A stretch of DNA of 64,000 nt from a virus. Each line of letters begins with the position of its first letter. The first letter of the stretch is position 1. Under the pieces are notes generated by a model. It did no database searches. It was given only the letters and a program-made list of their open reading frames with translations, and had not been told where the DNA came from. The stretch is taken from positions 27,776 through 91,775 of the IMG/VR virus record IMGVR_UViG_3300006802_000077, one strand, 5' to 3'. A program made the translations under genes and the position numbers. This document shows, one piece after another, positions 1-64,000 of this stretch.

Positions 1-2
1 GT

Positions 3-833
3 ATTCCTGGTGGAACTTACATTACCTCTGTTGATTCTTTAACGAAAACAGTTAATCTTTCAATGGCAACATATTCTGCTGGCGGTGGCAGCACATCTGG
101 AAATACAATATTCATTACACCAAGATTTTTCATTGAAGGTGATGGCACAGGTTGTGAAATAGAACCAATATCTAATACCTTAAACTTTTCATCTACAATA
201 GCTTCTATAAATGTAATAAGTTTTGGTACTGGTTATACGAGAGCAAATGTTGTTACTTCTGGCGCCGGCACAAATTTTTCTGCCAGAGTTATAACTGGTC
301 CTAAATTTGGTCATGCATATAATCCTGCAAAAGAATTAAATGCAAATAATGTTATGGTCAGAGTTAGAGTAGGAGAATTAGATTCTACTGAAGGTGGATT
401 AATTAGAGATGATACTTCTTTTAGACAAATAGGAATGGTAAGGAATCCATATAAATATGGACAAACAGTTACAACAAATAATGAAAATTCTAATACGGTA
501 ATTTCTCAAACAACTGATTTGACTGTAGTTTCTGGTTCCGTTTATACACAAAATGAAATTGTTTATCAAGGAACAGATTTGGCCAATGCTACATTTTCTG
601 GTTTCTTACAATCGGAAGAAAGTAATGTTTTAAAAATTACTAGAGTAAAAGGAACTCCAGCAATAGGAACAGCTGTTGTTGGAGAAACATCAGGTACTTC
701 CAGGTCTTTACTTTCTATTAAAAATCCAGAGTTTGAACCTTATTCTGGTGCTGTGATATATATGGAAAATAATGAGAAAGTGGAAAGAACAGAAGGTCAA
801 TCAGAAATAATAAAATTTGTCGTTAGATTTTAG
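3..833 (+). CDS. 8: Baseplate wedge protein gp8-like, 5'-truncated
   Basis: The frame is open from the first bases of the window, so the ATG at 63 is internal and the gene starts upstream. The visible C-terminal part is rich in Gly, Thr and Asn, and ends with a segment (YSGAVIYMENN, then IKFVVRF) typical of the C-terminus of gp8-type baseplate wedge proteins in cyanophage-like T4 relatives. A VYQG module (EIVYQGTDLANAT) lies near residue 185 of the visible part and recurs in gp14. It lies directly before the DUF4815 baseplate gene. The gp8 assignment rests on recalled family resemblance and position; another baseplate wedge protein is possible. Confidence 0.6.
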   Translation: MPGGTYITSVDSLTKTVNLSMATYSAGGGSTSGNTIFITPRFFIEGDGTGCEIEPISNTLNFSSTIASINVISFGTGYTRANVVTSGAGTNFSARVITGPKFGHAYNPAKELNANNVMVRVRVGELDSTEGGLIRDDTSFRQIGMVRNPYKYGQTVTTNNENSNTVISQTTDLTVVSGSVYTQNEIVYQGTDLANATFSGFLQSEESNVLKITRVKGTPAIGTAVVGETSGTSRSLLSIKNPEFEPYSGAVIYMENNEKVERTEGQSEIIKFVVRF

Positions 834-841
834 GAAAAAAT

Positions 842-3800
842 ATGGCACTTGTACAAAACTTTAATGTAAATCCTTATTACGATGATTATGACGAAGATAA
901 AAAATTTCTTCGTATGTTGTTTCGTCCAGGTTATTCTGTTCAAGCAAGAGAACTAACTCAATTACAAACTATTTTACAAAAACAAGTAGAAAGATTTGGT
1001 AATCACATTTTCACAAGCGGTTCAACAGTTTCAGGCGCAGAAATTCAAATTTCAACCAGTCGTGTTTATCATAAATTAGAAACAACAACCAGTGCCGGGA
1101 ATGCTATTGATGTCAATAACTTTCTAGGTAAAACAATAGGAAATGCTCATGCTTTGGCTTCTGGTGGAGGTTTAGGTAAAGTAATTGCTGTTTTTGAAGC
1201 AGAAGGCTCCGACCCTCCCACAATTATTGTTTCCTACACTACAGGTTTAGAATTGGTTGATGGTGAAACATTCTTCACAATCGATGATGATTTATTTGAA
1301 GCACGTTTAGTTTCTTCAAGCTCTTCTGGTAAATGTTCTGTCTGTCAAGTTGGTGAAGGAATTCTTTACATTGAAGGTTTTTTTGTTAAAATTAATCCTC
1401 AAACATTAGTACTAGACAAATATACTAATGATAGTACATATCGTGTTGGTATTCAATATGATGAGTACATAGTTGATTCTGCTTCAGACACATCACTTTT
1501 AGACCCGGCTCTAAACGCTTCAAATTATCAAGCTCCTGGTGCAAACAGATATAAAGTTGAATTAACTTTAGCAAAAAGATTAATTAATTCTACAGATGAT
1601 ACGAAGTTTTTTGAGTTTAAAAGAATTATAAATGGTGAAACTACCAAAACAAGAGATAGTACAATTTATTCAGACCTATTGAATTATATGGCTGAAAGAA
1701 CTTATGATGAATCTGGTAATTATACAGTAAATCCATTTAAAATTTATTTAAAAGACCATGTTCCTGCAATTGGAGGAACTTCTGATGAAACCAAATTTAC
1801 AGCAAAATTGAGTGAAGGTCATGCATACGTTAGAGGATATTCTGTTGGTAAAAAATCTTCAACAAATTTGACTATAGATAAAGCAAGAGATGTTCAATCT
1901 GTACAGAATTATAATATTAATACACCTTATGGAAATTATTTAACTGTTGCTAATACAAAAGGTTTATTTGATATTAGTGAAATGGCTACATATGATTTAC
2001 ATATTGTTCAGCCTCAACAACTAGAATTAGCAAATACGAGAACTTATGAAAATTCAAAAATTGGAACAACTCGTATTAGAGAAATTGAATATGATTCTGC
2101 TGTTGATACTACTAATGGTGAAACACACAAACACCGCCTATATCTATTTGACACGAGATTTATTCCATTTACAGGAAATCCAGTTGCAGCAACAACAAAT
2201 TCAATAACACTACCGCTAAATGGTTATTCTTCTGCTGTTACTAATGCATATGTTGGTGCTACAATAAGAATTTCTGCCGGTACCGGTGCTGATAATGTAA
2301 AACACACCATTACTTCATATGCACCAGTAACAAGAATAGCAACAATTGAAGATAACTTTTCAACAACACCAACTTCAGGTTCAACATTTGTTATTGATTA
2401 TAATATTAAAGATATTGAATCAGTAGCTAAAATAAATGCTGCTGTTAAAATTATTAGTTCTGCTAATGTTGCTAATGCTAATAAAGTTGATTCTTTAGCT
2501 TCTGGAGATACTTTTTATTCTGAAACGGATGGTAAAGGTTTGGTCTTTAGAGTTCCTCAAAGTTTTGTTGAATTTGGAATGACAGATAAACAGTTCAGAG
2601 GAAAATATGTTTGGAAAAACGTACAAGTTACTTCTGGTCTTGCCTCAATATCAACAGGTTCAATATCAGCAACAAATTTGACAAACAGAGCTTTTGTTGG
2701 TACCGGTGGTTTATCGGATTCTGTAAAAAGAGAACATTTTATTGTGACCGCAAATACAATGGGTGCAGCTACAGCATTTACAAATGGTGAATTGATTCCA
2801 ATGGATAGTTCACTAACAAGAAATATTAGTGTTAGTCCGTCAACAACTGCATCATTTAATTTTAACACCTCTCAAAACTTTACTGTTGATATTGTAGCTA
2901 CTGTTGATTTTAACTCGGCAGAACAGAAAACAAAAACACTTGTTACTGCCAATACAACAGTTGTTGGACCAGGAACTTCTTATTCTGTAGGAGGTTCAAC
3001 TGTTTATCCTGACGATGGACAAATAGCAATACCCACACCAAATAAAATTCCAGGAAGTTCAGACAGTTTGTATACATCTGATATTTTTAAATTGGAAGGA
3101 AAATTTCAAGAAGAATATGGATATTTTTCCACAATTACAGGCGGAATTACAAAACGCAGTTCATTTAGAGTTATCGATTCTTTAAATATATCTAATCCAG
3201 TTTCAAATGCAGATTTGTCTGACACTTCTAAAGACATTACAGATAGATATATTTTAAATGATGGTCAAAGAGATGAATATTATGACCACGGTTCAATTAC
3301 ATTGAGACCTGGTTTTCCTCCACCAACAGGACAAATATTGGTATTATTTAATTATTTTGACCACGGTAGTGGTACAACAGGTTATTTTAATTTAGATTCC
3401 TATAATCAAAACACTTCTTTAGATTCAGTAGAATCAGTAAGATACGCTAAGATTCCTTTGTTTAGAAGTCCAACTTCAGGAAAAACATACAAGTTAAGAG
3501 ATTGTATTGATTTTAGACCTAGAAGAACAGATAGAGACACAAGTATACCTAATTTCGAATTGACTGGTATATCTATACCCAAGTCTGGTGAATCTTTGGA
3601 TTGTGATTATTCTTATTATTTACCTAGAATAGACAGAATCGTTATTCGAGATGATTTGAAATTTGATGTTATTAGAGGAATACCTGCTATAACTCCTCAA
3701 ACACCAAACGAGCCACCAAACGCAATGACATTGTATACGTTGAGTGTTTTTCCATTTACATTTTTTCCAACAGTTGATACTCAAGTTAAATATGTCGAAA

Positions 3801-6103
3801 ATAAACGATATACGATGCGTGACATTGGTAAGTTAGAAAAGCGTATTAGTAATTTGGAATATTATACATCTTTAAATACTTTAGAAAAATCTACTCAAGA
3901 CTTAACGGTTTTGGATAGTAACGGATTAGAAAGATTTAAAAATGGTATTTTAGTTGATGCTTTTAGAGGACACCAAGTTGGTGACGTTACTAATTTAGAT
4001 TACAAATGTTCAATTAATGCTAAAGGTGGAGAATTAAGGCCTTCGTTTACACAAAAAGGTTATAATTTTCAAGTCAATACTTCAATAAGTACTGTAACGA
4101 CACATTCTGGTGTTATTTCTTCACCAGCTTACACAATTCAACCTTTAATAGAACAGAATATAGCCTCAAAGAGTTTATCTGTTAATCCTTTCACACTCAA
4201 TAATTATATTGGCACAATTAAATTTTGGCCTGCTGGAGATTTTTGGATTGATACAGAGACTAGGCCAGATGTTTTAATTAATTTAGATGGCGAAAATGAT
4301 GCTTGGGAAGCAATTGGTGCTGCATTTGAAGATTTACGGCCAGCTGGTTTTGAACAGAATTGGGATCCTTGGAGTGCAAATTTTGCTGGTAAATATCAAG
4401 AAGACACCGTAACTACAACACAAGATTATTCAGAAGGTTATTTAGATTATCAAGACACAATTGAAACTACTTATGGTATTCAATATTATTCTAGAGAAAG
4501 AACTGGTACACAAAACACTATTGTTCCCGAAAGAGTATATGCTGATATTGGTAGAAGGCAAGTAGATTTGAGTGTCATACCTTATATTAGAGAACAATAC
4601 ATTTACGCTAAAGTTACTGGATTAAAACCTAACATTTATCATTACATTTATGGTGAACAAGGTGATGATGATGACACAAAATATTTTGAACATCCTTCGG
4701 TTGCTTGGTTATATGATGTTAATGGTATTTTTAATGATAAGTATGGAATTTTTGAAGAAGTGACATCCAGTAGTGGAGGAACGGCAAGGGTCATGAAAGC
4801 TTCAACAAGAAGTTGGTCATTGGAAAGTCCATTCATATATCTTTCTGATGTTAGGGGTGATTGGAATCTAAATGACACAATTACTGGTTCTGTTAGTGGA
4901 AGTACTGCAAAAATTGATGTTATGTTTTGGAATAATGGTAACGTCATTTCTTCTGGTGCTAACACATTAGAGATGGGTTCAGGTGCTCCATACGATGACC
5001 TTTATGTTGATGTTCCAGCCGAATATGCAGGATTAACATTCAATTCTGGTTCCAAAACTTTAGAAGATGCAAAAACCGTTAATGAATTTTATAACGTAAG
5101 AATTATTTCGGGTACAGGTATTGGTCAACAAAGAACAATTACTGCATATAATGGAACAACAAAAGTTGCGACATTAGATTCCAATTGGGATGTTCAACCT
5201 GATAGCACTTCTAGATGGTCGGTCGGTAGATTGCAATCGGATGACCACGGTGAATGCCACGGCAGATGGTTTTTACCAAATTATTCACCCACAACATATG
5301 ATAACGGTAGACGATATTTAACAGGAACTAGATTAATCAGATTCACAGATTCTTATTTAAATAATCCTTTAGCTTGTTCATCTATGGCAGAAGAAAATTG
5401 GATTGCTCAAGGTGTTTTGAATACTGTTGAAAATGTAACAGTTTCTGTTCGTGTACCAACAATTGTACCTGTGCAAATTTATGACCTGGAAGAAAATTAT
5501 ACATACGAATCTTCGGTTGTTGATACTGAAGTTGTGGGTACAGTTTTAGTTAAAGATCGTACTCCGCCGCCTCCATCAGCAGGTAGTGGATGTAAAATTA
5601 TCTGTGCTCAAATGTCCGATTTAGGATTTTTCTCGCCTGAAATCAATGATGCGGACCAAAGATTTGGCAGAAGATTACAAAGAAGATTTCCAAGAATTTA
5701 TAATGGATACGTTTATTGGGCAAAAACTATTGTTGATTGGAACAAAGGAAAAGGTCCAAATCTGTATCTTTGGGACATGAAAGATAATGGTGAAATGCAA
5801 AAAAATATTTCTTTGTATATGACACAGGAGTTAGCAAGACCTTGGTCGCAAGAAATGGCCAAATTGGAAGGAGTTAAAACAAACACCTCGATTACAGGTA
5901 AATTTATATTCTGGTTTGGTTTCTTAATCTCTGCTCTTGTCGGTTTATTTAAGCCTGATATAACAAAATCGGATTCTAAACTAAAAGGTTATACAATTTT
6001 GACCATTATGTTGACAATGTTTACCGCAATTAAATTTGTCAAGTTAATCGGTAAACCATTTGGTTTTTTAAAAAATTTAAAACAAAAATTAATTAGGAAT
6101 TAA
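842..6103 (+). CDS. DUF4815-family baseplate/tail structural protein, 1753 aa
   Basis: The N-terminus (FNVNPYYDDYDEDKKF, then FRPGYSVQARELTQLQ) is the DUF4815 signature of large virion proteins in T4-like phages of aquatic bacteria. The body is beta-rich with many Gly/Ser/Thr repeats. The end is unusual: two hydrophobic segments at about residues 1688-1703 and 1717-1733, followed by a Lys-rich tail, look like a membrane hairpin. An AGGAAAAAA ribosome site precedes the ATG. It is translated in tandem with the next gene, which carries the domain often found at the end of such proteins. A baseplate location is inferred from family and position; the exact T4 equivalent is unclear. Confidence 0.75.
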   Translation: MALVQNFNVNPYYDDYDEDKKFLRMLFRPGYSVQARELTQLQTILQKQVERFGNHIFTSGSTVSGAEIQISTSRVYHKLETTTSAGNAIDVNNFLGKTIGNAHALASGGGLGKVIAVFEAEGSDPPTIIVSYTTGLELVDGETFFTIDDDLFEARLVSSSSSGKCSVCQVGEGILYIEGFFVKINPQTLVLDKYTNDSTYRVGIQYDEYIVDSASDTSLLDPALNASNYQAPGANRYKVELTLAKRLINSTDDTKFFEFKRIINGETTKTRDSTIYSDLLNYMAERTYDESGNYTVNPFKIYLKDHVPAIGGTSDETKFTAKLSEGHAYVRGYSVGKKSSTNLTIDKARDVQSVQNYNINTPYGNYLTVANTKGLFDISEMATYDLHIVQPQQLELANTRTYENSKIGTTRIREIEYDSAVDTTNGETHKHRLYLFDTRFIPFTGNPVAATTNSITLPLNGYSSAVTNAYVGATIRISAGTGADNVKHTITSYAPVTRIATIEDNFSTTPTSGSTFVIDYNIKDIESVAKINAAVKIISSANVANANKVDSLASGDTFYSETDGKGLVFRVPQSFVEFGMTDKQFRGKYVWKNVQVTSGLASISTGSISATNLTNRAFVGTGGLSDSVKREHFIVTANTMGAATAFTNGELIPMDSSLTRNISVSPSTTASFNFNTSQNFTVDIVATVDFNSAEQKTKTLVTANTTVVGPGTSYSVGGSTVYPDDGQIAIPTPNKIPGSSDSLYTSDIFKLEGKFQEEYGYFSTITGGITKRSSFRVIDSLNISNPVSNADLSDTSKDITDRYILNDGQRDEYYDHGSITLRPGFPPPTGQILVLFNYFDHGSGTTGYFNLDSYNQNTSLDSVESVRYAKIPLFRSPTSGKTYKLRDCIDFRPRRTDRDTSIPNFELTGISIPKSGESLDCDYSYYLPRIDRIVIRDDLKFDVIRGIPAITPQTPNEPPNAMTLYTLSVFPFTFFPTVDTQVKYVENKRYTMRDIGKLEKRISNLEYYTSLNTLEKSTQDLTVLDSNGLERFKNGILVDAFRGHQVGDVTNLDYKCSINAKGGELRPSFTQKGYNFQVNTSISTVTTHSGVISSPAYTIQPLIEQNIASKSLSVNPFTLNNYIGTIKFWPAGDFWIDTETRPDVLINLDGENDAWEAIGAAFEDLRPAGFEQNWDPWSANFAGKYQEDTVTTTQDYSEGYLDYQDTIETTYGIQYYSRERTGTQNTIVPERVYADIGRRQVDLSVIPYIREQYIYAKVTGLKPNIYHYIYGEQGDDDDTKYFEHPSVAWLYDVNGIFNDKYGIFEEVTSSSGGTARVMKASTRSWSLESPFIYLSDVRGDWNLNDTITGSVSGSTAKIDVMFWNNGNVISSGANTLEMGSGAPYDDLYVDVPAEYAGLTFNSGSKTLEDAKTVNEFYNVRIISGTGIGQQRTITAYNGTTKVATLDSNWDVQPDSTSRWSVGRLQSDDHGECHGRWFLPNYSPTTYDNGRRYLTGTRLIRFTDSYLNNPLACSSMAEENWIAQGVLNTVENVTVSVRVPTIVPVQIYDLEENYTYESSVVDTEVVGTVLVKDRTPPPPSAGSGCKIICAQMSDLGFFSPEINDADQRFGRRLQRRFPRIYNGYVYWAKTIVDWNKGKGPNLYLWDMKDNGEMQKNISLYMTQELARPWSQEMAKLEGVKTNTSITGKFIFWFGFLISALVGLFKPDITKSDSKLKGYTILTIMLTMFTAIKFVKLIGKPFGFLKNLKQKLIRN

Positions 6104-6104
6104 T

Positions 6105-7640
6105 ATGGCCGGATTTATTGACCCAGTAGCGCAAACATTTTTTGTTGATGCAGGACTTCATCGTAAAGGTGTTTATGTGCATAGTGTTGATTTGGTGTTT
6201 TATAGAAAAGACACCACAACTTATCAACCTTTTAAACTACAATTAAGACCTACAGTTAATGGTTATCCACATTCTTCTATGATACACAGTAGTGCTTCTT
6301 TAGGTGAAGTTTCTTTGTTGCCTGAAGATATTAATATCGTAGATTTGGAGACTACAGTTCCCGATTTGAATAATTCGAATCATTATACTAGATTTGTATT
6401 TGGAGCTCCTGTACACTTATTACCTGGTGAACACGCTATAGTGATGTATACAAATTCAGATAATTATTCGGTGTATGTTTCCGAAATTGGAGATGTTAGA
6501 TTAGGCGATACAACAGGAAGAAGAATTGATAAACAGCCTTATGTTGGTTCTTTTTTCAAATCCCAAAACGGTTCAACGTATACAGCTTCACAAGAAATTG
6601 ACTTAATGTTTAGAGTTAATTTTTGTCAATTTTCAAATGTTCAAAAAGTTCTTTATGCTGACAATGTTTTTCCAGAAGCTAATTTAGAATATGATATTGT
6701 AAAATTAACTTCACGAGATTTAAGTTTTCAAAATACCAGTATAAGTTATTCTTATTTGGGTACATCAAATACAACTTTGACATTAGGTTCCACTTACGAT
6801 GATATCATTTTAGAAAAAGATGATTATTTAAATGAACGTAATATAGTATTAAATGACAAGCTTTCATTTCGAATTAAAGCTTTAATGAGTACAGAAGACC
6901 CAGATGTTGCTCCAATTGTTGATGTTGAAGGATTAGGACTCATTTCAACAAAATATCATATCAATGATTGTGGATTGCAAGCGTCTAATTTTTCCATTAC
7001 AAATCCTGGTTCTGGTTATTCAGCTAATGTTAATTTAACTATTACAGGTTTAAATGGCCAAGGTTCTGGAGCTGTTGCTAAAGGTGTATACAATTCCGTA
7101 ACAGGAAAAATTGATAGTGTTGAAGTAACCAATCCTGGAAGTGGATATGTTGATGGTATAACAGTAACTCCGGCATCAGGTTCTGCTACGTTTTATATTG
7201 AATCAGAATTAGATAATAAAGGTGGCCCAGCTTTGGCTAGATACATTACAAGAAATGTAACTTTAAATGATGGTTTTGATGCTAATTATATTAGAGTTAT
7301 ATTAGATGGTTATCAACCTCAAGACTCTACAATAGAAGTGTATTATAGAGTTTTAGCTGATGAGGATCCAACATTTTTTACAGATAGACCTTATGTTAGA
7401 ATGAGAAATGTTCAACAAGGCAATGAAAATTTATTAAATTCTACAAGAGCTTCTATTCCAGGACAATTTATAGAATATCTGTTTATACCTGAAACCGATG
7501 ACACTTCTTATATTAGTAATCAAAATGGTATTTTATATAATACATTCAAAACATTTTCTATTAAAATTGTTATGAGAACTGCAAATCCTGCTCGAACTCC
7601 TATAATTAAAAACTTGAGAGTATTGGCATTAGCACCATGA
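6105..7640 (+). CDS. Virion structural protein, partner of the DUF4815 protein
   Basis: The N-terminus (FIDPVAQTFFVDAG, then a segment with KLQLRPTVNGYP) resembles the C-terminal region of large DUF4815-type tail proteins, in which this block is often part of the same chain. Here it is a separate 511-residue gene starting one base after the previous stop. Residues about 300-365 hold two NPGSGY-type beta motifs, in the style of beta-helical fibre domains. The C-terminal part (YFTDRPYVRM-like region to VLALAP) is a likely jelly-roll or beta-sandwich. Role inferred: baseplate periphery or fibre attachment. No enzymatic motif seen. Confidence 0.65.
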   Translation: MAGFIDPVAQTFFVDAGLHRKGVYVHSVDLVFYRKDTTTYQPFKLQLRPTVNGYPHSSMIHSSASLGEVSLLPEDINIVDLETTVPDLNNSNHYTRFVFGAPVHLLPGEHAIVMYTNSDNYSVYVSEIGDVRLGDTTGRRIDKQPYVGSFFKSQNGSTYTASQEIDLMFRVNFCQFSNVQKVLYADNVFPEANLEYDIVKLTSRDLSFQNTSISYSYLGTSNTTLTLGSTYDDIILEKDDYLNERNIVLNDKLSFRIKALMSTEDPDVAPIVDVEGLGLISTKYHINDCGLQASNFSITNPGSGYSANVNLTITGLNGQGSGAVAKGVYNSVTGKIDSVEVTNPGSGYVDGITVTPASGSATFYIESELDNKGGPALARYITRNVTLNDGFDANYIRVILDGYQPQDSTIEVYYRVLADEDPTFFTDRPYVRMRNVQQGNENLLNSTRASIPGQFIEYLFIPETDDTSYISNQNGILYNTFKTFSIKIVMRTANPARTPIIKNLRVLALAP

Positions 7641-7879
7641 GTACCGTAGATAATACAATTGTTGTACAAACAGAAGATAAAAATCTTTTAAGAGATACTA
7701 ACTCTAAAGGATTGTTGTTTAATAATAAAGCAGAATTGCAAAAATATCAATCTAGAAAAAACTTTATGGCCAGTATTAAACAAGAGAAAATGCAAGAGAA
7801 TTCTAGAATACAAAAATTAGAAAATGAAATGAGTGAAATTAAAAACTTACTTCTTCAACTAATAGAAAAAGAGAAATAA
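7637..7879 (+). CDS. Small coiled-coil protein in the tail cluster
   Basis: An 80-residue protein whose ATGA start overlaps the stop of the preceding structural gene. It is rich in Lys, Glu, Asn and Gln. The last 35 residues (KMQENSRIQKLENEMSEIKN and on) have heptad-like spacing of Leu/Ile, so a short coiled coil is likely. No family recognised. Tight coupling to tail genes on both sides suggests a minor tail component or an assembly factor, but this is inference. Confidence 0.6.
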   Translation: MSTVDNTIVVQTEDKNLLRDTNSKGLLFNNKAELQKYQSRKNFMASIKQEKMQENSRIQKLENEMSEIKNLLLQLIEKEK

Positions 7880-8209
7880 ATGGCCGGATATTCAGAACTT
7901 ACGATAGAACAAGGAGCCACGTTTTCTACTGATATCACAATAAGTGAACCATCAGGAGACCCTATAAATTTGTCTGATTACACAGCTTCTTCTCAAATGA
8001 GAAAATCTTATTATTCAAATACTGCGGTTTCTTTAAACGCAACAGTTTCAAACCCCACTTCTGGAATAGTTACAATTGGATTAACTGCGGCTCAATCGGC
8101 AAATGTTAATCCAGGAAGATATGTTTATGATGTAATTATTACTCGAAATTCTAATGTTACCAGAGTGGTTGAGGGTATTATAACGGTGTTGCCATCAGTA
8201 ACGAGGTAA
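7880..8209 (+). CDS. BppU-like / Ig-fold small virion protein
   Basis: A 109-residue all-beta protein beginning MAGYSELTIEQGATF, with a segment PINLSDYTASSQMRKSY and the closing VVEGIITVLPSVTR. This pattern (an initial ligand-like strand, a DLTGYT-like turn, a terminal strand with V-x-G-x-I-x-V) matches the Ig-like N-terminal domain of phage baseplate upper proteins of the BppU type. Its start follows the upstream stop immediately. Expected role: a small beta domain that docks onto fibre or baseplate proteins. The family match comes from visual pattern only. Confidence 0.55.
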   Translation: MAGYSELTIEQGATFSTDITISEPSGDPINLSDYTASSQMRKSYYSNTAVSLNATVSNPTSGIVTIGLTAAQSANVNPGRYVYDVIITRNSNVTRVVEGIITVLPSVTR

Positions 8210-8212
8210 AAA

Positions 8213-8464
8213 ATGCCTATAAATGTTACAATAAACACGACATCGAACCAACAAGTTCAATTAAAACCGCCTCCGAAGACTCAGGTTACTGTTTCGAACG
8301 CTAGACAACAATATGAACTGAACGATTTAGTTGACGTTGATACGAGTGGTTCCGACAACGGAGAAGTCTTACAGTTCGATTCGGCAAATAATAAATACAT
8401 CATAGCGGAACCAACAAATTTAAACTCAAATAACATTACCAACGTAAATGGCGGTCTTTTTTAA
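8213..8464 (+). CDS. Small hypothetical virion protein
   Basis: An 83-residue protein starting four bases after the previous stop. It has a polar N-terminal half (QVQLKPPPKTQVTV) and a C-terminal half, LNDLVDVDTSGSDNGEVLQF, that resembles the short spacer repeat seen before fibre shafts (LxDVDTSGxxxGxVLxF). It may be a free-standing fragment of a fibre N-terminus or an adaptor. No function can be assigned. Its position between a BppU-like gene and a fibre gene supports a tail role. Confidence 0.5.
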   Translation: MPINVTINTTSNQQVQLKPPPKTQVTVSNARQQYELNDLVDVDTSGSDNGEVLQFDSANNKYIIAEPTNLNSNNITNVNGGLF

Positions 8465-8476
8465 TAGGAAATAAAA

Positions 8477-10108
8477 ATGGCAAACACAGTAATTCAGTTA
8501 AAATGGTCGGAGGTAACAAACACTCCAACAACACTAAATGTCGCTGAACCTGCTTATTCAAATATTTCCAATAAACTGTTTATTGGATTATCAGATTCTA
8601 GTGTAATTGCCATTGGTGGTAAACATTATACAGACATTATTGATGCGGCTACTGCACAAGACACAGGAGATACCTTAGTTTTAAGGGATGCAGATGGTTC
8701 TTTTAGTGCAAATATAATTACTGCTAATGGTATTACCGCTAATATAACCGGTTCAGCAGATTCTCTAACAACACCTAGATGGTTTAATATCAATGGTGAT
8801 GTTGACGATTCAAATACAAGTTTTAATGGCACGGCTAATGTTGACATAACCTTAGAATTAAAGAATACTGGTGTTACTGCTGGTGATTATGGTGGATCTT
8901 CAAACATTCCTGTTTTTAATGTCGATGAAGACGGTCGAATTGTTTCTGCTGCCAATGTTAGTATCACAACATCTTTAGGTATTGCGGCTAATACTGGAAC
9001 CGATAGTATTGCTCTTGCTACCGATACACTCACCTTTGAAGGTTTAGATGGTGTTGTTACTGAAATTGATGCTACTGCAAATAAAGTTAAGTTCAACGTT
9101 GACAGTACAGTTATCAGAACATCTGGCGGACAAACAATTGGTGGTGATTTAGCAATTACAGGTAATCTTGTAATTAGTGGTGAAACAATCACACAAGATG
9201 TATCAACAATAAGAACAGAAGATGCTTTGATAGAAATGGCAGCAAACAATGCTGCTGATGCTGTTGATATTGGTTTCTTTGGTCAATACAATGATGGTGT
9301 TGACAAATATACAGCTTTCTATCGAGATGCTTCCGATTCTGGCAATTACAAATTATTGGTTAATGGCACAGAAAAACCACTTGCGGCTAATACTGTAAAT
9401 GCTACTGCTTTCGCAGTAGGAACTTTGGTTGCAAATATAACTGGAGGAACAGTTTCAGGTTTAACTTCTGACATTTCAGTTTCCGATGGTGGTACTGGCG
9501 CAAGTTCATTTACTGCTGGTCAAATGCTTGTTGGTGATGGAACAAATGCTCTACAGTCATTAGCTAATACAGGCACCGCAGGAACATATGCTAATGCATC
9601 ACACGTTCCTGTAATTACAACAGACGATTATGGTCGTGTTTCTGGTGTGACGCCCACAGCAATTTCTATTGATGCAGCTGCAATTTCTAGTGGCACATTA
9701 CCGATCAGCCGTGGTGGTACAAACCAAACATCATTTACTTCTGACCAATTAGTAACCTTTGATGGTACATCTTTAGCATCTAGAGCAAATGTATCTCAAA
9801 CAGCTACGGGTTTGTTGGGTGAAGCAAATACAATTACTTCTCTTTCTTTCGATGGTATAACTGGTGGTATTACCGCTTATACTTCAGACTTAATATCAAT
9901 TGGTGCCGCTCAAGTTACTTCAGGTACTTTAATTGTTGAAAGAGGAGGTACAGGAGCATCTTCGTTTACTGCTAATGGTGTTGTTATTTCTGGAACTACT
10001 TCAACCAGTGCTCTTAGCACTTTAACTTCATCAACGGAAGGTCATGTTTTACAAATAAATGCGTCAGGATTACCAACATTTGCACATTTGCAAGGTGGAA
10101 CATTCTAA
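8477..10108 (+). CDS. Tail fibre protein with GGTGASSF repeats
   Basis: A 543-residue fibre-like protein. It starts MANTVIQLKWS, an N-terminal pattern also seen at the start of the gene at 10632, so this is probably the virion attachment module. The shaft has three GGTGASSFTA-type repeats (about residues 337, 412 and 494), each followed by a segment such as LVGDGTNALQ, and DxxGRV motifs (DEDGRIVSA, TDDYGRVSG). Such repeats are common in trimeric phage fibres. The protein ends at LQGGTF without an obvious receptor-binding tip or chaperone. An AGGAAATAAAA ribosome site precedes the start. Confidence 0.75.
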   Translation: MANTVIQLKWSEVTNTPTTLNVAEPAYSNISNKLFIGLSDSSVIAIGGKHYTDIIDAATAQDTGDTLVLRDADGSFSANIITANGITANITGSADSLTTPRWFNINGDVDDSNTSFNGTANVDITLELKNTGVTAGDYGGSSNIPVFNVDEDGRIVSAANVSITTSLGIAANTGTDSIALATDTLTFEGLDGVVTEIDATANKVKFNVDSTVIRTSGGQTIGGDLAITGNLVISGETITQDVSTIRTEDALIEMAANNAADAVDIGFFGQYNDGVDKYTAFYRDASDSGNYKLLVNGTEKPLAANTVNATAFAVGTLVANITGGTVSGLTSDISVSDGGTGASSFTAGQMLVGDGTNALQSLANTGTAGTYANASHVPVITTDDYGRVSGVTPTAISIDAAAISSGTLPISRGGTNQTSFTSDQLVTFDGTSLASRANVSQTATGLLGEANTITSLSFDGITGGITAYTSDLISIGAAQVTSGTLIVERGGTGASSFTANGVVISGTTSTSALSTLTSSTEGHVLQINASGLPTFAHLQGGTF

Positions 10109-10131
10109 ATTTAAAATGAAAAGGAAATATT

Positions 10132-10632
10132 ATGAGTGCAGAGTTTTCAAACAAATACCAGGAGATTTTATTTGACAATTTTATATCGATTGTTAAACAA
10201 AATTTAATGTTTCAAACTCAAATACAGTTAACGGAAATTGCTGTAAAAGAGCGTGATGAATTGAAAGAAAAATATGATAAAACTTTAAAAGATTTTAATG
10301 AAGCAAAAAATGAAATTGCTCATTTAAAACCTTTTAAAAATAAAGTAGTTGACAATAATACAAATTTAGAAGACACTAAAAGAATTCAAGGCGCTTTAAA
10401 CGATTCAATGAAAAAAATTAATGTCTTAAAAGAACAATTTGAAGAATTGAAAAAGTATACTACTGTTTTAGAATCTTTAATTCCTCCAACAAAATTGAAA
10501 AAAATAAAACCTGTAGTTGAAAAACAAAAAAGTGAAGTTGTGATAGATACAATTAAAACTCAATCTCAACAACCTCAAGAAGTTTTGGTAGAAACACAAG
10601 AACCAAAACTTGATAATATAAGTACATTTTAA
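10132..10632 (+). CDS. Coiled-coil protein within the fibre cluster
   Basis: A 166-residue, strongly charged protein. Residues about 30-110 are Lys/Glu-rich with regular hydrophobic positions (KERDELKEKYDKTLKDFNEA; NVLKEQFEELKKYTTVLESL), which predicts a long coiled coil. The C-terminal 40 residues are Gln/Pro/Val-rich and probably disordered. It has a good AAGGAAAT ribosome site and its stop overlaps the next start (TAATG). No family recognised. A fibre assembly chaperone or a spacer is a guess from position. Confidence 0.6.
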   Translation: MSAEFSNKYQEILFDNFISIVKQNLMFQTQIQLTEIAVKERDELKEKYDKTLKDFNEAKNEIAHLKPFKNKVVDNNTNLEDTKRIQGALNDSMKKINVLKEQFEELKKYTTVLESLIPPTKLKKIKPVVEKQKSEVVIDTIKTQSQQPQEVLVETQEPKLDNISTF

Positions 10633-11315
10633 TGTCTAATACAATAATTCAGTTAAAATACTCTACAGAAACAGGAAATGTTCCTGTTGATTTGGCTAAT
10701 GGTGAATTAGCTATAAATCATGCTGATGGTAAATTATTTTTCTTAGGTCAAGGCGGTGTTACCTATACAGATATATATTCTGGTCCAGGTGGATTAGATA
10801 CTGAAATCCAATTTAATGATTCGGGTATATTAAATGGTAATTCGGGTTTAACATTTGATAAAACAACAGCAACATTAACTGTTGGAACTACAAATGTAAC
10901 TGGAAGAATAGAAGCTTCTTATACTCATGCAAATGGAGCTTTTGATAAAGCAAATGATGTTGGTACATTTTCTCAATCTGCTTATGATGCGGCCAATGCA
11001 GCACTAGGTGCAACATCAACACCTTTCACAGCAAATAGTTACTATTACAATGGGACAGGTTCGACAAGCGTTTTCTATTCACCTTTAGATGAAATTTTAT
11101 CGGCAAATAATACAATGGTCACACTAGACGGATTGATACAAGTTCCGGGTTTACATTATGTAACATCTGCTAATGCAGTATCTTTTTACTCCACACCAAC
11201 ACTAAATACTGTTATCGAAATCAGAACACTACAAAATTTAGCTTCTGGTGTTGAAGACCAAGTCGGTGCTTCTCAATCAGAATCTATTGCTTATGCAATA
11301 GCTCTTGGGGGTTAA
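10632..11315 (+). CDS. Short tail fibre protein
   Basis: A 227-residue protein starting MSNTIIQLKYS, with a segment LANGELAINHADGKLFF that is typical of the N-terminal attachment part of fibres in T4-like cyanophages. The middle contains HANGAFDKANDVG followed by SAYDAANAALG, the short shaft repeat of the same fibre class. The C-terminal half (VTLDGLIQVPGLHYV) has the VxLDGxxQxPGxxY motif seen in many phage fibre and structural proteins. The start overlaps the upstream stop. Expected role: an anchor or short fibre carrying the neighbouring larger proteins. Confidence 0.7.
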   Translation: MSNTIIQLKYSTETGNVPVDLANGELAINHADGKLFFLGQGGVTYTDIYSGPGGLDTEIQFNDSGILNGNSGLTFDKTTATLTVGTTNVTGRIEASYTHANGAFDKANDVGTFSQSAYDAANAALGATSTPFTANSYYYNGTGSTSVFYSPLDEILSANNTMVTLDGLIQVPGLHYVTSANAVSFYSTPTLNTVIEIRTLQNLASGVEDQVGASQSESIAYAIALGG

Positions 11316-11323
11316 TAGGAAAA

Positions 11324-14300
11324 ATGGCAAAACAACTAATACATGATTATACATTTACACCTTCTGCAAATACGGTTGTAATTAATTCCGTAGTAAAAGA
11401 AGAACGATTATTATTGATTACCAATGTAAATAGTGGCATACCAATTTATTTGTTTAGTGACCCCGCAAAAAAATACAATTCAGTTACCCATGATTATGAA
11501 GCTGAAACGACAACGGTTGTTTTAGAATACAACTGTACTGCAATGACGGATAGTGACCCATTGCAAATCTTTATCGAATCGGATGCAGCAACAATGGAAA
11601 TGTCTGATACATTTCTTGATGCTGTTTCTAAAATCCGTGTTTCTACTCCAGAAAACTTAATTGATACCGACTTTGAATACGGATTGCAATCAACAAAATG
11701 GGAAACATTAGAACGTGTCAAAAATATTCCAACATTTTTCAGTAGAACTGGAGATGATAGTTTAGTTATAACGGGAATGACCACTATTTCTGGTAGTGAT
11801 GTTGTCACAGTATCTACTGAAGTTGAACATAATTTTGCTAAAGGTTATCCAGTACTTGTTGTAGGTTCAAAAAATATTACTTGTGATGGTGGATTTGTAG
11901 TTACTAATATTTTGAATTTAAATTCTTTTCAATACAAAGCAAAAGGTATACAAAATTTCACAGGTTCCATTCTAGATACCTATACGCAAGTTTTTCCAGC
12001 AAACAAATACCAAGGCACAGAATTTAAATTAGATAATATTAATTCTATTGTAACTGATGAAGCTGCTGGCGGTTCAAAATTAACAGTTACAACTGCTTTT
12101 CCTACAGCTTTTGCAAATAACACAAGTTTCTTTTTAACAAATAGTGTCAGTACATTAGAAGAAAGAATTGATGCGGCCAATGCTGTTGTTTTTGATAATT
12201 TTGATTCATTAAGTATTTCGTCATATACATCAAATGTTTCAGGTTCAGTTGTTGGAAGCGCTAAAGGTTTAATAGACGTTGATGATTATATTGCAAGAGA
12301 AGCATTCTATTTTGATATGGCTGATGTTACTTTTAGTGGTTCTCCAAACTATACCTTAACTTTTCCTTACAAACATGGATTTGCTGATAAAACTTATGTT
12401 GTTTGGAATCCTGGCGCTGGTGAAACTTTATATGGAACCGATTCAGGATATTGGAACACAAATTTTGGCGGTGGCCAGATGTGGGCTGGATATGGTTATG
12501 TTCTTAGGAGAGTTGATGATTATACGTTTTGGTTGGAAAGAGGATGGAATAACACAAATCGAATAGCAGTAACACAACCTACAATACCTTCATATAACAA
12601 TAGTACAACTAGAAGTTGTTTTATGAGAGGTTATTGGTTGGAGTATCACGGTTACTTTTACAGTAATTATAGTATTTTTAATGGATATTACGAATGGCAA
12701 GTCTCCGGCCAAGCAAGTAAAGATCCAGCCTTGACTGTAGGAGGTTCAAACGCTACTCCTTGTGCTTTTTATAACATAAATCCTTATTTTACTCACCAAT
12801 ACACTTGGTCTGGAATGAATATTAGTGGTATGGGCACAACCAATGGTTATATTTCCGGTCAATATCTCTATAACCTCCGAGACCCCTATGATAATTACTA
12901 TCGGTATTCTCCTTTTATCTATTATCCTTATGGATATATCCGTCAAGGATCCTATCTTCAAAATGGATTTTATCAATATCGATACTATTATACTTGGTCG
13001 GCTGCATCCGGATCCAGTCCAGTAACTTTTGGTGCTGGGAGTCCTTATTTTATTATGGTTCCATTAGTATTAAATACAAACAGAAATACTTTTTATTTGG
13101 AAAACCATGGTTTGTCAACAGATGACCAGGTTAAAATGTCATATAGTGTTTCTGGATTAAGTCCAATTCAAAATAGAGTTAGTATCGTAACAAACAATAC
13201 TGAATATCCAATAGAATATGTTGACACAAATAGATTTAGATTAAAAAGTGATACAGGTACAATACTTCAACTTCAATCTCCAGGTTCAAACGGAACATTT
13301 ACTTTTACATCTAATGTTGCAAATACATTATCTGACACAATTTATATACAAAATAGTTTATTAAGTGATAATACAGCTGTTATCTATAATGCAAATGGAA
13401 ATTCTGATTTAGGAGGACTGTCAAACAATTCAACTTACTATGTTTTCCAAAAACAAAACAATAGATTTAGATTGACTTCTACAGAAGGTGGTTTGGTTGG
13501 AAGTCCCTTAACAGTTTATCACAGCAGTTCAAATTATTCATTTGATTATATTTACACAGGTACTCATGGAAAAACTTCTGCAAATAATGGAGATTTAGCA
13601 ATATATACAGCTACAACTCCAATTGGCGGTTTAAAAAATGGAAATTATTATTATGTAAGATACTATGATACAACTAGATTTACGTTGCACAGGTCTTATG
13701 CTGGTGCTGTAAACAATACAGACAAAATTAACTTAGCATATCCTTTTACTGGTACTGGTCAATTACAATTTACATCAGTTGTTGATTTTTCTGCCGCAGG
13801 TACAGGAGAACATTTATTAACTGCAACAGAATTTGGTGCTGCAGATGGTGTTTATAAAATAACAAATGATGTTTCTTCAAATACATTTGAGTTATTAACA
13901 AATTCCACAATTAAATCTAGAGATTATCAATTAGCAATTAGTACACTTGGTATGATTCCAGAGTTTAATGCAATTCGAGTTCCAGGCCATGGTTTCACAC
14001 AAAAAACTCTTATTACATATGAAACAACAGGAACAGCAATAAATGGTTTAAACAATGCAGCTTCCTATTATACATACGTTTTAGGTCCAGATTGGTTCTC
14101 ACTTGCAAATACTGTTTCTGATATTGATACTGGTAATATAGTTCAATTTGATACTTCTGGTGCTAGTGGAACACATAGAATTTATACGAATTCTGTTTCT
14201 GGTGAAAAAGCTGGAAAAGGAACCATAACTGTATCAGCAACAGAAAAAGTGATTACTGGAACAAACACAAACTTCACTTCAGTATTTACTTCAGGTGATG

Positions 14301-16681
14301 ATTTTGTAATTTATTATCCACCAGATACAACAACAATTTCCGTAACAGCAAACAATTTAAATGAAACATTTACATATAGTGGTTCACACGGATATAGTGA
14401 TGGTGATATAGTTAAGATTAGTTGGACTGGTACTGCAATTACAGGAATAAATCCTGATGTTTTCTATTATCTAAATCAATCATCAACCACTTTGCCGTTG
14501 CAAGAATTCACATTACACCCAACATATAGTGATGCTATATCAGGAACAAATGTTATTACTTTTTCTTCAAACGGGTCCGGAGTTCAAAGTACCAAATATT
14601 CCGATGTTGGTACAAGATATGTTGATAAAATTGATTTTGTTAATGGCCAAACGCAAGTGTCATTGGAAAATGAAATTGTTGATTCTGCAACAGATGTAGA
14701 ATATGCGATTCCTTCTGGTTTATTAATTCGTGCAGATGGATTTGCATTACATAGACCATATGATGGCGGTGTTGAATTGATTCCGTCATCTAATCCTGAC
14801 GGAAATATGGTAAGACAAACAAGAAAATATTTCCGTTATCAATCTGGTAAAGGCATACAAGTTAGTTTAGCTGTTAATTTTAGTCCGACTACTCCAATTG
14901 ATACTTTAACTAGAAGTGGAACAACAGCAACGATTACAACAAGATACCCACATCGACTTACTGCTGGTTTAAATGTTGTCGTTTCTGGTGCAACTACTGC
15001 TAGTGCAAATAATTATTGGAATGGTGAATTTACAATTGACACAACTACAGATTATGATTTTACGTTTACTTTACCTGGAACTCCTGATGAAACTACTGCT
15101 GGAGGTTTAATTGAATTTTATGTAAAATCTTGGCAAAATAGTTTGTTGCGTTGTGGTTTATTTGATGACCAAAATGGATTGTTCTATGAGTATGATGGAC
15201 AAGCTTTGTATGCGGTAAGACGAAGTTCAACAACACAAATTAGTGGAACTTCTTCTGTAACATATAAGAGTTCTTTAATTGTAGGAACAAATACAAAATA
15301 TTCTTCACAACTATCAGCAGGTGAAAGAATCGTAATTAAAGGACAAACATATTTAATTACACAAATTGATAGTGATACTCAAATGTATGTTTTACCAAGT
15401 TATACTGGTTCAACATTAGGTGGTGCAATCATCACAAAGATTATTGACACTAGAGTACCACAGTCACAATGGAATATTGACAAGGCTGATGGAACAGGAC
15501 CAACAGGATTCTCATTAGATATACATAAGATTCAAATGGCTTATATTGATTATTCTTGGTACGGTGCAGGTAAAGTCAGATTTGGATTTAAAGACCAAGA
15601 CGGTATAGCAAGATATTTCCATCAGTTTGTACACGGAAATAAACAAACTGAAGCTTATATGCGTTCAGGTAATTTACCTTCCAGGTATGAGTTATTGAAT
15701 ATTGGAGAACCAACATATGTTCCGGCTTTAGCCCATTGGGGAACATCTGTTATTATGGATGGTAGATTCGATGACGATAAGGCATACGTTTTTACCGCTT
15801 CGAGTACTCCGTTTAACTTATCTGGTTCTGTCACACTTGATTTAACTGCAAGAGTAGAAACAACAAGTTATTATTATAATATATCCGGTAATCAATTAAA
15901 AACTATTGGATACGCATTAGATACAACATCAAACACTTTGTTCAATGGTATTTCTGATGGCTTGGTAATAAGTGGTACTGGATTACAAGCTGGAACAAAG
16001 ACTAGCAATCCATATAATTCAACTATCACTCCATATCAGCCGTATTTGGGGGCAATTTATTCTTCAATAGGTTATAGTTCCAGAACCACCAGAAACTTAA
16101 TTGTTTTGGATAGACAACCTACCGGCACGGCAGCTAATGGCACATATACAATAACATATCCGACAACACAAACCGTTACGGGTGTTATACCATTGATTTC
16201 AATTCGATTGGCTCCTAGTGTTGATACCGGTTCACCAGGATTATTAGGTGAAAGAGAAATTATTAACCGGATGCAATTGATTTTATCGAGTGTTGGTATT
16301 CTCTCAACACACACAGTTGAAGTTCAATTGGTATTGAATGGAACTTTAAGTACTAATACTTGGCAACGAGTTAACAGTCCAAGTTTGAGTCAGTTGTTGT
16401 ATCATAGTAATAAAGATACAATTTATGGTGGTGCTATTGCATATTCATTCCGAGCGCAAGGTGGTACAGGAACAACAGGTCGTACACCTTCGTTAACGCA
16501 ACAAGACCTCGGTGAAGTTGCAACATTAGGTAATTCAATACTTGGTGGTAACGGTACTTTCCCAGATGGTCCAGACGTTTTGACTGTAACTGCTAGATTG
16601 ATTGAAGATGCCTCGACAGTTTCCAGTACAAATCCATTTGAAATTACCGGCCGTATTTCTTGGTCAGAGAGTCAGGCATAA
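11324..16681 (+). CDS. Giant repeat-containing virion protein, 1785 aa
   Basis: The largest gene here. The N-terminus (MAKQLIHDYTFTPSANTVVI) is typical of large cyanophage-type tail proteins. Downstream there are at least six copies of a beta module of about 70-90 residues, each with an HG-x-x-x-G-D-x-V start, an I-x-GL centre and YYV...FxL strands (for example near 345, 590, 750, 880 and 1020). Residues about 425-565 form an unusual Tyr/Gly/Ser-rich block. Around 1320-1370 is a GTNTKYSSQLSAGE domain that resembles the one inserted in gp13. The C-terminal 450 residues, starting near SQWNIDKADG, look like a conserved capping domain. Location probably distal tail or baseplate; exact role unknown. 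Confidence 0.7.
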   Translation: MAKQLIHDYTFTPSANTVVINSVVKEERLLLITNVNSGIPIYLFSDPAKKYNSVTHDYEAETTTVVLEYNCTAMTDSDPLQIFIESDAATMEMSDTFLDAVSKIRVSTPENLIDTDFEYGLQSTKWETLERVKNIPTFFSRTGDDSLVITGMTTISGSDVVTVSTEVEHNFAKGYPVLVVGSKNITCDGGFVVTNILNLNSFQYKAKGIQNFTGSILDTYTQVFPANKYQGTEFKLDNINSIVTDEAAGGSKLTVTTAFPTAFANNTSFFLTNSVSTLEERIDAANAVVFDNFDSLSISSYTSNVSGSVVGSAKGLIDVDDYIAREAFYFDMADVTFSGSPNYTLTFPYKHGFADKTYVVWNPGAGETLYGTDSGYWNTNFGGGQMWAGYGYVLRRVDDYTFWLERGWNNTNRIAVTQPTIPSYNNSTTRSCFMRGYWLEYHGYFYSNYSIFNGYYEWQVSGQASKDPALTVGGSNATPCAFYNINPYFTHQYTWSGMNISGMGTTNGYISGQYLYNLRDPYDNYYRYSPFIYYPYGYIRQGSYLQNGFYQYRYYYTWSAASGSSPVTFGAGSPYFIMVPLVLNTNRNTFYLENHGLSTDDQVKMSYSVSGLSPIQNRVSIVTNNTEYPIEYVDTNRFRLKSDTGTILQLQSPGSNGTFTFTSNVANTLSDTIYIQNSLLSDNTAVIYNANGNSDLGGLSNNSTYYVFQKQNNRFRLTSTEGGLVGSPLTVYHSSSNYSFDYIYTGTHGKTSANNGDLAIYTATTPIGGLKNGNYYYVRYYDTTRFTLHRSYAGAVNNTDKINLAYPFTGTGQLQFTSVVDFSAAGTGEHLLTATEFGAADGVYKITNDVSSNTFELLTNSTIKSRDYQLAISTLGMIPEFNAIRVPGHGFTQKTLITYETTGTAINGLNNAASYYTYVLGPDWFSLANTVSDIDTGNIVQFDTSGASGTHRIYTNSVSGEKAGKGTITVSATEKVITGTNTNFTSVFTSGDDFVIYYPPDTTTISVTANNLNETFTYSGSHGYSDGDIVKISWTGTAITGINPDVFYYLNQSSTTLPLQEFTLHPTYSDAISGTNVITFSSNGSGVQSTKYSDVGTRYVDKIDFVNGQTQVSLENEIVDSATDVEYAIPSGLLIRADGFALHRPYDGGVELIPSSNPDGNMVRQTRKYFRYQSGKGIQVSLAVNFSPTTPIDTLTRSGTTATITTRYPHRLTAGLNVVVSGATTASANNYWNGEFTIDTTTDYDFTFTLPGTPDETTAGGLIEFYVKSWQNSLLRCGLFDDQNGLFYEYDGQALYAVRRSSTTQISGTSSVTYKSSLIVGTNTKYSSQLSAGERIVIKGQTYLITQIDSDTQMYVLPSYTGSTLGGAIITKIIDTRVPQSQWNIDKADGTGPTGFSLDIHKIQMAYIDYSWYGAGKVRFGFKDQDGIARYFHQFVHGNKQTEAYMRSGNLPSRYELLNIGEPTYVPALAHWGTSVIMDGRFDDDKAYVFTASSTPFNLSGSVTLDLTARVETTSYYYNISGNQLKTIGYALDTTSNTLFNGISDGLVISGTGLQAGTKTSNPYNSTITPYQPYLGAIYSSIGYSSRTTRNLIVLDRQPTGTAANGTYTITYPTTQTVTGVIPLISIRLAPSVDTGSPGLLGEREIINRMQLILSSVGILSTHTVEVQLVLNGTLSTNTWQRVNSPSLSQLLYHSNKDTIYGGAIAYSFRAQGGTGTTGRTPSLTQQDLGEVATLGNSILGGNGTFPDGPDVLTVTARLIEDASTVSSTNPFEITGRISWSESQA

Positions 16682-18423
16682 TGGCATATCAAAAAGTTTC
16701 ACCCGAATATATCGAAACACAAGGCTCTTTAGCTGGAGATATATTAACTTCGAACGGTTCGAATACATATTGGACAACACCTGATTATGTTTCGTCTTCA
16801 GCTGGAGGATGGATTTTAGGTGATATATTCATCAATAGTGGAACAGATTCGAATTCAAATAGTACAGGAGCTTTAAAAGTTGCTGGTGGTATTGGTGTTA
16901 GTGGAAATGTATTTGCCAATTCAGTTGAAGTTTTAGAACAAATTGATTTAACACCCAACGACCATAGAGATTATAAAGAAGGTCGTTTATTTTATGACTC
17001 GGAACATAAGACATTAAATTATTATAATGATGTTAATGCTGGATTTCCTATTGAACTTGGTGAAAATGTTTTAATACGAATTTTTAATTCAACAAATGCT
17101 CAAATAAACATAGGCGCTCCTGTAACACTTTCAGGACTCACTACAGAAGGTGTACCAAAAGGAGTTTTAGCTGATGCTTCCACACCAACACTATATAACT
17201 TTTCTGGATTAGCTGGTCATAATATCGCTAACGGAACATACGGATATGTTGTTGCAGCCGGTATTGTTAGAGGCATGGACACTTCATCCTTAACTGAAGG
17301 TGGTCGAGCATTCGTTGGCTTTGCAACACCAGGTACTATTGTACAACCATCACCAAGTTATCCAAATTATCCTATGTGTATTGGTTATGTTGCAAAATCT
17401 GATGCAGTAAATGGTATATTTGTTGTTGAGCAACAGAATCACTCCGTAAATTCTTTTAGAGTTTTAAATGACGCTAGAGTTGATGGCACACTAACAGCTG
17501 CAAATTTAGAAATTTTAGGAACACAAACTACTGTTGCTGTCAATAATCTTGAAGTTGTAGATACTTTTATTTATTTGGGCGGTGGTGATTCAATCACATC
17601 ACCTAATGTTACTGGTGTTAATGGTTTAAATGACTTATCTTTTAAAGGACATTACGAAGGTTCTGGTACAATACAATTTTATGTTGAAATAGATGGAACA
17701 TCACCCGATACATTTAAATGGTCTTATAATGATTTTGTTACTACAGAAGCATCAGCACAAACAATAACAGGTCTTACTCAAACACTATCAAACGGCATTT
17801 CAGTTTTGTTTGAAGCAACTTCAGGACATACGTTGGGTGATAAATGGTGGGGTGAAGGTTCTCCAATCAACACAGATATTGGTACAGTAGGCAATAGAAA
17901 CGATAGTGCTATTGGAGGTCCTGGTTATACTCACATTGGTTGGTTCTTTGATGTAACAGATAATAAATTTAAATTTTTTGATAGATATGATGACGAACCA
18001 GAAGGCACAATTGACCCAACATCAGGCACAGCAAATTGGCATTTAGCTAATTTGGAATTTGGAACAACAAATACAATAACTTCAAATACTACAACATCCA
18101 ATAGTCGAGTTTTAAACACAGGAACATTAACAGCAACAGATACAAGTTATTTCACATCTGGTGCCAATTCAACATCAAATATTACAGGTGCAGTTGTTGT
18201 AACTGGAGGATTAGGTGTATCAGGAAATGTCTATTGTGCAGGAGAATTGGTTATAGAAGGTTCGGCAAATGGTGATATATCCGGAGTAGATAATATATAT
18301 GCTAACAATGCTTATTTTAGTCTTGCTAACACAACAACCTTAGCATTTTCTGATGGTTCACAACAAACTTCTGCTGGACTTAGCAAAGGCTTTTCAGTAG
18401 CATTTACTTTTTTAATATTTTAA
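16681..18423 (+). CDS. Tail fibre protein with GGIGVSGN repeats
   Basis: I take the ATG at 16681, which overlaps the previous stop (TAATG), rather than an upstream in-frame TTG at 16660. The 580-residue product carries the fibre motif STGALKVAGGIGVSGNVFAN near residue 65 and a second copy, TGAVVVTGGLGVSGNVY, near 510. Its end contains LAFSDGSQQTSAG, the closing segment common in this fibre class. The middle (EGRLFYDSEHKTLNYYND and on) resembles the DGxLFYDxxxxxLxYYND module of other tail proteins. Likely a structural fibre. The hydrophobic last residues (VAFTFLIF) are unusual. Confidence 0.7.
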   Translation: MAYQKVSPEYIETQGSLAGDILTSNGSNTYWTTPDYVSSSAGGWILGDIFINSGTDSNSNSTGALKVAGGIGVSGNVFANSVEVLEQIDLTPNDHRDYKEGRLFYDSEHKTLNYYNDVNAGFPIELGENVLIRIFNSTNAQINIGAPVTLSGLTTEGVPKGVLADASTPTLYNFSGLAGHNIANGTYGYVVAAGIVRGMDTSSLTEGGRAFVGFATPGTIVQPSPSYPNYPMCIGYVAKSDAVNGIFVVEQQNHSVNSFRVLNDARVDGTLTAANLEILGTQTTVAVNNLEVVDTFIYLGGGDSITSPNVTGVNGLNDLSFKGHYEGSGTIQFYVEIDGTSPDTFKWSYNDFVTTEASAQTITGLTQTLSNGISVLFEATSGHTLGDKWWGEGSPINTDIGTVGNRNDSAIGGPGYTHIGWFFDVTDNKFKFFDRYDDEPEGTIDPTSGTANWHLANLEFGTTNTITSNTTTSNSRVLNTGTLTATDTSYFTSGANSTSNITGAVVVTGGLGVSGNVYCAGELVIEGSANGDISGVDNIYANNAYFSLANTTTLAFSDGSQQTSAGLSKGFSVAFTFLIF

Positions 18424-18444
18424 ATTATAGATTAAGAGAAAAAT

Positions 18445-18804
18445 ATGGCAAATCCAAATTTACTTAACATGACTGGAATGTACGGTGAAACTGCCGTAGC
18501 ACAACTTACAACAGGCACAACAAGTTTGGTGACAAATGCTTCAGCATCTGGTACATTGGTTAAGATAAACAGTTTAATTGTTTCCAATGTGGATGGAACA
18601 AATGCAGCAGACGTAAACGCATGGATATTAAGAAGTGCTGTTGCTTACAATATTGCTTCAACAATTTCTGTTCCGGCCGATGCAACTCTTGTTTTAATTT
18701 CAAAAGACACTTCAATTTATTTACAAGAAAACGACACTTTGCAATTGTCTGCTGGTACGTCTGGTGACTTAGAAGTTGTTTGTAGTTATGAAGTTATATC
18801 ATAA
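18445..18804 (+). CDS. Small virion structural protein
   Basis: A 119-residue beta-rich protein with the pattern VKINSLIVSNVDGTNAADV, then STISVPADATLVLISKDTSI and LQENDTLQLSAG. This arrangement (contact strand, S-N-V-D-G-T turn, I-P-x-x-x-T-L region, L-x-E-x-D-x-L-x-x) recurs in small structural proteins near the fibres of aquatic T4-like phages. Function not known; a trimeric decoration or adaptor is plausible. The ribosome site is AAGAGAAAAAT. Confidence 0.6.
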   Translation: MANPNLLNMTGMYGETAVAQLTTGTTSLVTNASASGTLVKINSLIVSNVDGTNAADVNAWILRSAVAYNIASTISVPADATLVLISKDTSIYLQENDTLQLSAGTSGDLEVVCSYEVIS

Positions 18805-18815
18805 GGTAATTAACC

Positions 18816-19955
18816 ATGGCAGGTTATTATACCTATAATGGAGGCCTAATAGGTACAGGTCAAATATCAGAAGTTGCAGGTGTTCATGATTTAAGAAGAA
18901 ATTTACTTACACCACCAGGTGCTTTTTATACATTTTCTACCCACACATTTACTACTGCTGGAAATGATACGAGTAGAAATGGACCAACTTTAAGTGAGGT
19001 ACAAACATCTTATAGTAGTGAAATATGGACTTCAGATAGTAGTTTTTTGAATGTGTATTCAGGAGTACAACTTTGGAAAGTACCCGCAACAGCAAATTAC
19101 GACATAACAGCAGCTGGAGCACGGGGTGGTAGTGGTATAAATGGTACTTCCTATACTTCTGCTGGTAGTGGTAGAATAGTTAGTGGCAGAGTTTCTTTAA
19201 TAGCAGGCGATGTTATAGCAATTATCGTTGGAGCTATTGGTAATGAAAGAGGTGGCGGCGGCGGAAGTTTTGTTTGGTATTGGGGAAATCCCATAAGTTC
19301 TGGTCCAGGTACTCAAAATTTAATTATAGCTGCTGGCGGCGGAGGAGGAGGAGGCGCTTGGCCATCATCAGGAAATTGGGCTGATGCTCCGCAATCAGAA
19401 TCAGCAGTATCTTGGTTTGCATTAACTCCGACAACTTATGTAACATATAACTCACCTCCAACTAATGGCGGTTCTGGTGAACAAAGAGACAATACTGTTA
19501 ATTATTGGGATGGCTGTCCTGGCGCAGGATGGAACGAAGACGGAGTAGTACAGACAACTGCGCCAACAGCGTATTATACTACATGGGGAGAAACAGCTGA
19601 TACTTCTAATAGTACTATTATGGGAGCGCTATCACCAAAATCACCAGTTTCGCCTGGAAGAGGTGGAATAGCTTGGTTTAATAGTGCTGGAGGAAACCCC
19701 GATGGAAGTGGCGCAGGTGGATTTGGTGGAGGAGGAACTATGGGAGGAGACAATGCATCCGCCTCTGGAGTTGGCGGCGGTGGCGGAGGTTATAGTGGCG
19801 GATGTCAAGGCGGCAACAATGGCGCCAGCAGCGCCGGCGGCCGTGCTCAAGGAGGCGGCGCCGGCAGTTACTTAAATTCATCTCCTTACCTAACTAATAA
19901 AACTTGGGGGTCTACTAATAGTGGTGCGGGTTACGTTACAATTACAAAAGTCTGA
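18816..19955 (+). CDS. Glycine-rich tail tip / adhesin-like protein
   Basis: A 379-residue protein. The N-terminal 90 residues are Gly/Thr/Tyr-rich; residues about 85-190 hold strands ending in a polyglycine run (AAGGGGGGGAW). The C-terminal part has dense glycine blocks (GAGGFGGGGTMGGDNAS; GVGGGGGGYSGGCQGG) and closes with GAGYVTITKV. This layout matches glycine-rich domain proteins with polyglycine-II-type helices, as in the receptor-binding gp38 adhesins of some T4-like phages. The GGC/GGT-rich stretches are GC-rich against an AT-rich genome. Host recognition is the likely role, inferred from composition and position. Confidence 0.65.
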   Translation: MAGYYTYNGGLIGTGQISEVAGVHDLRRNLLTPPGAFYTFSTHTFTTAGNDTSRNGPTLSEVQTSYSSEIWTSDSSFLNVYSGVQLWKVPATANYDITAAGARGGSGINGTSYTSAGSGRIVSGRVSLIAGDVIAIIVGAIGNERGGGGGSFVWYWGNPISSGPGTQNLIIAAGGGGGGGAWPSSGNWADAPQSESAVSWFALTPTTYVTYNSPPTNGGSGEQRDNTVNYWDGCPGAGWNEDGVVQTTAPTAYYTTWGETADTSNSTIMGALSPKSPVSPGRGGIAWFNSAGGNPDGSGAGGFGGGGTMGGDNASASGVGGGGGGYSGGCQGGNNGASSAGGRAQGGGAGSYLNSSPYLTNKTWGSTNSGAGYVTITKV

Positions 19956-19963
19956 TAATTAAA

Positions 19964-22006
19964 ATGAAAAGAAATAGTAATTTTATAACTTCACAAAAAT
20001 TAGATGTTACTAAAACATTTTATTCTGGTATACACGACACATTTGATAATTATAATTTTAGAAAAGATGATTCATGGCCAGAACCTAGAAAAATAACAAG
20101 TGTAAATAATGCTACAGATAGTTATTCTTCAGCTGGAAATTATACCAGTAGTAGCAATTATGGTTTTCAAGGCCGAACTTTTCGATGGCAAGTTTATTTT
20201 ACTGGTTTTATTCCAGGAGATTATATATGGTTAGTAACAAATGACGCACAGAATTCTTTTACCGCCTCTGATTTTACAGACAATTCACTCACATCAAAGA
20301 TTCAATTAAGTTCTACAGATATAACAAATGGCTATGTGTATTTTTATAAAACTTTAAGTTCAACTACTGTAGATGGTGTACAAGAAGGTTTTCGTGTATA
20401 TTGGTATTATGGTGATGTGTCTACTTATTTTGGAGATTTCTTGTGGTATAGTGGTATTTTTTACATTCGAACTCCATCGGCCACTTTTGATACAAGCACT
20501 TATAGTTTAAATGAAGGTAGTACTGTAACACCTACAATATACACTAACTATGTAGCAGATAACTTGGTATTGTATTGGCGAGTTTTATATGGTTCTGGAT
20601 TAACAGCAGAAGATTTTACAACTCAACCTTCGTTAACACAGTTGCAACTTGGTAGCAGCGGTTCTTATGGATTTAATCAATCTTGGTACACTCTTGACGT
20701 ATCTCCTGGTTACTATACACCTAATCAAACATGGACAGCAAATTCTGACTTTTTAACAGAAGGGACAGAAACAATAACTATGTATTTGAGATGGTTAACT
20801 TCATCCGGATCAATATTACACACAGCAACTATTAACGTAAATGACACCTCTCAAAATGTACTTGCAACGATTTCTGAAAGTACAACTTCAATAGATGAAG
20901 GTAGTAATGTTGTATTTACAATAGATACTTCTTCTTCAGCAACAACAGTTCCAGACGGAACAGTTTTAAATTGGGATTTAGAAAACATATCAACTACGAC
21001 TGGATATTGGAACAACACCGATATTATAGAAGGATTTGCAAATACAGTTTCTATTGTAAGTAACACAGCAACAGTAACAATAACAGCAAATACTGATGCA
21101 TTTACAGAAGGTTCGGAATCTTTTAGACTTAGATTAAAAGATACTTACGGAACATACATAGCAAACAGTAATACTGTCACAATCAATGACACATCGACTG
21201 GAACAGCAGAAACACTACAAGTTGTTGCTGGCCAAGCTGAATATACAACTCCTGGATCATATTCTTGGACAGCACCAAACGGTGTAACAAATGTTTCCGT
21301 AGTATGCATAGGTGCTGGGGCTGCTGGGGTCAACTCTGCTGGTGGCGCTCGAGGCGGCGGTGGCGGCGGGCTGGGTTGGAAAAATAATATACCAGTCGTA
21401 CCCGGTAATTCTTATACCGTTGAAGTAGGCGCAGGCACTAGCTCAACCGCTGCAGCGACTACTGCTGGGAGTAGTTATTTTATAAGCCTTGCAACTGTTG
21501 CTGGTTATGGTGGAACAAGTACATCAGGTGCAGCAGCTACTTATGTTGGTGATGGCGGTGGTAATGGTGGTATAGGTGGAGTAGGAGCTTCTGGCTATGA
21601 GTCTGGCGGTGGTGGTGCTGGTGGATATAGCGGCGCTGGCGGCAATGGCGGTTGGTACCCATCGCCGGCGGCCACGGACGGTTCAGGTGGCGGTGGCGGC
21701 GGCGGAGGATATGGTAATCTTACAGGCGGCGGCGGTGGAGGAACAGGAATATACGGCGAAGGAACGAATGGCTCAGCAGGCGCTAGCACAACAGGCTCTT
21801 ATGGTACCGGCGGCGGCGGAGGTTCAGGTGGTGTAGATGGTAACACCGGTGCTAGCCCTGTTTACGGAGGGAATTATGGTGGTGGGTCGTATGGTAGATT
21901 TGGTAACGGCGGTACGTCAGTTGGAGCGGGAGGAGCTGTTCGTATCATATGGGGTGACGGACTTATTAGTAGGTCCTTTCCTTCAACCAATACTGGAGAC
22001 GTTTAA
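19964..22006 (+). CDS. Calx-beta-like and glycine-rich adhesin, 680 aa
   Basis: Two or three Calx-beta-like repeats occupy about residues 165-410, each with a YSLNEGSTVTPTI- or TSIDEGSNVVFTI-type start, an FTEGSES-type turn and a TVTINDTS end. From about residue 420 the protein changes to a domain starting YTTPGSYSWTAPNGVTNVSV, followed by long polyglycine blocks, the pattern of the glycine-rich tail tip domain. The end AGGAVRIIWG is the usual closing strand of that domain. Calx-beta repeats bind calcium or carbohydrate-bearing partners in other proteins. Likely the distal receptor-binding protein. It is the second consecutive glycine-rich tip protein. Confidence 0.7.
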   Translation: MKRNSNFITSQKLDVTKTFYSGIHDTFDNYNFRKDDSWPEPRKITSVNNATDSYSSAGNYTSSSNYGFQGRTFRWQVYFTGFIPGDYIWLVTNDAQNSFTASDFTDNSLTSKIQLSSTDITNGYVYFYKTLSSTTVDGVQEGFRVYWYYGDVSTYFGDFLWYSGIFYIRTPSATFDTSTYSLNEGSTVTPTIYTNYVADNLVLYWRVLYGSGLTAEDFTTQPSLTQLQLGSSGSYGFNQSWYTLDVSPGYYTPNQTWTANSDFLTEGTETITMYLRWLTSSGSILHTATINVNDTSQNVLATISESTTSIDEGSNVVFTIDTSSSATTVPDGTVLNWDLENISTTTGYWNNTDIIEGFANTVSIVSNTATVTITANTDAFTEGSESFRLRLKDTYGTYIANSNTVTINDTSTGTAETLQVVAGQAEYTTPGSYSWTAPNGVTNVSVVCIGAGAAGVNSAGGARGGGGGGLGWKNNIPVVPGNSYTVEVGAGTSSTAAATTAGSSYFISLATVAGYGGTSTSGAAATYVGDGGGNGGIGGVGASGYESGGGGAGGYSGAGGNGGWYPSPAATDGSGGGGGGGGYGNLTGGGGGGTGIYGEGTNGSAGASTTGSYGTGGGGGSGGVDGNTGASPVYGGNYGGGSYGRFGNGGTSVGAGGAVRIIWGDGLISRSFPSTNTGDV

Positions 22007-22035
22007 TATATAATATATAAACATTTGGAGTTATT

Positions 22036-23805
22036 ATGCACGACCTTGATTTGATGTTACAATACCAATTTGTTGGTAAAAATAAAGAAGCCCGTGAAAT
22101 ATCGGACAGAATGGAAGAATTAGGACCGAAAAGAGTTACTGATTCTTTTGGTAATAATACAAGTGATATTTGGTTGAGACACAAATATAATAGAGGATGG
22201 TTTTTATTACAAGAAGGTAATTACCAAGAAGGTTCACAATGTTTAGACGCAGGAAGATTTTTGGGTGTTTATGGTTCATCTCCACTACCAACGAAATCTC
22301 CAATTTTTAATCCTAAAGAAAACAATTTAAAAGATAAAAAAATTGTCATCAATCTTGAAGGTGGTTTTGGTGATGAAATTATACACGTTAGATTTGCAAA
22401 ATCGTACAAGGATGCTGGCGCAAGTCAAGTGATTGTTGTTTGTTCTTCAGGTTTAAAAGATGTATTTTCAAGAATTGATGGTGTAGACCAAGTTGTTTCT
22501 AGAAAAGAATTTGATGATACGATTGAACATGATTATTGGATTCCAGGTTTCAGTTCGGGTTGGGTAGCTGGTCACACTTTTGAAAATTTTCCAAATCAAC
22601 AATACATTTATCCACTTGATGAATATGTGAATAAATGGGAAAATAAAATGCCCAAAAATGAAAAGGTGAAAATTGGAATAAGATGGGCAGGTAATCCTAA
22701 ATTTGAACATCAACAATTCAGAAAGTTTCCAGTTGATTTTATAACCAATTTAAAAAAATATAATGAACTAGAACTCTATAGTTTTCAAAAAGACCACAAT
22801 ACAATTGATTTATCGGATTCAATTGTAGATTTACAACATGAACTTGAAACTTGGGATGATACAATTGGTGCATTAAAACAATTAGATTTATTAATTACAT
22901 CTTGTACATCTTTGGCACATTTAGCTGGTGCATTGGGTATAAAAACTTGGGTTGTTGTCCCTATTTTACCTTATCATCCTTGGGCATGGAAATCACCCGA
23001 ATCAACAAAATCTCCTTATTATCAAACAGTAAAAATTTTTAGACAAGAAGAATATAGGAAATGGAACACAACTTGGCAAAAATTATATTCTGAACTAGAA
23101 GAAGAATACAGTTTAAAAAATGTAGATTTACCCAATTGTGATAAAGAATACAAAAAAATAAATCTTGGATGTGGTTTAGAGCAATATCAGGATTGTATCA
23201 ATGTTGATAAAGAAGAAATTCTACAACCAGATGTTGTATTTGATTTAAATGAAAAAAAATGGCCTTGGAAAGACGATGAGTTTTCTTTTATTTCGGCAAA
23301 AAATATTTTACAGTATTTAAATAATCCAGAAGATACTATAAAAGAAATGTATAGAATAAGTGAAAATGGAGCTTTATGGGAAATTAAAGTGCCTGATCCA
23401 GCTGCTTATACTTCAGATAGTGAAATCAATTCCACAAGAAAATTTGGTTTAGAATATTTTGAAAATTTTGACCAAAGAAAGTTAATGGATAATAAAATAG
23501 TAAAAGGTTATATAGATAATCTATTTGCATATAAAGAAAAAATTGATTTCGAAATTGTTGATGTTTCTTTTGAATATCATCCAGAAATTATAAGAAAAAT
23601 GAATTCTGGAGTTATTCAGTTGGAACACGTTATGGAAATGCAAAGAACTTTGAGAAATATTAATTTATATACAACAATTTTAATACAAGTAAATAAGATA
23701 CCTAGATATAAAGATGAAGAATTTGAAAATAAACTTAAAGATATAATTCAAAAAAAAGGTAAAAATCTTCAGTTTGGTATTGGAGTTAATAAAATTTTAA
23801 ATTAA
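22036..23805 (+). CDS. GT9/O-GlcNAc-transferase-like glycosyltransferase fused to a methyltransferase
   Basis: A 589-residue protein with two enzymatic halves. Residues 45-75 resemble a TPR helix pair (YNRGWFLLQEGNYQEGSQCL). Residues about 100-320 look like a GT-B glycosyltransferase of the ADP-heptosyltransferase/O-GlcNAc-transferase type: LEGGFGDEI at 107-115, KIGIRWAGNP near 212-221, and the donor-binding motif TSLAHLAGALG at 291-301. Residues about 373-500 fit a class I SAM methyltransferase: INLGCGLEQY at 375-384, an acidic INVDKEE, and FSFISAKNILQYLNNP. The gene lies directly after the adhesins, so it may glycosylate tail proteins, but host envelope targets are equally possible. Confidence 0.7.
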   Translation: MHDLDLMLQYQFVGKNKEAREISDRMEELGPKRVTDSFGNNTSDIWLRHKYNRGWFLLQEGNYQEGSQCLDAGRFLGVYGSSPLPTKSPIFNPKENNLKDKKIVINLEGGFGDEIIHVRFAKSYKDAGASQVIVVCSSGLKDVFSRIDGVDQVVSRKEFDDTIEHDYWIPGFSSGWVAGHTFENFPNQQYIYPLDEYVNKWENKMPKNEKVKIGIRWAGNPKFEHQQFRKFPVDFITNLKKYNELELYSFQKDHNTIDLSDSIVDLQHELETWDDTIGALKQLDLLITSCTSLAHLAGALGIKTWVVVPILPYHPWAWKSPESTKSPYYQTVKIFRQEEYRKWNTTWQKLYSELEEEYSLKNVDLPNCDKEYKKINLGCGLEQYQDCINVDKEEILQPDVVFDLNEKKWPWKDDEFSFISAKNILQYLNNPEDTIKEMYRISENGALWEIKVPDPAAYTSDSEINSTRKFGLEYFENFDQRKLMDNKIVKGYIDNLFAYKEKIDFEIVDVSFEYHPEIIRKMNSGVIQLEHVMEMQRTLRNINLYTTILIQVNKIPRYKDEEFENKLKDIIQKKGKNLQFGIGVNKILN

Positions 23806-23807
23806 TT

Positions 23808-24509
23808 ATGGAAACATTATTTTATTCTTACGATAGAGAAATTGAAAACTCTTATATTATAACCTTAAAAGGTAACGAAAATTCAGAAAGATTATCGAAA
23901 CAATGTCAAGAATCTTGTGATAAAGTTGGCCAAAGATATAAAATATGGGAAGCATATAATGGAATAGAAAACAAAATTGTTGTTCCAGAACATATGAAAA
24001 ATAGTGATTTTATGAAACTATTAAAAGTTTCTGACCACTATCTTACACGGGGTGAAGTTGCTTGTGCATTGAGTCATATTAGTCTTTGGGTTCATTGTGT
24101 TAAACTTGATAGGCCAATTGTAATATTTGAACACGATGCTGTTTTATTAAAAGCTTTTGAACACCACAATTTTTATAATTCTATTGTGTTTTTAGGTAGT
24201 GCAGAGTGGGTAGAAAAAAACTGGCCAGTGACTCCTATTCCACCACACGGTACTGATGGCCATAATAAACATTTTATTTGTAGAGCTCATGCATATTCCA
24301 TTGACCCACCAATTGCAAAAAATTTATTATCTCATGTTTTAAAAATGGGTATTTGTGACCCACTAGATATAATGATGAGGGCAGATTTGTTTAATATAAG
24401 TCACGAAGGAGTTTATGCTTATGACAAATCTGAACCAAAAAATACAACGATTATGTCTAGACCTAGTGAAGGTAGAACGACCAAAAGAAATGACCGCCTG
24501 ATGTATTGA
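23808..24509 (+). CDS. Glycosyltransferase family 25 protein
   Basis: A 233-residue protein matching LPS-type GT25 enzymes. It begins with YIITLKGNENSERL near residue 16, where the sugar nucleotide site starts, has the conserved ACALSHISLW at 85-94, and VIFEHDA at 105-111 as the DxD-like metal site. A C-terminal GICDPLDIMMRADLFN fits the family's end region. It starts two bases after the stop of the bifunctional glycosyltransferase-methyltransferase, so the two are one unit. The length is typical. The acceptor is unknown: virion fibres or host surface sugars. Confidence 0.75.
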   Translation: METLFYSYDREIENSYIITLKGNENSERLSKQCQESCDKVGQRYKIWEAYNGIENKIVVPEHMKNSDFMKLLKVSDHYLTRGEVACALSHISLWVHCVKLDRPIVIFEHDAVLLKAFEHHNFYNSIVFLGSAEWVEKNWPVTPIPPHGTDGHNKHFICRAHAYSIDPPIAKNLLSHVLKMGICDPLDIMMRADLFNISHEGVYAYDKSEPKNTTIMSRPSEGRTTKRNDRLMY

Positions 24510-24523
24510 CGTTTTTGGTAAAG

Positions 24524-24531
24524 CATAAATA
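24524..24531 (+). promoter_or_regulatory. Late promoter motif before gp13
   Basis: CATAAATA, one base from the T4 late consensus TATAAATA, lies 26 bases before the gp13 start in a true intergenic gap. Late promoters of this type are read by the gp55 sigma factor with the gp45 clamp, both encoded in this window. Confidence 0.55.
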
Positions 24532-24557
24532 CTCAGATAACCATAGGGAGTTTATTC

Positions 24558-25511
24558 ATGGCCATTAGCACTAGGTCTCAATTTAAAGACTATTGTTTAA
24601 GAAGATTAGGCCATCCGGTCATACAAATCAATGTAGATGATGACCAGGTGGAAGACCGTATTGATGATGCACTTCAATTTTTTCACGATTACCATTTTGA
24701 TGGATGTGAAAAAATCTACATGAAACACCAATTTACACAAGAAGATATTGATAGAAGATGGATTTATTGTCCTGATGCTGTTCTTTTTGTTACTGGTGTT
24801 ATGCCTTTTGACGATTCAAATTCTTCTATCAATATGTTCGATTTAAGATATCAGCTTAGATTACATGACCTCTATGACTTCACATCGGTTTCTTATGTTT
24901 CTTATGAGATTACCATGCAACACATTCGCACTTTGAATTTGTTGTTTTCTGGTACACCACAATTTAGATTTAATCGTCACCAAAATAAAGTATTTTTAGA
25001 CATTGATTGGGAAAGAGATGCTCAATTAGGTAAATATGTTGTTATTGAGTGTTATAGAAAATTAGAACCAACATCAATAACTTTAACAGGCACCATTACT
25101 GGCACAGTTTCTTCTAATACATTAACCGGCACATCAACAGTTTTTGACCAAGAAATTATTGAGAACGACTTTATTACATTATCTGACGGTCAACAAGTTC
25201 AAGTTCGTAAAATCAATTCACCTACTGAAATAGAAATATCAAATGCTTTAAGTTCTGATGTAACTGCAAATACTATGGTTAAAGCAGGCGTGTCTGATGT
25301 TTGGGAAGATAGATTTTTAAAGAGATATGCAACAGCTCTAATCAAATATCAATGGGGTACCAATCTATCTAAGTTTGCTGGTATTCAAATGCCAGGTGGT
25401 GTGACTTTAGATGGTCCGAGAATTATGGAAGAAGCAAGAACAGAAATTGATAAAGTCGAAGAAGAAATGCAATCATACAATGTTTTACCCAACGACTTCA
25501 TAATGGGATAA
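24558..25511 (+). CDS. 13: Neck protein gp13
   Basis: A head-completion protein that joins the portal vertex to the tail. The N-terminus (RSQFKDYCLRRLGHPVIQIN, then RIDDALQFFHDYHFDG) and the C-terminal block (RFLKRYATALIKYQWGTNLS, GGVTLDGPRIMEEA) are the gp13 signatures of T4-like phages. An extra beta domain of about 74 residues (171-244, Thr/Ser-rich, starting after YRKLEP) is inserted between the two halves and resembles a domain in the giant tail protein. It heads the 13-14-15-16 operon and has a GGGAG ribosome site. Confidence 0.88.
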   Translation: MAISTRSQFKDYCLRRLGHPVIQINVDDDQVEDRIDDALQFFHDYHFDGCEKIYMKHQFTQEDIDRRWIYCPDAVLFVTGVMPFDDSNSSINMFDLRYQLRLHDLYDFTSVSYVSYEITMQHIRTLNLLFSGTPQFRFNRHQNKVFLDIDWERDAQLGKYVVIECYRKLEPTSITLTGTITGTVSSNTLTGTSTVFDQEIIENDFITLSDGQQVQVRKINSPTEIEISNALSSDVTANTMVKAGVSDVWEDRFLKRYATALIKYQWGTNLSKFAGIQMPGGVTLDGPRIMEEARTEIDKVEEEMQSYNVLPNDFIMG

Positions 25512-25514
25512 ACA

Positions 25515-26417
25515 ATGCCTACTAATTTCTATTTCAATAATTTTCCAGCCAACCATGTAACGCAAGAACAACTTCTTGTCGAAGATTTGGTCATTGAATC
25601 CATGCAAATTCATGGAATGGATGTGTTTTATCTTCCTAGAACAACAAGAGACCAAGTAGATTATCTTTATGGAGAAGATACACTCAAACAATATGTATCC
25701 GCATATCCTATTGAAATGTATTTGGAAAATGTTACTGGTATGGATGGAGAAGGAGATTTTGTTTCTAAATTTGGTTTAGAAATTAGAGATGAAGTTTCTT
25801 TATTAGTTTCTCGCCGTAGATTTGCATATCAAGTTGGTCAAAACATAATTAGACCTAGAGAAGGTGATTTGATTTATATACCATTAGTAGAAAACTTTTT
25901 TGAAATTACTTTTGTTGAACACGAAAACGACCAGGCTATGTTTTATACATTGGGTCGTGGCCGTGGTGGTAATGTTTATGTTTATTCACTAAAAATGAAA
26001 CAGTTTGTGTTCTCAAATGAATTGATATCAACAGGAATAAGTGAGATTGATGAACAAATTCGTGACAATTATTCTAGAACAAGATTAACTGTGGATACTG
26101 GTGGTAGTGGAAACTATAAACAAGATGAAATTATTTACCAAGGAACAGATTTGGCCAATGCTACAGCAACAGCTGTTGTACATACTTGGGATTACCATAC
26201 TAAAGCATTAGACATTTATCGGGTGATTGGTACTTTTGCTGGGTCATCGTCAATCATTGGCGACGAAAGTGGCGCAATTTGGACACAAACAGGTGCAGCT
26301 GACGATACTGTATTTGATAATAATGTGTTTGAGGACATTGTTGACAATACCAGAATTGAAACGGAAGCGGATTCAATAATCGACTTTTCAGAAATTAACC
26401 CATTTGGTGAACCATAA
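25515..26417 (+). CDS. 14: Neck protein gp14
   Basis: A head-closure protein partner of gp13. The first 180 residues are typical of gp14 (VIESMQIHGMDVFYLPR near residue 27, then DYLYGEDTLKQY). After about residue 205 there is a VYQG-type module (KQDEIIYQGTDLANATAT), also found in the gp8-like protein, and the family C-terminus RIETEADSIIDFSEINPFGE. It starts three bases after the gp13 stop, and its own stop overlaps the gp15 start (TAATG). Confidence 0.88.
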   Translation: MPTNFYFNNFPANHVTQEQLLVEDLVIESMQIHGMDVFYLPRTTRDQVDYLYGEDTLKQYVSAYPIEMYLENVTGMDGEGDFVSKFGLEIRDEVSLLVSRRRFAYQVGQNIIRPREGDLIYIPLVENFFEITFVEHENDQAMFYTLGRGRGGNVYVYSLKMKQFVFSNELISTGISEIDEQIRDNYSRTRLTVDTGGSGNYKQDEIIYQGTDLANATATAVVHTWDYHTKALDIYRVIGTFAGSSSIIGDESGAIWTQTGAADDTVFDNNVFEDIVDNTRIETEADSIIDFSEINPFGEP

Positions 26418-27460
26418 TGTTAGGCAAAAACCATTTTTATAACCGAACAATAAGAAAAGTCGTTGTGGCTTTTGGTACTATTTTCAATGATATCTATTTG
26501 CAAAGATATTCGAAAGATGGTAATACTGCATACGAAAAATTTAAAGTACCTCTTTCTTATGGGTCCAAAGAAAAATATATCACACGAATTACATCAGACC
26601 CGAATTTAACAAAATCTGTCAATACATTGGTGCCTAGAATTTCTTTTGAGTTGACAGGTTTTAATTATGATAGTTCCAGAAAACAAATAAGTTCATTAAG
26701 AAATTTTGCAAAAGATTCTACCACAGGAGCTTTGGCAACACAATATGTACCTGTTCCTTATGATTTTACATTTTCGTTATCCATTTATGTACGAAACACA
26801 GAAGATGGTACACAAATTATAGAACAAATTTTGCCTTTTTTTACACCAGATTTTAGTGTAACGGTTGATTTTATACCTGATATGAATCAGAAATATGACA
26901 TACCTATCATACTGAATTCAGTATCAACATCAACCGATTATGAAGGCGACATGATGACAACTCGCTTAATAACATGGGATTTGGAATTTACGGTCAAAGG
27001 TTATATCTGGCCAGCAGTAATTAATCCTTCTGGTTTAATTGGCGATTCTTATGCCAATACAAGTGCTCCTGGTGGAGTTTCTTATGGCAGAGTTATTACC
27101 AATCTATATGAAGAAACTCAAAACAAATCAGCACAAAAAGTTGTTGTTGATTATGCAAATGGAAACAATTACTTTTCAACTTCAGAAACAATTAGAGTTG
27201 AAAGTAAAGGAATAACTGGAAAAATAATTTATTTTAGTAATAGTAGTAGTGGCATATTAATTGCTGGTGAGTTGAATCAGCTTTTGGAAGTTGGTGATAT
27301 AGTGCGTGGCGATTATACTGGTGCTAAATATACCATAACATCACTGGATAGTTCTCCAGTAAAATCAGTATCAATAATCACAACGACAGTACCTGAAGAT
27401 TCTGATCCAGATGATGAATTTGGATTTGCAGAAACTATTAATGAATGGCCAAATGCATGA
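26417..27460 (+). CDS. 15: Proximal tail sheath stabilizer gp15
   Basis: The 347-residue product caps the contractile sheath and tube at the head end. Diagnostic segments are the N-terminal HFYNRTIRKVVVAFGTIFND, the middle RISFELTGFNYDS and the VPVPYDFTFSLSIYVRNTED stretch. The core ends near TVKGYIWPAV (about residue 197); beyond it is a C-terminal extension with two beta modules (LLEVGDIVRGDYTGAKYTIT) longer than in T4 gp15 (272 aa). The gene overlaps gp14 and gp16. Confidence 0.88.
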   Translation: MLGKNHFYNRTIRKVVVAFGTIFNDIYLQRYSKDGNTAYEKFKVPLSYGSKEKYITRITSDPNLTKSVNTLVPRISFELTGFNYDSSRKQISSLRNFAKDSTTGALATQYVPVPYDFTFSLSIYVRNTEDGTQIIEQILPFFTPDFSVTVDFIPDMNQKYDIPIILNSVSTSTDYEGDMMTTRLITWDLEFTVKGYIWPAVINPSGLIGDSYANTSAPGGVSYGRVITNLYEETQNKSAQKVVVDYANGNNYFSTSETIRVESKGITGKIIYFSNSSSGILIAGELNQLLEVGDIVRGDYTGAKYTITSLDSSPVKSVSIITTTVPEDSDPDDEFGFAETINEWPNA

Positions 27461-27864
27461 TGGAAAAATTAAACAAAAACTTATCCGAAGCTTTAGAATT
27501 GGAACCAATCAAGTTTGGTTCTGACGAAAACTTACCTGTTTATTCAAATAAACAAGAACCTATACAAGACGATTCCGAATTCGCCAGACACAACATTCGT
27601 GAATTGATTGAAAAAGGTAATGTTGCGATTGATAATCTCCTACACGTTGCTAAAGAATCTGAACACCCTAGAGCTTATGAAGTCGCAGCAGGTTTAATTA
27701 AAAATTTATCTGACTTAAACAAAGATTTGTTAGAGGTACAGAAAAGAAAACAAGATTTAACTGGTGAAAAACAAAGTAAAAATATGAATATTGATAAAGC
27801 TGTGTTTGTTGGTTCCACTTCAGAATTGGTAAAATTTTTAAAAAACAATAAAGGACAAGAATAA
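27457..27864 (+). CDS. 16: Terminase small subunit gp16
   Basis: The DNA-recognition subunit of the packaging motor. The sequence has the conserved block ARHNIRELIEKGNVAIDNLL, then AKESEHPRAYEVAAGLIKNL, a coiled-coil centre as in gp16 proteins. Three close ATGs exist (27445, 27457, 27460); I choose 27457 because ATGA overlaps the gp15 stop, as at other junctions here. The C-terminus ends in a short Lys-rich tail. The next gene, unlike in T4, is a ferritin rather than gp17. Confidence 0.88.
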   Translation: MMEKLNKNLSEALELEPIKFGSDENLPVYSNKQEPIQDDSEFARHNIRELIEKGNVAIDNLLHVAKESEHPRAYEVAAGLIKNLSDLNKDLLEVQKRKQDLTGEKQSKNMNIDKAVFVGSTSELVKFLKNNKGQE

Positions 27865-28298
27865 TGGAACGATTGATTCAACAGTTAAAGGTTATATTGG
27901 GTACAAATTTTAGTTTGTATTTTAAATCACACAGCTTCCATTGGAATGTGGAAGGTGCTGATTTTGTACAGTACCACACTTATCTTGGTGATTTTTACGA
28001 AAAAGTTTTTGATAACACCGATATTCTTGCTGAAAAAATTCGAATGTTGGATTCATATGCACCAACAGGACTCTCTCGTATGATTGAATTATCAGCAATA
28101 GAAGAAACAGAATCGATTCCTGACGCATTAGGTATGTTTAATGAATTAAAGTCTGATAATGATAAGATGATTGTACAAATTAAAGCTGGTATAGTTTTGG
28201 CAGACCAAGAAAACGAATCTGCGGTTTCAAATTACTTACAAGAACTTTTAGACCAACACCAGAAACACGCATGGTTTTTCCGTAGTATAACGAAATGA
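27864..28298 (+). CDS. Dps-like ferritin (DNA-protection / iron-storage protein)
   Basis: A 144-residue four-helix-bundle protein of the Dps family. The signature SFHWNVEGADF starts at residue 24, and the four ferroxidase ligands of bacterial Dps are all present with the correct spacing: H26, H38, D53 and E57 (12, 15 and 4 residues apart, as in E. coli Dps H51, H63, D78, E82). Dps dodecamers oxidise Fe(II) with peroxide and shield DNA. It overlaps both flanking terminase genes by short TAATG/ATGA junctions, so it is co-translated with the packaging motor. It lacks a long Lys-rich N-terminal tail, so direct DNA binding by that route is unlikely. Confidence 0.88.
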   Translation: MERLIQQLKVILGTNFSLYFKSHSFHWNVEGADFVQYHTYLGDFYEKVFDNTDILAEKIRMLDSYAPTGLSRMIELSAIEETESIPDALGMFNELKSDNDKMIVQIKAGIVLADQENESAVSNYLQELLDQHQKHAWFFRSITK

Positions 28299-29920
28299 CA
28301 GAAGGCGGTTATCTTGGTAATGACCGACTAAAAAAAGTTGGTGTTGAAATATCATATACCGAAGAACAAGTCAAAGAAATTATAAAATGTTCTGAAGACC
28401 CGGTATATTTTATTAAAAACTATGTTCAGATCGTACACGTTGATAGAGGTTTAATACCTTTTGATATGTGGCCGTTTCAAGAAGAAATGGTCAAAGATTT
28501 CCATGAAAATCGTTTTTCAATTTGTAAGATGCCTCGGCAGGTTGGTAAAACGACTACGACAGTTGGTTATATGTTGTGGTGTGTTTTATTCCAAGATGAA
28601 TACACGATTGCAATTTTGGCCAACAAAGGCGCCTTAGCTCAAGAAATACTTTCACGTTTACAGAAAGCTTATGAATATTTACCACTTTGGTTACAACAAG
28701 GTATCATTACTTGGAACAAAAGAAGTGTTGAACTGGAAAACGGTTCAAAAATTTATGCTTATGCAACATCCGCAGCTGGTGTTCGTGGTGGCACATACAA
28801 CTTAATATTTTTAGACGAATTTGCTTTCGTGCCTAAGAATATGGCAGACGATTTCTTTACGTCTACTTACCCTGTTATTTCTTCTGGTCAAACGACAAAA
28901 GTTATCATTGTTTCAACCCCTTATGGTCTAAACCACTTTTATAAGATGTGGGTCGATGCGTCTGAAAGTCGTTCTCTTTACAAGCCAATTGAAGTTCATT
29001 GGTCGCAAGTTCCTGGCCGTGATGCTAAATGGCGTGAAGAAACCATAAGAAATACCAGTGAAGAACAGTTTCGCCAAGAATTTGAGACTGAGTTCATTGG
29101 TTCATCGGCAACTTTAATATCTGGTGCTAAATTAAGAAGTCTGGCATTTTTTAATCCTTTATCTTCCGATGATAATTTAGACATTTATGAACAACCCAAA
29201 CCCGGACATTTGTATATCTGTACGGTGGATTGTTCAGAAGGTGTTGAACAGGATTATTCAACTATAAATGTTCTTGATGTTTCCCAAACTCCATATAAAC
29301 AAGTTGCTAAATACCGAAACAATAAATTACCATTATTGTTTTTTCCAACAATCATTTACTCGATTGCAAATAGATTCAATGAAGCGTTTGTTTTAATTGA
29401 GACAAATAATGTTGGCCAACAAGTTGTAGATATATTACACTATGACTTAGAATACGAAAATGTTTATAAAATTGACCATCATCACATAAAAGGACAAACA
29501 ATATCGGGTGGATTCAAACGAGCGGCCAGTTTTGGTATTAAAACCACCAAATCAGTTAAAAAAATTGGTTGTGCAAACCTCAAAACTCTAATAGAAACTG
29601 ACAAATTAATCATTAATGATTTTGACACTATTGCAGAACTGAACACATTTACAAGAATCCGAGATACATACCAAGCAGAAGAAGGTAATAACGATGACTT
29701 AGTAATGGGTTTAGTACTGTTTGCATGGCTAACCGCACAGTCATACTTCAGAGATTCTACGAATATTGACATCCGTAGAGTACTTATAGAAGAATATAAT
29801 ATGGCCGAAGAAGAAAATATCACTCCTGTAGGTTTTATCGAAGATGGACGAAAAGAAGAAATTATAAATGATGGATATGACATTTGGACTGAAAGAGGTT
29901 ATCCATCTTCAATTTTATAA
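28295..29920 (+). CDS. 17: Terminase large subunit gp17
   Basis: The ATPase-nuclease of DNA packaging. The N-terminal ATPase carries Walker A RQVGKTT at 81-87, Walker B NLIFLDEF at 169-176 and the STPYG coupling motif at 207-211. The C-terminal RNase H-like nuclease has its first metal site in TVDCSEGVEQDYS at 310-322 (D312), a VLIETNN strand and a late NDDLVMGLVLF. At 541 residues it is somewhat shorter than T4 gp17. The start overlaps the Dps gene by ATGA. Confidence 0.95.
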   Translation: MTEGGYLGNDRLKKVGVEISYTEEQVKEIIKCSEDPVYFIKNYVQIVHVDRGLIPFDMWPFQEEMVKDFHENRFSICKMPRQVGKTTTTVGYMLWCVLFQDEYTIAILANKGALAQEILSRLQKAYEYLPLWLQQGIITWNKRSVELENGSKIYAYATSAAGVRGGTYNLIFLDEFAFVPKNMADDFFTSTYPVISSGQTTKVIIVSTPYGLNHFYKMWVDASESRSLYKPIEVHWSQVPGRDAKWREETIRNTSEEQFRQEFETEFIGSSATLISGAKLRSLAFFNPLSSDDNLDIYEQPKPGHLYICTVDCSEGVEQDYSTINVLDVSQTPYKQVAKYRNNKLPLLFFPTIIYSIANRFNEAFVLIETNNVGQQVVDILHYDLEYENVYKIDHHHIKGQTISGGFKRAASFGIKTTKSVKKIGCANLKTLIETDKLIINDFDTIAELNTFTRIRDTYQAEEGNNDDLVMGLVLFAWLTAQSYFRDSTNIDIRRVLIEEYNMAEEENITPVGFIEDGRKEEIINDGYDIWTERGYPSSIL

Positions 29921-29923
29921 AAC

Positions 29924-29931
29924 ACTAAATA
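29924..29931 (+). promoter_or_regulatory. Late promoter motif before gp18
   Basis: ACTAAATA lies just after the gp17 stop and 50 bases before gp18. It fits the relaxed late consensus xCTAAATA seen at other structural genes of this window. A second weak AT-rich stretch follows. Activity not shown. Confidence 0.5.
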
Positions 29932-29981
29932 GTATATCAAGAAATCTTAAATTGACCCTGTAAAAACATAAGGAGAAATCC

Positions 29982-31667
29982 ATGGCATTCCAATTATCAC
30001 CTGGGGTAAACGTATCTGAGATTGACCTCACTACGGTTGTCCCCGCAGTCGCCACTTCAACTGGCGCAATTGCTGGAAATTTTGCATGGGGTCCAGTCAA
30101 TGAAATAGTTACCATTTCTGACGAGGTTCGCCTAGCAGACACATTTGGTAAACCTAATGAAGATAATTATGAACACTGGTTCTCAGCATCAAACTTCCTA
30201 TCATATTCTAATAATTTAAAAGTTGTTCGAGCTGCCGGCTCCGGAGCATTAAATGCTGGTTCCAATTCAACCGGAGTACTTGTCGGTAATGATGATGAAT
30301 ATTCAAGTGCTACACTCACTCTAGTCACCCACGGCGAATGGATTGCAAGATTTCCTGGTGAACTAGGCAATTCACTTAGTGTTGAGATGGTAGACAGCAA
30401 CACAATTACCACCTTGGCCAATAGTGGTCTGGACAAATTTGTTCCTTCTGCTGCACCTGGAACATCTACTTGGGTAAATGCACAAGGAGGTTCGGATGAT
30501 GAACTGCACGTTATTGTAATTGATGCTCAAGGCAAATTTACTGGTGTGGCAGGACAAGTTTTAGAAACATTCCTTTATGTCTCTAAAGCTTCTGATGCTA
30601 AAGATGATTATGGTAATACAAATTATTACGCTCAAGTCATAAACAATAGGTCGAAATATATCCGTTGGGCTGCCCACACAGATTTGACGACGGCCGCCGA
30701 AAGTTGGGGAAATACAGCTGCCAATGTAACATTTGCTAACCTGACTTCAAATGTTACATCAATATTAAATGGTGGTGCTGATGGTACTTACAGTTCTGGA
30801 AATACTGTAACAGGTTTAGGTTTGTTTGCATCGGCTGAAGCTGTTGACGTTTCGTTGTTAATTGGTGGTCCTGCCGATTCGACTGTTGTTAGTGAACTAC
30901 ACGATATTGTCGAATCCAGAAAAGATTGTCTTGCTTTCATTTCACCAGAAAAAGCTGATGTTGTAAACAATGCTGGTTCTGAAGCAACAGACGCTATTGC
31001 ATATCGTGATGGCTTAACATCATCTTCTTTTTTGGTGATGGATTCAAATTGGAAATATCAATACGACAAGTACAACGACAAGTATCGTTGGATTCCTTGT
31101 AACGCTGATGTTGCTGGTGCTTGTGCAAGAACAGACCAGCAACGTGACCCATGGTACTCGCCAGGTGGTTTAAATCGAGGTATACTTAAAAATGTTATTA
31201 AGTTGGCATGGAATCCAAATCAAGCCGACCGTGATAACCTCTACCAAAAAGGTATCAACCCAATAGTTTCTTTTGCTGGTGAAGGTACAGTTCTGTTTGG
31301 TGACAAAACAATGTTGTCTAAGCCTTCTGCATTTGACCGCATTAATGTTCGCCGGCTGTTTATTGTACTTGAGAAAGCAATTTCCCGTGCTGCACGGTAC
31401 TCAATGTTTGAATTTAATGACCAATTCACAAGAGCACAGTTTGTAAATTTGGTCGAACCATTCTTGCGTGATGTACAAGGCCGCCGTGGTATTACCGACT
31501 TCCGTGTTGTTTGTGACGAATCCAATAATACTGGACAAGTTATTGACCGTAACGAATTTGTTGGTGATATCTACATTAAGCCCGCACGTTCTATTAACTT
31601 TATCCAACTCAACTTTGTTGCGGTTCGCACAGGCGTATCGTTTAATGAAGTTGTAGGACAGTTCTAA
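29982..31667 (+). CDS. 18: Tail sheath protein gp18
   Basis: The contractile sheath subunit. The N-terminus SPGVNVSEIDLTTVVP and the following TGAIAGNFAWGPVN are diagnostic of phage sheath proteins. The C-terminal conserved domain includes WYSPGGLNRGILKNV (about residue 390) and the closing RSINFIQLNFVAVRTGVSF. A strong AAGGAGAAAT ribosome site suits high expression. The length of 561 is shorter than in T4 (659), as in other distant T4 relatives that lack part of the outer domains. Confidence 0.95.
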   Translation: MAFQLSPGVNVSEIDLTTVVPAVATSTGAIAGNFAWGPVNEIVTISDEVRLADTFGKPNEDNYEHWFSASNFLSYSNNLKVVRAAGSGALNAGSNSTGVLVGNDDEYSSATLTLVTHGEWIARFPGELGNSLSVEMVDSNTITTLANSGLDKFVPSAAPGTSTWVNAQGGSDDELHVIVIDAQGKFTGVAGQVLETFLYVSKASDAKDDYGNTNYYAQVINNRSKYIRWAAHTDLTTAAESWGNTAANVTFANLTSNVTSILNGGADGTYSSGNTVTGLGLFASAEAVDVSLLIGGPADSTVVSELHDIVESRKDCLAFISPEKADVVNNAGSEATDAIAYRDGLTSSSFLVMDSNWKYQYDKYNDKYRWIPCNADVAGACARTDQQRDPWYSPGGLNRGILKNVIKLAWNPNQADRDNLYQKGINPIVSFAGEGTVLFGDKTMLSKPSAFDRINVRRLFIVLEKAISRAARYSMFEFNDQFTRAQFVNLVEPFLRDVQGRRGITDFRVVCDESNNTGQVIDRNEFVGDIYIKPARSINFIQLNFVAVRTGVSFNEVVGQF

Positions 31668-31670
31668 ATA
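31663..31670 (+). promoter_or_regulatory. Late promoter motif before gp19
   Basis: TCTAAATA overlaps the gp18 stop codon and lies 22 bases before the gp19 start, a suitable distance for a late promoter. Because it includes TAA, chance occurrence cannot be excluded. Confidence 0.4.
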
Positions 31671-31692
31671 TAAGAGAAACAGGAGAAAATAA

Positions 31693-32238
31693 ATGGCATT
31701 AAATATTAACGAATTTAGAAGCCAAATGACTGGTGACGGTGCCCGTCCCAATCTATTTGAAGTTTCTATGCCGTTTCCTGGGTTCTCAGCACCAGGAACA
31801 GCACAATCAAAATTAACTTTCCAATGTAAGACGGCTCAATTGCCTGGCGCCACAATTGGTGTGGTGCCTGTACAGTATTTTGGACGTGAGTTAAAGTTTG
31901 CAGGTAACAGAACATTCGCTGACTGGACAATCACAGTTATTAATGATGAAGATTTTGTCATTCGTAACGCCTTTGAGCGTTGGATGAATGGAATCAATTC
32001 ACACAATTTGAATGTTCGTAACCCAGCTGCTTTATCTCCGTTAGGATATACTGTTGATGGAGAAGTCACACAATTTGGTAAACAAGGCGACACCTTGAAA
32101 AAATACAAATTTGTTGGTTTATTTCCAACAGATTTGACACCGATTGATGTTGACTGGGGTTCAAATGATACAATTGAGGAGTTTTCTGTAACTCTGACGT
32201 ATCAATGGTGGGAATCCGTAGCCGATAATGTGGTTTAA
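31693..32238 (+). CDS. 19: Tail tube protein gp19
   Basis: The 181-residue subunit of the inner tail tube. It carries the typical N-terminus FRSQMTGDGARPNLFEVSMP, the FQCKTAQLPGATIGVVPV segment and the FADWTITVINDEDFVIRNAF strand-turn-helix of gp19. The ribosome site AGGAGAAAAT is strong. It follows the sheath gene and precedes a hairpin and the portal gene. A gp19-fold relative lies after the capsid gene at 38820. Confidence 0.95.
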   Translation: MALNINEFRSQMTGDGARPNLFEVSMPFPGFSAPGTAQSKLTFQCKTAQLPGATIGVVPVQYFGRELKFAGNRTFADWTITVINDEDFVIRNAFERWMNGINSHNLNVRNPAALSPLGYTVDGEVTQFGKQGDTLKKYKFVGLFPTDLTPIDVDWGSNDTIEEFSVTLTYQWWESVADNVV

Positions 32239-32270
32239 ATATTGGGGGGATTTTTCCCCAATATTATTTT
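32238..32270 (+). terminator. Hairpin terminator-like element between gp19 and gp20
   Basis: A perfect 10-bp inverted repeat, AATATTGGGG and CCCCAATATT, with an 8-base loop, is followed by ATTATTTT. The stem fits an intrinsic terminator, although the T-run is broken. A TTTAAATA late-like motif (32234-32241) overlaps its left arm, so a transcript starting there would carry the hairpin in the gp20 leader. Confidence 0.6.
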
Positions 32271-32284
32271 AGGATGATAAACAT

Positions 32285-33925
32285 ATGGCAATAAAACTTT
32301 TTGGTTTTACTTTAGGACAAAAGGACGTTGTTCAGCAACAACCGGCTGAGCAACCTTCTTTTGCGCTTCCTAATGAGGCTTTAGATGATGGCGCAGTAAC
32401 CGTAACACAAAATGCTTATTACGGTACATATGTAGATTTAGAAGGTTCCATTCGAAATGAATTGGAACTTATTACTCGTTACAGAGAAATGGCTAATCAT
32501 CCAGAATTGGAACAAGCCATTGATGATATTGTAAATGAAGCTATTACACACGATGAATCCGGTAGAACGGTAGATATTGTATTAGATAAATTAAAACAAC
32601 CAGAATCAATTAAGAAAAAAATTACAGAAGAATTTGAAAATGTTCTTCGTATGTTAAATTTTGGTAATCTTTCTGATGATTTGTTTAAGCGTTGGTATAT
32701 TGATGGTAGAATTTATTTCCATGCTGTGGTAGATGAATCTAAACCAAAAGAAGGTATTAAAGAACTTCGTTACATTGACCCACGGAAAATTCGCAAGGTT
32801 CGTGAAATCAAAAAAGACCGAGATCCAAAAACCGGCGCAAACATAATCAAATCAATTGCTGAATATTATGTTTATTCCGACAAAGGAACAACAACACAAA
32901 ATTATTCTGCACAAGTAAACTCAGGTTTAAGAATTGCAACCGATTCGGTTATTAATATTAACTCTGGTTTGATGGATGCAAAGAATACTTTTGTAATTTC
33001 TTATCTACACAAAGCAATTAAGCCCCTCAATCAATTGCGTATGATTGAGGACGCAGTAGTTATTTACCGAATATCAAGAGCACCAGAACGCCGTATTTTT
33101 TACATTGACGTTGGTAACTTACCAAAAGGTAAAGCAGAACAATACTTGCGTGATGTAATGGTCAAGTATCGTAACAAGATGGTTTATGATGCTTCTACTG
33201 GTGAACTCAGAGATGACCGCAAGCATATGTCAATGCTTGAAGATTTCTGGTTACCACGCCGTGAAGGTGGTAAAGGTACAGAGATTACAACTCTACCAGC
33301 TGGTCAAAACCTTGGTGAGTTAGAAGATGTTAAGTATTTTCAAAAGAAACTTCTTCAATCTTTGAATGTACCTATTTCACGTTTAGAACCACAACAAGGC
33401 GGCATGATTGGCCTTGGACGTGTTTCTGAAGTTACAAGAGATGAAGTTAAGTTTGCAAAGTTTATCCAAAGATTACGCAATAAATTCTCTCAAATTTTTG
33501 ACGACGCATTGGGCACTCAATTAGTATTAAAAGGTATTTGTACTAAAGAGGAGTGGGAAGAATTTAAAGAAAAAATTTATTATGATTATAAAAAGGATAA
33601 TAATTTTACCGAAATGCGTGAAGCTGAATTGCTTCGTGAAAGATTGAATCTATTAGGTACAGTTGACCCGTATATTGGTCGTTATTATTCTGCCAGCTGG
33701 GTCAAAAAGAATGTTTTACAAATGACAGATGACGATATTAAACGTCTGAAAAAAGAAATTGATGAAGAAGAAAAAGAAGGAACAGGTGGTCCTACTTTAC
33801 AACAAGGACAAGAACCGCCGGCTTCACCTGAAGAATATCCACCAGCAGACAATACTGGAGAAGTTGAATCACCAACTCCTCAATTGGATGCTGAGACAGA
33901 ACGGTATTCTACCAGGTTAAACTAA
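32285..33925 (+). CDS. 20: Portal protein gp20
   Basis: The dodecameric portal through which DNA enters the head. Conserved stretches include ELITRYREMANHPELEQAID near residue 58, the RELRYIDPRKIRKVREI-like segment near 160, YRISRAPERRIFYIDVGNLP near 260 and LPAGQNLGELEDVKYFQKKL near 338. The C-terminal 45 residues are Pro/Glu/Gln-rich and probably disordered. Length 546, close to T4 gp20 (524). Confidence 0.96.
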   Translation: MAIKLFGFTLGQKDVVQQQPAEQPSFALPNEALDDGAVTVTQNAYYGTYVDLEGSIRNELELITRYREMANHPELEQAIDDIVNEAITHDESGRTVDIVLDKLKQPESIKKKITEEFENVLRMLNFGNLSDDLFKRWYIDGRIYFHAVVDESKPKEGIKELRYIDPRKIRKVREIKKDRDPKTGANIIKSIAEYYVYSDKGTTTQNYSAQVNSGLRIATDSVININSGLMDAKNTFVISYLHKAIKPLNQLRMIEDAVVIYRISRAPERRIFYIDVGNLPKGKAEQYLRDVMVKYRNKMVYDASTGELRDDRKHMSMLEDFWLPRREGGKGTEITTLPAGQNLGELEDVKYFQKKLLQSLNVPISRLEPQQGGMIGLGRVSEVTRDEVKFAKFIQRLRNKFSQIFDDALGTQLVLKGICTKEEWEEFKEKIYYDYKKDNNFTEMREAELLRERLNLLGTVDPYIGRYYSASWVKKNVLQMTDDDIKRLKKEIDEEEKEGTGGPTLQQGQEPPASPEEYPPADNTGEVESPTPQLDAETERYSTRLN

Positions 33926-33928
33926 ATA
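33921..33928 (+). promoter_or_regulatory. Late promoter motif before gp67
   Basis: ACTAAATA overlaps the end of gp20 and lies 17 bases before the gp67-like start, which has its own GAGGAAAA ribosome site. It matches the relaxed late consensus shared by other structural genes here, but includes the TAA stop. Confidence 0.4.
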
Positions 33929-33945
33929 ATTAACGAGGAAAAATT

Positions 33946-34164
33946 ATGGACACACAAAAATTCATACAAAATGTTGCTGACGGCGAATCAACAAAAGCTA
34001 AAGAGACATTAGAGAATCTTTTAGCTTCTAAAGCTTTTGATTCTTTAGATGCAAGAAAACAACAGATTGCTAAAACAATTTATAACGGTGGGCAAACAGA
34101 AGTCGAGTCTGAAATTGAAGTTCAAGACACAGAAGATACTCCTTTAGAAACAGAAGAAGAATGA
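33946..34164 (+). CDS. 67: Prohead core protein gp67-like
   Basis: A 72-residue acidic protein between portal and protease genes, the place of gp67 in T4. The N-terminal half is helical (FIQNVADGESTKAKETLENL). The C-terminal 25 residues are almost all Glu, Asp, Thr and Val, as in the acidic tail of gp67. Gp67 is a minor scaffold core component cleaved by the gp21 protease. The sequence is too short for a firm family call, so position carries much of the assignment. Confidence 0.6.
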   Translation: MDTQKFIQNVADGESTKAKETLENLLASKAFDSLDARKQQIAKTIYNGGQTEVESEIEVQDTEDTPLETEEE

Positions 34165-34895
34165 AATCATTAGAAGATTTTAAAAATACTTTAGAAGAAG
34201 AAAAATCAGACTACTCTAAGTTTGATGTGTTAGTTCGTGCTGGGCTTGCTAACAAAGCTCAGCTTGCTCGTATACACCGTGTTTTGGATAAAATGACGGA
34301 AGACCGGCCACAATTTAATAATGCCGATAAAATGATTGTGCAGAATTTGTTCAATAAGATGGTCGACTTACTATCCAATAATAAACAAATTTTTCAAAAA
34401 ACTAGACAAGCAGTTAGAGAAGAATCCGAAGAAGAATTTGAAAATGCAATTCAAATTTCTGAAGAAACCCCAGACTTACCTAAGGACCCACCTTTCGTTT
34501 TGGTGTTAAAAAGAAAAGCTATAAGACTTTTTCCAAACAAAGTTAAAATGGCTTTGTATTACAACCAAAAATTAGACAAGTATTTTTCAATACCTTACGG
34601 ACCAAATGTTTCTGCTGGCCCGTTGCAAGCAGAAGAAGCCGAAGAAGAACAAGTTACGATTGTAGAAGCGGTAATGGACCAATTACATAAGATTGTAGGC
34701 AAGAAGCAAGCGAATACAGTTAAGTTTGCCAACGGCCAAACTAGGAAGGTGGACCACTTCACTGCTTCTGCAATCACTCAAGTACACAATGCCCTCAATG
34801 ATGAAAACAAAAAGAAGTTTGCAGATATGGTTCATAAATCACCTGCACACTTAGCTAAAGCATCAGACTTTGCTTTTAGTAGGGCTAAAAAATGA
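34161..34895 (+). CDS. Hypothetical protein in the prohead core operon
   Basis: A 244-residue protein between the gp67-like and gp68-like genes, overlapping both by ATGA. The N-terminal 100 residues are helical and charged; an acidic stretch (EESEEEFENAIQISEETPD) leads into a central basic block (FVLVLKRKAIRLFPNKVKMALYY in part) with the KYFSIPYG turn. The C-terminus resembles a small helical domain (VHNALNDENKKKFADMVHKS). No catalytic motif seen. By position it should be a minor prohead core or head protein; T4 has no clear counterpart of this size there. Confidence 0.55.
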   Translation: MKSLEDFKNTLEEEKSDYSKFDVLVRAGLANKAQLARIHRVLDKMTEDRPQFNNADKMIVQNLFNKMVDLLSNNKQIFQKTRQAVREESEEEFENAIQISEETPDLPKDPPFVLVLKRKAIRLFPNKVKMALYYNQKLDKYFSIPYGPNVSAGPLQAEEAEEEQVTIVEAVMDQLHKIVGKKQANTVKFANGQTRKVDHFTASAITQVHNALNDENKKKFADMVHKSPAHLAKASDFAFSRAKK

Positions 34896-35329
34896 CATTC
34901 TTAGATTGTATTTTAGAGAACAAACTAAGTGAGGCAAAAGATAAAATTATCGAGCGTCTAAATAATATTGCGGCAAAAAAATTAGAAGAAGCAAAAAAAT
35001 ATATTGCTTCTGATATGTATGAAGAAGTTGAGATAGATGAGGCTGCAAACCGCAACATTATTAAGATGGGTAGAATCAGTAAGATTCGCCGTAGGATTCG
35101 AAGAAATGCAAAAGGTCGTATTGTTGTTCAAAAGAATCGCAGACGGTCAGGTATTAAAGGATATAGAATTTCAGGTAATACAGTAAAACGTATTCCTGCC
35201 ACAGAAAGATTAAGAAAGGCACGTTTATTAAAACGGTCATGGAAAACAACTAGAAGAGCTAAATTGCGCCGGTCATTGTTAAAAAGGAAGATGTCAATGC
35301 GTAGGCGCTCATCAATGGGACTAAGATAA
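34892..35329 (+). CDS. 68: Prohead core protein gp68-like, Arg-rich tail
   Basis: A 145-residue protein. The N-terminus FLDCILENKLSEAKDKIIER resembles gp68 and other core proteins that start with a short helix and an LxE cleavage-type site (KLSE-A). The remaining 90 residues are extremely basic (repeated RRR, KRK, RRS), with a strongly positive C-terminal half. Such a protein could bind DNA or the acidic scaffold inside the prohead. T4 gp68 has a similar length (141). Start by ATGA overlap. Confidence 0.6.
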   Translation: MTFLDCILENKLSEAKDKIIERLNNIAAKKLEEAKKYIASDMYEEVEIDEAANRNIIKMGRISKIRRRIRRNAKGRIVVQKNRRRSGIKGYRISGNTVKRIPATERLRKARLLKRSWKTTRRAKLRRSLLKRKMSMRRRSSMGLR

Positions 35330-35330
35330 A

Positions 35331-35696
35331 ATGGCATATGAAATTATAAACAACAAAAGAAGTAAATCGGTAATTCGAGTTACTGGTACTGGCGATACTG
35401 CAATAAATTTATTAATGTTAGCCGCTGATAATACAGAAACCATTCAATCAGCCTCAATTACAAGTGTACTGAGTTCTTCAAACGGAATTTGGTCTGTTTA
35501 TCGTGGTGATGATAATACTGGTGTTTTAATTTTAGAATTGCCAGATGCTGTTGATTGGCCATTAACAACTCATGATATATCATTGGGTAATACATCAACA
35601 GCAAATGTTTTCATTAATAATAGTGGCGCAAACGGAACTTTAATTTTAACTGTGAGTAAACAAGCTACTTACAACCCGCCGCAGACAGGAATGTAA
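35331..35696 (+). CDS. Small virion-associated protein, hypothetical
   Basis: A 121-residue beta-rich protein between gp68-like and gp21. The pattern is RVTGTGDTAINLLML, then SITSVLSSSNGIWSVYRGDD, ILELPDAVDWP and TLILTVSKQATY. It resembles a small jelly-roll or decoration protein rather than a core protein. The start lies one base after the upstream stop, and the downstream gene begins one base after its own stop. No family known to me; a head decoration protein is a guess. Confidence 0.5.
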   Translation: MAYEIINNKRSKSVIRVTGTGDTAINLLMLAADNTETIQSASITSVLSSSNGIWSVYRGDDNTGVLILELPDAVDWPLTTHDISLGNTSTANVFINNSGANGTLILTVSKQATYNPPQTGM

Positions 35697-35697
35697 A

Positions 35698-36348
35698 ATG
35701 AAACTCATTAGAGAAACAGTAGAAGAAGTAAAGTACCTAACAGAAACCACCGAAAAAGGTGGTAAAAAGCTTTATATTGAAGGTACTTTTCTTGTTGGTG
35801 ATACAGTCAACAAAAACAATCGAATGTATAAAATGAATACTCTCAGAACTGAGGTTGAGAGATATCAAGATGAATTCATTAAGACAAATCGTGCTCTTGG
35901 TGAATTAGGTCATCCGGATACACCCACAATCAACCTTGAAAGAGTTTCACACAAGATTGTTTCATTGAGTGAGGATGGCAATACTTTTTATGGTAAAGCT
36001 TTAATTCTTGATACACCTTATGGCAATATCGTCAAAAACTTTATTGACAATGATGTTAATTTAGGTGTTTCTTCAAGAGCTCTTGGCTCTTTGCAACAAA
36101 CTAAAGAAGGTTATAACTTGGTTCAAGATGACCTTCGCCTTGCTACAGCAGCTGATATTGTTGCTGACCCCTCTGCCCCAGGCGCTTTCGTTAATGGTAT
36201 CATGGAGAATAAAGAGTGGATGTTCGTAGATGGTAAGTTTGTTGAATCGGACTTTGACCATGCAAAAAAACAAATTCGAACAGCTTCTAAACAACAAATT
36301 GAAGAAGTTGCTCTAAAATTATTCGAAAATTACCTACGAAAACTTTAA
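35698..36348 (+). CDS. 21: Prohead maturation protease gp21
   Basis: The serine protease that cleaves the core and capsid proteins after Glu in (I/L)xE sites. The conserved His lies in LGELGHP (H72) and the catalytic Ser in NLGVSSRALG (S125/S126). The N-terminal GTFLVGDTVNKNNRMY block is also typical. At 216 residues it has T4 length (212). Its likely substrates, gp22, gp23 and the core proteins, are encoded immediately around it. Confidence 0.93.
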   Translation: MKLIRETVEEVKYLTETTEKGGKKLYIEGTFLVGDTVNKNNRMYKMNTLRTEVERYQDEFIKTNRALGELGHPDTPTINLERVSHKIVSLSEDGNTFYGKALILDTPYGNIVKNFIDNDVNLGVSSRALGSLQQTKEGYNLVQDDLRLATAADIVADPSAPGAFVNGIMENKEWMFVDGKFVESDFDHAKKQIRTASKQQIEEVALKLFENYLRKL

Positions 36349-36351
36349 AAT

Positions 36352-36359
36352 TATAAATA
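36352..36359 (+). promoter_or_regulatory. Consensus late promoter before gp22
   Basis: A perfect T4 late -10 element, TATAAATA, lies just after the gp21 stop and 22 bases before the scaffold gene. It is the only exact match noted in the structural half and would drive gp22 and the capsid gene gp23, which has no motif of its own in the short gap before it. Confidence 0.75.
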
Positions 36360-36381
36360 CAAAATAATAAGGAGAATCCTA

Positions 36382-37398
36382 ATGGCTCAAAATAAACTAA
36401 TGGAAGCGGCTGCAGAAGTTCTTGCTGGTAGCAAAGCAAAAGCAGCATCTATGCCTCCGCAAAAATTAGATGGCGAAGTTGTAGACGTTGGTGGTCCTAC
36501 ACCACAAAATGCGAAACCCGATGATGATTCGCATAAAATGGATGTGACCAAAGCAGCGAAGAAAGCTACGGCACCGTCCACCAAACCCTCTGATGCTTCC
36601 GCTAAAATGGAAGAAGTCGAAGAGCAAGAAGAAGTTATTGCTGAAGAAGAGCAAGTTGAGCAAGAAAAACTCGACTTATCTGAAGACATTGATGCTTTGT
36701 TTGCTGACGATAAAAACATTTCGGAAGAATTCAAATCTAAAGTCACAACTATTTTTGAAGCCCGAGTTACTGACCGTATTTCTCAAATCCAAGAACAAAT
36801 GGAAGAGAAATATGCTAGTCAATTAGAAGAATCGGTTGAAGAAATCAAAAAAGACCTTACAGAAAAGGTTGATGATTACCTCAACTATGTTGTTGAACAA
36901 TGGATGTCGGAAAATGAAATTGCTATCGAATCTAGCCTCCGTTCTGAATTGACGGAAGAATTCATTACTGGCCTCCGTAATCTGTTCGCAGAACATTATA
37001 TTGATGTACCTGCTGAAAAAGTTGACCTTGTTGATGAACTTGCTAGTAAAGTTGAAGAACTTGAAGGCAAACTCGATGAGGAAATTGAGCGAGGCATGAG
37101 TTTCGCTAAAGCTCTTGTTGAATCACGCAAGGGTGAAATTGTTAGAGATGTAACGGAAGGTCTTACAGACACTCAAGTTGAAAAAATCAAATCGCTTGCA
37201 GAGAGCGTTGAATTCTCCACAGAGGACGAATACAAAGAAAAACTTGAGACAATCCGTGAAAACTATTTCCCCACAAATGTGAAGAAAGCTGACGAGCAAC
37301 AACTGCATGAGCAGGTAGAAGATGCTGAAGAACAAAAAGTCATTCATGACCCAATGGTTGCCGCAGTATCACAAGCTATTTCGAAAACTAAAAAATAA
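36382..37398 (+). CDS. 22: Prohead core scaffold protein gp22
   Basis: The major scaffolding protein of the head. The 338-residue product is highly charged and helical, with an acidic centre (EEVEEQEEVIAEEEQVEQEK) and long coiled-coil-like segments (DRISQIQEQMEEKYASQLEE; DELASKVEELEGKLDEEIER). The end KVIHDPMVAAVSQAISK is the conserved C-terminus of gp22 in distant T4 relatives. It has an AAGGAGAATCCT ribosome site and precedes gp23. It should be degraded by gp21 during maturation. Confidence 0.9.
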   Translation: MAQNKLMEAAAEVLAGSKAKAASMPPQKLDGEVVDVGGPTPQNAKPDDDSHKMDVTKAAKKATAPSTKPSDASAKMEEVEEQEEVIAEEEQVEQEKLDLSEDIDALFADDKNISEEFKSKVTTIFEARVTDRISQIQEQMEEKYASQLEESVEEIKKDLTEKVDDYLNYVVEQWMSENEIAIESSLRSELTEEFITGLRNLFAEHYIDVPAEKVDLVDELASKVEELEGKLDEEIERGMSFAKALVESRKGEIVRDVTEGLTDTQVEKIKSLAESVEFSTEDEYKEKLETIRENYFPTNVKKADEQQLHEQVEDAEEQKVIHDPMVAAVSQAISKTKK

Positions 37399-37420
37399 TA
37401 AAAACTAAGGAGACTTAAAA

Positions 37421-38731
37421 ATGTATTTGTCCGAATCTTTACAAAAGAAATGGGAAGGCGTTCTGGACCATCCAGACCTGGCTCCCATTAAAGACCCCTA
37501 TCGTAAGGCGGTTACCGCTGTTGTTTTGGAAAACCAAGCAACAGAAATGAGAAAAGCTGGCATGATTAATGAAGCTTCACCCACAAACTCGGCCGGTGAC
37601 GGTGGTTTTACTGGTGGTGCTACAGCTACAGGTCCTGTTGCTGGTTTCGACCCTATCCTCATTTCGCTGGTTCGCCGTTCGTTGCCGAATCTGATTGCGT
37701 ATGATGTCTGCGGCGTTCAGCCGATGACAGGTCCTACCGGTCTGATTTTTGCAATGCGTTCTACCTATGGTACAGACCGTAGTGGTACTGAAGCCTTTTA
37801 CAATGAGGCTAACACAGGCCATTCGGGTATTGGTGGCGCACAAGCTGCTCTTGGCGTTGGTGCTGCTGCATCGAACACCTTCTTGAGCAACGCTTCGGCT
37901 GTTGCTGGTTATTCCACTTCTGCTGGTGAGGACAATCCTTTCCGTGAGATGGGTTTCTCGATTGAGAAAGTTACCGTTACTGCAAATACCCGTGCTCTGA
38001 AGGCCGAGTATTCGATGGAACTTGCTCAAGACCTGAAAGCTGTTCATGGTCTGGATGCAGAAACAGAACTCAGCAACATTCTTTCTTCGGAAATTCTTGC
38101 TGAAATCAACCGTGAAGTTATCCGTAACATTTATGGTACGGCTGTTACCGGTGCTCAAATCGGTACGACAACTGAAGGTACGTTTGACCTCGACACCGAT
38201 TCGAACGGCCGTTGGATGGTTGAAAAAGTCAAAGGTCTGGCTTTCCAGATTGAGCGTGAAGCTAACGCTATCGCCAAAGAAACCCGTAGAGGGAAAGGTA
38301 ACATCATGATTTGTTCGTCTGATGTTGCTTCTGCTCTCGCTATGGCAGGCATTCTCGACTACAATTCGGCTCTGGCTTCGAATGTTAACTTGACCGTTGA
38401 CGATACTGGCAATACTTTTGCTGGCACGTTGTTTGGTCGTGTTAAAGTTTACATTGACCCGTATTTCACTGCTACGAATTCTAACGAATTTGCTGTTGTT
38501 GGTTATAAGGGTAGCAATGCTTATGACTCTGGTCTGTTCTATTGCCCATACGTTCCTCTGCAAATGGTTCGTGCGGTTGATACGACAACCTTCCAGCCAA
38601 AAATTGGTTTCAAAACCCGTTACGGCATGGTTGCAAATCCTTTTGCACAAGGTACAGTCAAGGGTGAAGGCGCTCGTACAGTTCTTACGAACAAGTACTA
38701 TCGTGCTTTCAAGGTTGCAAACTTGATGTAA
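37421..38731 (+). CDS. 23: Major capsid protein gp23
   Basis: The HK97-fold hexamer subunit. Diagnostic parts are LVRRSLPNLIAYDVCGVQPM near residue 87, FAMRSTYG near 111, EKVTVTANTRALKAEYSMEL near 183 and the C-terminal KTRYGMVANPFAQG. A gp21-type cleavage site IN-E51/A52 (MINEASPTN) would remove the N-terminal 51 residues. Codon use differs from neighbours: many CTG, TTC, AAC and CGT codons against TTA, TTT and AAT elsewhere, typical of a very highly expressed phage gene. The ribosome site is AAGGAGACTT. Confidence 0.97.
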   Translation: MYLSESLQKKWEGVLDHPDLAPIKDPYRKAVTAVVLENQATEMRKAGMINEASPTNSAGDGGFTGGATATGPVAGFDPILISLVRRSLPNLIAYDVCGVQPMTGPTGLIFAMRSTYGTDRSGTEAFYNEANTGHSGIGGAQAALGVGAAASNTFLSNASAVAGYSTSAGEDNPFREMGFSIEKVTVTANTRALKAEYSMELAQDLKAVHGLDAETELSNILSSEILAEINREVIRNIYGTAVTGAQIGTTTEGTFDLDTDSNGRWMVEKVKGLAFQIEREANAIAKETRRGKGNIMICSSDVASALAMAGILDYNSALASNVNLTVDDTGNTFAGTLFGRVKVYIDPYFTATNSNEFAVVGYKGSNAYDSGLFYCPYVPLQMVRAVDTTTFQPKIGFKTRYGMVANPFAQGTVKGEGARTVLTNKYYRAFKVANLM

Positions 38732-38772
38732 TCTTTACAGTCTCAATAATATATAACAATAAATGAGACTTT

Positions 38773-38803
38773 AAGACCCACCAGAAATGGTGGGTCTTTT
38801 TTT
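38773..38803 (+). terminator. Intrinsic terminator after gp23
   Basis: A 10-bp perfect stem, AAGACCCACC and GGTGGGTCTT, with a 6-base loop is followed directly by a run of T. It lies 42 bases after the capsid gene stop and should end the capsid transcript. This is the clearest terminator of the structural half. Confidence 0.92.
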
Positions 38804-38806
38804 ACG

Positions 38807-38814
38807 CCTAAATA
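38807..38814 (+). promoter_or_regulatory. Late promoter motif after the gp23 terminator
   Basis: CCTAAATA follows the gp23 terminator and does not overlap a stop codon. It ends only 5 bases before the next ATG (38820), so a transcript starting at the usual distance would have almost no leader. Motif match is clear; function is uncertain. Confidence 0.45.
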
Positions 38815-38819
38815 ATACT

Positions 38820-39359
38820 ATGTCAGCATTAACTAGAAACCCTACAAATCCAAATTTTCTACAAAGCAACAAATATCAGTTGAACTTTAGTAGATTACCT
38901 AACTTGCAATACTTTTGCCAATCGGTAAGTGTGCCTGGCATTTCATTGTCAGAAGCTGTAATTAATACACCTTTTGTTGATTTATATTCTCCAGGTGAAA
39001 AAGCTATATACGATTTAATTAATGTGACATTTATGATTGATGAAGAAATGAAATCGTGGATTGAAGTACACGATTGGATTAGAGCAATGACTTTTCCTAA
39101 AGAATATGAAGAATATAAAAATTTGAAATCCATAAGTCAAATTTCTGCTATAAAAGCAAACAAATTTCCTCAATTTTCTGATGCAACTCTAACAGTATTA
39201 TCATCTTCAAACAAACCATATTATTCATTTAAATTTCATAATATTTTTCCAACAACTTTATCCACTTTTGTTATGAGTACACAAGATAGTCCGGACACTA
39301 TTATGACTGCCGATGCAACATTTCGGTATGAATACTACGACATTGAAAAATTGTTTTAA
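38820..39359 (+). CDS. gp19-fold tail tube relative, in the position of gp3
   Basis: I place the start at ATG 38820; the longer frame begins inside the terminator. The 179-residue product starts NPTNPNFLQSNKYQLNFSRL and continues YFCQSVSVPGISLSEAVINT, then NVTFMIDEEMKSWIEVHDWI, the strand order of gp19-type tube proteins (compare FQCKTAQLPGATIG and ADWTITVINDEDF in gp19). In distant T4 relatives the gene between 23 and uvsY is often annotated as gp3, tail completion. Either a tail terminator or a baseplate tube initiator relative is possible. Confidence 0.7.
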   Translation: MSALTRNPTNPNFLQSNKYQLNFSRLPNLQYFCQSVSVPGISLSEAVINTPFVDLYSPGEKAIYDLINVTFMIDEEMKSWIEVHDWIRAMTFPKEYEEYKNLKSISQISAIKANKFPQFSDATLTVLSSSNKPYYSFKFHNIFPTTLSTFVMSTQDSPDTIMTADATFRYEYYDIEKLF

Positions 39360-39365
39360 AATAGC

Positions 39366-39394
39366 TTGACAAAAGGTTGCGAATAGTGTAACCT
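39366..39394 (+). promoter_or_regulatory. Sigma70-like promoter before uvsY
   Basis: A perfect TTGACA is followed after 17 bases by TAACCT, a weaker -10. It lies in the 53-base gap before uvsY, which has a TTTGGAGG ribosome site. It likely starts the recombination operon independently of late transcription. Confidence 0.6.
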
Positions 39395-39412
39395 AATGTT
39401 TGGAGGTATATT

Positions 39413-39844
39413 ATGAAAATTGATGAAGTGCTTGAGATGTGGTCCAAAGATGCCGAGGTTGATAGAACAGAACCAGGCAAAGAACTACTAAAAATTCCCA
39501 AATTACACAGTAAGTATCTGAACATACTTTCCCAACATCGTTTACTCTCCAAACAGGCAGAGTTTAAATATAACACAATGAAAAAACTTAAATGGGAATA
39601 TTACACAGGTAAGTTAGATGAGGATACATTAAGTAAGTATGGATGGGAACCATTTCCTTACACCCTCAAATCCGAAATGAATACATATTTAGAGAGTGAT
39701 GAAGATATTAATAAATTTATGGCACAAAAAGTAATGTATGATGAAATTGTGGACATCTGTACTTCTATACTCAAAGAACTAAACAGTCGCACATTCCAAT
39801 TGCGTGACTTCATATCATGGGAAAAATTTATACAAGGTGTTTGA
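39413..39844 (+). CDS. uvsY: Recombination mediator UvsY
   Basis: The mediator that loads UvsX recombinase onto ssDNA coated with gp32. The 143-residue product is helical and charged, with the family segments KEWEYYTG-like (LKWEYYTGKL near 60) and the C-terminal NSRTFQLRDFISWEKFIQG, the best-conserved UvsY motif. Length matches T4 UvsY (137). It opens the uvsY-uvsW-55-47-46 operon. Confidence 0.93.
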   Translation: MKIDEVLEMWSKDAEVDRTEPGKELLKIPKLHSKYLNILSQHRLLSKQAEFKYNTMKKLKWEYYTGKLDEDTLSKYGWEPFPYTLKSEMNTYLESDEDINKFMAQKVMYDEIVDICTSILKELNSRTFQLRDFISWEKFIQGV

Positions 39845-41306
39845 TTTAATAATTTCTAAACAAGATGAAGCTTTCATCAAAATTAATTGTGATAAAGGCA
39901 TAGGCCAAGAACTTTCGCAATACTTTACCTTTTTCGTTCCTGGTTATCAGTTTATGCCTGCCTATAAAAATAGGTTATGGGACGGAAAAATAAGATTATT
40001 CGACCAAAGAACAAATACCACATATCACGGCTTAATTACCTACATACAAAAATTTTGTGAAGAACGTGATTATCAATTATTAGTAGACCCAGAAATAGAA
40101 TTAAAACAAGAATTTTCTGGCCTAGAAGCCACAAACTTCATCAAAAAACTAAAATTACCACATGAGGTTCGTGAATATCAATTTAAAGCTTTCTTACAAG
40201 CAGTCAGAAACAAAAGACTTTTATTATTATCACCAACCGCTTCAGGTAAGTCTCTTATATTATATCTTATAGTGAGATATTTACAATCATCTAAATTTCA
40301 AAAAGGTCTATTAATTGTTCCTACAACTTCGCTTGTTGAACAGATGTATAAAGATTTCGAGAGTTACGGTTATCAATCCGATAAATTTTGTCACCGCCAA
40401 TACTCAGGCAAAGAAAAACACACAAACAAGTTTCTTACCATCACAACATGGCAATCAATTTATAAAAACCCTAAGGAATATTTCGAACAGTTTAACTTTG
40501 TTCTTGGTGATGAAGCACACCAGTTTAAAGCTAAATCGTTGACAACCATTCTTTCAGGTTGCACAAATGCGAAATATAGAATAGGTTGTACAGGTACATT
40601 AGATGGTACACAAACACATCGATTGGTACTAGAAGGTTTATTTGGTGCAGTCTATAAGGCAACAACAACATCGGAACTAATAGAAAACAAACAGTTGGCC
40701 GATTTTAATATTAAGTGCTTGATACTTAAATATAATGATGAAATATGTAAGATGGTTAAAAACTGGAAGTATCAGGAAGAAATAGACTACATAGTAAAGA
40801 ATAAAGAAAGAAATGATTTTATAAAAAATTTAGTCTTGTCACTTAAAGGCAATACACTTATTCTATTTCAATTTGTAGAAAAACATGGCAAAGACTTACA
40901 CGCACTCATCAAAGAACACGCCGGTAAAAGACACGTTTTCTTTGTCTTTGGAGGAACAGATGTTGAAGTTAGGGAGTCGGTTCGTGCAATTACTGAAAAA
41001 GAACAAGACGCAATTATTGTGGCATCTTATGGCACTTTTAGTACTGGCGTTAACATTCGAAACTTACACAATATCGTCTTTGCCTCTTCTTCTAAATCTA
41101 GGATTCGGAATTTGCAGTCCATTGGTAGGGGTTTACGGATAGGTGATAACAAAGAGAAAGCTACATTATTTGATATTGCAGATGACTTCCGTATAGGCAA
41201 ATATGTTAATTATACCTTGAAACATTTCATAGAACGTGTTAAAATATACGATGAAGAAAAGTTCAACTATAAATTTTACAACATAGAGTTAAAAAATGGA
41301 AACTAA
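39837..41306 (+). CDS. uvsW: ATP-dependent helicase UvsW
   Basis: A superfamily 2 helicase that unwinds branched DNA and R-loops in recombination-dependent replication. Walker A is PTASGKS at about 133-139 and the DEAH box is at 225-228; the helicase C-terminal motif QSIGRGLRIGD lies near 415. The N-terminal FDLIISKQDEAFIKINCDKG and PAYKNRLWDGKIRLFD match the UvsW accessory domain. The start is unsure: I use GTG 39837, which overlaps the uvsY stop by a few bases. An upstream GTG at 39804 would overlap more. No ATG is available near the 5' end. Confidence 0.93.
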   Translation: MFDLIISKQDEAFIKINCDKGIGQELSQYFTFFVPGYQFMPAYKNRLWDGKIRLFDQRTNTTYHGLITYIQKFCEERDYQLLVDPEIELKQEFSGLEATNFIKKLKLPHEVREYQFKAFLQAVRNKRLLLLSPTASGKSLILYLIVRYLQSSKFQKGLLIVPTTSLVEQMYKDFESYGYQSDKFCHRQYSGKEKHTNKFLTITTWQSIYKNPKEYFEQFNFVLGDEAHQFKAKSLTTILSGCTNAKYRIGCTGTLDGTQTHRLVLEGLFGAVYKATTTSELIENKQLADFNIKCLILKYNDEICKMVKNWKYQEEIDYIVKNKERNDFIKNLVLSLKGNTLILFQFVEKHGKDLHALIKEHAGKRHVFFVFGGTDVEVRESVRAITEKEQDAIIVASYGTFSTGVNIRNLHNIVFASSSKSRIRNLQSIGRGLRIGDNKEKATLFDIADDFRIGKYVNYTLKHFIERVKIYDEEKFNYKFYNIELKNGN

Positions 41307-41706
41307 TACTAACATAAAAATTGTAAGACTACAAAGTGGTGAAGATATCATTGCAAATTATTTTGTTGATGATGAAAACGGTACAATTATGTTAGACAAT
41401 CCTATGCACATTATTTTTAAAAGAAATAATAATGGCCAAACAGTTATGATGATGATGCCTTGGTTGCCAATTGAAATAATTAAACAAAATCATGCTATCA
41501 TTGACATGGCAGATATATTAACAATAATCGACCCTAAAGAAAATTTAATCACACATTACGGTAATACTGTAATAGAAATTATGGAAAAAATGTCAACAAA
41601 AGAAATGGAAGAAGAACTAGATGATGAAGATTACGATGATGAAAAACTCGACTTAGAAAACCTTATGGAAATAATGTATCAGAAAAGGAAATCTAATCTA
41701 CATTAA
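41296..41706 (+). CDS. LSm-like small protein, paralogue of 58963
   Basis: A 136-residue protein. The first 85 residues (IKIVRLQSGEDIIANYF, then NPMHIIFKR, MMMPWLPIEI and DILTIIDP) have the strand order of an Sm-like barrel, in which L-x-S/T-G-E-D-I-I-A starts strand 1. A very acidic stretch of about 30 residues (EEELDDEDYDDEKLDLEN) follows. The start overlaps uvsW by 11 bases. A second protein of the same type is encoded before DNA polymerase. RNA or protein binding is plausible; function unknown. Confidence 0.6.
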   Translation: METNTNIKIVRLQSGEDIIANYFVDDENGTIMLDNPMHIIFKRNNNGQTVMMMMPWLPIEIIKQNHAIIDMADILTIIDPKENLITHYGNTVIEIMEKMSTKEMEEELDDEDYDDEKLDLENLMEIMYQKRKSNLH

Positions 41707-41784
41707 ATTTTTTATTTTCAAATGGGACACCGAGACTGTAACATCTTGTCAAGCCCTTTGTCAACACTTAAACAGGTAATAATT

Positions 41785-42318
41785 ATGGCTAAATCAAATC
41801 ATTATATCAACAATGCAGATTTTTTGACTGCTCTTATAGAGTATAAAAAGGCCTGTAAACAGGCAGAAAAAGATAGTTTGGAGGAACCAAATATTCCGAA
41901 TTATATCGGTGAATGTTTTTATAAAATTGCAGAACACCTTTCCCGTAAACCAAATTTTGTTTCTTATTCTTTCCGAGATGAAATGATTTCAGACGGTATA
42001 GAAAATTGTCTAATGTACTTCCGTAATTTTAACCCGGATAAAAGTAAAAATCCATTTGCTTATTTTACTCAAATCATATATTATGCTTTTCTCCGCAGAA
42101 TTATGAAAGAGAAGAAACAACTCTATGTGAAATACAAGGCAACAGAACAATACGGCATCATTGATGAATTTGAAATGTTTGAAGATGCTGAAGGTAATAT
42201 TAGGCAATTCGAACTATATGAAAATATTTCGGAATTTATACAAAACTTTGAGGAAAATAAACGCAAGAAAAAAGAAGGTAAGATAAAAGGTATTGAAAAA
42301 TTTATTGGAGATATTTAA
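41785..42318 (+). CDS. 55: Late transcription sigma factor gp55
   Basis: The sigma-family protein that directs host RNA polymerase to TATAAATA late promoters. I choose ATG 41785, with an AGG ribosome site, over an upstream in-frame start at 41722. The conserved core is NYIGECFYKIAEHLSRKPNF near residue 32, FRDEMISDGIENCLMYFRNF near 58, and NPFAYFTQIIYYAFLRRI near 84, the sigma2-like helices. The length of 177 is near T4 gp55 (185). It explains the late motifs found upstream of the structural genes. Confidence 0.95.
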   Translation: MAKSNHYINNADFLTALIEYKKACKQAEKDSLEEPNIPNYIGECFYKIAEHLSRKPNFVSYSFRDEMISDGIENCLMYFRNFNPDKSKNPFAYFTQIIYYAFLRRIMKEKKQLYVKYKATEQYGIIDEFEMFEDAEGNIRQFELYENISEFIQNFEENKRKKKEGKIKGIEKFIGDI

Positions 42319-42319
42319 T

Positions 42320-42496
42320 ATGCAAAAACAAAAAATTGAACATCACATTGAACGACTGAAAGAAAAACACAAAGACTTAGAGTTGGATTTAATGGAAGCT
42401 CACGCACAATGGAACGATACTCTTGCCGCACAAATTAAAAAAGAAAAGTTAAAATTAAAAGACGAAATTGAAAAACTTAAAACACAGATATCATGA
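42320..42496 (+). CDS. DUF465/YdcH-like small coiled-coil protein
   Basis: I place the start at ATG 42320, two bases after the gp55 stop. The 58-residue product is a short antiparallel coiled coil with the DUF465 pattern: HIERLKEKHKDLELDLMEAH in the first helix and LAAQIKKEKLKLKDEIEKLK in the second. Such proteins are common in bacteria and in T4-like cyanophages; their role is unknown. It is coupled by ATGA to gp47. Confidence 0.7.
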   Translation: MQKQKIEHHIERLKEKHKDLELDLMEAHAQWNDTLAAQIKKEKLKLKDEIEKLKTQIS

Positions 42497-43566
42497 AAAT
42501 ATGTATACTTGGTGACACTCACTTCGGTGCTCGAGGGGATTCTTTAGACTTTCACAAATACTTCCAAAAATTTTACGATGATGTTTTGTTTCCTTATCTT
42601 TTGGAAAATAAAATTGATGTTGTCATGCAAATGGGAGATTTATTTGATAGGCGAAAGTTTGTCAACTTTAACTCACTTTATCTTTCCCGTAAATATTTCT
42701 TTGACAAACTACAAGAAAATAATATTCAATTGTATACTTTGGTCGGTAACCATGATGTTGCCTTTAAGAACACACTTGAGGTAAATTCACCATCGTTATT
42801 GTTGAACGAATACAAGAATATTTTCCTTGTAGAACAATTTTGGACGGAAGATTTTGATGGTGTCAAAATTGATATTGTGCCTTGGATTTGTGATGAAAAT
42901 CAAAAAGAAATTTTCGATAAAATGAAGGCATCCAAATCTCAAATTTGTTTTGGGCATTTTGAGATTGCGGGTTTTGAGATGGACAAAGGCAATATTTGTG
43001 ACCATGGGCTTGACAAAAAGGCCTTGGACAAGTATGATGTCGTATTGTCTGGACATTTTCATCATAAATCAACTGATGGTAATATTACTTATGTTGGTAC
43101 TCCTTATGAAATGACATGGGCAGACTATAATGACCCGAAAGGTTTTCATATTTTTGATACCGACACCAGAGAATTGGAGTTCATAAAAAACCCATTCACA
43201 ATGTTCAATAAAATATTGTATGATGACAATGCTTCGGATTTTGAACAATGGAAAAATTATAACTATGCTGATAAAAAGAACACTTACGTCAAAGTTGTAG
43301 TTATAAACAAACAGAATCCTTTCTTGTTTGATTTTGTTATTGATAATTTGTACAAGGCAGGAATTTCCGACTTATCTATTGTGGAAGATTTTAATGACTT
43401 GTATCTGATTGATGACCAAGACATTGTTGACCAGGCAGAAGATACTATGACCATCTTGTCTAAGTATATTGATAACTTAACACTTGATGTTGAACCTGAT
43501 AAATTGAAAACTTTGATGAGAGAACTTTATGTTGAAGCACTTAATGTTTCAGAAGTGGCTGAATGA
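42493..43566 (+). CDS. 47: Recombination endonuclease subunit gp47 (Mre11-like)
   Basis: The metallophosphoesterase nuclease of the gp46/gp47 end-resection complex. The metal site motifs are present in order: GDTHFGARGD at 7-16, GDLFDRR at 48-54, GNHD at 85-88, and SGHFHHK near 197. The C-terminal part binds gp46. The gene overlaps gp46 by ATGA, as expected for obligate partners. Length 357, T4 339. Confidence 0.96.
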   Translation: MKICILGDTHFGARGDSLDFHKYFQKFYDDVLFPYLLENKIDVVMQMGDLFDRRKFVNFNSLYLSRKYFFDKLQENNIQLYTLVGNHDVAFKNTLEVNSPSLLLNEYKNIFLVEQFWTEDFDGVKIDIVPWICDENQKEIFDKMKASKSQICFGHFEIAGFEMDKGNICDHGLDKKALDKYDVVLSGHFHHKSTDGNITYVGTPYEMTWADYNDPKGFHIFDTDTRELEFIKNPFTMFNKILYDDNASDFEQWKNYNYADKKNTYVKVVVINKQNPFLFDFVIDNLYKAGISDLSIVEDFNDLYLIDDQDIVDQAEDTMTILSKYIDNLTLDVEPDKLKTLMRELYVEALNVSEVAE

Positions 43567-45275
43567 TTTTATTTGAAAATATACGATGGAAAAATTTATT
43601 AAGTACCGGTAATTATTTCACAGAGATTTCTCTGTCTAATAATGCAAACACTTTAATCGTAGGTGAAAATGGTTCTGGAAAAAGCACGATGCTTGATGCA
43701 TTGTGTTTTGCTTTGTTTGGCAAACCATTTCGTGATATTAATAAACCACAGTTACTAAATTCCATCAATGGAAAAGATTGTGTTGTTGAAGTTAAGTTCA
43801 AAATTGGCAACAACAACTATAATATCATTCGAGGTATCAAACCTAACATATTTGAAATATACTGCAATGGTGATTTACTAAATCAAGATGCTGCATCCAG
43901 AGACTACCAGGAACACTTGGAGAAGTTCATCCTTAAAATGAACTACAAATCTTTCACTCAGATAGTTATTCTTGGTTCGGCATCTTTTACACCCTTTATG
44001 CAATTGAAGGCAGCTGACCGTAGGGAAATTATTGAAGACCTTCTTGATATACAAATCTTTTCTACAATGAATGGCTTGGTTAAAGAACGATTATCAAATA
44101 ATAAAGACTTAACAACTACCAAAAAACATGAGATAGATTTAACTCAACAGAAATATGATATGCAGAAAAAGCATATTGATAATCTGAAACAAAACAATGA
44201 TGATAAGGTGAATCAATATGTTGTTGAAATAGACAACAATAATGCCATAGTTAATTCTTTGTTGTCCAATGTTGCAATACTTACGACACAAACAGAAGAA
44301 CTACAGAAAATTGTAAGTAATAAAATTGACACCGAAAACAAGGTCAAAAAAATTACAAAGTTTGAATCTCAAATAGAAAGTAACCTATCCAAGTTTAGAA
44401 AAGATATTGGGTTTTTTCAAACACATGATAATTGTCCAACTTGCCGGCAGGCCATCGAAGAAGGTTTTAAAGAAGAAGAACTAAACAATTTGAACAATAA
44501 AGTTTCTGAATGTGAACATGGTTTATCTGAACTTGAAAAGAAACTGTTGGTAGAACAAAACAAATTAAATGACATATCAGAAAAACAAAAAGAACTCAAT
44601 CAGAAACAAGTAGAAATTGCCACTATTAATACTACAATCACCGAAACAAATAAGATGATTGCTAGGTTGAATAGGTTGGTTGAAGAACTTAAAGACACAA
44701 AGCAATTTACCGATAAAGAAGAACAAGAATTAAACATCATTAATGATACATTAAATGACTTAAAGCAACATTTACGCACTCTTATAGATGAAAAAACATA
44801 TTATGAAGTCGCATCAACATTGTTGCGTGATAATGGTATTAAAACAAAGATTGTCAAACAGTATTTACCTGTTATCAATAAATTAGTCAACAAGTATTTG
44901 GCTTCTTTGGACTTTTTTGTAAACTTCAACCTTGATGAATCATTTAAAGAAACGATTAAATCTAGACATAGAGACGAGTTTAGTTATCATAATTTTTCTG
45001 AAGGTGAAAAACAACGCATTGATATGGCATTGATGTTAACTTGGCGGTCTATTGCAAAACTTAGAAATTCTGCCAACACAAATCTTTTAATACTTGATGA
45101 GACATTTGATTCTTCACTTGATACTAACGGCACGGAAGAATTGATGAAGATACTTCATATGTTAGAAGGTGTAAACCTGTTTGTCATTTCACATAAAGGT
45201 GATATATTACAGGATAAATTTTTAAATGTTATTAGATTTTCAAAAGAAAAGAATTTTTCGAGGATAGTAAAATGA
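43563..45275 (+). CDS. 46: Recombination endonuclease subunit gp46 (Rad50-like)
   Basis: An SMC-like ATPase. Walker A GENGSGKST is at 34-42. A long coiled coil is interrupted by the zinc hook CPTC at 291-294. The C-terminal ATPase half holds the signature-like FSEGEKQRIDMAL, the Walker B LLILDETFDSSLD and a following switch His (VISHKGD). With gp47 it resects DNA ends for UvsX-dependent recombination. Length 570, T4 560. Confidence 0.96.
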   Translation: MILFENIRWKNLLSTGNYFTEISLSNNANTLIVGENGSGKSTMLDALCFALFGKPFRDINKPQLLNSINGKDCVVEVKFKIGNNNYNIIRGIKPNIFEIYCNGDLLNQDAASRDYQEHLEKFILKMNYKSFTQIVILGSASFTPFMQLKAADRREIIEDLLDIQIFSTMNGLVKERLSNNKDLTTTKKHEIDLTQQKYDMQKKHIDNLKQNNDDKVNQYVVEIDNNNAIVNSLLSNVAILTTQTEELQKIVSNKIDTENKVKKITKFESQIESNLSKFRKDIGFFQTHDNCPTCRQAIEEGFKEEELNNLNNKVSECEHGLSELEKKLLVEQNKLNDISEKQKELNQKQVEIATINTTITETNKMIARLNRLVEELKDTKQFTDKEEQELNIINDTLNDLKQHLRTLIDEKTYYEVASTLLRDNGIKTKIVKQYLPVINKLVNKYLASLDFFVNFNLDESFKETIKSRHRDEFSYHNFSEGEKQRIDMALMLTWRSIAKLRNSANTNLLILDETFDSSLDTNGTEELMKILHMLEGVNLFVISHKGDILQDKFLNVIRFSKEKNFSRIVK

Positions 45276-45853
45276 GTGATATATTAACAATTGATACTTC
45301 AAAAGATTTGTATACTAATTCTAAACCATTAGAACCTTTGCCTCTGTTTGATGATAATCATCCTTATCTATCTAAAGTTATGCCTGATTACGATACTACG
45401 GCACTACCTAATACGAAAATGACAAACTTGGTACAACAATTGAAGATGACTATGAAACGATATGGCGGCATAGGGTTATCTGCCAATCAATGTGGTGTTA
45501 TTGAAAGAATCTTTGTAATTGGCCATGAAGATTTCTCTTTGACTTGTATTAACCCAAAAGTTGTTGAACTTTCGGAAGACTTGGCAAGTCAGAGTGAAGG
45601 TTGCCTCAGCTACCCAGGTTTATATCTTAAAATAAAAAGACCGTCTTGGATTGTAGGTGAATTTACCACAGAAGAAGGCAAGACTGAACGTATGAGAATG
45701 GAAGGTGTAACTGCTAGATGTTTCCTACATGAACTGGACCACATGGACGGTAAAAAGTTTGTTGAACTTGTTGGTCCTGCAACACTAATGACGGCTAAAA
45801 GAAAACAAGAAAAGATGATGAAGAAATTTGTTAGAAAGCAAAAGAAAAAATAA
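45272..45853 (+). CDS. def: Peptide deformylase
   Basis: Removes the N-formyl group from new proteins. All three motifs are intact: GIGLSANQ at 66-73, EGCLSYP at 109-115 with metal ligand C111, and HELDH at 153-157 with two His ligands and the catalytic Glu. The Lys-rich C-terminal tail (KRKQEKMMKKFVRKQKKK) is unusual. Phage deformylases are known from marine T4-like phages, where they are thought to serve translation of phage proteins. It is coupled to gp46 by ATGA. Confidence 0.95.
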   Translation: MSDILTIDTSKDLYTNSKPLEPLPLFDDNHPYLSKVMPDYDTTALPNTKMTNLVQQLKMTMKRYGGIGLSANQCGVIERIFVIGHEDFSLTCINPKVVELSEDLASQSEGCLSYPGLYLKIKRPSWIVGEFTTEEGKTERMRMEGVTARCFLHELDHMDGKKFVELVGPATLMTAKRKQEKMMKKFVRKQKKK

Positions 45854-47127
45854 TGTCATATTCATTCGACCCTAAAGACGATGTAGAAACACAATGGCAG
45901 AAATGGCAAGATTCCGGCCTTGAGTTTGAAAACATTGATACTGATAAACTTCGTGAGAAAACTATTGAAGAACTCACTTATGTTTCTCAAATGGATGTCC
46001 GTGAATACACACTATTCCAAAAGTGGTGTGAAGTACAAGACAAATACCCTTCTGTTGTTGTAAATGATTTGTGGGAAGGTGAAAGACTTGTACTGAAAGA
46101 TGAAAGTCAACGGCGTGATATTGAAGAAGTGAAAACTAATATTTGGATGCCACAAGACCCAGAAGAATATTTGGCATTAGAACCTGAACTGGTCTATGCC
46201 AACAAACAAGATGATTTGCCTGAATTGTGGAACTGTATTCGTACATTCTCATCCACAATGAAGAACAATGCCAATATTGGGCGTAATCTAAACTTTATTG
46301 TAAAAGATAAAATTACAAAGAAGTATCTTGGTGTTATTTGTATTTCATCTGATTTCTTAGACTTAACACCGAGAGACAAGTACATTGGTTGGGACAGAGA
46401 ACTCAAAACCAAGAAGATGATTAATCATAGTGCCATTGGTTCTACAATTGTGCCTTTGCAACCACTTGGTTTTAATTATGTTGGTGGTAAGTTACTTGCT
46501 CTATTGTGTCTATCTGATGACGTACAAGAAAAGTGGAAAGAATTGTATGGTGATATACTTGCAGCTGTCACCACAACATCTCTTTATGGTAAGACCAAGG
46601 CTGGTGGGTTATCACAATACGATAACTTAGATTATTGGCAGTCTATGGGTTTCACAGCAGGTTCTGTCTCATTCGAACCACTAAAAGAAACACGATACAT
46701 GATTCGGGAATGGCTGAAAACAAATCACACTAGAAAATACTTTGATTGGTATGTTGCAAAGAAACCATCAGGTCAACCACATAAGCGTGACCATAAGAAT
46801 CGTTCACTTCAATTTGTTTACTCTCAATTAAATATACCAAAAGAATTAATCAAATCAGAACACGCTCGGGGAATTTATTGGTCGCCACTTTATGCAGAAA
46901 CCTGTGAGTTTCTCCGAGGCGAACATGATGGCAAAAATATGAAAAAGTGTTTTGATTCTAGTGTAAATGACCTAAGTAATATATGGAAACAGAAGCACGC
47001 CAAGCCAAGAATCAAACAATTGGTTAAAAAAGGCAGAGTTTCACATGAAACCTTGTTCTACGACAATTTGGCAATTATGAATTGGGAACAGGTGAAAGAA
47101 CAATATTTGCCACAAGTCGGCCGATAA
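45853..47127 (+). CDS. DUF4338 / DruA-like protein
   Basis: A 424-residue protein whose centre (about residues 130-265) resembles DUF4338, the domain of DruA in Druantia defence systems: NIGRNLNFIVKDKITKKYLG, then DLTPRDKYIGW, NHSAIGSTIVPLQPLGFNYV and a closing LAAVTTTSLYGKTKAGGLSQ. No other Druantia component is present nearby, so this is not a full system. Related single proteins occur in T4-like cyanophages. Biochemical function unknown. The start is a TAATG overlap with the deformylase gene, and the tRNA follows its end. Confidence 0.6.
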   Translation: MSYSFDPKDDVETQWQKWQDSGLEFENIDTDKLREKTIEELTYVSQMDVREYTLFQKWCEVQDKYPSVVVNDLWEGERLVLKDESQRRDIEEVKTNIWMPQDPEEYLALEPELVYANKQDDLPELWNCIRTFSSTMKNNANIGRNLNFIVKDKITKKYLGVICISSDFLDLTPRDKYIGWDRELKTKKMINHSAIGSTIVPLQPLGFNYVGGKLLALLCLSDDVQEKWKELYGDILAAVTTTSLYGKTKAGGLSQYDNLDYWQSMGFTAGSVSFEPLKETRYMIREWLKTNHTRKYFDWYVAKKPSGQPHKRDHKNRSLQFVYSQLNIPKELIKSEHARGIYWSPLYAETCEFLRGEHDGKNMKKCFDSSVNDLSNIWKQKHAKPRIKQLVKKGRVSHETLFYDNLAIMNWEQVKEQYLPQVGR

Positions 47128-47132
47128 TTTGT

Positions 47133-47138
47133 TATAAT
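47133..47138 (+). promoter_or_regulatory. -10 box before tRNA-Gly
   Basis: A TATAAT lies 12 bases before the tRNA. The only -35-like hexamer, TTGCCA at 47107, is 20 bases upstream, longer than the 17 used elsewhere here. It may be a weak promoter or the tRNA may be read through from upstream genes. Confidence 0.35.
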
Positions 47139-47150
47139 ATATCTTTAAAT

Positions 47151-47224
47151 GCGGATGTAGTTCAATGGTAGAACGGCAGCCTTCCAAGCTTCATATGTGG
47201 GTTCGATTCCCTCCATCCGCTCCA
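47151..47224 (+). tRNA. tRNA-Gly (anticodon TCC), CCA encoded
   Basis: A cloverleaf fits: a perfect 7-bp acceptor stem GCGGATG/CATCCGC, D arm GTTC/GAAC, anticodon loop CTTCCAA with anticodon TCC at 47183-47185, and a T loop TTCGATT. CCA is encoded. One mismatch lies in the anticodon stem (C-T) and one in the T stem (T-T), so folding is slightly weaker than usual. It reads GGA and GGG glycine codons. The phage makes very glycine-rich adhesins, so such a tRNA could help their synthesis. It sits alone, not in a tRNA cluster. Confidence 0.88.
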
Positions 47225-47257
47225 TTAATACTAAAGTATTAAAAGTGAGTACTCACT
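47225..47257 (+). repeat. Two adjacent perfect palindromes after the tRNA
   Basis: TTAATACT-AA-AGTATTAA (47225-47242) is followed by the uninterrupted 14-bp palindrome AGTGAGTACTCACT (47244-47257). They lie between the tRNA end and the promoter at 47297. They could be an operator for a dimeric regulator or help end the tRNA transcript. The two-base and zero-base loops speak against a normal RNA hairpin. Confidence 0.55.
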
Positions 47258-47296
47258 AACTTATGTTGTTAAAATGCAACAAAAGTCAAAAAACGC

Positions 47297-47325
47297 TTGA
47301 CACCTCACTCAAAATGGATTATAAT
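47297..47325 (+). promoter_or_regulatory. Perfect sigma70 promoter before the VWA gene
   Basis: TTGACA at 47297-47302 and TATAAT at 47320-47325 with a 17-base spacer, a full consensus match. It lies 28 bases before the start codon of the VWA/HExxH gene. It should be strong and used by unmodified host RNA polymerase, so an early promoter is likely. Confidence 0.85.
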
Positions 47326-47353
47326 ACCACCATAAATTGGTAAAGGATTTATT

Positions 47354-49702
47354 ATGACATTTACGGTTCAACAAAAAACGGCACTAGCCAAACTAATGGC
47401 AACCGAGAACCTAACGGTTGAACACCAAAAAATTCAAACCGCAAAATTTGACCCTATTAAACGGGTACTTTATTTGCCAATTTGGCAAGATATGAATGGT
47501 TTTATGTATGACCTTTTGACCGGCCATGAAGTTGGCCATGCTTTGTATACTCCTGCCGAAGGCTGGCATGATGTTGCTTCTGATACATCCAAAGGTCGTT
47601 ATTATAAAAACTTTTTAAATGTTGTTGAGGACGCTCGAATTGAGAAAAAAGTCCAGCGTAAATATCCTGGTCTCCGTCCTTCCTTCATTAAAGCTTATAA
47701 TGAATTAATGAATCGTGATTTCTTTGGTATTAAAAATAAAGAAATCGATGGTCTGCCTTTTATTGACCGTCTAAACATTTTCACCAAATCGCAATATAGT
47801 GCTTCTTGGATTTCTTTTAGTGCTCAGGAAGAATTAATTATCGAGCGTATCAAAACACTTGAAACTTGGGATGATGTACTAAAATTAACCCAACAAATTT
47901 ATGATTACTCTAAGGAAGAGCAATCAGAAATGTTTGAGGAAGTATATAACGATTTTGATTTCGATGATAACAATTATGATTATGATTCCGATGAATATGA
48001 TAATTATGATGATTATGGTGATTCAACTGAAACGGAAGACTTAAACGACAATTTTCAAAACAAAAATTCTGACAAACCAGAAGATAATGATGAAAATGAT
48101 AATGATGATGTTTCCAGTGATGAAAATTCGGAAAACACGGAAGATGATACAACCGGAAAAATAAATCGTTTTAAAGATTCTAATCCTTATGATGGCCAAT
48201 TTCAACCTCGGTGTCAAACTGATGAAACTTTCCGTCAAAAAGAATCAATTCTGCTTAATGAAAAATCAAAAGAATATGTTTATATACAAATTCCAAAACC
48301 TAAATTGGAAAAAATTATAACTCCATGGAAACGTGTTCAGGAACAAATGACTAAACACTATGAAACTGAAATATCAGAATACGGTCTTTATACTAAAGAG
48401 GATGTCAATTCTTGGGTAAAAGATTTTAAAAACAAAAATGAGCGTTATGTTGGTTTGCTTGCAAAAGAATTTGAAATGCGTAAAGCCGCCAAAGCGTTTA
48501 GTAAATTAAAAATTTCTGATACTGGTGATATCGATATTAATAAATTGGCATCATATAAATTTGATGATAATATTTTCCGTAAAGTTATGAGGGTGCCAAA
48601 AGGCAAATCTCACGGACTTGTACTATTGTTAGATAAATCTGGTTCTATGGGTGATAACATGGCCGGTTCTATCGAACAAATATTGGTGCTTTCTTTGTTT
48701 TGTCGCAAAGTGAGTATTCCTTTTGTTGTTTATGGTTTTGGTAATTCAACAGAAGCATTGGCTTGTGATTTAGGTTGTGACATGAGTGACCGAACAAAAT
48801 TGGTTGATTACTGGAATACCTTTGAAACAAATGAAGGAACTCTCTCCCTTGATGGTGTTCGTTTGCGTGAATATTTAAATTCATCTATGACAAATGCTGA
48901 GTTTTCTATGGCTTTGCGTAATATGATTTGTTTGCAATCTGCTTTCGAACGCCGTTATTCAAATTATTATAGTGGCCGCCGAGCTTATGCAATTCCTCTA
49001 TCGGAAGAAATGTCCAACACTCCACTTACTGAAGCTATTGTTGCAACAGCATCAATCATGAAAGATTTCAAACGTAAACATAATTTAGACCTTACAAGTT
49101 TGGTTATTGTCCACGATGGTGATGCTGATTGGGTTCGTTGTTATAATACTATCATTACAAGCAAAGACGGTGAAAGTAGATTATCCCGTGAACAATTTAA
49201 TACAGAATCCCAAAATGTGATTTTGTGTGACCGTAAAAATAAATATGAAAAGAAATTGAAATGGTTGTTTCAAAAAAATAATATAATGTATGATGTTTTA
49301 GATTGGTTCAAATCAACCACAGGTTCAAAAGTTTTTGGTTTCTTTTTGACTGGTTCTAAAACATCACACATAAAAAATTCCATTTATCATCGTTACCATT
49401 TTGAAGATGGAAGTGATTTGCAACAAATTAGGAACCGAAGCTTTTATTCTTTTGATGACAAACTGAAACAATTGGTCAAACAAATGAAAAAAGATAAGTT
49501 TCTTTCCAGTAAACCACAAGGATATGATAATTTTTTCCTGATTACTGGTGGCGATGACTTGAAAACTGAACAGGAAGAAATTGATGTTGGTGAAGGTAAA
49601 GTTACTTCTGCTAAATTGACAAAAGCTTTTATGAAATTCAATAAGAAAAAATCAATTAACCGTGTTTTGGTATCTAAATTCATTGAAGGAATGTCTACCT
49701 AA
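47354..49702 (+). CDS. VWA-domain, HExxH-containing CobT-like protein
   Basis: A 782-residue protein in three parts. The N-terminal domain has a zinc-metallopeptidase-type motif, TGHEVGHALYTP with H58-E59-x-x-H62, followed near residue 92 by NVVEDARIE, which could supply the third ligand. Residues about 195-270 are a very acidic linker. The C-terminal domain is von Willebrand A-like with a MIDAS start LLLDKSGSMG (D427), as in CobT and other MoxR partners. The next gene is a MoxR/CobS AAA+ ATPase, so the two probably form a chaperone or remodelling complex. Peptidase activity is not proven. A perfect promoter stands before it. Confidence 0.75.
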   Translation: MTFTVQQKTALAKLMATENLTVEHQKIQTAKFDPIKRVLYLPIWQDMNGFMYDLLTGHEVGHALYTPAEGWHDVASDTSKGRYYKNFLNVVEDARIEKKVQRKYPGLRPSFIKAYNELMNRDFFGIKNKEIDGLPFIDRLNIFTKSQYSASWISFSAQEELIIERIKTLETWDDVLKLTQQIYDYSKEEQSEMFEEVYNDFDFDDNNYDYDSDEYDNYDDYGDSTETEDLNDNFQNKNSDKPEDNDENDNDDVSSDENSENTEDDTTGKINRFKDSNPYDGQFQPRCQTDETFRQKESILLNEKSKEYVYIQIPKPKLEKIITPWKRVQEQMTKHYETEISEYGLYTKEDVNSWVKDFKNKNERYVGLLAKEFEMRKAAKAFSKLKISDTGDIDINKLASYKFDDNIFRKVMRVPKGKSHGLVLLLDKSGSMGDNMAGSIEQILVLSLFCRKVSIPFVVYGFGNSTEALACDLGCDMSDRTKLVDYWNTFETNEGTLSLDGVRLREYLNSSMTNAEFSMALRNMICLQSAFERRYSNYYSGRRAYAIPLSEEMSNTPLTEAIVATASIMKDFKRKHNLDLTSLVIVHDGDADWVRCYNTIITSKDGESRLSREQFNTESQNVILCDRKNKYEKKLKWLFQKNNIMYDVLDWFKSTTGSKVFGFFLTGSKTSHIKNSIYHRYHFEDGSDLQQIRNRSFYSFDDKLKQLVKQMKKDKFLSSKPQGYDNFFLITGGDDLKTEQEEIDVGEGKVTSAKLTKAFMKFNKKKSINRVLVSKFIEGMST

Positions 49703-49729
49703 ATTGTTGTTTTTGTGCGACACAGCTGG

Positions 49730-49758
49730 TTGCCAAACCTATCCGGTTGTGTTATAAT
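49730..49758 (+). promoter_or_regulatory. Sigma70 promoter before the CobS-like gene
   Basis: TTGCCA and TATAAT with a 17-base spacer lie in the gap between the VWA and AAA+ genes, 33 bases before the start codon. One mismatch in -35. The ATPase can therefore be transcribed separately from its VWA partner. Confidence 0.75.
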
Positions 49759-49791
49759 TCTTTATAAATTGTGAAAAAGGAAATTTTTATT

Positions 49792-50967
49792 ATGGCAAAG
49801 CGTTCTGAAATCCGTGAAAAATTCATCAATGCCTTGGCTGCGACTGGCCAAGATACCGTTACGGTCGATGAAATTAAAACTATTTGTTCGCAAATTGATA
49901 TTGCTCACCCCTACTGGTTTACTAATGACACCTCAAATCGTGTAAAACGTGGTACATATAAAGTGCCTGGTGTTACTGGTGTTGCTTTACAAGCGCAAGT
50001 GATTCCTATGACAAAACCTGTTGAGAAATCTTCTAACAAAATTGTAAATGTTCAAACTGAATTGGAAGAAACCAATTTGGTTCCTACGTCATATACTAAC
50101 TATGTTCCATTTGGCAACTTTGATGATGTTTTGTCAATCGTTAAATCGATGCGTTTCTTTCCCGTTTTTGTTTCTGGCCATTCTGGTAACGGCAAGACCA
50201 TGTCAATTGAACAGGCCTGTGCCAAGGCCAAACGTAAATTTGTTTGCGTTTCTATGACACCAGAAACCGATGAGAGTGACCTTCTTGGTAATTATGTACT
50301 AATCGATGGTAATATGGAATGGCGTGATGGTCCTGTGACTACTGCTGCTCGCCAAGGCGCTGTCCTTTGTATTGATGAAATCGATTATGGTGCTCAGAAC
50401 CTGTCCTCATTGCAACGGGTGCTTGAAGGCAAACCCTTTATGCTTAAGAAAAAAGGTGAATTGATTACACCTGCACCTGGTTTCACCGTGTTTGCTACTG
50501 CCAACACCAAAGGTAAAGGTTCGGATGATGGTCGTTATATGTTCACCAATGTTCTCAACGAAGCTTTTCTTGAGCGTTTTCGTACCACGATGGAACAGGA
50601 GTTTCCGCCCGTAACTATTGAACGTAAAATCATTAAAAAAGAATTGGCCTCTGCTGGCCGTGAAGATGATGATTTTGCTGAAAAACTTGTAACATGGGCT
50701 GATGTTATTCGTAAAACATTCGCCGATGGCGGTTGCGATGAGGTGATTTCTACTCGGCGCTTGGTTCATATTGTTGAAACTTATGGTATCTTTGGTGATA
50801 AAATCAAAGCACTTACCTTGTGTTTGAACCGTTTTGACGATGACACCAAGGCATCATTTGTTGATTTATATACCAAAGTTGATGCTGGTGCTTCTGCCGA
50901 ACAAATTCTAACGGAACAACCAGAACAAACAGAAACTGGTGTAGGTGATAATGATATCCCGTTTTAA
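49792..50967 (+). CDS. cobS: MoxR/CobS-type AAA+ ATPase
   Basis: I choose ATG 49792 with an AAGGAAAT ribosome site rather than GTG 49771. The product (391 aa) has Walker A GHSGNGKT at 129-136, Walker B VLCIDEID at 191-198, sensor-1 ATAN at 235-238 and an arginine-finger region LNEAFLERFRTTM near 255-267. It is the type annotated as cobS, a cobaltochelatase subunit, in T4-like cyanophages. With no cobN or other cobalamin gene here, a general MoxR-VWA role with the upstream partner is at least as likely as cobalt insertion. The name is by similarity only. Confidence 0.85.
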   Translation: MAKRSEIREKFINALAATGQDTVTVDEIKTICSQIDIAHPYWFTNDTSNRVKRGTYKVPGVTGVALQAQVIPMTKPVEKSSNKIVNVQTELEETNLVPTSYTNYVPFGNFDDVLSIVKSMRFFPVFVSGHSGNGKTMSIEQACAKAKRKFVCVSMTPETDESDLLGNYVLIDGNMEWRDGPVTTAARQGAVLCIDEIDYGAQNLSSLQRVLEGKPFMLKKKGELITPAPGFTVFATANTKGKGSDDGRYMFTNVLNEAFLERFRTTMEQEFPPVTIERKIIKKELASAGREDDDFAEKLVTWADVIRKTFADGGCDEVISTRRLVHIVETYGIFGDKIKALTLCLNRFDDDTKASFVDLYTKVDAGASAEQILTEQPEQTETGVGDNDIPF

Positions 50968-50985
50968 TCTCTGCCTGTATAAGTA

Positions 50986-51014
50986 TTGACATTCCATACT
51001 TAATACAATATAAT
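50986..51014 (+). promoter_or_regulatory. Perfect sigma70 promoter before the small HTH-like gene
   Basis: TTGACA at 50986-50991 and TATAAT at 51009-51014 with a 17-base spacer. The expected start near 51021 would give a leader of about 68 bases that contains the GC-rich hairpin at 51032-51066. Confidence 0.85.
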
Positions 51015-51031
51015 CAACGAATTGCAGGGAC

Positions 51032-51066
51032 GGGCCGCCTCTGTAATATTTTCCCAAGTGCGGCCC
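51032..51066 (+). promoter_or_regulatory. GC-rich hairpin in the leader of the HTH-like gene
   Basis: GGGCCGC (51032-51038) pairs with GCGGCCC (51060-51066) across a 21-base AT-rich loop, and ATTTTCTAT follows. It stands out in AT-rich sequence and lies entirely between a consensus promoter and the ribosome site AAGGAAATT. It may be an attenuator, an mRNA stabiliser or a protein-binding leader element. Confidence 0.55.
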
Positions 51067-51088
51067 ATTTTCTATAAGGAAATTTGTA

Positions 51089-51361
51089 ATGTCTGTTAAA
51101 GCTAAAGTTCTAGCGTATCTTTCGAAAGATTCGGAGTATAATACTCTAACCGCAAATAAAATGCGTTCCGTTTTCGGCGCAAAAAACCCCTCGGCCGTCA
51201 TTGACGAGCTGCGTAAAGAGGGTCATGCTATTTACTTGAATAGCCGTACCAATGCAAGTGGTGAGAAAGTTTCTTTCTACCGTCTTGGTACTCCAACCAA
51301 GCGTATGATTGCTGCTGGTATCGCAGCTCTGCGTAATTCAGGTGTTCGTGCTTTTGCCTAA
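51089..51361 (+). CDS. Small winged-helix/HTH-like protein
   Basis: A 90-residue basic protein. Residues about 1-50 (VKAKVLAYLSKDSEYNTLTA, then MRSVFGAKNPSAVIDELRKE, followed by GHAIYLN) fit a winged helix: helix, turn, recognition helix, then a wing with NASGEKVSFYRLG. Such small proteins occur in T4-like phages of marine bacteria. It has its own perfect promoter and a strong terminator, so it is a stand-alone, probably abundant transcript. A DNA-binding or regulatory role is inferred from the fold pattern. Confidence 0.65.
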   Translation: MSVKAKVLAYLSKDSEYNTLTANKMRSVFGAKNPSAVIDELRKEGHAIYLNSRTNASGEKVSFYRLGTPTKRMIAAGIAALRNSGVRAFA

Positions 51362-51379
51362 ATAATCTAAAAGCCGTTT

Positions 51380-51417
51380 AAGAGAGAGGATATATAATTA
51401 TGTCCTCTCTCTTTTTT
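51380..51417 (+). terminator. Intrinsic terminator after the HTH-like gene
   Basis: An 11-bp stem, AAGAGAGAGGA with TCCTCTCTCTT, around a 12-base AT loop, followed by a run of T. It separates the HTH-like gene from the glycosyltransferase that starts only 15 bases later. A CCTAAATA late-like motif (51357-51364) just upstream overlaps the stop codon and would be blocked by this terminator. Confidence 0.88.
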
Positions 51418-51431
51418 ACTATGGATTAATT

Positions 51432-52250
51432 ATGGAAATACAAATCAAAGTCGATGAACTGAAAAAAAGTAAAGTTTTTATTGCCACCCCTATGTACGGC
51501 GGCATGGCCAATGGCCTCTATATTAAATCGTGTTTAGACCTACAAAACACTCTCAACCGTTATGGTGTTGAAAGTAAATTCTCCTTCTTGTTCAATGAGT
51601 CACTAATCACAAGGGCTCGAAATTATCTTGTTGATGAGTTCCTTAGGACAGAAGGTTATACACATTTATTGTTTATCGATTCTGATATTCATTTTTCTCC
51701 ACAAGACATTTTGGCACTACTTGCCTTAGATAAGGATGTTATTGGTGGACCTTATCCTAAAAAAGCTATCAATTGGAAAAATGTTGCTGAATCATTAAGG
51801 AAAAATCCTGATATGGAACCAGGCGAATTAGAACAATTGGTAGGAGAATATGTTTTCAATGTGGTCAGAGGTACTAAACAATTTTCTGTTACTGAACCGT
51901 TAGAAGTTATGGAAATTGGAACAGGTTTCATGTTAGTAAAACGTGAAGTGTTTAATAAGATGGCAGAAGCCTATCCCATGATTCACTATAAACCAGACCA
52001 CCAAGGTCAGGCCAATTTTGACGGGTCACGTTACATTCATGCTTACTTTGATACTGTGATTGATTCTAAAGATTCTATTACAGGCGGCGGTTCTGACCGT
52101 TATCTGAGTGAAGATTATATGTTCTGCCAGATGTGGAGAAAAATTGGTGGTAAAGTTTGGCTATGTCCTTGGATGAAAACACAACACGTTGGTACCTATG
52201 CTTTTACAGGTAATATGCCAGCGGTAGCTAATTTTACAGGTAAACTGTAA
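51432..52250 (+). CDS. GT-A-fold glycosyltransferase
   Basis: A 272-residue protein. The N-terminus KVFIATPMYGGMANGLYI is a nucleotide-sugar-binding start, LITRARNYLVDEFL near residue 58 is common in this phage and bacterial group, and THLLFIDSDIHF has the DxD metal motif at D83-D85. VMEIGTGFMLVKREVF near 160 and SEDYMFCQMWRKIGG near 232 give the acceptor side and the catalytic acidic region. Substrate unknown: DNA, fibre or host sugar. It starts right after the terminator, and no promoter of its own is clear. Confidence 0.75.
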   Translation: MEIQIKVDELKKSKVFIATPMYGGMANGLYIKSCLDLQNTLNRYGVESKFSFLFNESLITRARNYLVDEFLRTEGYTHLLFIDSDIHFSPQDILALLALDKDVIGGPYPKKAINWKNVAESLRKNPDMEPGELEQLVGEYVFNVVRGTKQFSVTEPLEVMEIGTGFMLVKREVFNKMAEAYPMIHYKPDHQGQANFDGSRYIHAYFDTVIDSKDSITGGGSDRYLSEDYMFCQMWRKIGGKVWLCPWMKTQHVGTYAFTGNMPAVANFTGKL

Positions 52251-52255
52251 ATAAA

Positions 52256-52342
52256 CAGAGGGTAAAACCTCTGCAAAATCTTGGTAAAACAAGTGCATTT
52301 GGTAAAACAAATGTTAAACATAAGACAATAAAGGGGTAAAAC
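52256..52342 (+). repeat. Four GGTAAAAC direct repeats upstream of the ParB-like gene
   Basis: GGTAAAAC occurs at 52261, 52283, 52301 and 52335, all on the + strand, in the 93-base gap before the ParB-like start. The first copy sits inside a 6-bp hairpin, CAGAGG-GTAAAA-CCTCTG (52256-52273), and the last directly precedes the ATG, overlapping its ribosome site. The layout suggests a protein-binding site in DNA or mRNA, for instance autoregulation by the gene downstream. Confidence 0.65.
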
Positions 52343-52343
52343 T

Positions 52344-53477
52344 ATGTCAATTTTAAAAATTAAACCGTATGGCGAATTTACGGAAGAACATCGCCAAATC
52401 GTGGAAAATAATTTGAGAAAAGATGTATTCCACGAATTCTATACGAATTCATCTTACAAATCATTGAAATTTAAAGGAACACACTTAGTTCCTGAATCTG
52501 TAATCAATCGTGATGGTGAAGGCAGTTCACAATCAACCAGATATAATGGATTAAATCCGAAATATTCTGAATTGAAATCTGGTATTTTAGAGACCGGTTG
52601 GCAGTTGTATCAACGTCCAATTTCTCTTAAAGAAACTAAAGATAAAAAGTATATTTTTCTGGATGGCCGAACAAAAGATAAAATTTTAACGGAAGTTAAA
52701 TTTAAAAATCGGATTGTTAATATATACGAAATTGATGAATCTGAGGAAGAATATTTTAATGTAGCCTTGAACAATGGTGTGGATAACCCACCTGCTGGTT
52801 TAATGTTACAGGAAGATGTTGTCGGGATTATGTTGCGCCAAATTAAAAATGGTTACTTACAAAATGACCCCGATGAAATTTTAAAAGCAGTTAATCTAGC
52901 CTGTGGTAATGGTAAATTTTCATCAAACAAACGTGATGAAATCCGTTGGCAAGTTTATCATCGTGAACTGAATATTCAAAACACAAACTTACTTCCAAAG
53001 TCCTGGGCTAATGCTGGTGAAGTTAATTTGTGGTTACAAACACACAATTATATAAACAACAACAAAGTTTTGTATTTGCCATATTCTTCAACATCTGCAC
53101 CGAAAGCACTTGTAGCAGCTGCAAGCAAATCGCAACAAAATCCAAATAAAGAAATTAGAGTGGTTATTTACATACGAAATTTCTTAGGTGTTGATTTGGA
53201 AAAATTCTATATCAAATCAATGTTGAAATTTAAAAATGAATGGTATAGGTTCCTTAATGAGTTTGGCCAAGCATATTTCGATAACAAGAATCCTTTAGAC
53301 ACAAAGGTTAAGTTATATGGTTGTGTTCCATCCAATATTGAAGGTTTATGTGAAGATATGAATAACATGATTATCTTTAACAAAAACGACCAAAAGATTG
53401 ATGAGAATTATATTCTTTCAAATTCTTTAGACATTGATTCGTTTGTGGAAGAAGATGATGAGGAAGAAATGGTATGA
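52344..53477 (+). CDS. ParB-like domain protein
   Basis: A 377-residue protein. Residues about 75-140 fit the ParB/sulfiredoxin-like fold: SGILETGWQLYQRPISLKE, then KYIFLDGRTKDKILTEV with the D-G-R-T turn at 107-110, and IVNIYEIDESEEEYF. A helical region follows, and the C-terminus ends in an acidic tail (VEEDDEEEMV). Proteins with this fold include DNA-partition factors, nucleases and nucleotide-binding regulators. No partner ParA is seen. Four GGTAAAAC repeats precede it, and ATGA couples it to the DUF3310 gene. Confidence 0.6.
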   Translation: MSILKIKPYGEFTEEHRQIVENNLRKDVFHEFYTNSSYKSLKFKGTHLVPESVINRDGEGSSQSTRYNGLNPKYSELKSGILETGWQLYQRPISLKETKDKKYIFLDGRTKDKILTEVKFKNRIVNIYEIDESEEEYFNVALNNGVDNPPAGLMLQEDVVGIMLRQIKNGYLQNDPDEILKAVNLACGNGKFSSNKRDEIRWQVYHRELNIQNTNLLPKSWANAGEVNLWLQTHNYINNNKVLYLPYSSTSAPKALVAAASKSQQNPNKEIRVVIYIRNFLGVDLEKFYIKSMLKFKNEWYRFLNEFGQAYFDNKNPLDTKVKLYGCVPSNIEGLCEDMNNMIIFNKNDQKIDENYILSNSLDIDSFVEEDDEEEMV

Positions 53478-53752
53478 TTGATTACAAATATAGTGAGGAT
53501 AGAATCTTAAAAGAATTACAGTCTTATGTAGATTCTACTTACAACGAACACTACTCACAAAATAAATTTCAGGCAACTGAGTTTATTATGGATAGTGGCC
53601 ACGGCGAAGGGTTCTGTATTGGTAATATTATGAAATATGCTCAACGATACGGTAAAAAAGATGGATACAATAGAAAAGACTTGCTTAAAGTTTTACACTA
53701 TGGTATAATGGCTCTTCACAATCATGATTTGAAAAAGGATAATAGATTATGA
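53474..53752 (+). CDS. DUF3310-like small protein
   Basis: A 92-residue protein. The C-terminal half (FCIGNIMKYAQRYGKKDGYN, then DLLKVLHYGIMAL) matches the DUF3310 pattern C-x-G-N-x-x-K-Y-x-x-R-Y-x-x-K. Proteins of this family occur in many phages as small replication-region proteins; some are annotated nucleotide kinase-like without proof. It overlaps its neighbours by ATGA on both sides, so it is translated with the ParB-like gene and the sliding clamp. Confidence 0.7.
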   Translation: MIDYKYSEDRILKELQSYVDSTYNEHYSQNKFQATEFIMDSGHGEGFCIGNIMKYAQRYGKKDGYNRKDLLKVLHYGIMALHNHDLKKDNRL

Positions 53753-54429
53753 AATTTTCGAGTGAAACAATTGGTATTTTAAAAAACTTTGGTAATATTA
53801 ACCAAGGCATCATGTTTAAAAAAGGTAAGACACTTAAAACTGTTTCGCCACATAAAAACATTTTGACTCATGCTGAGATTCAGGAAGATATTCCTACTGA
53901 CTTTGGTGTTTATGATTTGCCACATTTCCTCTCGACCATGTCGGCATTTAAAGATGTTCCAAGTCTGGAGTTTGAAGAAAAACAAATGTTTATTGTTGGA
54001 CCACAAGGTGACAAATTCACCTATCGTTTTTGTGAACCAACAATGATTGTTCTTCCGCCTGAAAAAGAATTGGTCATGCCTGACCCAGAAGTTAAGTTTG
54101 AAATTTCTAATGATAACTTTGACAAATTCATGCGAGCTGCAAACATTCTATCGTCACCACAAATTGCAATCAAATCGGATGGCCAAAATGTGAATATTGT
54201 TTCTTTGGATATGCAAAACGACTCTGCACATACCTATTCACTTAATGTTTCTGAAGGTAATGGTGATACCTATCAGATTGTATTTAAAACTGAAAACTTC
54301 AGTAAAATACTTTCTGGTACTTATGAATTTTCTTATTCGTCTAAGGGTGTTTCACACTTTAAAAATAAGAATCTTAATTTGAAATACTGGGTGACGAGTG
54401 AAGCTGGTTCCAGTTTCACCAAAGGTTAA
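53749..54429 (+). CDS. 45: Sliding clamp gp45
   Basis: The trimeric processivity clamp of DNA polymerase gp43, also the co-activator of late transcription with gp55. The 226-residue product matches T4 gp45 in length (228). Conserved parts are the N-terminal FSSETIGILKNFGNINQGIM, YDLPHFLSTMSAF near residue 56, FEISNDNFDKFMRAANILS near 122 and the C-terminal LNLKYWVTSEAGSSF. It is followed by the clamp loader genes as in T4. Confidence 0.95.
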   Translation: MKFSSETIGILKNFGNINQGIMFKKGKTLKTVSPHKNILTHAEIQEDIPTDFGVYDLPHFLSTMSAFKDVPSLEFEEKQMFIVGPQGDKFTYRFCEPTMIVLPPEKELVMPDPEVKFEISNDNFDKFMRAANILSSPQIAIKSDGQNVNIVSLDMQNDSAHTYSLNVSEGNGDTYQIVFKTENFSKILSGTYEFSYSSKGVSHFKNKNLNLKYWVTSEAGSSFTKG

Positions 54430-54458
54430 TTTTATTATGTTTTTTGTGAGGAGTTCCT

Positions 54459-55391
54459 ATGGAACATTTGTTATGGACAGAGAAGTATCGGCCTCAGACG
54501 GTGGAAGATTGTATTCTTCCTGACCGTCTGAAAAAGCCGTTTCAAGAATATGTAGACCAAAAAAATATACCAAACTTATTATTGAGTGGCGGCGCCGGTG
54601 TCGGTAAGACAACCGTTGCTAAAGCAATGTGTGAAGAAATTGGTTGCGATTATATGGTCATCAATGGTTCTGATGAATCTGGCATTGATACTTTTAGGAT
54701 GAAGATTAAGAACTATGCTTCTTCAATGTCTCTTGCTGGTGGCCGAAAAGTCATCATCATTGACGAAGCTGATTATCTAAACCCAAATTCAACACAACCA
54801 GCTTTGCGTAATGCGATTGAAGAATTCGCAAGCAATTGTTCGTTCATTTTCACCTGTAATTACAAGAATCGAATCATTGAACCACTCCACTCTCGGTGTG
54901 CAGTAATTGATTTTGGTTTGAGAAATGGTGAAAAACAAAAGATGGCCTCTGCGTTTTTCAAGCGTATTCAGTCTATTTTGCAAAGTGAAAAAATCGACTT
55001 TGAAGACAAGGTTCTTGCTGAGTTGGTGAAGAAACACTTTCCAGATTTTCGGAGAGTGATTAATGAGTTACAGCGTTACAGTCAATTTGGTTCTATTGAT
55101 ACTGGTATCTTGGCACAAATCGCCGATATATCACTATCTGAAATTATAAAGAGCCTCAAAGAGAAAGATTTCGGTTCTGTTCGTAAATGGGTTGCTACAC
55201 ATGAAGTAGACCCAAATACACTTTACCGTAAACTTTATGATGCAATGTATGATTCGCTGAAACCCCAATCTATCCCTCAAGCGGTTGTTATTCTTGCTGA
55301 CTACCAGTATAAGACGGCTTTTGTTGCTGACCAAGAAATTAATACAGTTGCTTGTTTGACTGAGTTGATGGTGAATTGTGAATTTGTATGA
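54459..55391 (+). CDS. 44: Clamp loader large subunit gp44
   Basis: An AAA+ ATPase that with gp62 loads the gp45 clamp. It starts MEHLLWTEKYRPQTVEDC, typical of clamp loaders. Walker A is GGAGVGKTT at 44-52, Walker B IIIDEADYL at 99-107, and the SRC arginine-finger motif is at 145-147. The AGGAGTTCC ribosome site is good. A membrane-protein gene lies between it and gp62, which is unlike T4. Confidence 0.96.
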   Translation: MEHLLWTEKYRPQTVEDCILPDRLKKPFQEYVDQKNIPNLLLSGGAGVGKTTVAKAMCEEIGCDYMVINGSDESGIDTFRMKIKNYASSMSLAGGRKVIIIDEADYLNPNSTQPALRNAIEEFASNCSFIFTCNYKNRIIEPLHSRCAVIDFGLRNGEKQKMASAFFKRIQSILQSEKIDFEDKVLAELVKKHFPDFRRVINELQRYSQFGSIDTGILAQIADISLSEIIKSLKEKDFGSVRKWVATHEVDPNTLYRKLYDAMYDSLKPQSIPQAVVILADYQYKTAFVADQEINTVACLTELMVNCEFV

Positions 55392-55681
55392 TAGATTCGA
55401 TTTTCAGACCTACTATAGAATGGATTAAAGATGACTGGCGTAGTAATTCGTTTAGATTTATTATTGAAGTGTTTGCTTGGGCTATTAGCATTGGCTGTAG
55501 TATTACCATGGCTCTCACCGTTCCTAACCCACCCCTTATTGTCTTATACCCTATTTGGATTTTGGGTTGTAGTATGTACGCTTGGGCTGCCTATACTCGC
55601 CGCAGTTTTGGTATGCTCGCTAATTATCTACTACTTGTCACCATTGACACCACAGGACTAATTAGGATGTTGTTGCAATGA
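55388..55681 (+). CDS. Small membrane protein between gp44 and gp62
   Basis: A 97-residue protein with about three hydrophobic segments: residues 24-44 (IIEVFAWAISIGCSITMAL), 49-67 (LIVLYPIWILGCSMYAWAA) and 77-95 (LANYLLLVTIDTTGLIRML). A soluble N-terminal 20 residues and a short basic loop (YTRRSFG) suggest an inner-membrane protein. It overlaps gp44 by ATGA and gp62 by ATGA, so its dose is tied to the clamp loader. Family and function unknown. Confidence 0.7.
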   Translation: MIDSIFRPTIEWIKDDWRSNSFRFIIEVFAWAISIGCSITMALTVPNPPLIVLYPIWILGCSMYAWAAYTRRSFGMLANYLLLVTIDTTGLIRMLLQ

Positions 55682-56067
55682 GTGGACCTTTTGATTATGT
55701 AAATTCAATACTACAAAATAAGAAACAGTTAATTGTTGATGAGTTGACTGAACGTGAATATATACCATTTTTAACAAATAGGAGTTTGTCGTACCATAAA
55801 GATTGTGTTTTATTTGCAAATGAGCTCAATATGAGACACCATTTGGATAAAAAGTTACAATTTGATTTTCTTATAAATATAATCAGGGCTCAGAAAAGGC
55901 CCTTTGCGAAGTGGATAAAAGCTGAAAAGAGTGAAGATTTAGAATGTATAAAGACTGTCTTTAAATTCTCAGATTCTAAAGCAAAAGAAGCTTTACGTCT
56001 ACTAAACGAGAAACAAATCCAACAATTAAAAGAACAAACCGATACGGGTGGATTAAGGAAAAAATAA
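55678..56067 (+). CDS. 62: Clamp loader small subunit gp62
   Basis: The partner of gp44 in the clamp loader. The 129-residue product is somewhat shorter than T4 gp62 (187) but has the family start FDYVNSILQNKKQLIVDELT and the block YIPFLTNRSLSYHKDCVLFA near residue 48, together with the DFLINIIRAQKRPFAKWIKA segment near 75. Position before regA matches T4 order. Confidence 0.9.
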   Translation: MSGPFDYVNSILQNKKQLIVDELTEREYIPFLTNRSLSYHKDCVLFANELNMRHHLDKKLQFDFLINIIRAQKRPFAKWIKAEKSEDLECIKTVFKFSDSKAKEALRLLNEKQIQQLKEQTDTGGLRKK

Positions 56068-56068
56068 T

Positions 56069-56470
56069 ATGGTGGACTTAAACAATTTTATTGAAGTGGG
56101 TCTAAAGGAACAAGATGATTTTTTAAAAATTCGTGAAACATTAACTAGAATAGGAGTATCTTCCAGGCGAGAAAAGGTTTTGTATCAATCTTGCCACATT
56201 TTACATAAACAAGGAAGATACTATATCGTACACTTTAAAGAATTATTTGGTTTAGATGGTAAACCTTCAAACTTATCCGAAAATGACATACAAAGACGTA
56301 ATGCAATTGCAAAATTACTTGAAGATTGGGGATTACTTAAAATTCTAAACCATGAAAGAATTGGTAATAATGTTGCCCCATTACACCAAGTTAAAATTAT
56401 TTCTTTTAAAGAAAAAGAGGAATGGGAATTGGTTACTAAATACAATATTGGTAAAAAGTCTAACGAATAA
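56069..56470 (+). CDS. regA: Translational repressor RegA
   Basis: An RNA-binding protein that blocks the ribosome sites of early phage messages. It is 133 residues long (T4 122), with RegA-type segments: NNFIEVGLKEQDDFLKIRET at the start, TRIGVSSRREKVLYQSCHIL near residue 26 and HYFKELFGL-like FKELFGLDG near 58. Its start is one base after the gp62 stop. In T4 it represses 44, 45 and other early genes; the same targets are present here. Confidence 0.93.
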   Translation: MVDLNNFIEVGLKEQDDFLKIRETLTRIGVSSRREKVLYQSCHILHKQGRYYIVHFKELFGLDGKPSNLSENDIQRRNAIAKLLEDWGLLKILNHERIGNNVAPLHQVKIISFKEKEEWELVTKYNIGKKSNE

Positions 56471-56483
56471 CCTTTTGGAGTTT

Positions 56484-56672
56484 ATGATGAAAAACGTGAA
56501 AGACAAATTGATAAAACTGAAAAACAAATATAGTAATGAAATTGTGTTTACCCGAAACTACAATGAGGTAGTTAAGGAAAACAATATGGAATTTATCCGT
56601 GTATATAATGAAAACAATCCTCAAAGAACCTTTCTTGTTAACCGGGATGCTTTCACTATTGTGGATAAATAA
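56484..56672 (+). CDS. Small hypothetical protein after regA
   Basis: A 62-residue basic protein starting at ATG 56484 with a TTTGGAG ribosome site; a longer frame from 56352 only overlaps regA. Sequence features are a Lys-rich N-terminus (MMKNVKDKLIKLKNKY) followed by a short alpha/beta body (EFIRVYNENNPQRTFLVNRD). No family recognised. Confidence 0.5.
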   Translation: MMKNVKDKLIKLKNKYSNEIVFTRNYNEVVKENNMEFIRVYNENNPQRTFLVNRDAFTIVDK

Positions 56673-56676
56673 AATT

Positions 56677-56706
56677 GTGGTGCCTTATGGGCCACATATT
56701 TTGTAA
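56677..56706 (+). terminator. Weak hairpin before the Hsp20 gene
   Basis: GTGGT(G)CC and GG(G)CCAC pair around a short loop and are followed by ATATTTTGT. The stem has a bulge and the T-run is broken, so this is a possible weak terminator of the regA operon rather than a clear one. Confidence 0.35.
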
Positions 56707-56729
56707 CCTCGCTTAAAAGGAGAAAAACT

Positions 56730-57212
56730 ATGGTAACACGACTTTCTTTTGGTCCTTTACATCACTCAACACTTGGATTCGACCGATTCTTTGATGAAGT
56801 TGAAAAGATGTTGAATGTTGATGTGACAAAGACCGTTTCAAACTTCCCACCACACAATATTATTAAACTTGATGAGTCTCGTTATGTCGTTGAGTTGGCC
56901 GTTGCTGGCTTCTCAAAGGATGAAATTGATATTTCTGTTGATGAAAACGTATTGACCGTGAAAGGTGTGAAGGACGAAAAAGAAACATCTGTCGAATACC
57001 TACATAAAGGTATTGGAACACGTTCATTCACAAAAACTCTTACAATTGCTGACACAATCGAAGTAAAAGGTGCAGAGTTTAAGGATGGTATTCTACGCAT
57101 TGGTTTGGAGAATATTATTCCTGAACACAAGAAACCTCGCAAGATTGAAATTGGAAACAATTTGAAAGAGTTCACACCTCAATTGCTGCAGGAAGAAAAA
57201 CTCGCAGCATAA
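56730..57212 (+). CDS. Small heat shock protein Hsp20
   Basis: A 160-residue alpha-crystallin-type chaperone that holds unfolding proteins. The domain runs from about 40 to 140: NIIKLDESRYVVELAVAGF, then DEIDISVDENVLTVKG, and a closing FKDGILRIGLEN with the G-I-L motif and a C-terminal RKIEIGNN (I-x-I) tail motif. It has a good AAAAGGAGAAAA ribosome site. Hsp20 genes are usual in T4-like phages of marine bacteria and may aid capsid or polymerase folding. Confidence 0.93.
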   Translation: MVTRLSFGPLHHSTLGFDRFFDEVEKMLNVDVTKTVSNFPPHNIIKLDESRYVVELAVAGFSKDEIDISVDENVLTVKGVKDEKETSVEYLHKGIGTRSFTKTLTIADTIEVKGAEFKDGILRIGLENIIPEHKKPRKIEIGNNLKEFTPQLLQEEKLAA

Positions 57213-57217
57213 ACCTT

Positions 57218-57240
57218 GGGGCTTCGGCCCCATTTTATTA
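57218..57240 (+). terminator. UUCG-tetraloop terminator after Hsp20
   Basis: GGGGC-TTCG-GCCCC is followed by ATTTTATTA. The stable UUCG tetraloop and AT tail suit an intrinsic terminator. It abuts the next start codon (57240), so it may also act as a leader structure for that gene. Confidence 0.7.
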
Positions 57241-57686
57241 TGATGAAAATTAAATTTCAAAAAGCACATATGGATGTGGCAGAAGTTTATTCAAAATTAT
57301 CTTCTGCTGAAAGACTTCAAGTTGGATGTGTCATTGTAAAAGATAATACCATCATTGGTATTGGTTACAATGGTATGCCTTCTGGATGGTCCAATGTCTG
57401 TGAGATGGAGGTTCCAGATACAACTTCAGGTTTTAATGGAACTTCCACAAAGTCTGTAACAAGACCAGAAGTACTTCATGCAGAATCAAATGCCATTGCT
57501 AAGGTGGCCAGGTCGACAAACTCAACAGATGGTGCTAGTATGTTTATTACTCATGCTTCTTGTATAGATTGCGCTAAAATGATTTACCAGGCAGGAATAT
57601 CTTCCGTGTATTACAGAGAATCATATCGGAATGATGACGGTTTAAATTTTTTAAAGCGATGTGACGTAAGTGTATTAAAACTATAA
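57240..57686 (+). CDS. cd: dCMP deaminase
   Basis: Makes dUMP from dCMP for dTTP synthesis. Zinc ligands are in HAESNAI (H80, with catalytic E82) and in HASCIDCAK (C108, C111), where the usual Pro before the first Cys is Ser. I choose ATG 57240, the first of ATGATG, over TTG 57216. Length 148 is in the T4 Cd range (193 there, shorter in many phages). The GTSTKSVTRPEVLHAES loop insert is typical. No ribosome site is evident because of the hairpin just upstream. Confidence 0.9.
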   Translation: MMKIKFQKAHMDVAEVYSKLSSAERLQVGCVIVKDNTIIGIGYNGMPSGWSNVCEMEVPDTTSGFNGTSTKSVTRPEVLHAESNAIAKVARSTNSTDGASMFITHASCIDCAKMIYQAGISSVYYRESYRNDDGLNFLKRCDVSVLKL

Positions 57687-57698
57687 AGGAACAATTTT

Positions 57699-58160
57699 AT
57701 GTTAGTCTTACCTGATGAATTGGTAGTAAAGCCAATAGGTTTTACTTGTTCAACATTTGATTTACTTCATGCTGGACACATTCTAATGTTAGCTGAAGCA
57801 AAAAAACTCTGTGATTATTTAATTGTAGGACTTCAAAGTGACCCATCGATTGACAGGCCTAATGAAAAAAATAAGCCTGTTCAATCAATCGTTGAGAGAT
57901 ATGTACAGTTAGAGGCAGTAAAATTTGTAGATGAAATTATCGTTTACAATACAGAGAAAGACTTAGAAGATTTGTTGATGTTTTTACCAATTAATGTTCG
58001 TATTATTGGTGAAGAATATGAAGGCAAAGAATTCACAGGAAAAGAAATTTGTGAAGACAGGGGTATAAAGATTTTTTACAACTCCCGTAAACACCGTTTC
58101 AGTTCTTCTGAGCTGCGCCAACGTACATATCATTCTGAATTGCTAAAGGAGAAATTCTAA
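57699..58160 (+). CDS. Cytidylyltransferase-like nucleotidyltransferase
   Basis: A 153-residue protein with both signature motifs of glycerol-3-phosphate cytidylyltransferase-type enzymes: FDLLHAGHI with HxGH at 24-27, and RFSSSELRQR (RxSSSxLR-type) at 133-142. It would transfer a nucleotide to a phospho-sugar or phospho-alcohol. Substrate cannot be read from the sequence. The family is common in marine T4-like phages, near glycosylation or nucleotide genes. It has an AAAGGAACA ribosome site and overlaps the next gene by one base. Confidence 0.85.
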   Translation: MLVLPDELVVKPIGFTCSTFDLLHAGHILMLAEAKKLCDYLIVGLQSDPSIDRPNEKNKPVQSIVERYVQLEAVKFVDEIIVYNTEKDLEDLLMFLPINVRIIGEEYEGKEFTGKEICEDRGIKIFYNSRKHRFSSSELRQRTYHSELLKEKF

Positions 58161-58531
58161 TGTGTAAAGTTTTTACCGATGTGCAGATGTTTATGTCTGC
58201 TGCAGGTCAATCTATCAACAAAAATAATCCAGAACAATCTGATTTATATTCTAAACTTATCACAGAAGAATATTCTGAATTCTGTGAAGCATTTCAACAA
58301 GATGATGAGGTTGAAATGGCAGATGCTTGTTTTGATATGATTTGGGTTATTGTTGGTTTTATGGCATCAAAAGGTTGGGATTGTAATGCCATTTGGGATG
58401 AAGGTACAAAGTCTAACCTTGCCAAAATTGACAAAGAAACCGGTAAGGTTTTAAAACGTGAAGACGGCAAAGTGATCAAACCAGAAGGTTGGCAACCACC
58501 AAACTTTGGTAAATTTGTTGAAAAGATTTGA
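58160..58531 (+). CDS. MazG-like nucleotide pyrophosphohydrolase
   Basis: A 123-residue all-alpha NTP pyrophosphatase. The metal site is formed by the TEEYSE motif (E36, E37, E40) and EMADACFDM (E52, D55, D59). The C-terminal SNLAKIDKETGKVLKREDGK is typical of the phage variant. Such enzymes hydrolyse (d)NTPs or alarmones; in phages, roles in nucleotide pools or in ppGpp control have been proposed. It overlaps the upstream gene by TAATG. Confidence 0.88.
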   Translation: MCKVFTDVQMFMSAAGQSINKNNPEQSDLYSKLITEEYSEFCEAFQQDDEVEMADACFDMIWVIVGFMASKGWDCNAIWDEGTKSNLAKIDKETGKVLKREDGKVIKPEGWQPPNFGKFVEKI

Positions 58532-58556
58532 CATATATAAAATTTTCAGATATAAT
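58528..58556 (+). promoter_or_regulatory. Perfect sigma70 promoter before the 58583 gene
   Basis: TTGACA at 58528-58533 and TATAAT at 58551-58556 with a 17-base spacer. It overlaps the stop of the MazG-like gene and lies 26 bases before the next ATG. It would drive the small genes and DNA polymerase downstream. Confidence 0.85.
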
Positions 58557-58582
58557 ATTTGTATATTTTTTGAGGACTAAAA

Positions 58583-58807
58583 ATGAACATTCGTGAAGTT
58601 GCTAAGAAACTGGCCGTAGAGTACAAGATGCCTAAGGCCGAAAAATATAGTTTGGCCCTAAGGGAGTTTGATAAAATGGTTGAGGTTCTTGGATTCGTTC
58701 AAGACCCTAATTACAACATGGCCGACTTTGAAGGCCGTGAAATGCTTTTCCCAAAACGCTGGGTTACCATCGGCGTGTTGCCTGAGGAGACAACAATAAA
58801 TGTATAA
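58583..58807 (+). CDS. Small hypothetical protein
   Basis: A 74-residue protein, helical at the start (REVAKKLAVEYKMPKAEKYS), with an acidic loop (NMADFEGREMLF) and a short strand end (RWVTIGVLPEE). It follows a perfect promoter and a TTTGAGGAC ribosome site, so it is likely an abundant early protein. No family known. Small early genes of phages often act on host proteins, but nothing shows this here. Confidence 0.55.
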   Translation: MNIREVAKKLAVEYKMPKAEKYSLALREFDKMVEVLGFVQDPNYNMADFEGREMLFPKRWVTIGVLPEETTINV

Positions 58808-58970
58808 TTTGTTTTATATAAATCCTGAAAGTTTTATGGTGCATACTGAGAACTTTCAAACCTTCAAAGAAGTCTCCGATTTCGGTCTAACACTAGAAGA
58901 AGGTTCTATATTAGAAATTACAAACGACACTCCTTTGAAATTATCTGAACCTCCTATTGAAAATGATTAA
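58800..58970 (+). CDS. Very short hypothetical protein, 56 aa
   Basis: An open frame ATG 58800 to TAA 58970 encodes MYNLFYINPESFMVHTENFQ and a Glu/Leu-rich remainder (TLEEGSILEI). It overlaps the end of the upstream gene by eight bases and the start of the LSm-like gene by eight, the tight overlap pattern typical of this genome, and it fills what would otherwise be a 155-base gap. No family recognised. Confidence 0.5.
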   Translation: MYNLFYINPESFMVHTENFQTFKEVSDFGLTLEEGSILEITNDTPLKLSEPPIEND

Positions 58971-59271
58971 ACTTATCACCTTTAAAACAAATCAAACCAT
59001 TCTAGCCGAAGTTGTGCGTGAATCGCAAAGTGGTATTATGGTAAAAACTCCTGTACAAGTCGTAAGTATGCCAAATCAAAACGGCCCAATGGAAGCTTCA
59101 CAACTTGCTTTCATGCCTTTTCTGGAATATTCTGAAGAATTTAAGACCGGAATTCAATTTAACCTTGATGACGTTCTAACAATCAATACACCAGTTCGTG
59201 AATTGGAAAATCAGTATAATCAAATATTTGGGAGTGGTATTCAAATTGCCTCGTCCATTCCAAAAATGTGA
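58963..59271 (+). CDS. LSm-like small protein, paralogue of 41296
   Basis: Start placed at ATG 58963, which overlaps the upstream stop; an in-frame TTG is six bases earlier. The 102-residue product has the same layout as the 41296 protein: IKLITFKTNQTILAEVV, then MVKTPVQVVSM, QLAFMPFLEYSEE and DVLTINTPVRELENQY. This looks like a small barrel of the Sm-like kind. Unlike its paralogue it lacks the acidic tail. RNA or protein binding is plausible, function unknown. Confidence 0.6.
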   Translation: MIKLITFKTNQTILAEVVRESQSGIMVKTPVQVVSMPNQNGPMEASQLAFMPFLEYSEEFKTGIQFNLDDVLTINTPVRELENQYNQIFGSGIQIASSIPKM

Positions 59272-59277
59272 TATAAT
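59269..59277 (+). promoter_or_regulatory. Extended -10 element before DNA polymerase
   Basis: TGATATAAT is an extended -10 (TGnTATAAT) with no good -35 at 17 bases; TTGCCT lies 20 bases upstream. The expected transcription start coincides with the ATG at 59284, so a transcript from here would be leaderless. Confidence 0.4.
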
Positions 59278-59283
59278 GATTGA

Positions 59284-61818
59284 ATGACTAATTATTACAC
59301 CAACGTACAAGTTTACGGTAACAACATTCTTTTCCGTGGCGTAAATAACGGTCGGCGATTTGGTAAAAAAATACCATACTCGCCGACTTTGTTTTTACCA
59401 TCTAAAAAACCAACAGACTTTAAAAGTTTGCATGGTGATTTTTTAGAGCCTAAAAAGTTTAAAACTATTCGTGAAACAAGAGATTTCATTAAGAAATACG
59501 AAGAAGTTGAAAACTTTAAAATATATGGTAATGCTAGTTTTGAATATGCCTTCATCTCCGAACACCAAAAAGGTATGATAGAGTGGGACATAAATCAACT
59601 TGATATAGCAATCATCGATATTGAGGTTGGTTCTGAAAATGGTTTCCCAGATCCAATTGATGCAAATGAGCCAATTACTGCAATTTCTATCCGAAAACTT
59701 AATGGTGAGATGGTTGTTTATGGTTGTGGAGAATTTCAAAATTATCGTGATGATATAAACTATATTCGTTGTAAAGATGAATGGACACTCTGTAAAACAT
59801 TTTTAGAAGATTGGAAAGATAATCATCCAGATGTTATTTCTGGATGGAACGTAAAGTTTTTCGATATACCATATTTGGTTAATCGATTTAAACGTATTCT
59901 TGGAGAAGAATATGTCAACAAACTTTCACCGTGGGATATCATATATACCCGTGAAAAAGTTATTAGAGGTAAAAAACAAATTGCTTATGATTTGTTAGGC
60001 ATATCTTGTTTAGATTATATTGAATTATATAAATGGTATGCGCCTGGTGGTAAATCGCAAGAATCATATCGTTTGGACAATATCGCTTATGTAGAACTTG
60101 GAGAAAATAAATTATCATATGAAGAATTCGATAACCTACACCAACTGTATAAACTCAACTATCAAAAATTTATTGAGTATAACATCAAAGATGTGGAACT
60201 TGTCGTTAAACTGGAAGAAAAGTTAAAATTAATTGAATTAGCTTTGACTCTTGCCTACGATACAAAGACAAACTATGAAGATGTCTTTGCTCAAACTCGT
60301 ATGTGGGATTCTCTAATCTATTCTTATCTGATTAACAAAGGGACTGTTGTACCGCCAAAAAAGATTAAAGCAAAAGATTCTGCTTTTGAAGGTGCTTACG
60401 TCAAAGAACCTCAAGTAGGATTACATCCATGGGTCGCATCATTTGATTTGAATTCTTTGTATCCACATTTGATGATGCAATACAATTTATCTCCTGAAAC
60501 ATTAATAGAACCAAAAGACTATACACAAAATATGCGTGATATAGTTTCTTCTGGTGTTTCGGTTGATAAACTATTAACAAAACAAATAGACACTTCCGGG
60601 CTGGTTGACGTTACAATGACACCAAACGGTCAATTTTTCAGAACTGACATACAAGGTTTTATTCCTAAAATGTTGGAAGAAATGTATGAAGACCGAAAAA
60701 AGTTTAAAAAGATGATGTTAAAATGTCAACAAGACATTCAAAATGAAGAAGACACACATAAGAAAAGGGAGTTGGAAAATCTAATTGCTAGGTATAACAA
60801 CCTTCAACTTGCAAAAAAGGTTTCGTTGAATTCTGCTTATGGTGCAATGGGTTCACAATATTTCCGTTTTTATGATTTGAGGCAAGCTCTTGCTGTTACA
60901 TTGGCTGGCCAATTATCCATTAAGTGGATTGAAAATAAGTTAAATTCTTATTTAAATACTTTATTAAAAACACAAGATGATTATGTTATTGCATCAGATA
61001 CAGATTCAATTTATCTTAAACTTGAACCTCTCGTAAAATCGGTGTTTCAGAAAGAAACAGAAACTTCTAAAATTATATCCTTTATGGATAAAGTCTGTGA
61101 AGATAAAATTCAACCGTTTATCGACAAGAGTTATTCTGAGCTTGCAGAGTATGTTCATGCGTATGCACAAAAGATGCAAATGAAACGTGAAGCTTTGGCT
61201 GACAAAGGTATTTGGACTGCCAAGAAGCGTTACATTTTAAATGTATATAATAATGAAGGTGTTGTATATAAAAAACCTAAACTAAAAGTTATGGGTCTCG
61301 AAATGATTAAATCATCCACACCTTCTGCGGTGCGTGAAAAAATGCGTGAGTTGATTGAATTGATGATGACTGCAAAAGAAACCGAGATACAAGACTTCAT
61401 ATCAAATTTTCGAAGTGAATTCAAAAAGTTACCTGTAGAAGAAATATCTTTTCCTAGAGGTTTGAATGGTCTCAATGATTATTCCGATTCTGCGACTTTA
61501 TATAAAAAAGGCACACCTATTCATGTTAAAGGTGCAATCATTTATAATTTCAATTTGAAAAAATTGGAGTTGACAAATAAATATCCTTCCATCCAAGAAG
61601 GTGAGAAGTTGAAGTTTACTTATCTCAAAATGCCAAATCCTTTTAAAGATTCAGTAATCTCTTACCCAACTAGATTGCCTAGAGAATTCAATTTGCAGGA
61701 ATATATTGATTATGACCTACAATTTGAAAAGTCCTTTTTAGAACCTGTAAAAGTTATTTTAGATTGTATTGGTTGGAAGGTAGAAAAAACATTTTCTTTG
61801 GAAAGTTTTTTTGAATGA
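59284..61818 (+). CDS. 43: DNA polymerase gp43 (family B)
   Basis: The replicative polymerase with 3'-5' proofreading. Exonuclease motif I is IIDIEVGS with D112 and E114, the same numbers as in T4. Polymerase motif A is SFDLNSLYPHLMMQYN (D388), motif B KKVSLNSAYGAMGS near 515-530, and motif C IASDTDSIYLK with D572 and D574. The length of 844 is typical (T4 898). The C-terminus FSLESFFE should end in a clamp-binding peptide. The gene is intact, not split and without an intron or intein. Confidence 0.97.
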   Translation: MTNYYTNVQVYGNNILFRGVNNGRRFGKKIPYSPTLFLPSKKPTDFKSLHGDFLEPKKFKTIRETRDFIKKYEEVENFKIYGNASFEYAFISEHQKGMIEWDINQLDIAIIDIEVGSENGFPDPIDANEPITAISIRKLNGEMVVYGCGEFQNYRDDINYIRCKDEWTLCKTFLEDWKDNHPDVISGWNVKFFDIPYLVNRFKRILGEEYVNKLSPWDIIYTREKVIRGKKQIAYDLLGISCLDYIELYKWYAPGGKSQESYRLDNIAYVELGENKLSYEEFDNLHQLYKLNYQKFIEYNIKDVELVVKLEEKLKLIELALTLAYDTKTNYEDVFAQTRMWDSLIYSYLINKGTVVPPKKIKAKDSAFEGAYVKEPQVGLHPWVASFDLNSLYPHLMMQYNLSPETLIEPKDYTQNMRDIVSSGVSVDKLLTKQIDTSGLVDVTMTPNGQFFRTDIQGFIPKMLEEMYEDRKKFKKMMLKCQQDIQNEEDTHKKRELENLIARYNNLQLAKKVSLNSAYGAMGSQYFRFYDLRQALAVTLAGQLSIKWIENKLNSYLNTLLKTQDDYVIASDTDSIYLKLEPLVKSVFQKETETSKIISFMDKVCEDKIQPFIDKSYSELAEYVHAYAQKMQMKREALADKGIWTAKKRYILNVYNNEGVVYKKPKLKVMGLEMIKSSTPSAVREKMRELIELMMTAKETEIQDFISNFRSEFKKLPVEEISFPRGLNGLNDYSDSATLYKKGTPIHVKGAIIYNFNLKKLELTNKYPSIQEGEKLKFTYLKMPNPFKDSVISYPTRLPREFNLQEYIDYDLQFEKSFLEPVKVILDCIGWKVEKTFSLESFFE

Positions 61819-62621
61819 AATATTGTTTGGTCATTAAAGAGATAAACAAGTTTGACGCTGTTGAATTTGTCCAAGAATATCATTATTCGAAAGTGATGCC
61901 TAAACTAACAAAACATTATTTGGGTATATTCAATGATGACGCACTCGTTGGTGTTTTAACTCTAGGATGGGGAACTCAACCACTTCAAACAATAAAAAAA
62001 TTATTTCCAAATTGTCAAACAAAAGATTACTATGAAATAGGTAAAATGTGTATGCATCCCGATATGCCAAGAAATTCAGAGTCACAAATGCTCTCTGCTG
62101 TCATAAAATGGATGAAGAACAATTTACCTACAGTTAAATATTTGTATACATGGGCTGATGGTATTGTAGGTAAACCTGGTTATGTTTATCAAGCGGCCAA
62201 CTTTTATTATGGAGGATTTATTTGGACTGATGTTTACATTGGACCAGATGGTGAAAAAATACATCCGAGAACTGCTAAAGGTTTGTGTATAGAAAATGGT
62301 AAACGGTTGGGTCGAGATAAAGTTTTTTGGTTAACGTTTGACTTTATGCAAGATAAAGGAATCAAAAGAATCAAAGGCAAACAGTTTAGATACATAATGC
62401 CTTTGACGAAAGAAATAAGAAATCGTTTGAATAAAGATTCTACGGTCAATTGGAACACAAATTATCCTAAACACTCAGACTTGTTATGGAAAGAAATGAC
62501 AGGTGTTGGCCAATATTCAGAAACCACAATGATACCACAATTTGACTTGGGTGTAGTGAACTTAAATAGAAAGAATGTGTTTTCAAACGCAAGGAAGAAT
62601 ACTTTAGAAAATTTCTTTTAA
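61815..62621 (+). CDS. Mom-like DNA adenine modification protein
   Basis: A 268-residue protein resembling phage Mu Mom, a GNAT-fold enzyme that adds a carbamoylmethyl group to adenine and protects DNA from restriction. Matching parts are QEYHYSKVMPKL near residue 20, GVLTLGWGTQPLQTI near 46, YEIGKMCM at 73-80 and the key block WADGIVGKPGYVYQAANFYY at 113-132. The C-terminal third has an RRL-type basic region (KHSDLLWKEMTGVG). It overlaps the polymerase stop by ATGA, so it is made with gp43. The exact modification is unknown. Confidence 0.78.
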   Translation: MKYCLVIKEINKFDAVEFVQEYHYSKVMPKLTKHYLGIFNDDALVGVLTLGWGTQPLQTIKKLFPNCQTKDYYEIGKMCMHPDMPRNSESQMLSAVIKWMKNNLPTVKYLYTWADGIVGKPGYVYQAANFYYGGFIWTDVYIGPDGEKIHPRTAKGLCIENGKRLGRDKVFWLTFDFMQDKGIKRIKGKQFRYIMPLTKEIRNRLNKDSTVNWNTNYPKHSDLLWKEMTGVGQYSETTMIPQFDLGVVNLNRKNVFSNARKNTLENFF

Positions 62622-62622
62622 C

Positions 62623-63444
62623 ATGACACAAGTAATACTTCCATTCTTAACAGCAATAGCACTATCAACAATTGCTGCTTTTTATTCGGTCATAGGTTTA
62701 GCACAAATATTTCCAGGTTCATTTTGGCCAATCGTTATTATGGGTGGTGTATTAGAAGTTGCTAAACTTGTGACTGTTTCTTGGTTGTATAATAATTGGA
62801 AAGAAACAGTAATATTAATGAGGTATTACTTCATTACTGCTGTGATATTTCTTATGTTGATTACTTCAATGGGTATCTTTGGTTATTTGTCAAAGGCACA
62901 CCTAGAAACAAATATAGTTGTTGGTGCCAATAGTGTTGAAATAAAGATATTAGAACAACAAGAAAAAATATCTAAAGAAAGGTTAGATTACTTGTTGTTA
63001 AAAGCAGGCAATGACCCAACTAAAATAGCTAGAGCAACGAACAACGCAATTATGGAAACTCAGGCAGAATTAAAACGCCTAGCGGAACAAAAGTTGCCGT
63101 TGTTAAAGGAAGAAAACGCTTTGCTGGCAGAAGTTGGTCCAATCAAATACATCGCCGAAGCTTTGTATGATAAAGAAGACCCAAACTTCATAGATAAAGC
63201 TGTACGCATTGTTATTTTAGTTATCATTGTGGTATTTGACCCACTTGCTGTATTGTTACTTATTGCCGCAAACCAAACATATCGAAAGATAAAAACAGTA
63301 GTGGAAGAACCACCTAAAAAGGCAACAAAGAATAGAAAGCTTGACAAGAAACCTAGTCCTAGTTTAGAATCATTCTTTGATAGTAATGCACATGAACTTG
63401 TACCAAAAAAAGAAATACTTAAAATTGATGGAGAAATAAAATGA
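62623..63444 (+). CDS. Membrane protein with central coiled coil
   Basis: A 273-residue protein. The N-terminal 95 residues hold three hydrophobic segments: LPFLTAIALSTIAAFYSVIG, WPIVIMGGVLEVAKLVTVSW and YFITAVIFLMLITSMGIFGY. A charged coiled coil (IKILEQQEKISKERLDYLLL; METQAELKRLAEQKLPLLKE) follows, then a fourth segment, IVILVIIVVFDPLAVLLLIA, near residues 200-219, and a basic C-terminal tail. The layout suggests an inner-membrane protein with a large cytoplasmic or periplasmic helical hairpin. It is common in this part of T4-like cyanophage-type genomes. Function unknown. Confidence 0.7.
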   Translation: MTQVILPFLTAIALSTIAAFYSVIGLAQIFPGSFWPIVIMGGVLEVAKLVTVSWLYNNWKETVILMRYYFITAVIFLMLITSMGIFGYLSKAHLETNIVVGANSVEIKILEQQEKISKERLDYLLLKAGNDPTKIARATNNAIMETQAELKRLAEQKLPLLKEENALLAEVGPIKYIAEALYDKEDPNFIDKAVRIVILVIIVVFDPLAVLLLIAANQTYRKIKTVVEEPPKKATKNRKLDKKPSPSLESFFDSNAHELVPKKEILKIDGEIK

Positions 63445-64000
63445 GTTTGCTCGATAAATTGAAAAAGAATTCAACAATTAAAGATTCGGCTATTCTTACC
63501 AAATCTAAATTTTTTACCGAGAAAGATATAATTCAAACTGATGTGCCTATGGTAAACGTGGCGTTATCAGGTAGTTTAGATGGAGGTTTGACGCCAGGTT
63601 TAACAATGCTTGCTGGTCCATCTAAGCATTTTAAGACAGCGTTTGCTTTGTTGATGGCTTCTGCCTATCAAAAGAAATATCCTGAGGCTGTCGTGTTATT
63701 TTATGATTCAGAATTTGGCACACCGACCAAATACTTTGAAACATTTAATATCAATATGGATAATGTGTTGCATACTCCAATTACTGATGTTGAACAATTG
63801 AAGTTTGATGTTATGAAACAACTACAGGAACTGGAAAAAGATGACCGTGTAATTATTGTAATTGACTCAATTGGTAACTTGGCATCTAAGAAAGAAGTTG
63901 AAGATGCGTTGAATGAAAAGTCGGTTGCTGATATGTCACGAGCAAAACAAATGAAATCTTTGTTCCGCATGGTGACACCACACCTGACCATTAAAGATAT
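63441..64000 (+). CDS. uvsX: Recombinase UvsX, 3'-truncated by the window end
   Basis: An ATG at 63441 overlaps the previous stop (ATGA). The visible 186 residues start MSLLDKLKKNSTIKDSAIL and contain the Walker A GPSKHFKT at 59-66, as in T4 UvsX (GPSKSFKS), VLFYDSEFGTP near 86-96, and the Walker B RVIIVIDSIGNL near 142. UvsX is the RecA-family strand-exchange protein that works with UvsY, encoded at 39413. The C-terminal half lies beyond the window. Confidence 0.95.
   Translation, partial: MSLLDKLKKNSTIKDSAILTKSKFFTEKDIIQTDVPMVNVALSGSLDGGLTPGLTMLAGPSKHFKTAFALLMASAYQKKYPEAVVLFYDSEFGTPTKYFETFNINMDNVLHTPITDVEQLKFDVMKQLQELEKDDRVIIVIDSIGNLASKKEVEDALNEKSVADMSRAKQMKSLFRMVTPHLTIKD

Follow-up and report, generated by a model that had tools for sequence, protein, structure and literature searches.

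Results

A Dps-type gene lies between the two terminase genes

In the window, the whole 64,000-nucleotide stretch of viral DNA analysed here, a plus-strand gene at 27864..28298 encodes a 144-residue Dps-type mini-ferritin, as assigned by PF00210, phrog_3636, AlphaFold and Foldseek. It is flanked by genes for a T4 gp16-type terminase small subunit (TerS; 27445..27864, plus strand; PF11053, 3.6e-9; phrog_445, 5.7e-34) and a T4 gp17-type terminase large subunit (TerL; 28295..29920, plus strand; PF03237, 2.1e-27). The gene order of this region is gp13-gp14-gp15-gp16-Dps-gp17-gp18-gp19-gp20, with a gp15-type tail sheath stabiliser as the upstream neighbour (26417..27460, plus strand; PF16724, 3e-69) and a gp18-type tail sheath downstream (29982..31667, plus strand; phrog_23, 3.7e-144). 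The gp19 protein scores slightly below the Pfam cut-off, yet it is similar to an annotated tail tube. Translation of TerS may start at an ATG at 27457 or 27460 instead of 27445.

As the original prediction had described, the Dps gene overlaps both terminase genes: its start has one base in common with the terS stop (TAATG), and its stop overlaps the terL start by four bases (ATGA). Because of these overlaps on both sides, Dps is likely co-translated with the terminases, in line with the earlier proposal that they are made together. A Shine-Dalgarno-like site, AAAGGA, was read from the sequence inside the end of terS (27850..27855, plus strand), and AGGA, GGAG or GAGG lies 5' of the Dps start in 96 of 139 distinct genes of the clade described below.

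The predicted fold is that of Dps

The protein matches Pfam Ferritin (E = 2.3e-20) and, over residues 2-143 of 144, the full-length profile of PHROG 3636 (2.5e-31). Fifty-six distinct PDB sequences are similar to it at E <=0.001, the best being Pseudomonas aeruginosa 8ff9 (5.3e-18). A single-chain AlphaFold model, built from an alignment of 26 phage sequences, has a mean pLDDT of 96.2 and a pTM of 0.91. Its helices span residues 2-28, 34-61, 70-76, 88-115 and 119-143, so that the modelled chain combines a ferritin-like bundle of four long helices with a short helix (70-76) in the BC loop, as expected of a Dps. Foldseek returned 957 PDB matches at E <=10, led again by 8ff9 (PaDps; TM 0.95, rmsd 1.1, 29% identity), and the best 50 of them are all named Dps, NAP, Dlp, MrgA, TpF1 or CAIP, except 3kwo, which carries the name putative bacterioferritin. 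The Dps-type identity that had been read from the sequence is thus borne out by Pfam, PHROG, AlphaFold and Foldseek, and the names of these best matches, 3kwo aside, do not point to another four-helix family. The cut-offs of the NCBIfam Dps equivalog models were not reached (NF041388, 54.3 of 170 bits; NF006975, 36.6 of 114; NF052461, 35.8 of 300).

The ferroxidase ligands are complete and invariant

The full ligand set named in the original prediction, H26, H38, D53 and E57 with a spacing of 12-15-4, is present. H26 (codon 27939..27941) is the predicted Fe1 ligand and corresponds to H37 of PaDps; H38 (27975..27977) is the predicted Fe2 ligand and corresponds to H49; D53 (28020..28022) and E57 (28032..28034) are predicted iron ligands and correspond to D64 and E68, all codons being on the plus strand. 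In iron-soaked PaDps crystals, Fe1 is reported to be bound by H37, D64 and E68, and Fe2 by H49 and E68 (PMC10002758). The pattern Hx11Hx14Dx3E occurs a single time, in Dps, among the 34,175 residues of the window's six-frame open stretches of at least 60 aa. The H, H, D and E ligands are also found in all 12 outside Dps compared (8 cellular, 4 phage), and the four residues, together with H23, are invariant in the 79 full-length Dps of the clade (52 distinct).

E. coli Dps has an acidic residue (D67) four positions after the second histidine. An acidic residue is absent at H38+4 in all 79 clade Dps, which have G, A or N there, and the equivalent position is M or Q in 4 of the 8 cellular Dps compared. 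We considered that a missing fifth acidic ligand might mean a dead site and rejected this, since cellular Dps also vary at this position and PaDps does not use such a ligand; the change is therefore not read as a loss of function.

The dN/dS ratios indicate that Dps is under purifying selection, with a median of 0.18 and a maximum of 0.29 over 22 gene pairs; the corresponding medians are 0.04 for TerL (7 pairs) and 0.32 for TerS (22 pairs).

The protein is acidic and has no tails

DNA binding via basic terminal tails is found in only part of the Dps family. In comparison with other Dps, the window protein has neither an N-terminal nor a C-terminal tail, and its net charge at pH 7 is about -9 (-2.8 to -9.9 in 51 distinct clade proteins). 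Because terminal extensions are missing and the net charge is negative, DNA binding through basic tails is unlikely.

Another possibility is that the phage Dps acts as a nuclease, for example in aiding host DNA breakdown. PA0962, the best PDB match in both sequence and fold, is described as nicking and linearising plasmid in vitro although it has no basic tails (PMC10002758). However, the phage protein is only 29% identical to PaDps, the cleavage mechanism is left open in that report, so that there are no residues to compare, and nuclease activity during packaging would presumably endanger the phage's own DNA. We give this possibility next to no credence.

The arrangement is common in uncultured phages

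A first scan of IMG/VR found 181 Dps relatives, and an alignment-based scan found at least 592 stretches that encode them; the best 80 of each were analysed, and two further scans supplied additional loci. The counts of related loci thus come from the best 80 per scan and describe close relatives. With gaps of up to 3 kb between genes permitted and contig repeats included, 215 of 236 Dps loci have the order terS-Dps-terL, 13 have one terminase gene and a contig end, and 8 have neither. After repeats of one contig had been merged by identical Dps DNA, 138 of 151 distinct Dps sequences among the best matches are placed between terS and terL, 6 combine a single terminase flank with a contig end, and 7 have neither terminase; at least one terminase gene thus flanks 144 of the 151. 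The gap between Dps and TerL exceeds 100 bases in 4 of 147 two-flank loci.

Dps was also found at E <=0.01 in 23 records of annotated isolate phages, all below 60% identity to the window protein. Eight were inspected, one per apparent group, six of them annotated and two without annotation. None of the six annotated stretches has a terminase beside Dps. The neighbours are sulfate adenylyltransferase in Synechococcus S-EIV1, anaerobic ribonucleotide reductase (RNR) in Aeromonas BUCT695, tRNA, glycosyltransferase and ThyX in Streptomyces Kenrey and Coruscant, only hypothetical genes in Bacteroides BS162P1, and ThyX in PKM.Lu.22.1; in Coruscant a short 'putative tail protein' lies 1.3 kb from Dps. 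The window's TerS and TerL have no match in any of the eight stretches, a search that unrelated terminases would escape, and terminases of the window type are likewise absent from the stretches of up to 4 kb examined on each side of Dps in 50 S-EIV1-type IMG/VR loci. A cellular relative was not found in two contig scans, which used phage-specific patterns and so do not imply its absence. All 402 plasmid records with a Dps match are below 60% identity, and among the 40 listed the highest identity is 32.8%.

The original prediction held that its novelty would be lowered if the same arrangement were common in annotated relatives. We did not find it in the annotated phages inspected or in the open-licence literature searched, and it is common in uncultured phages. 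This makes the single case less surprising and the arrangement a conserved feature rather than an accident. Phage Dps and their proposed oxidative role are already known; the new element is a large clade in which Dps has become fixed within the packaging operon.

The terS-terL junction accepts varied cargo

The original prediction also stated that 16 is directly followed by 17 in T4 and the well-known cyanophages. In T4 itself gene 16 is presumably next to 17. As a general statement this goes too far, because extra genes are often found at the junction: among three Kyanoviridae-like phages, Mosig has one 69-aa ORF between 16 and 17, and Sf-CH5 and DSL-LC03 have three genes each, including a virion structural protein (in Sf-CH5 phrog_1645, 1.1e-181). 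In 60 loci with Mosig-type TerL and an identified TerS, the terS-terL gap is below 60 bases in 20, 60-350 in 10, 350-1000 in 18 and above 1000 in 12. Profiles detected no Dps in 80 loci around Mosig-type TerL. Ten junction inserts from such loci were scanned with Pfam. They encode 2OG-Fe(II) oxygenases (L250 and L291, with a second L250 protein below the cut-off), a PAP2 protein (L311), a 2-hydroxyacid dehydrogenase (L288), a staphylococcal-nuclease homologue (L314) and, in a Mosig-like phage, a 4Fe-4S ferredoxin-like protein (L245:4678-4998); three of the ten had no Pfam match. The portion of PMC10448857 consulted yielded nothing on insertions at this junction.

Dps could conceivably be a neutral passenger that recombination and homing endonucleases have spread at this junction. 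The turnover of cargo fits this, as do homing-endonuclease-like ORFs beside Dps in two loci, where they lie between Dps and TerL (L122, the only one of the two with a Pfam match, NUMOD3 at 7.1e-7; L029, similar by eye). The signs of purifying selection and the invariance of the ligands over proteins down to 56% identity argue against it, and we regard it as very improbable. These sequence comparisons are best explained by a junction between terS and terL at which the late operon tolerates insertions, and where this clade has kept a ferroxidase.

A second group of T4-like phages carries Dps among virion genes

The Dps loci with neither terminase all fall in one separate group. The second group comprises eight loci (L424-L429, L431 and L432), whose Dps are 37-43% identical to the window's and keep the four ligands; one of these proteins matches PHROG 3636 at 1.7e-33. 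No TerS or TerL is present near Dps within the locus stretches examined, and a TerL search of the eight records, run without a positive control, was empty. DNA polymerases related to the window ORF at 59284 are encoded in G028 and G033 (839 and 792 bits; PF00136 is found in the window polymerase and in G028), and a tail-sheath-like stretch lies 1.9 kb after Dps in L428. Given the related polymerase and the tail-sheath match, the second group is T4-like.

The Dps gene of G028 comes after those for a phrog_1645 virion structural protein (6.4e-138) and a phrog_727-related protein; in L484 (6027-6464) it lies two genes after a phrog_1645 protein. Both families also occur between TerS and TerL in Sf-CH5. 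On two occasions, then, Dps is associated with virion genes of one kind, which may reflect either shared descent of a module or coincidence.

This context raises the possibility that virions carry the Dps cage, either inside or on their surface. T4-like phages would then have recruited Dps twice into the virion-building set, once into the packaging operon and once beside a virion protein family found elsewhere at that junction, and the cage would be built with the head and travel with the particle; we think such a double recruitment doubtful. A virion-borne cage could guard the packaged DNA from peroxide outside the cell, or deliver stored iron and ferroxidase to the next host. Its main support is the placement of second-group Dps among virion-type genes, including the phrog_1645 neighbour in L484, besides the virion-gene context in the window. 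On the other hand, the 144-aa protein has no visible extra tail for capsid targeting, and 15 of the 80 close TerL loci considered below have no Dps at the junction, so carriage in the virion seems unlikely to us.

The history of Dps appears uncoupled from that of TerL

When the 80 IMG/VR loci closest in TerL are compared, Dps precedes TerL in 63. In 15, terS directly adjoins terL and Dps is missing, and the other 2 are undeterminable because the contig begins too near the gene. No other ferritin was found in the 15 Dps-less records, which are short (4.6-28.8 kb). On a TerL tree (FastTree only; 220 distinct TerL, 129 with Dps; partial, interrupted and edge loci dropped), the presence and absence of Dps needs at least seven changes, four of them forced by well-supported branches.

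Pairwise Dps distances correlate with those of TerL at -0.01, of TerS at 0.20 and of gp13 at 0.44, while the same type of comparison gives 0.67 for TerS and gp13. These values come from the 22 loci in which all seven genes are full-length, taken from 41 distinct loci among 53, and the pairs are not independent; within these bounds, co-evolution of Dps with TerL or TerS was not seen. Eight of the first 80 loci (L003, L006, L007, L023, L024, L049, L052 and L080) pair a Dps 61-73% identical to the window's with a TerL only 43-48% identical. As gp18, gp19 and gp20 of the same eight loci are 60-84% identical to the window's, terL alone has apparently been replaced there. Dps seems to have been exchanged within the clade, yet in one slot.

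The position of Dps and its overlaps with both terminase genes suggest a packaging factor with TerS, TerL or the DNA at the motor as its target, and the retention of the slot in 138 of the 151 distinct genes points the same way. However, its distances do not follow those of TerL and only slightly those of TerS, it is kept beside divergent TerL in the eight loci above, and its absence is tolerated in 15 of 80. One locus, L077 (1294-3270), encodes an in-frame Dps-TerL fusion of 658 aa in a single ORF. This sole case, which goes back to an 81-base deletion relative to L067 and lacks TerL residues 1-20, may have been created by the assembly; we rejected it as evidence of interaction. Overall, a packaging factor is quite improbable. 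The link between Dps and packaging looks weak, given the Dps-less relatives, the absence of a distance correlation with TerL and the other junction cargo in sister phages, although the constancy of the slot could reflect a packaging tie that these tests miss.

Protection of DNA through binding during packaging, one form of the earlier suggestion, is likewise disfavoured by the missing tails, the negative charge throughout the clade and the uncoupling of Dps from TerL.

Timing, host and gene company

Dps belongs to a run of genes that starts with gp13, and a possible T4-type late promoter element, CATAAATA, lies 34 bases before gp13 (24524..24531, plus strand; weak). It is the only variant late-promoter site that precedes the gp13-to-gp17 run. 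Of the eight plus-strand NATAAATA sites in the window, two precede one of 30 listed gene starts by no more than 80 bases. For the exact T4 late motif TATAAATA the window shows no enrichment (3 found, 7.6 expected), and sigma-70-like and terminator-like sites are near chance. Promoter evidence for late expression was set aside, as TATAAATA is not enriched and a single CATAAATA site is too little. Late timing of Dps is suggested by its gene company and, weakly, by CATAAATA.

A longer record, G001 (171,728 bases), is 100% identical to the window in the nine genes compared. It has a permuted tmRNA (RF04321, 133 bits; the betaproteobacterial RF01850, 102.5 bits). RF01850 scores above its cut-off in 3 of 12 clade records (G001, G002 and G004) and in none of 14 control genomes, which makes a betaproteobacterial host a fair guess. 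The G001 tmRNA lies at about 60167-60584 of that record (L328:1667-2084) and carries the tag ANDEVYALAA.

Pfam matches in G001, from 83 of its 153 listed ORFs, include class I RNR, ThyX, NifU_N, isocitrate lyase, ClpP, Hsp20 and two fatty-acid desaturase-family proteins. The isocitrate lyase (1.8e-101) and NifU/IscU-like scaffold (5.4e-53) genes are in positions 1-39500 of G001 (L325, L326). Rubrerythrin was found in 3 of 10 clade records (L168:1468-1896 in G004, G021:40840-41184 and G024:49862-50236). We also considered a constant iron cassette and rejected it: NifU_N is present in only 1 of 12 clade records and rubrerythrin in those three, so the iron theme is not a constant one.

Discussion

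We lean towards a model in which Dps, an acidic ferroxidase without tails, is made late and prevents iron damage to DNA while virions are being assembled. A single late message would serve for the translation of Dps, the terminase and the neck and tail proteins, and the Dps subunits would form a 12-subunit cage. At sites on the subunit interfaces, Fe2+ would be oxidised, preferentially with H2O2, and the iron stored. DNA in late replication and packaging would thereby be spared Fenton cutting, and the iron enzymes of host and phage would be given a buffered iron supply. Contact with the packaging motor would not be required.

The original prediction had offered three readings: DNA protection during packaging, iron capture for the host cell under oxidative stress, and ferritin carried in virions. 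The second, taken as control of iron and peroxide in the infected cell, fits best. It is supported by the match to the PaDps ligands, their invariance, the dN/dS values, the lack of tails and the acidic charge, and further by the iron- and oxidant-related gene company and by host oxidative stress during infection with phage YerA41. In Yersinia ruckeri infected with this phage, host dps and catalase genes are reported to be up at 15 and 30 min and not at 60 min, when only 15 host genes differ, all but one of them down (PMC7354516). By analogy, a late phage Dps could take over once the host dps response ends.

Against control of iron and peroxide stands the single slot of the clade copies examined, as oxidative defence alone would permit any place. 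The inconstancy of NifU_N, the NCBIfam scores far below their cut-offs and the lack of TATAAATA enrichment are further points against it. If the model is true, a large uncultured T4-like clade, perhaps one that infects betaproteobacteria, regularly controls iron and peroxide in late infection. The clade also offers a defined gene with which to ask if phages handle Fenton damage during DNA packaging or transport iron.

Comparison with known systems

The closest known protein is P. aeruginosa Dps (PA0962; 8ff9), which shares with the window protein the fold, the four ligands and their spacing, and the lack of a C-terminal tail and of a basic N-terminal tail. PaDps differs in being bacterial and only 29% identical, and its 12-mer, peroxide-dependent ferroxidase activity and DNA cleavage have been measured, whereas the phage protein is described here by sequence and model. 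Helicobacter pylori NAP and TpF1-type Dps are of similar length and alignable over most of the chain (TM about 0.93-0.94), at 26-27% identity.

Sf-CH5, DSL-LC03 and Mosig have insertions at the same junction, with a virion structural protein or a protein of unknown function as cargo instead of Dps. Dps is also encoded by Streptomyces phages, Synechococcus S-EIV1, Aeromonas BUCT695, gut Gratiaviridae and Lactobacillus plantarum phages. These Dps are 24-37% identical to the window's (the gut and Lactobacillus cases from the papers lie outside this comparison), the four annotated ones that were aligned keep the four ligands, and in five annotated stretches Dps has metabolic or early-type neighbours, not terminases. 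An oxidative-stress role has been proposed for the Dps of gut and Lactobacillus phages (PMC8008677, PMC6669764). PMC6669764 is reported to place a phage Dps near replication genes, and PMC8008677, in the portion consulted, counts seven earlier Lactobacillus phages with Dps, to which it adds Gratiaviridae and a further 36 gut phage genomes. These earlier phage Dps are scattered finds, whereas the Dps family described here has relatives encoded in at least 592 IMG/VR stretches.
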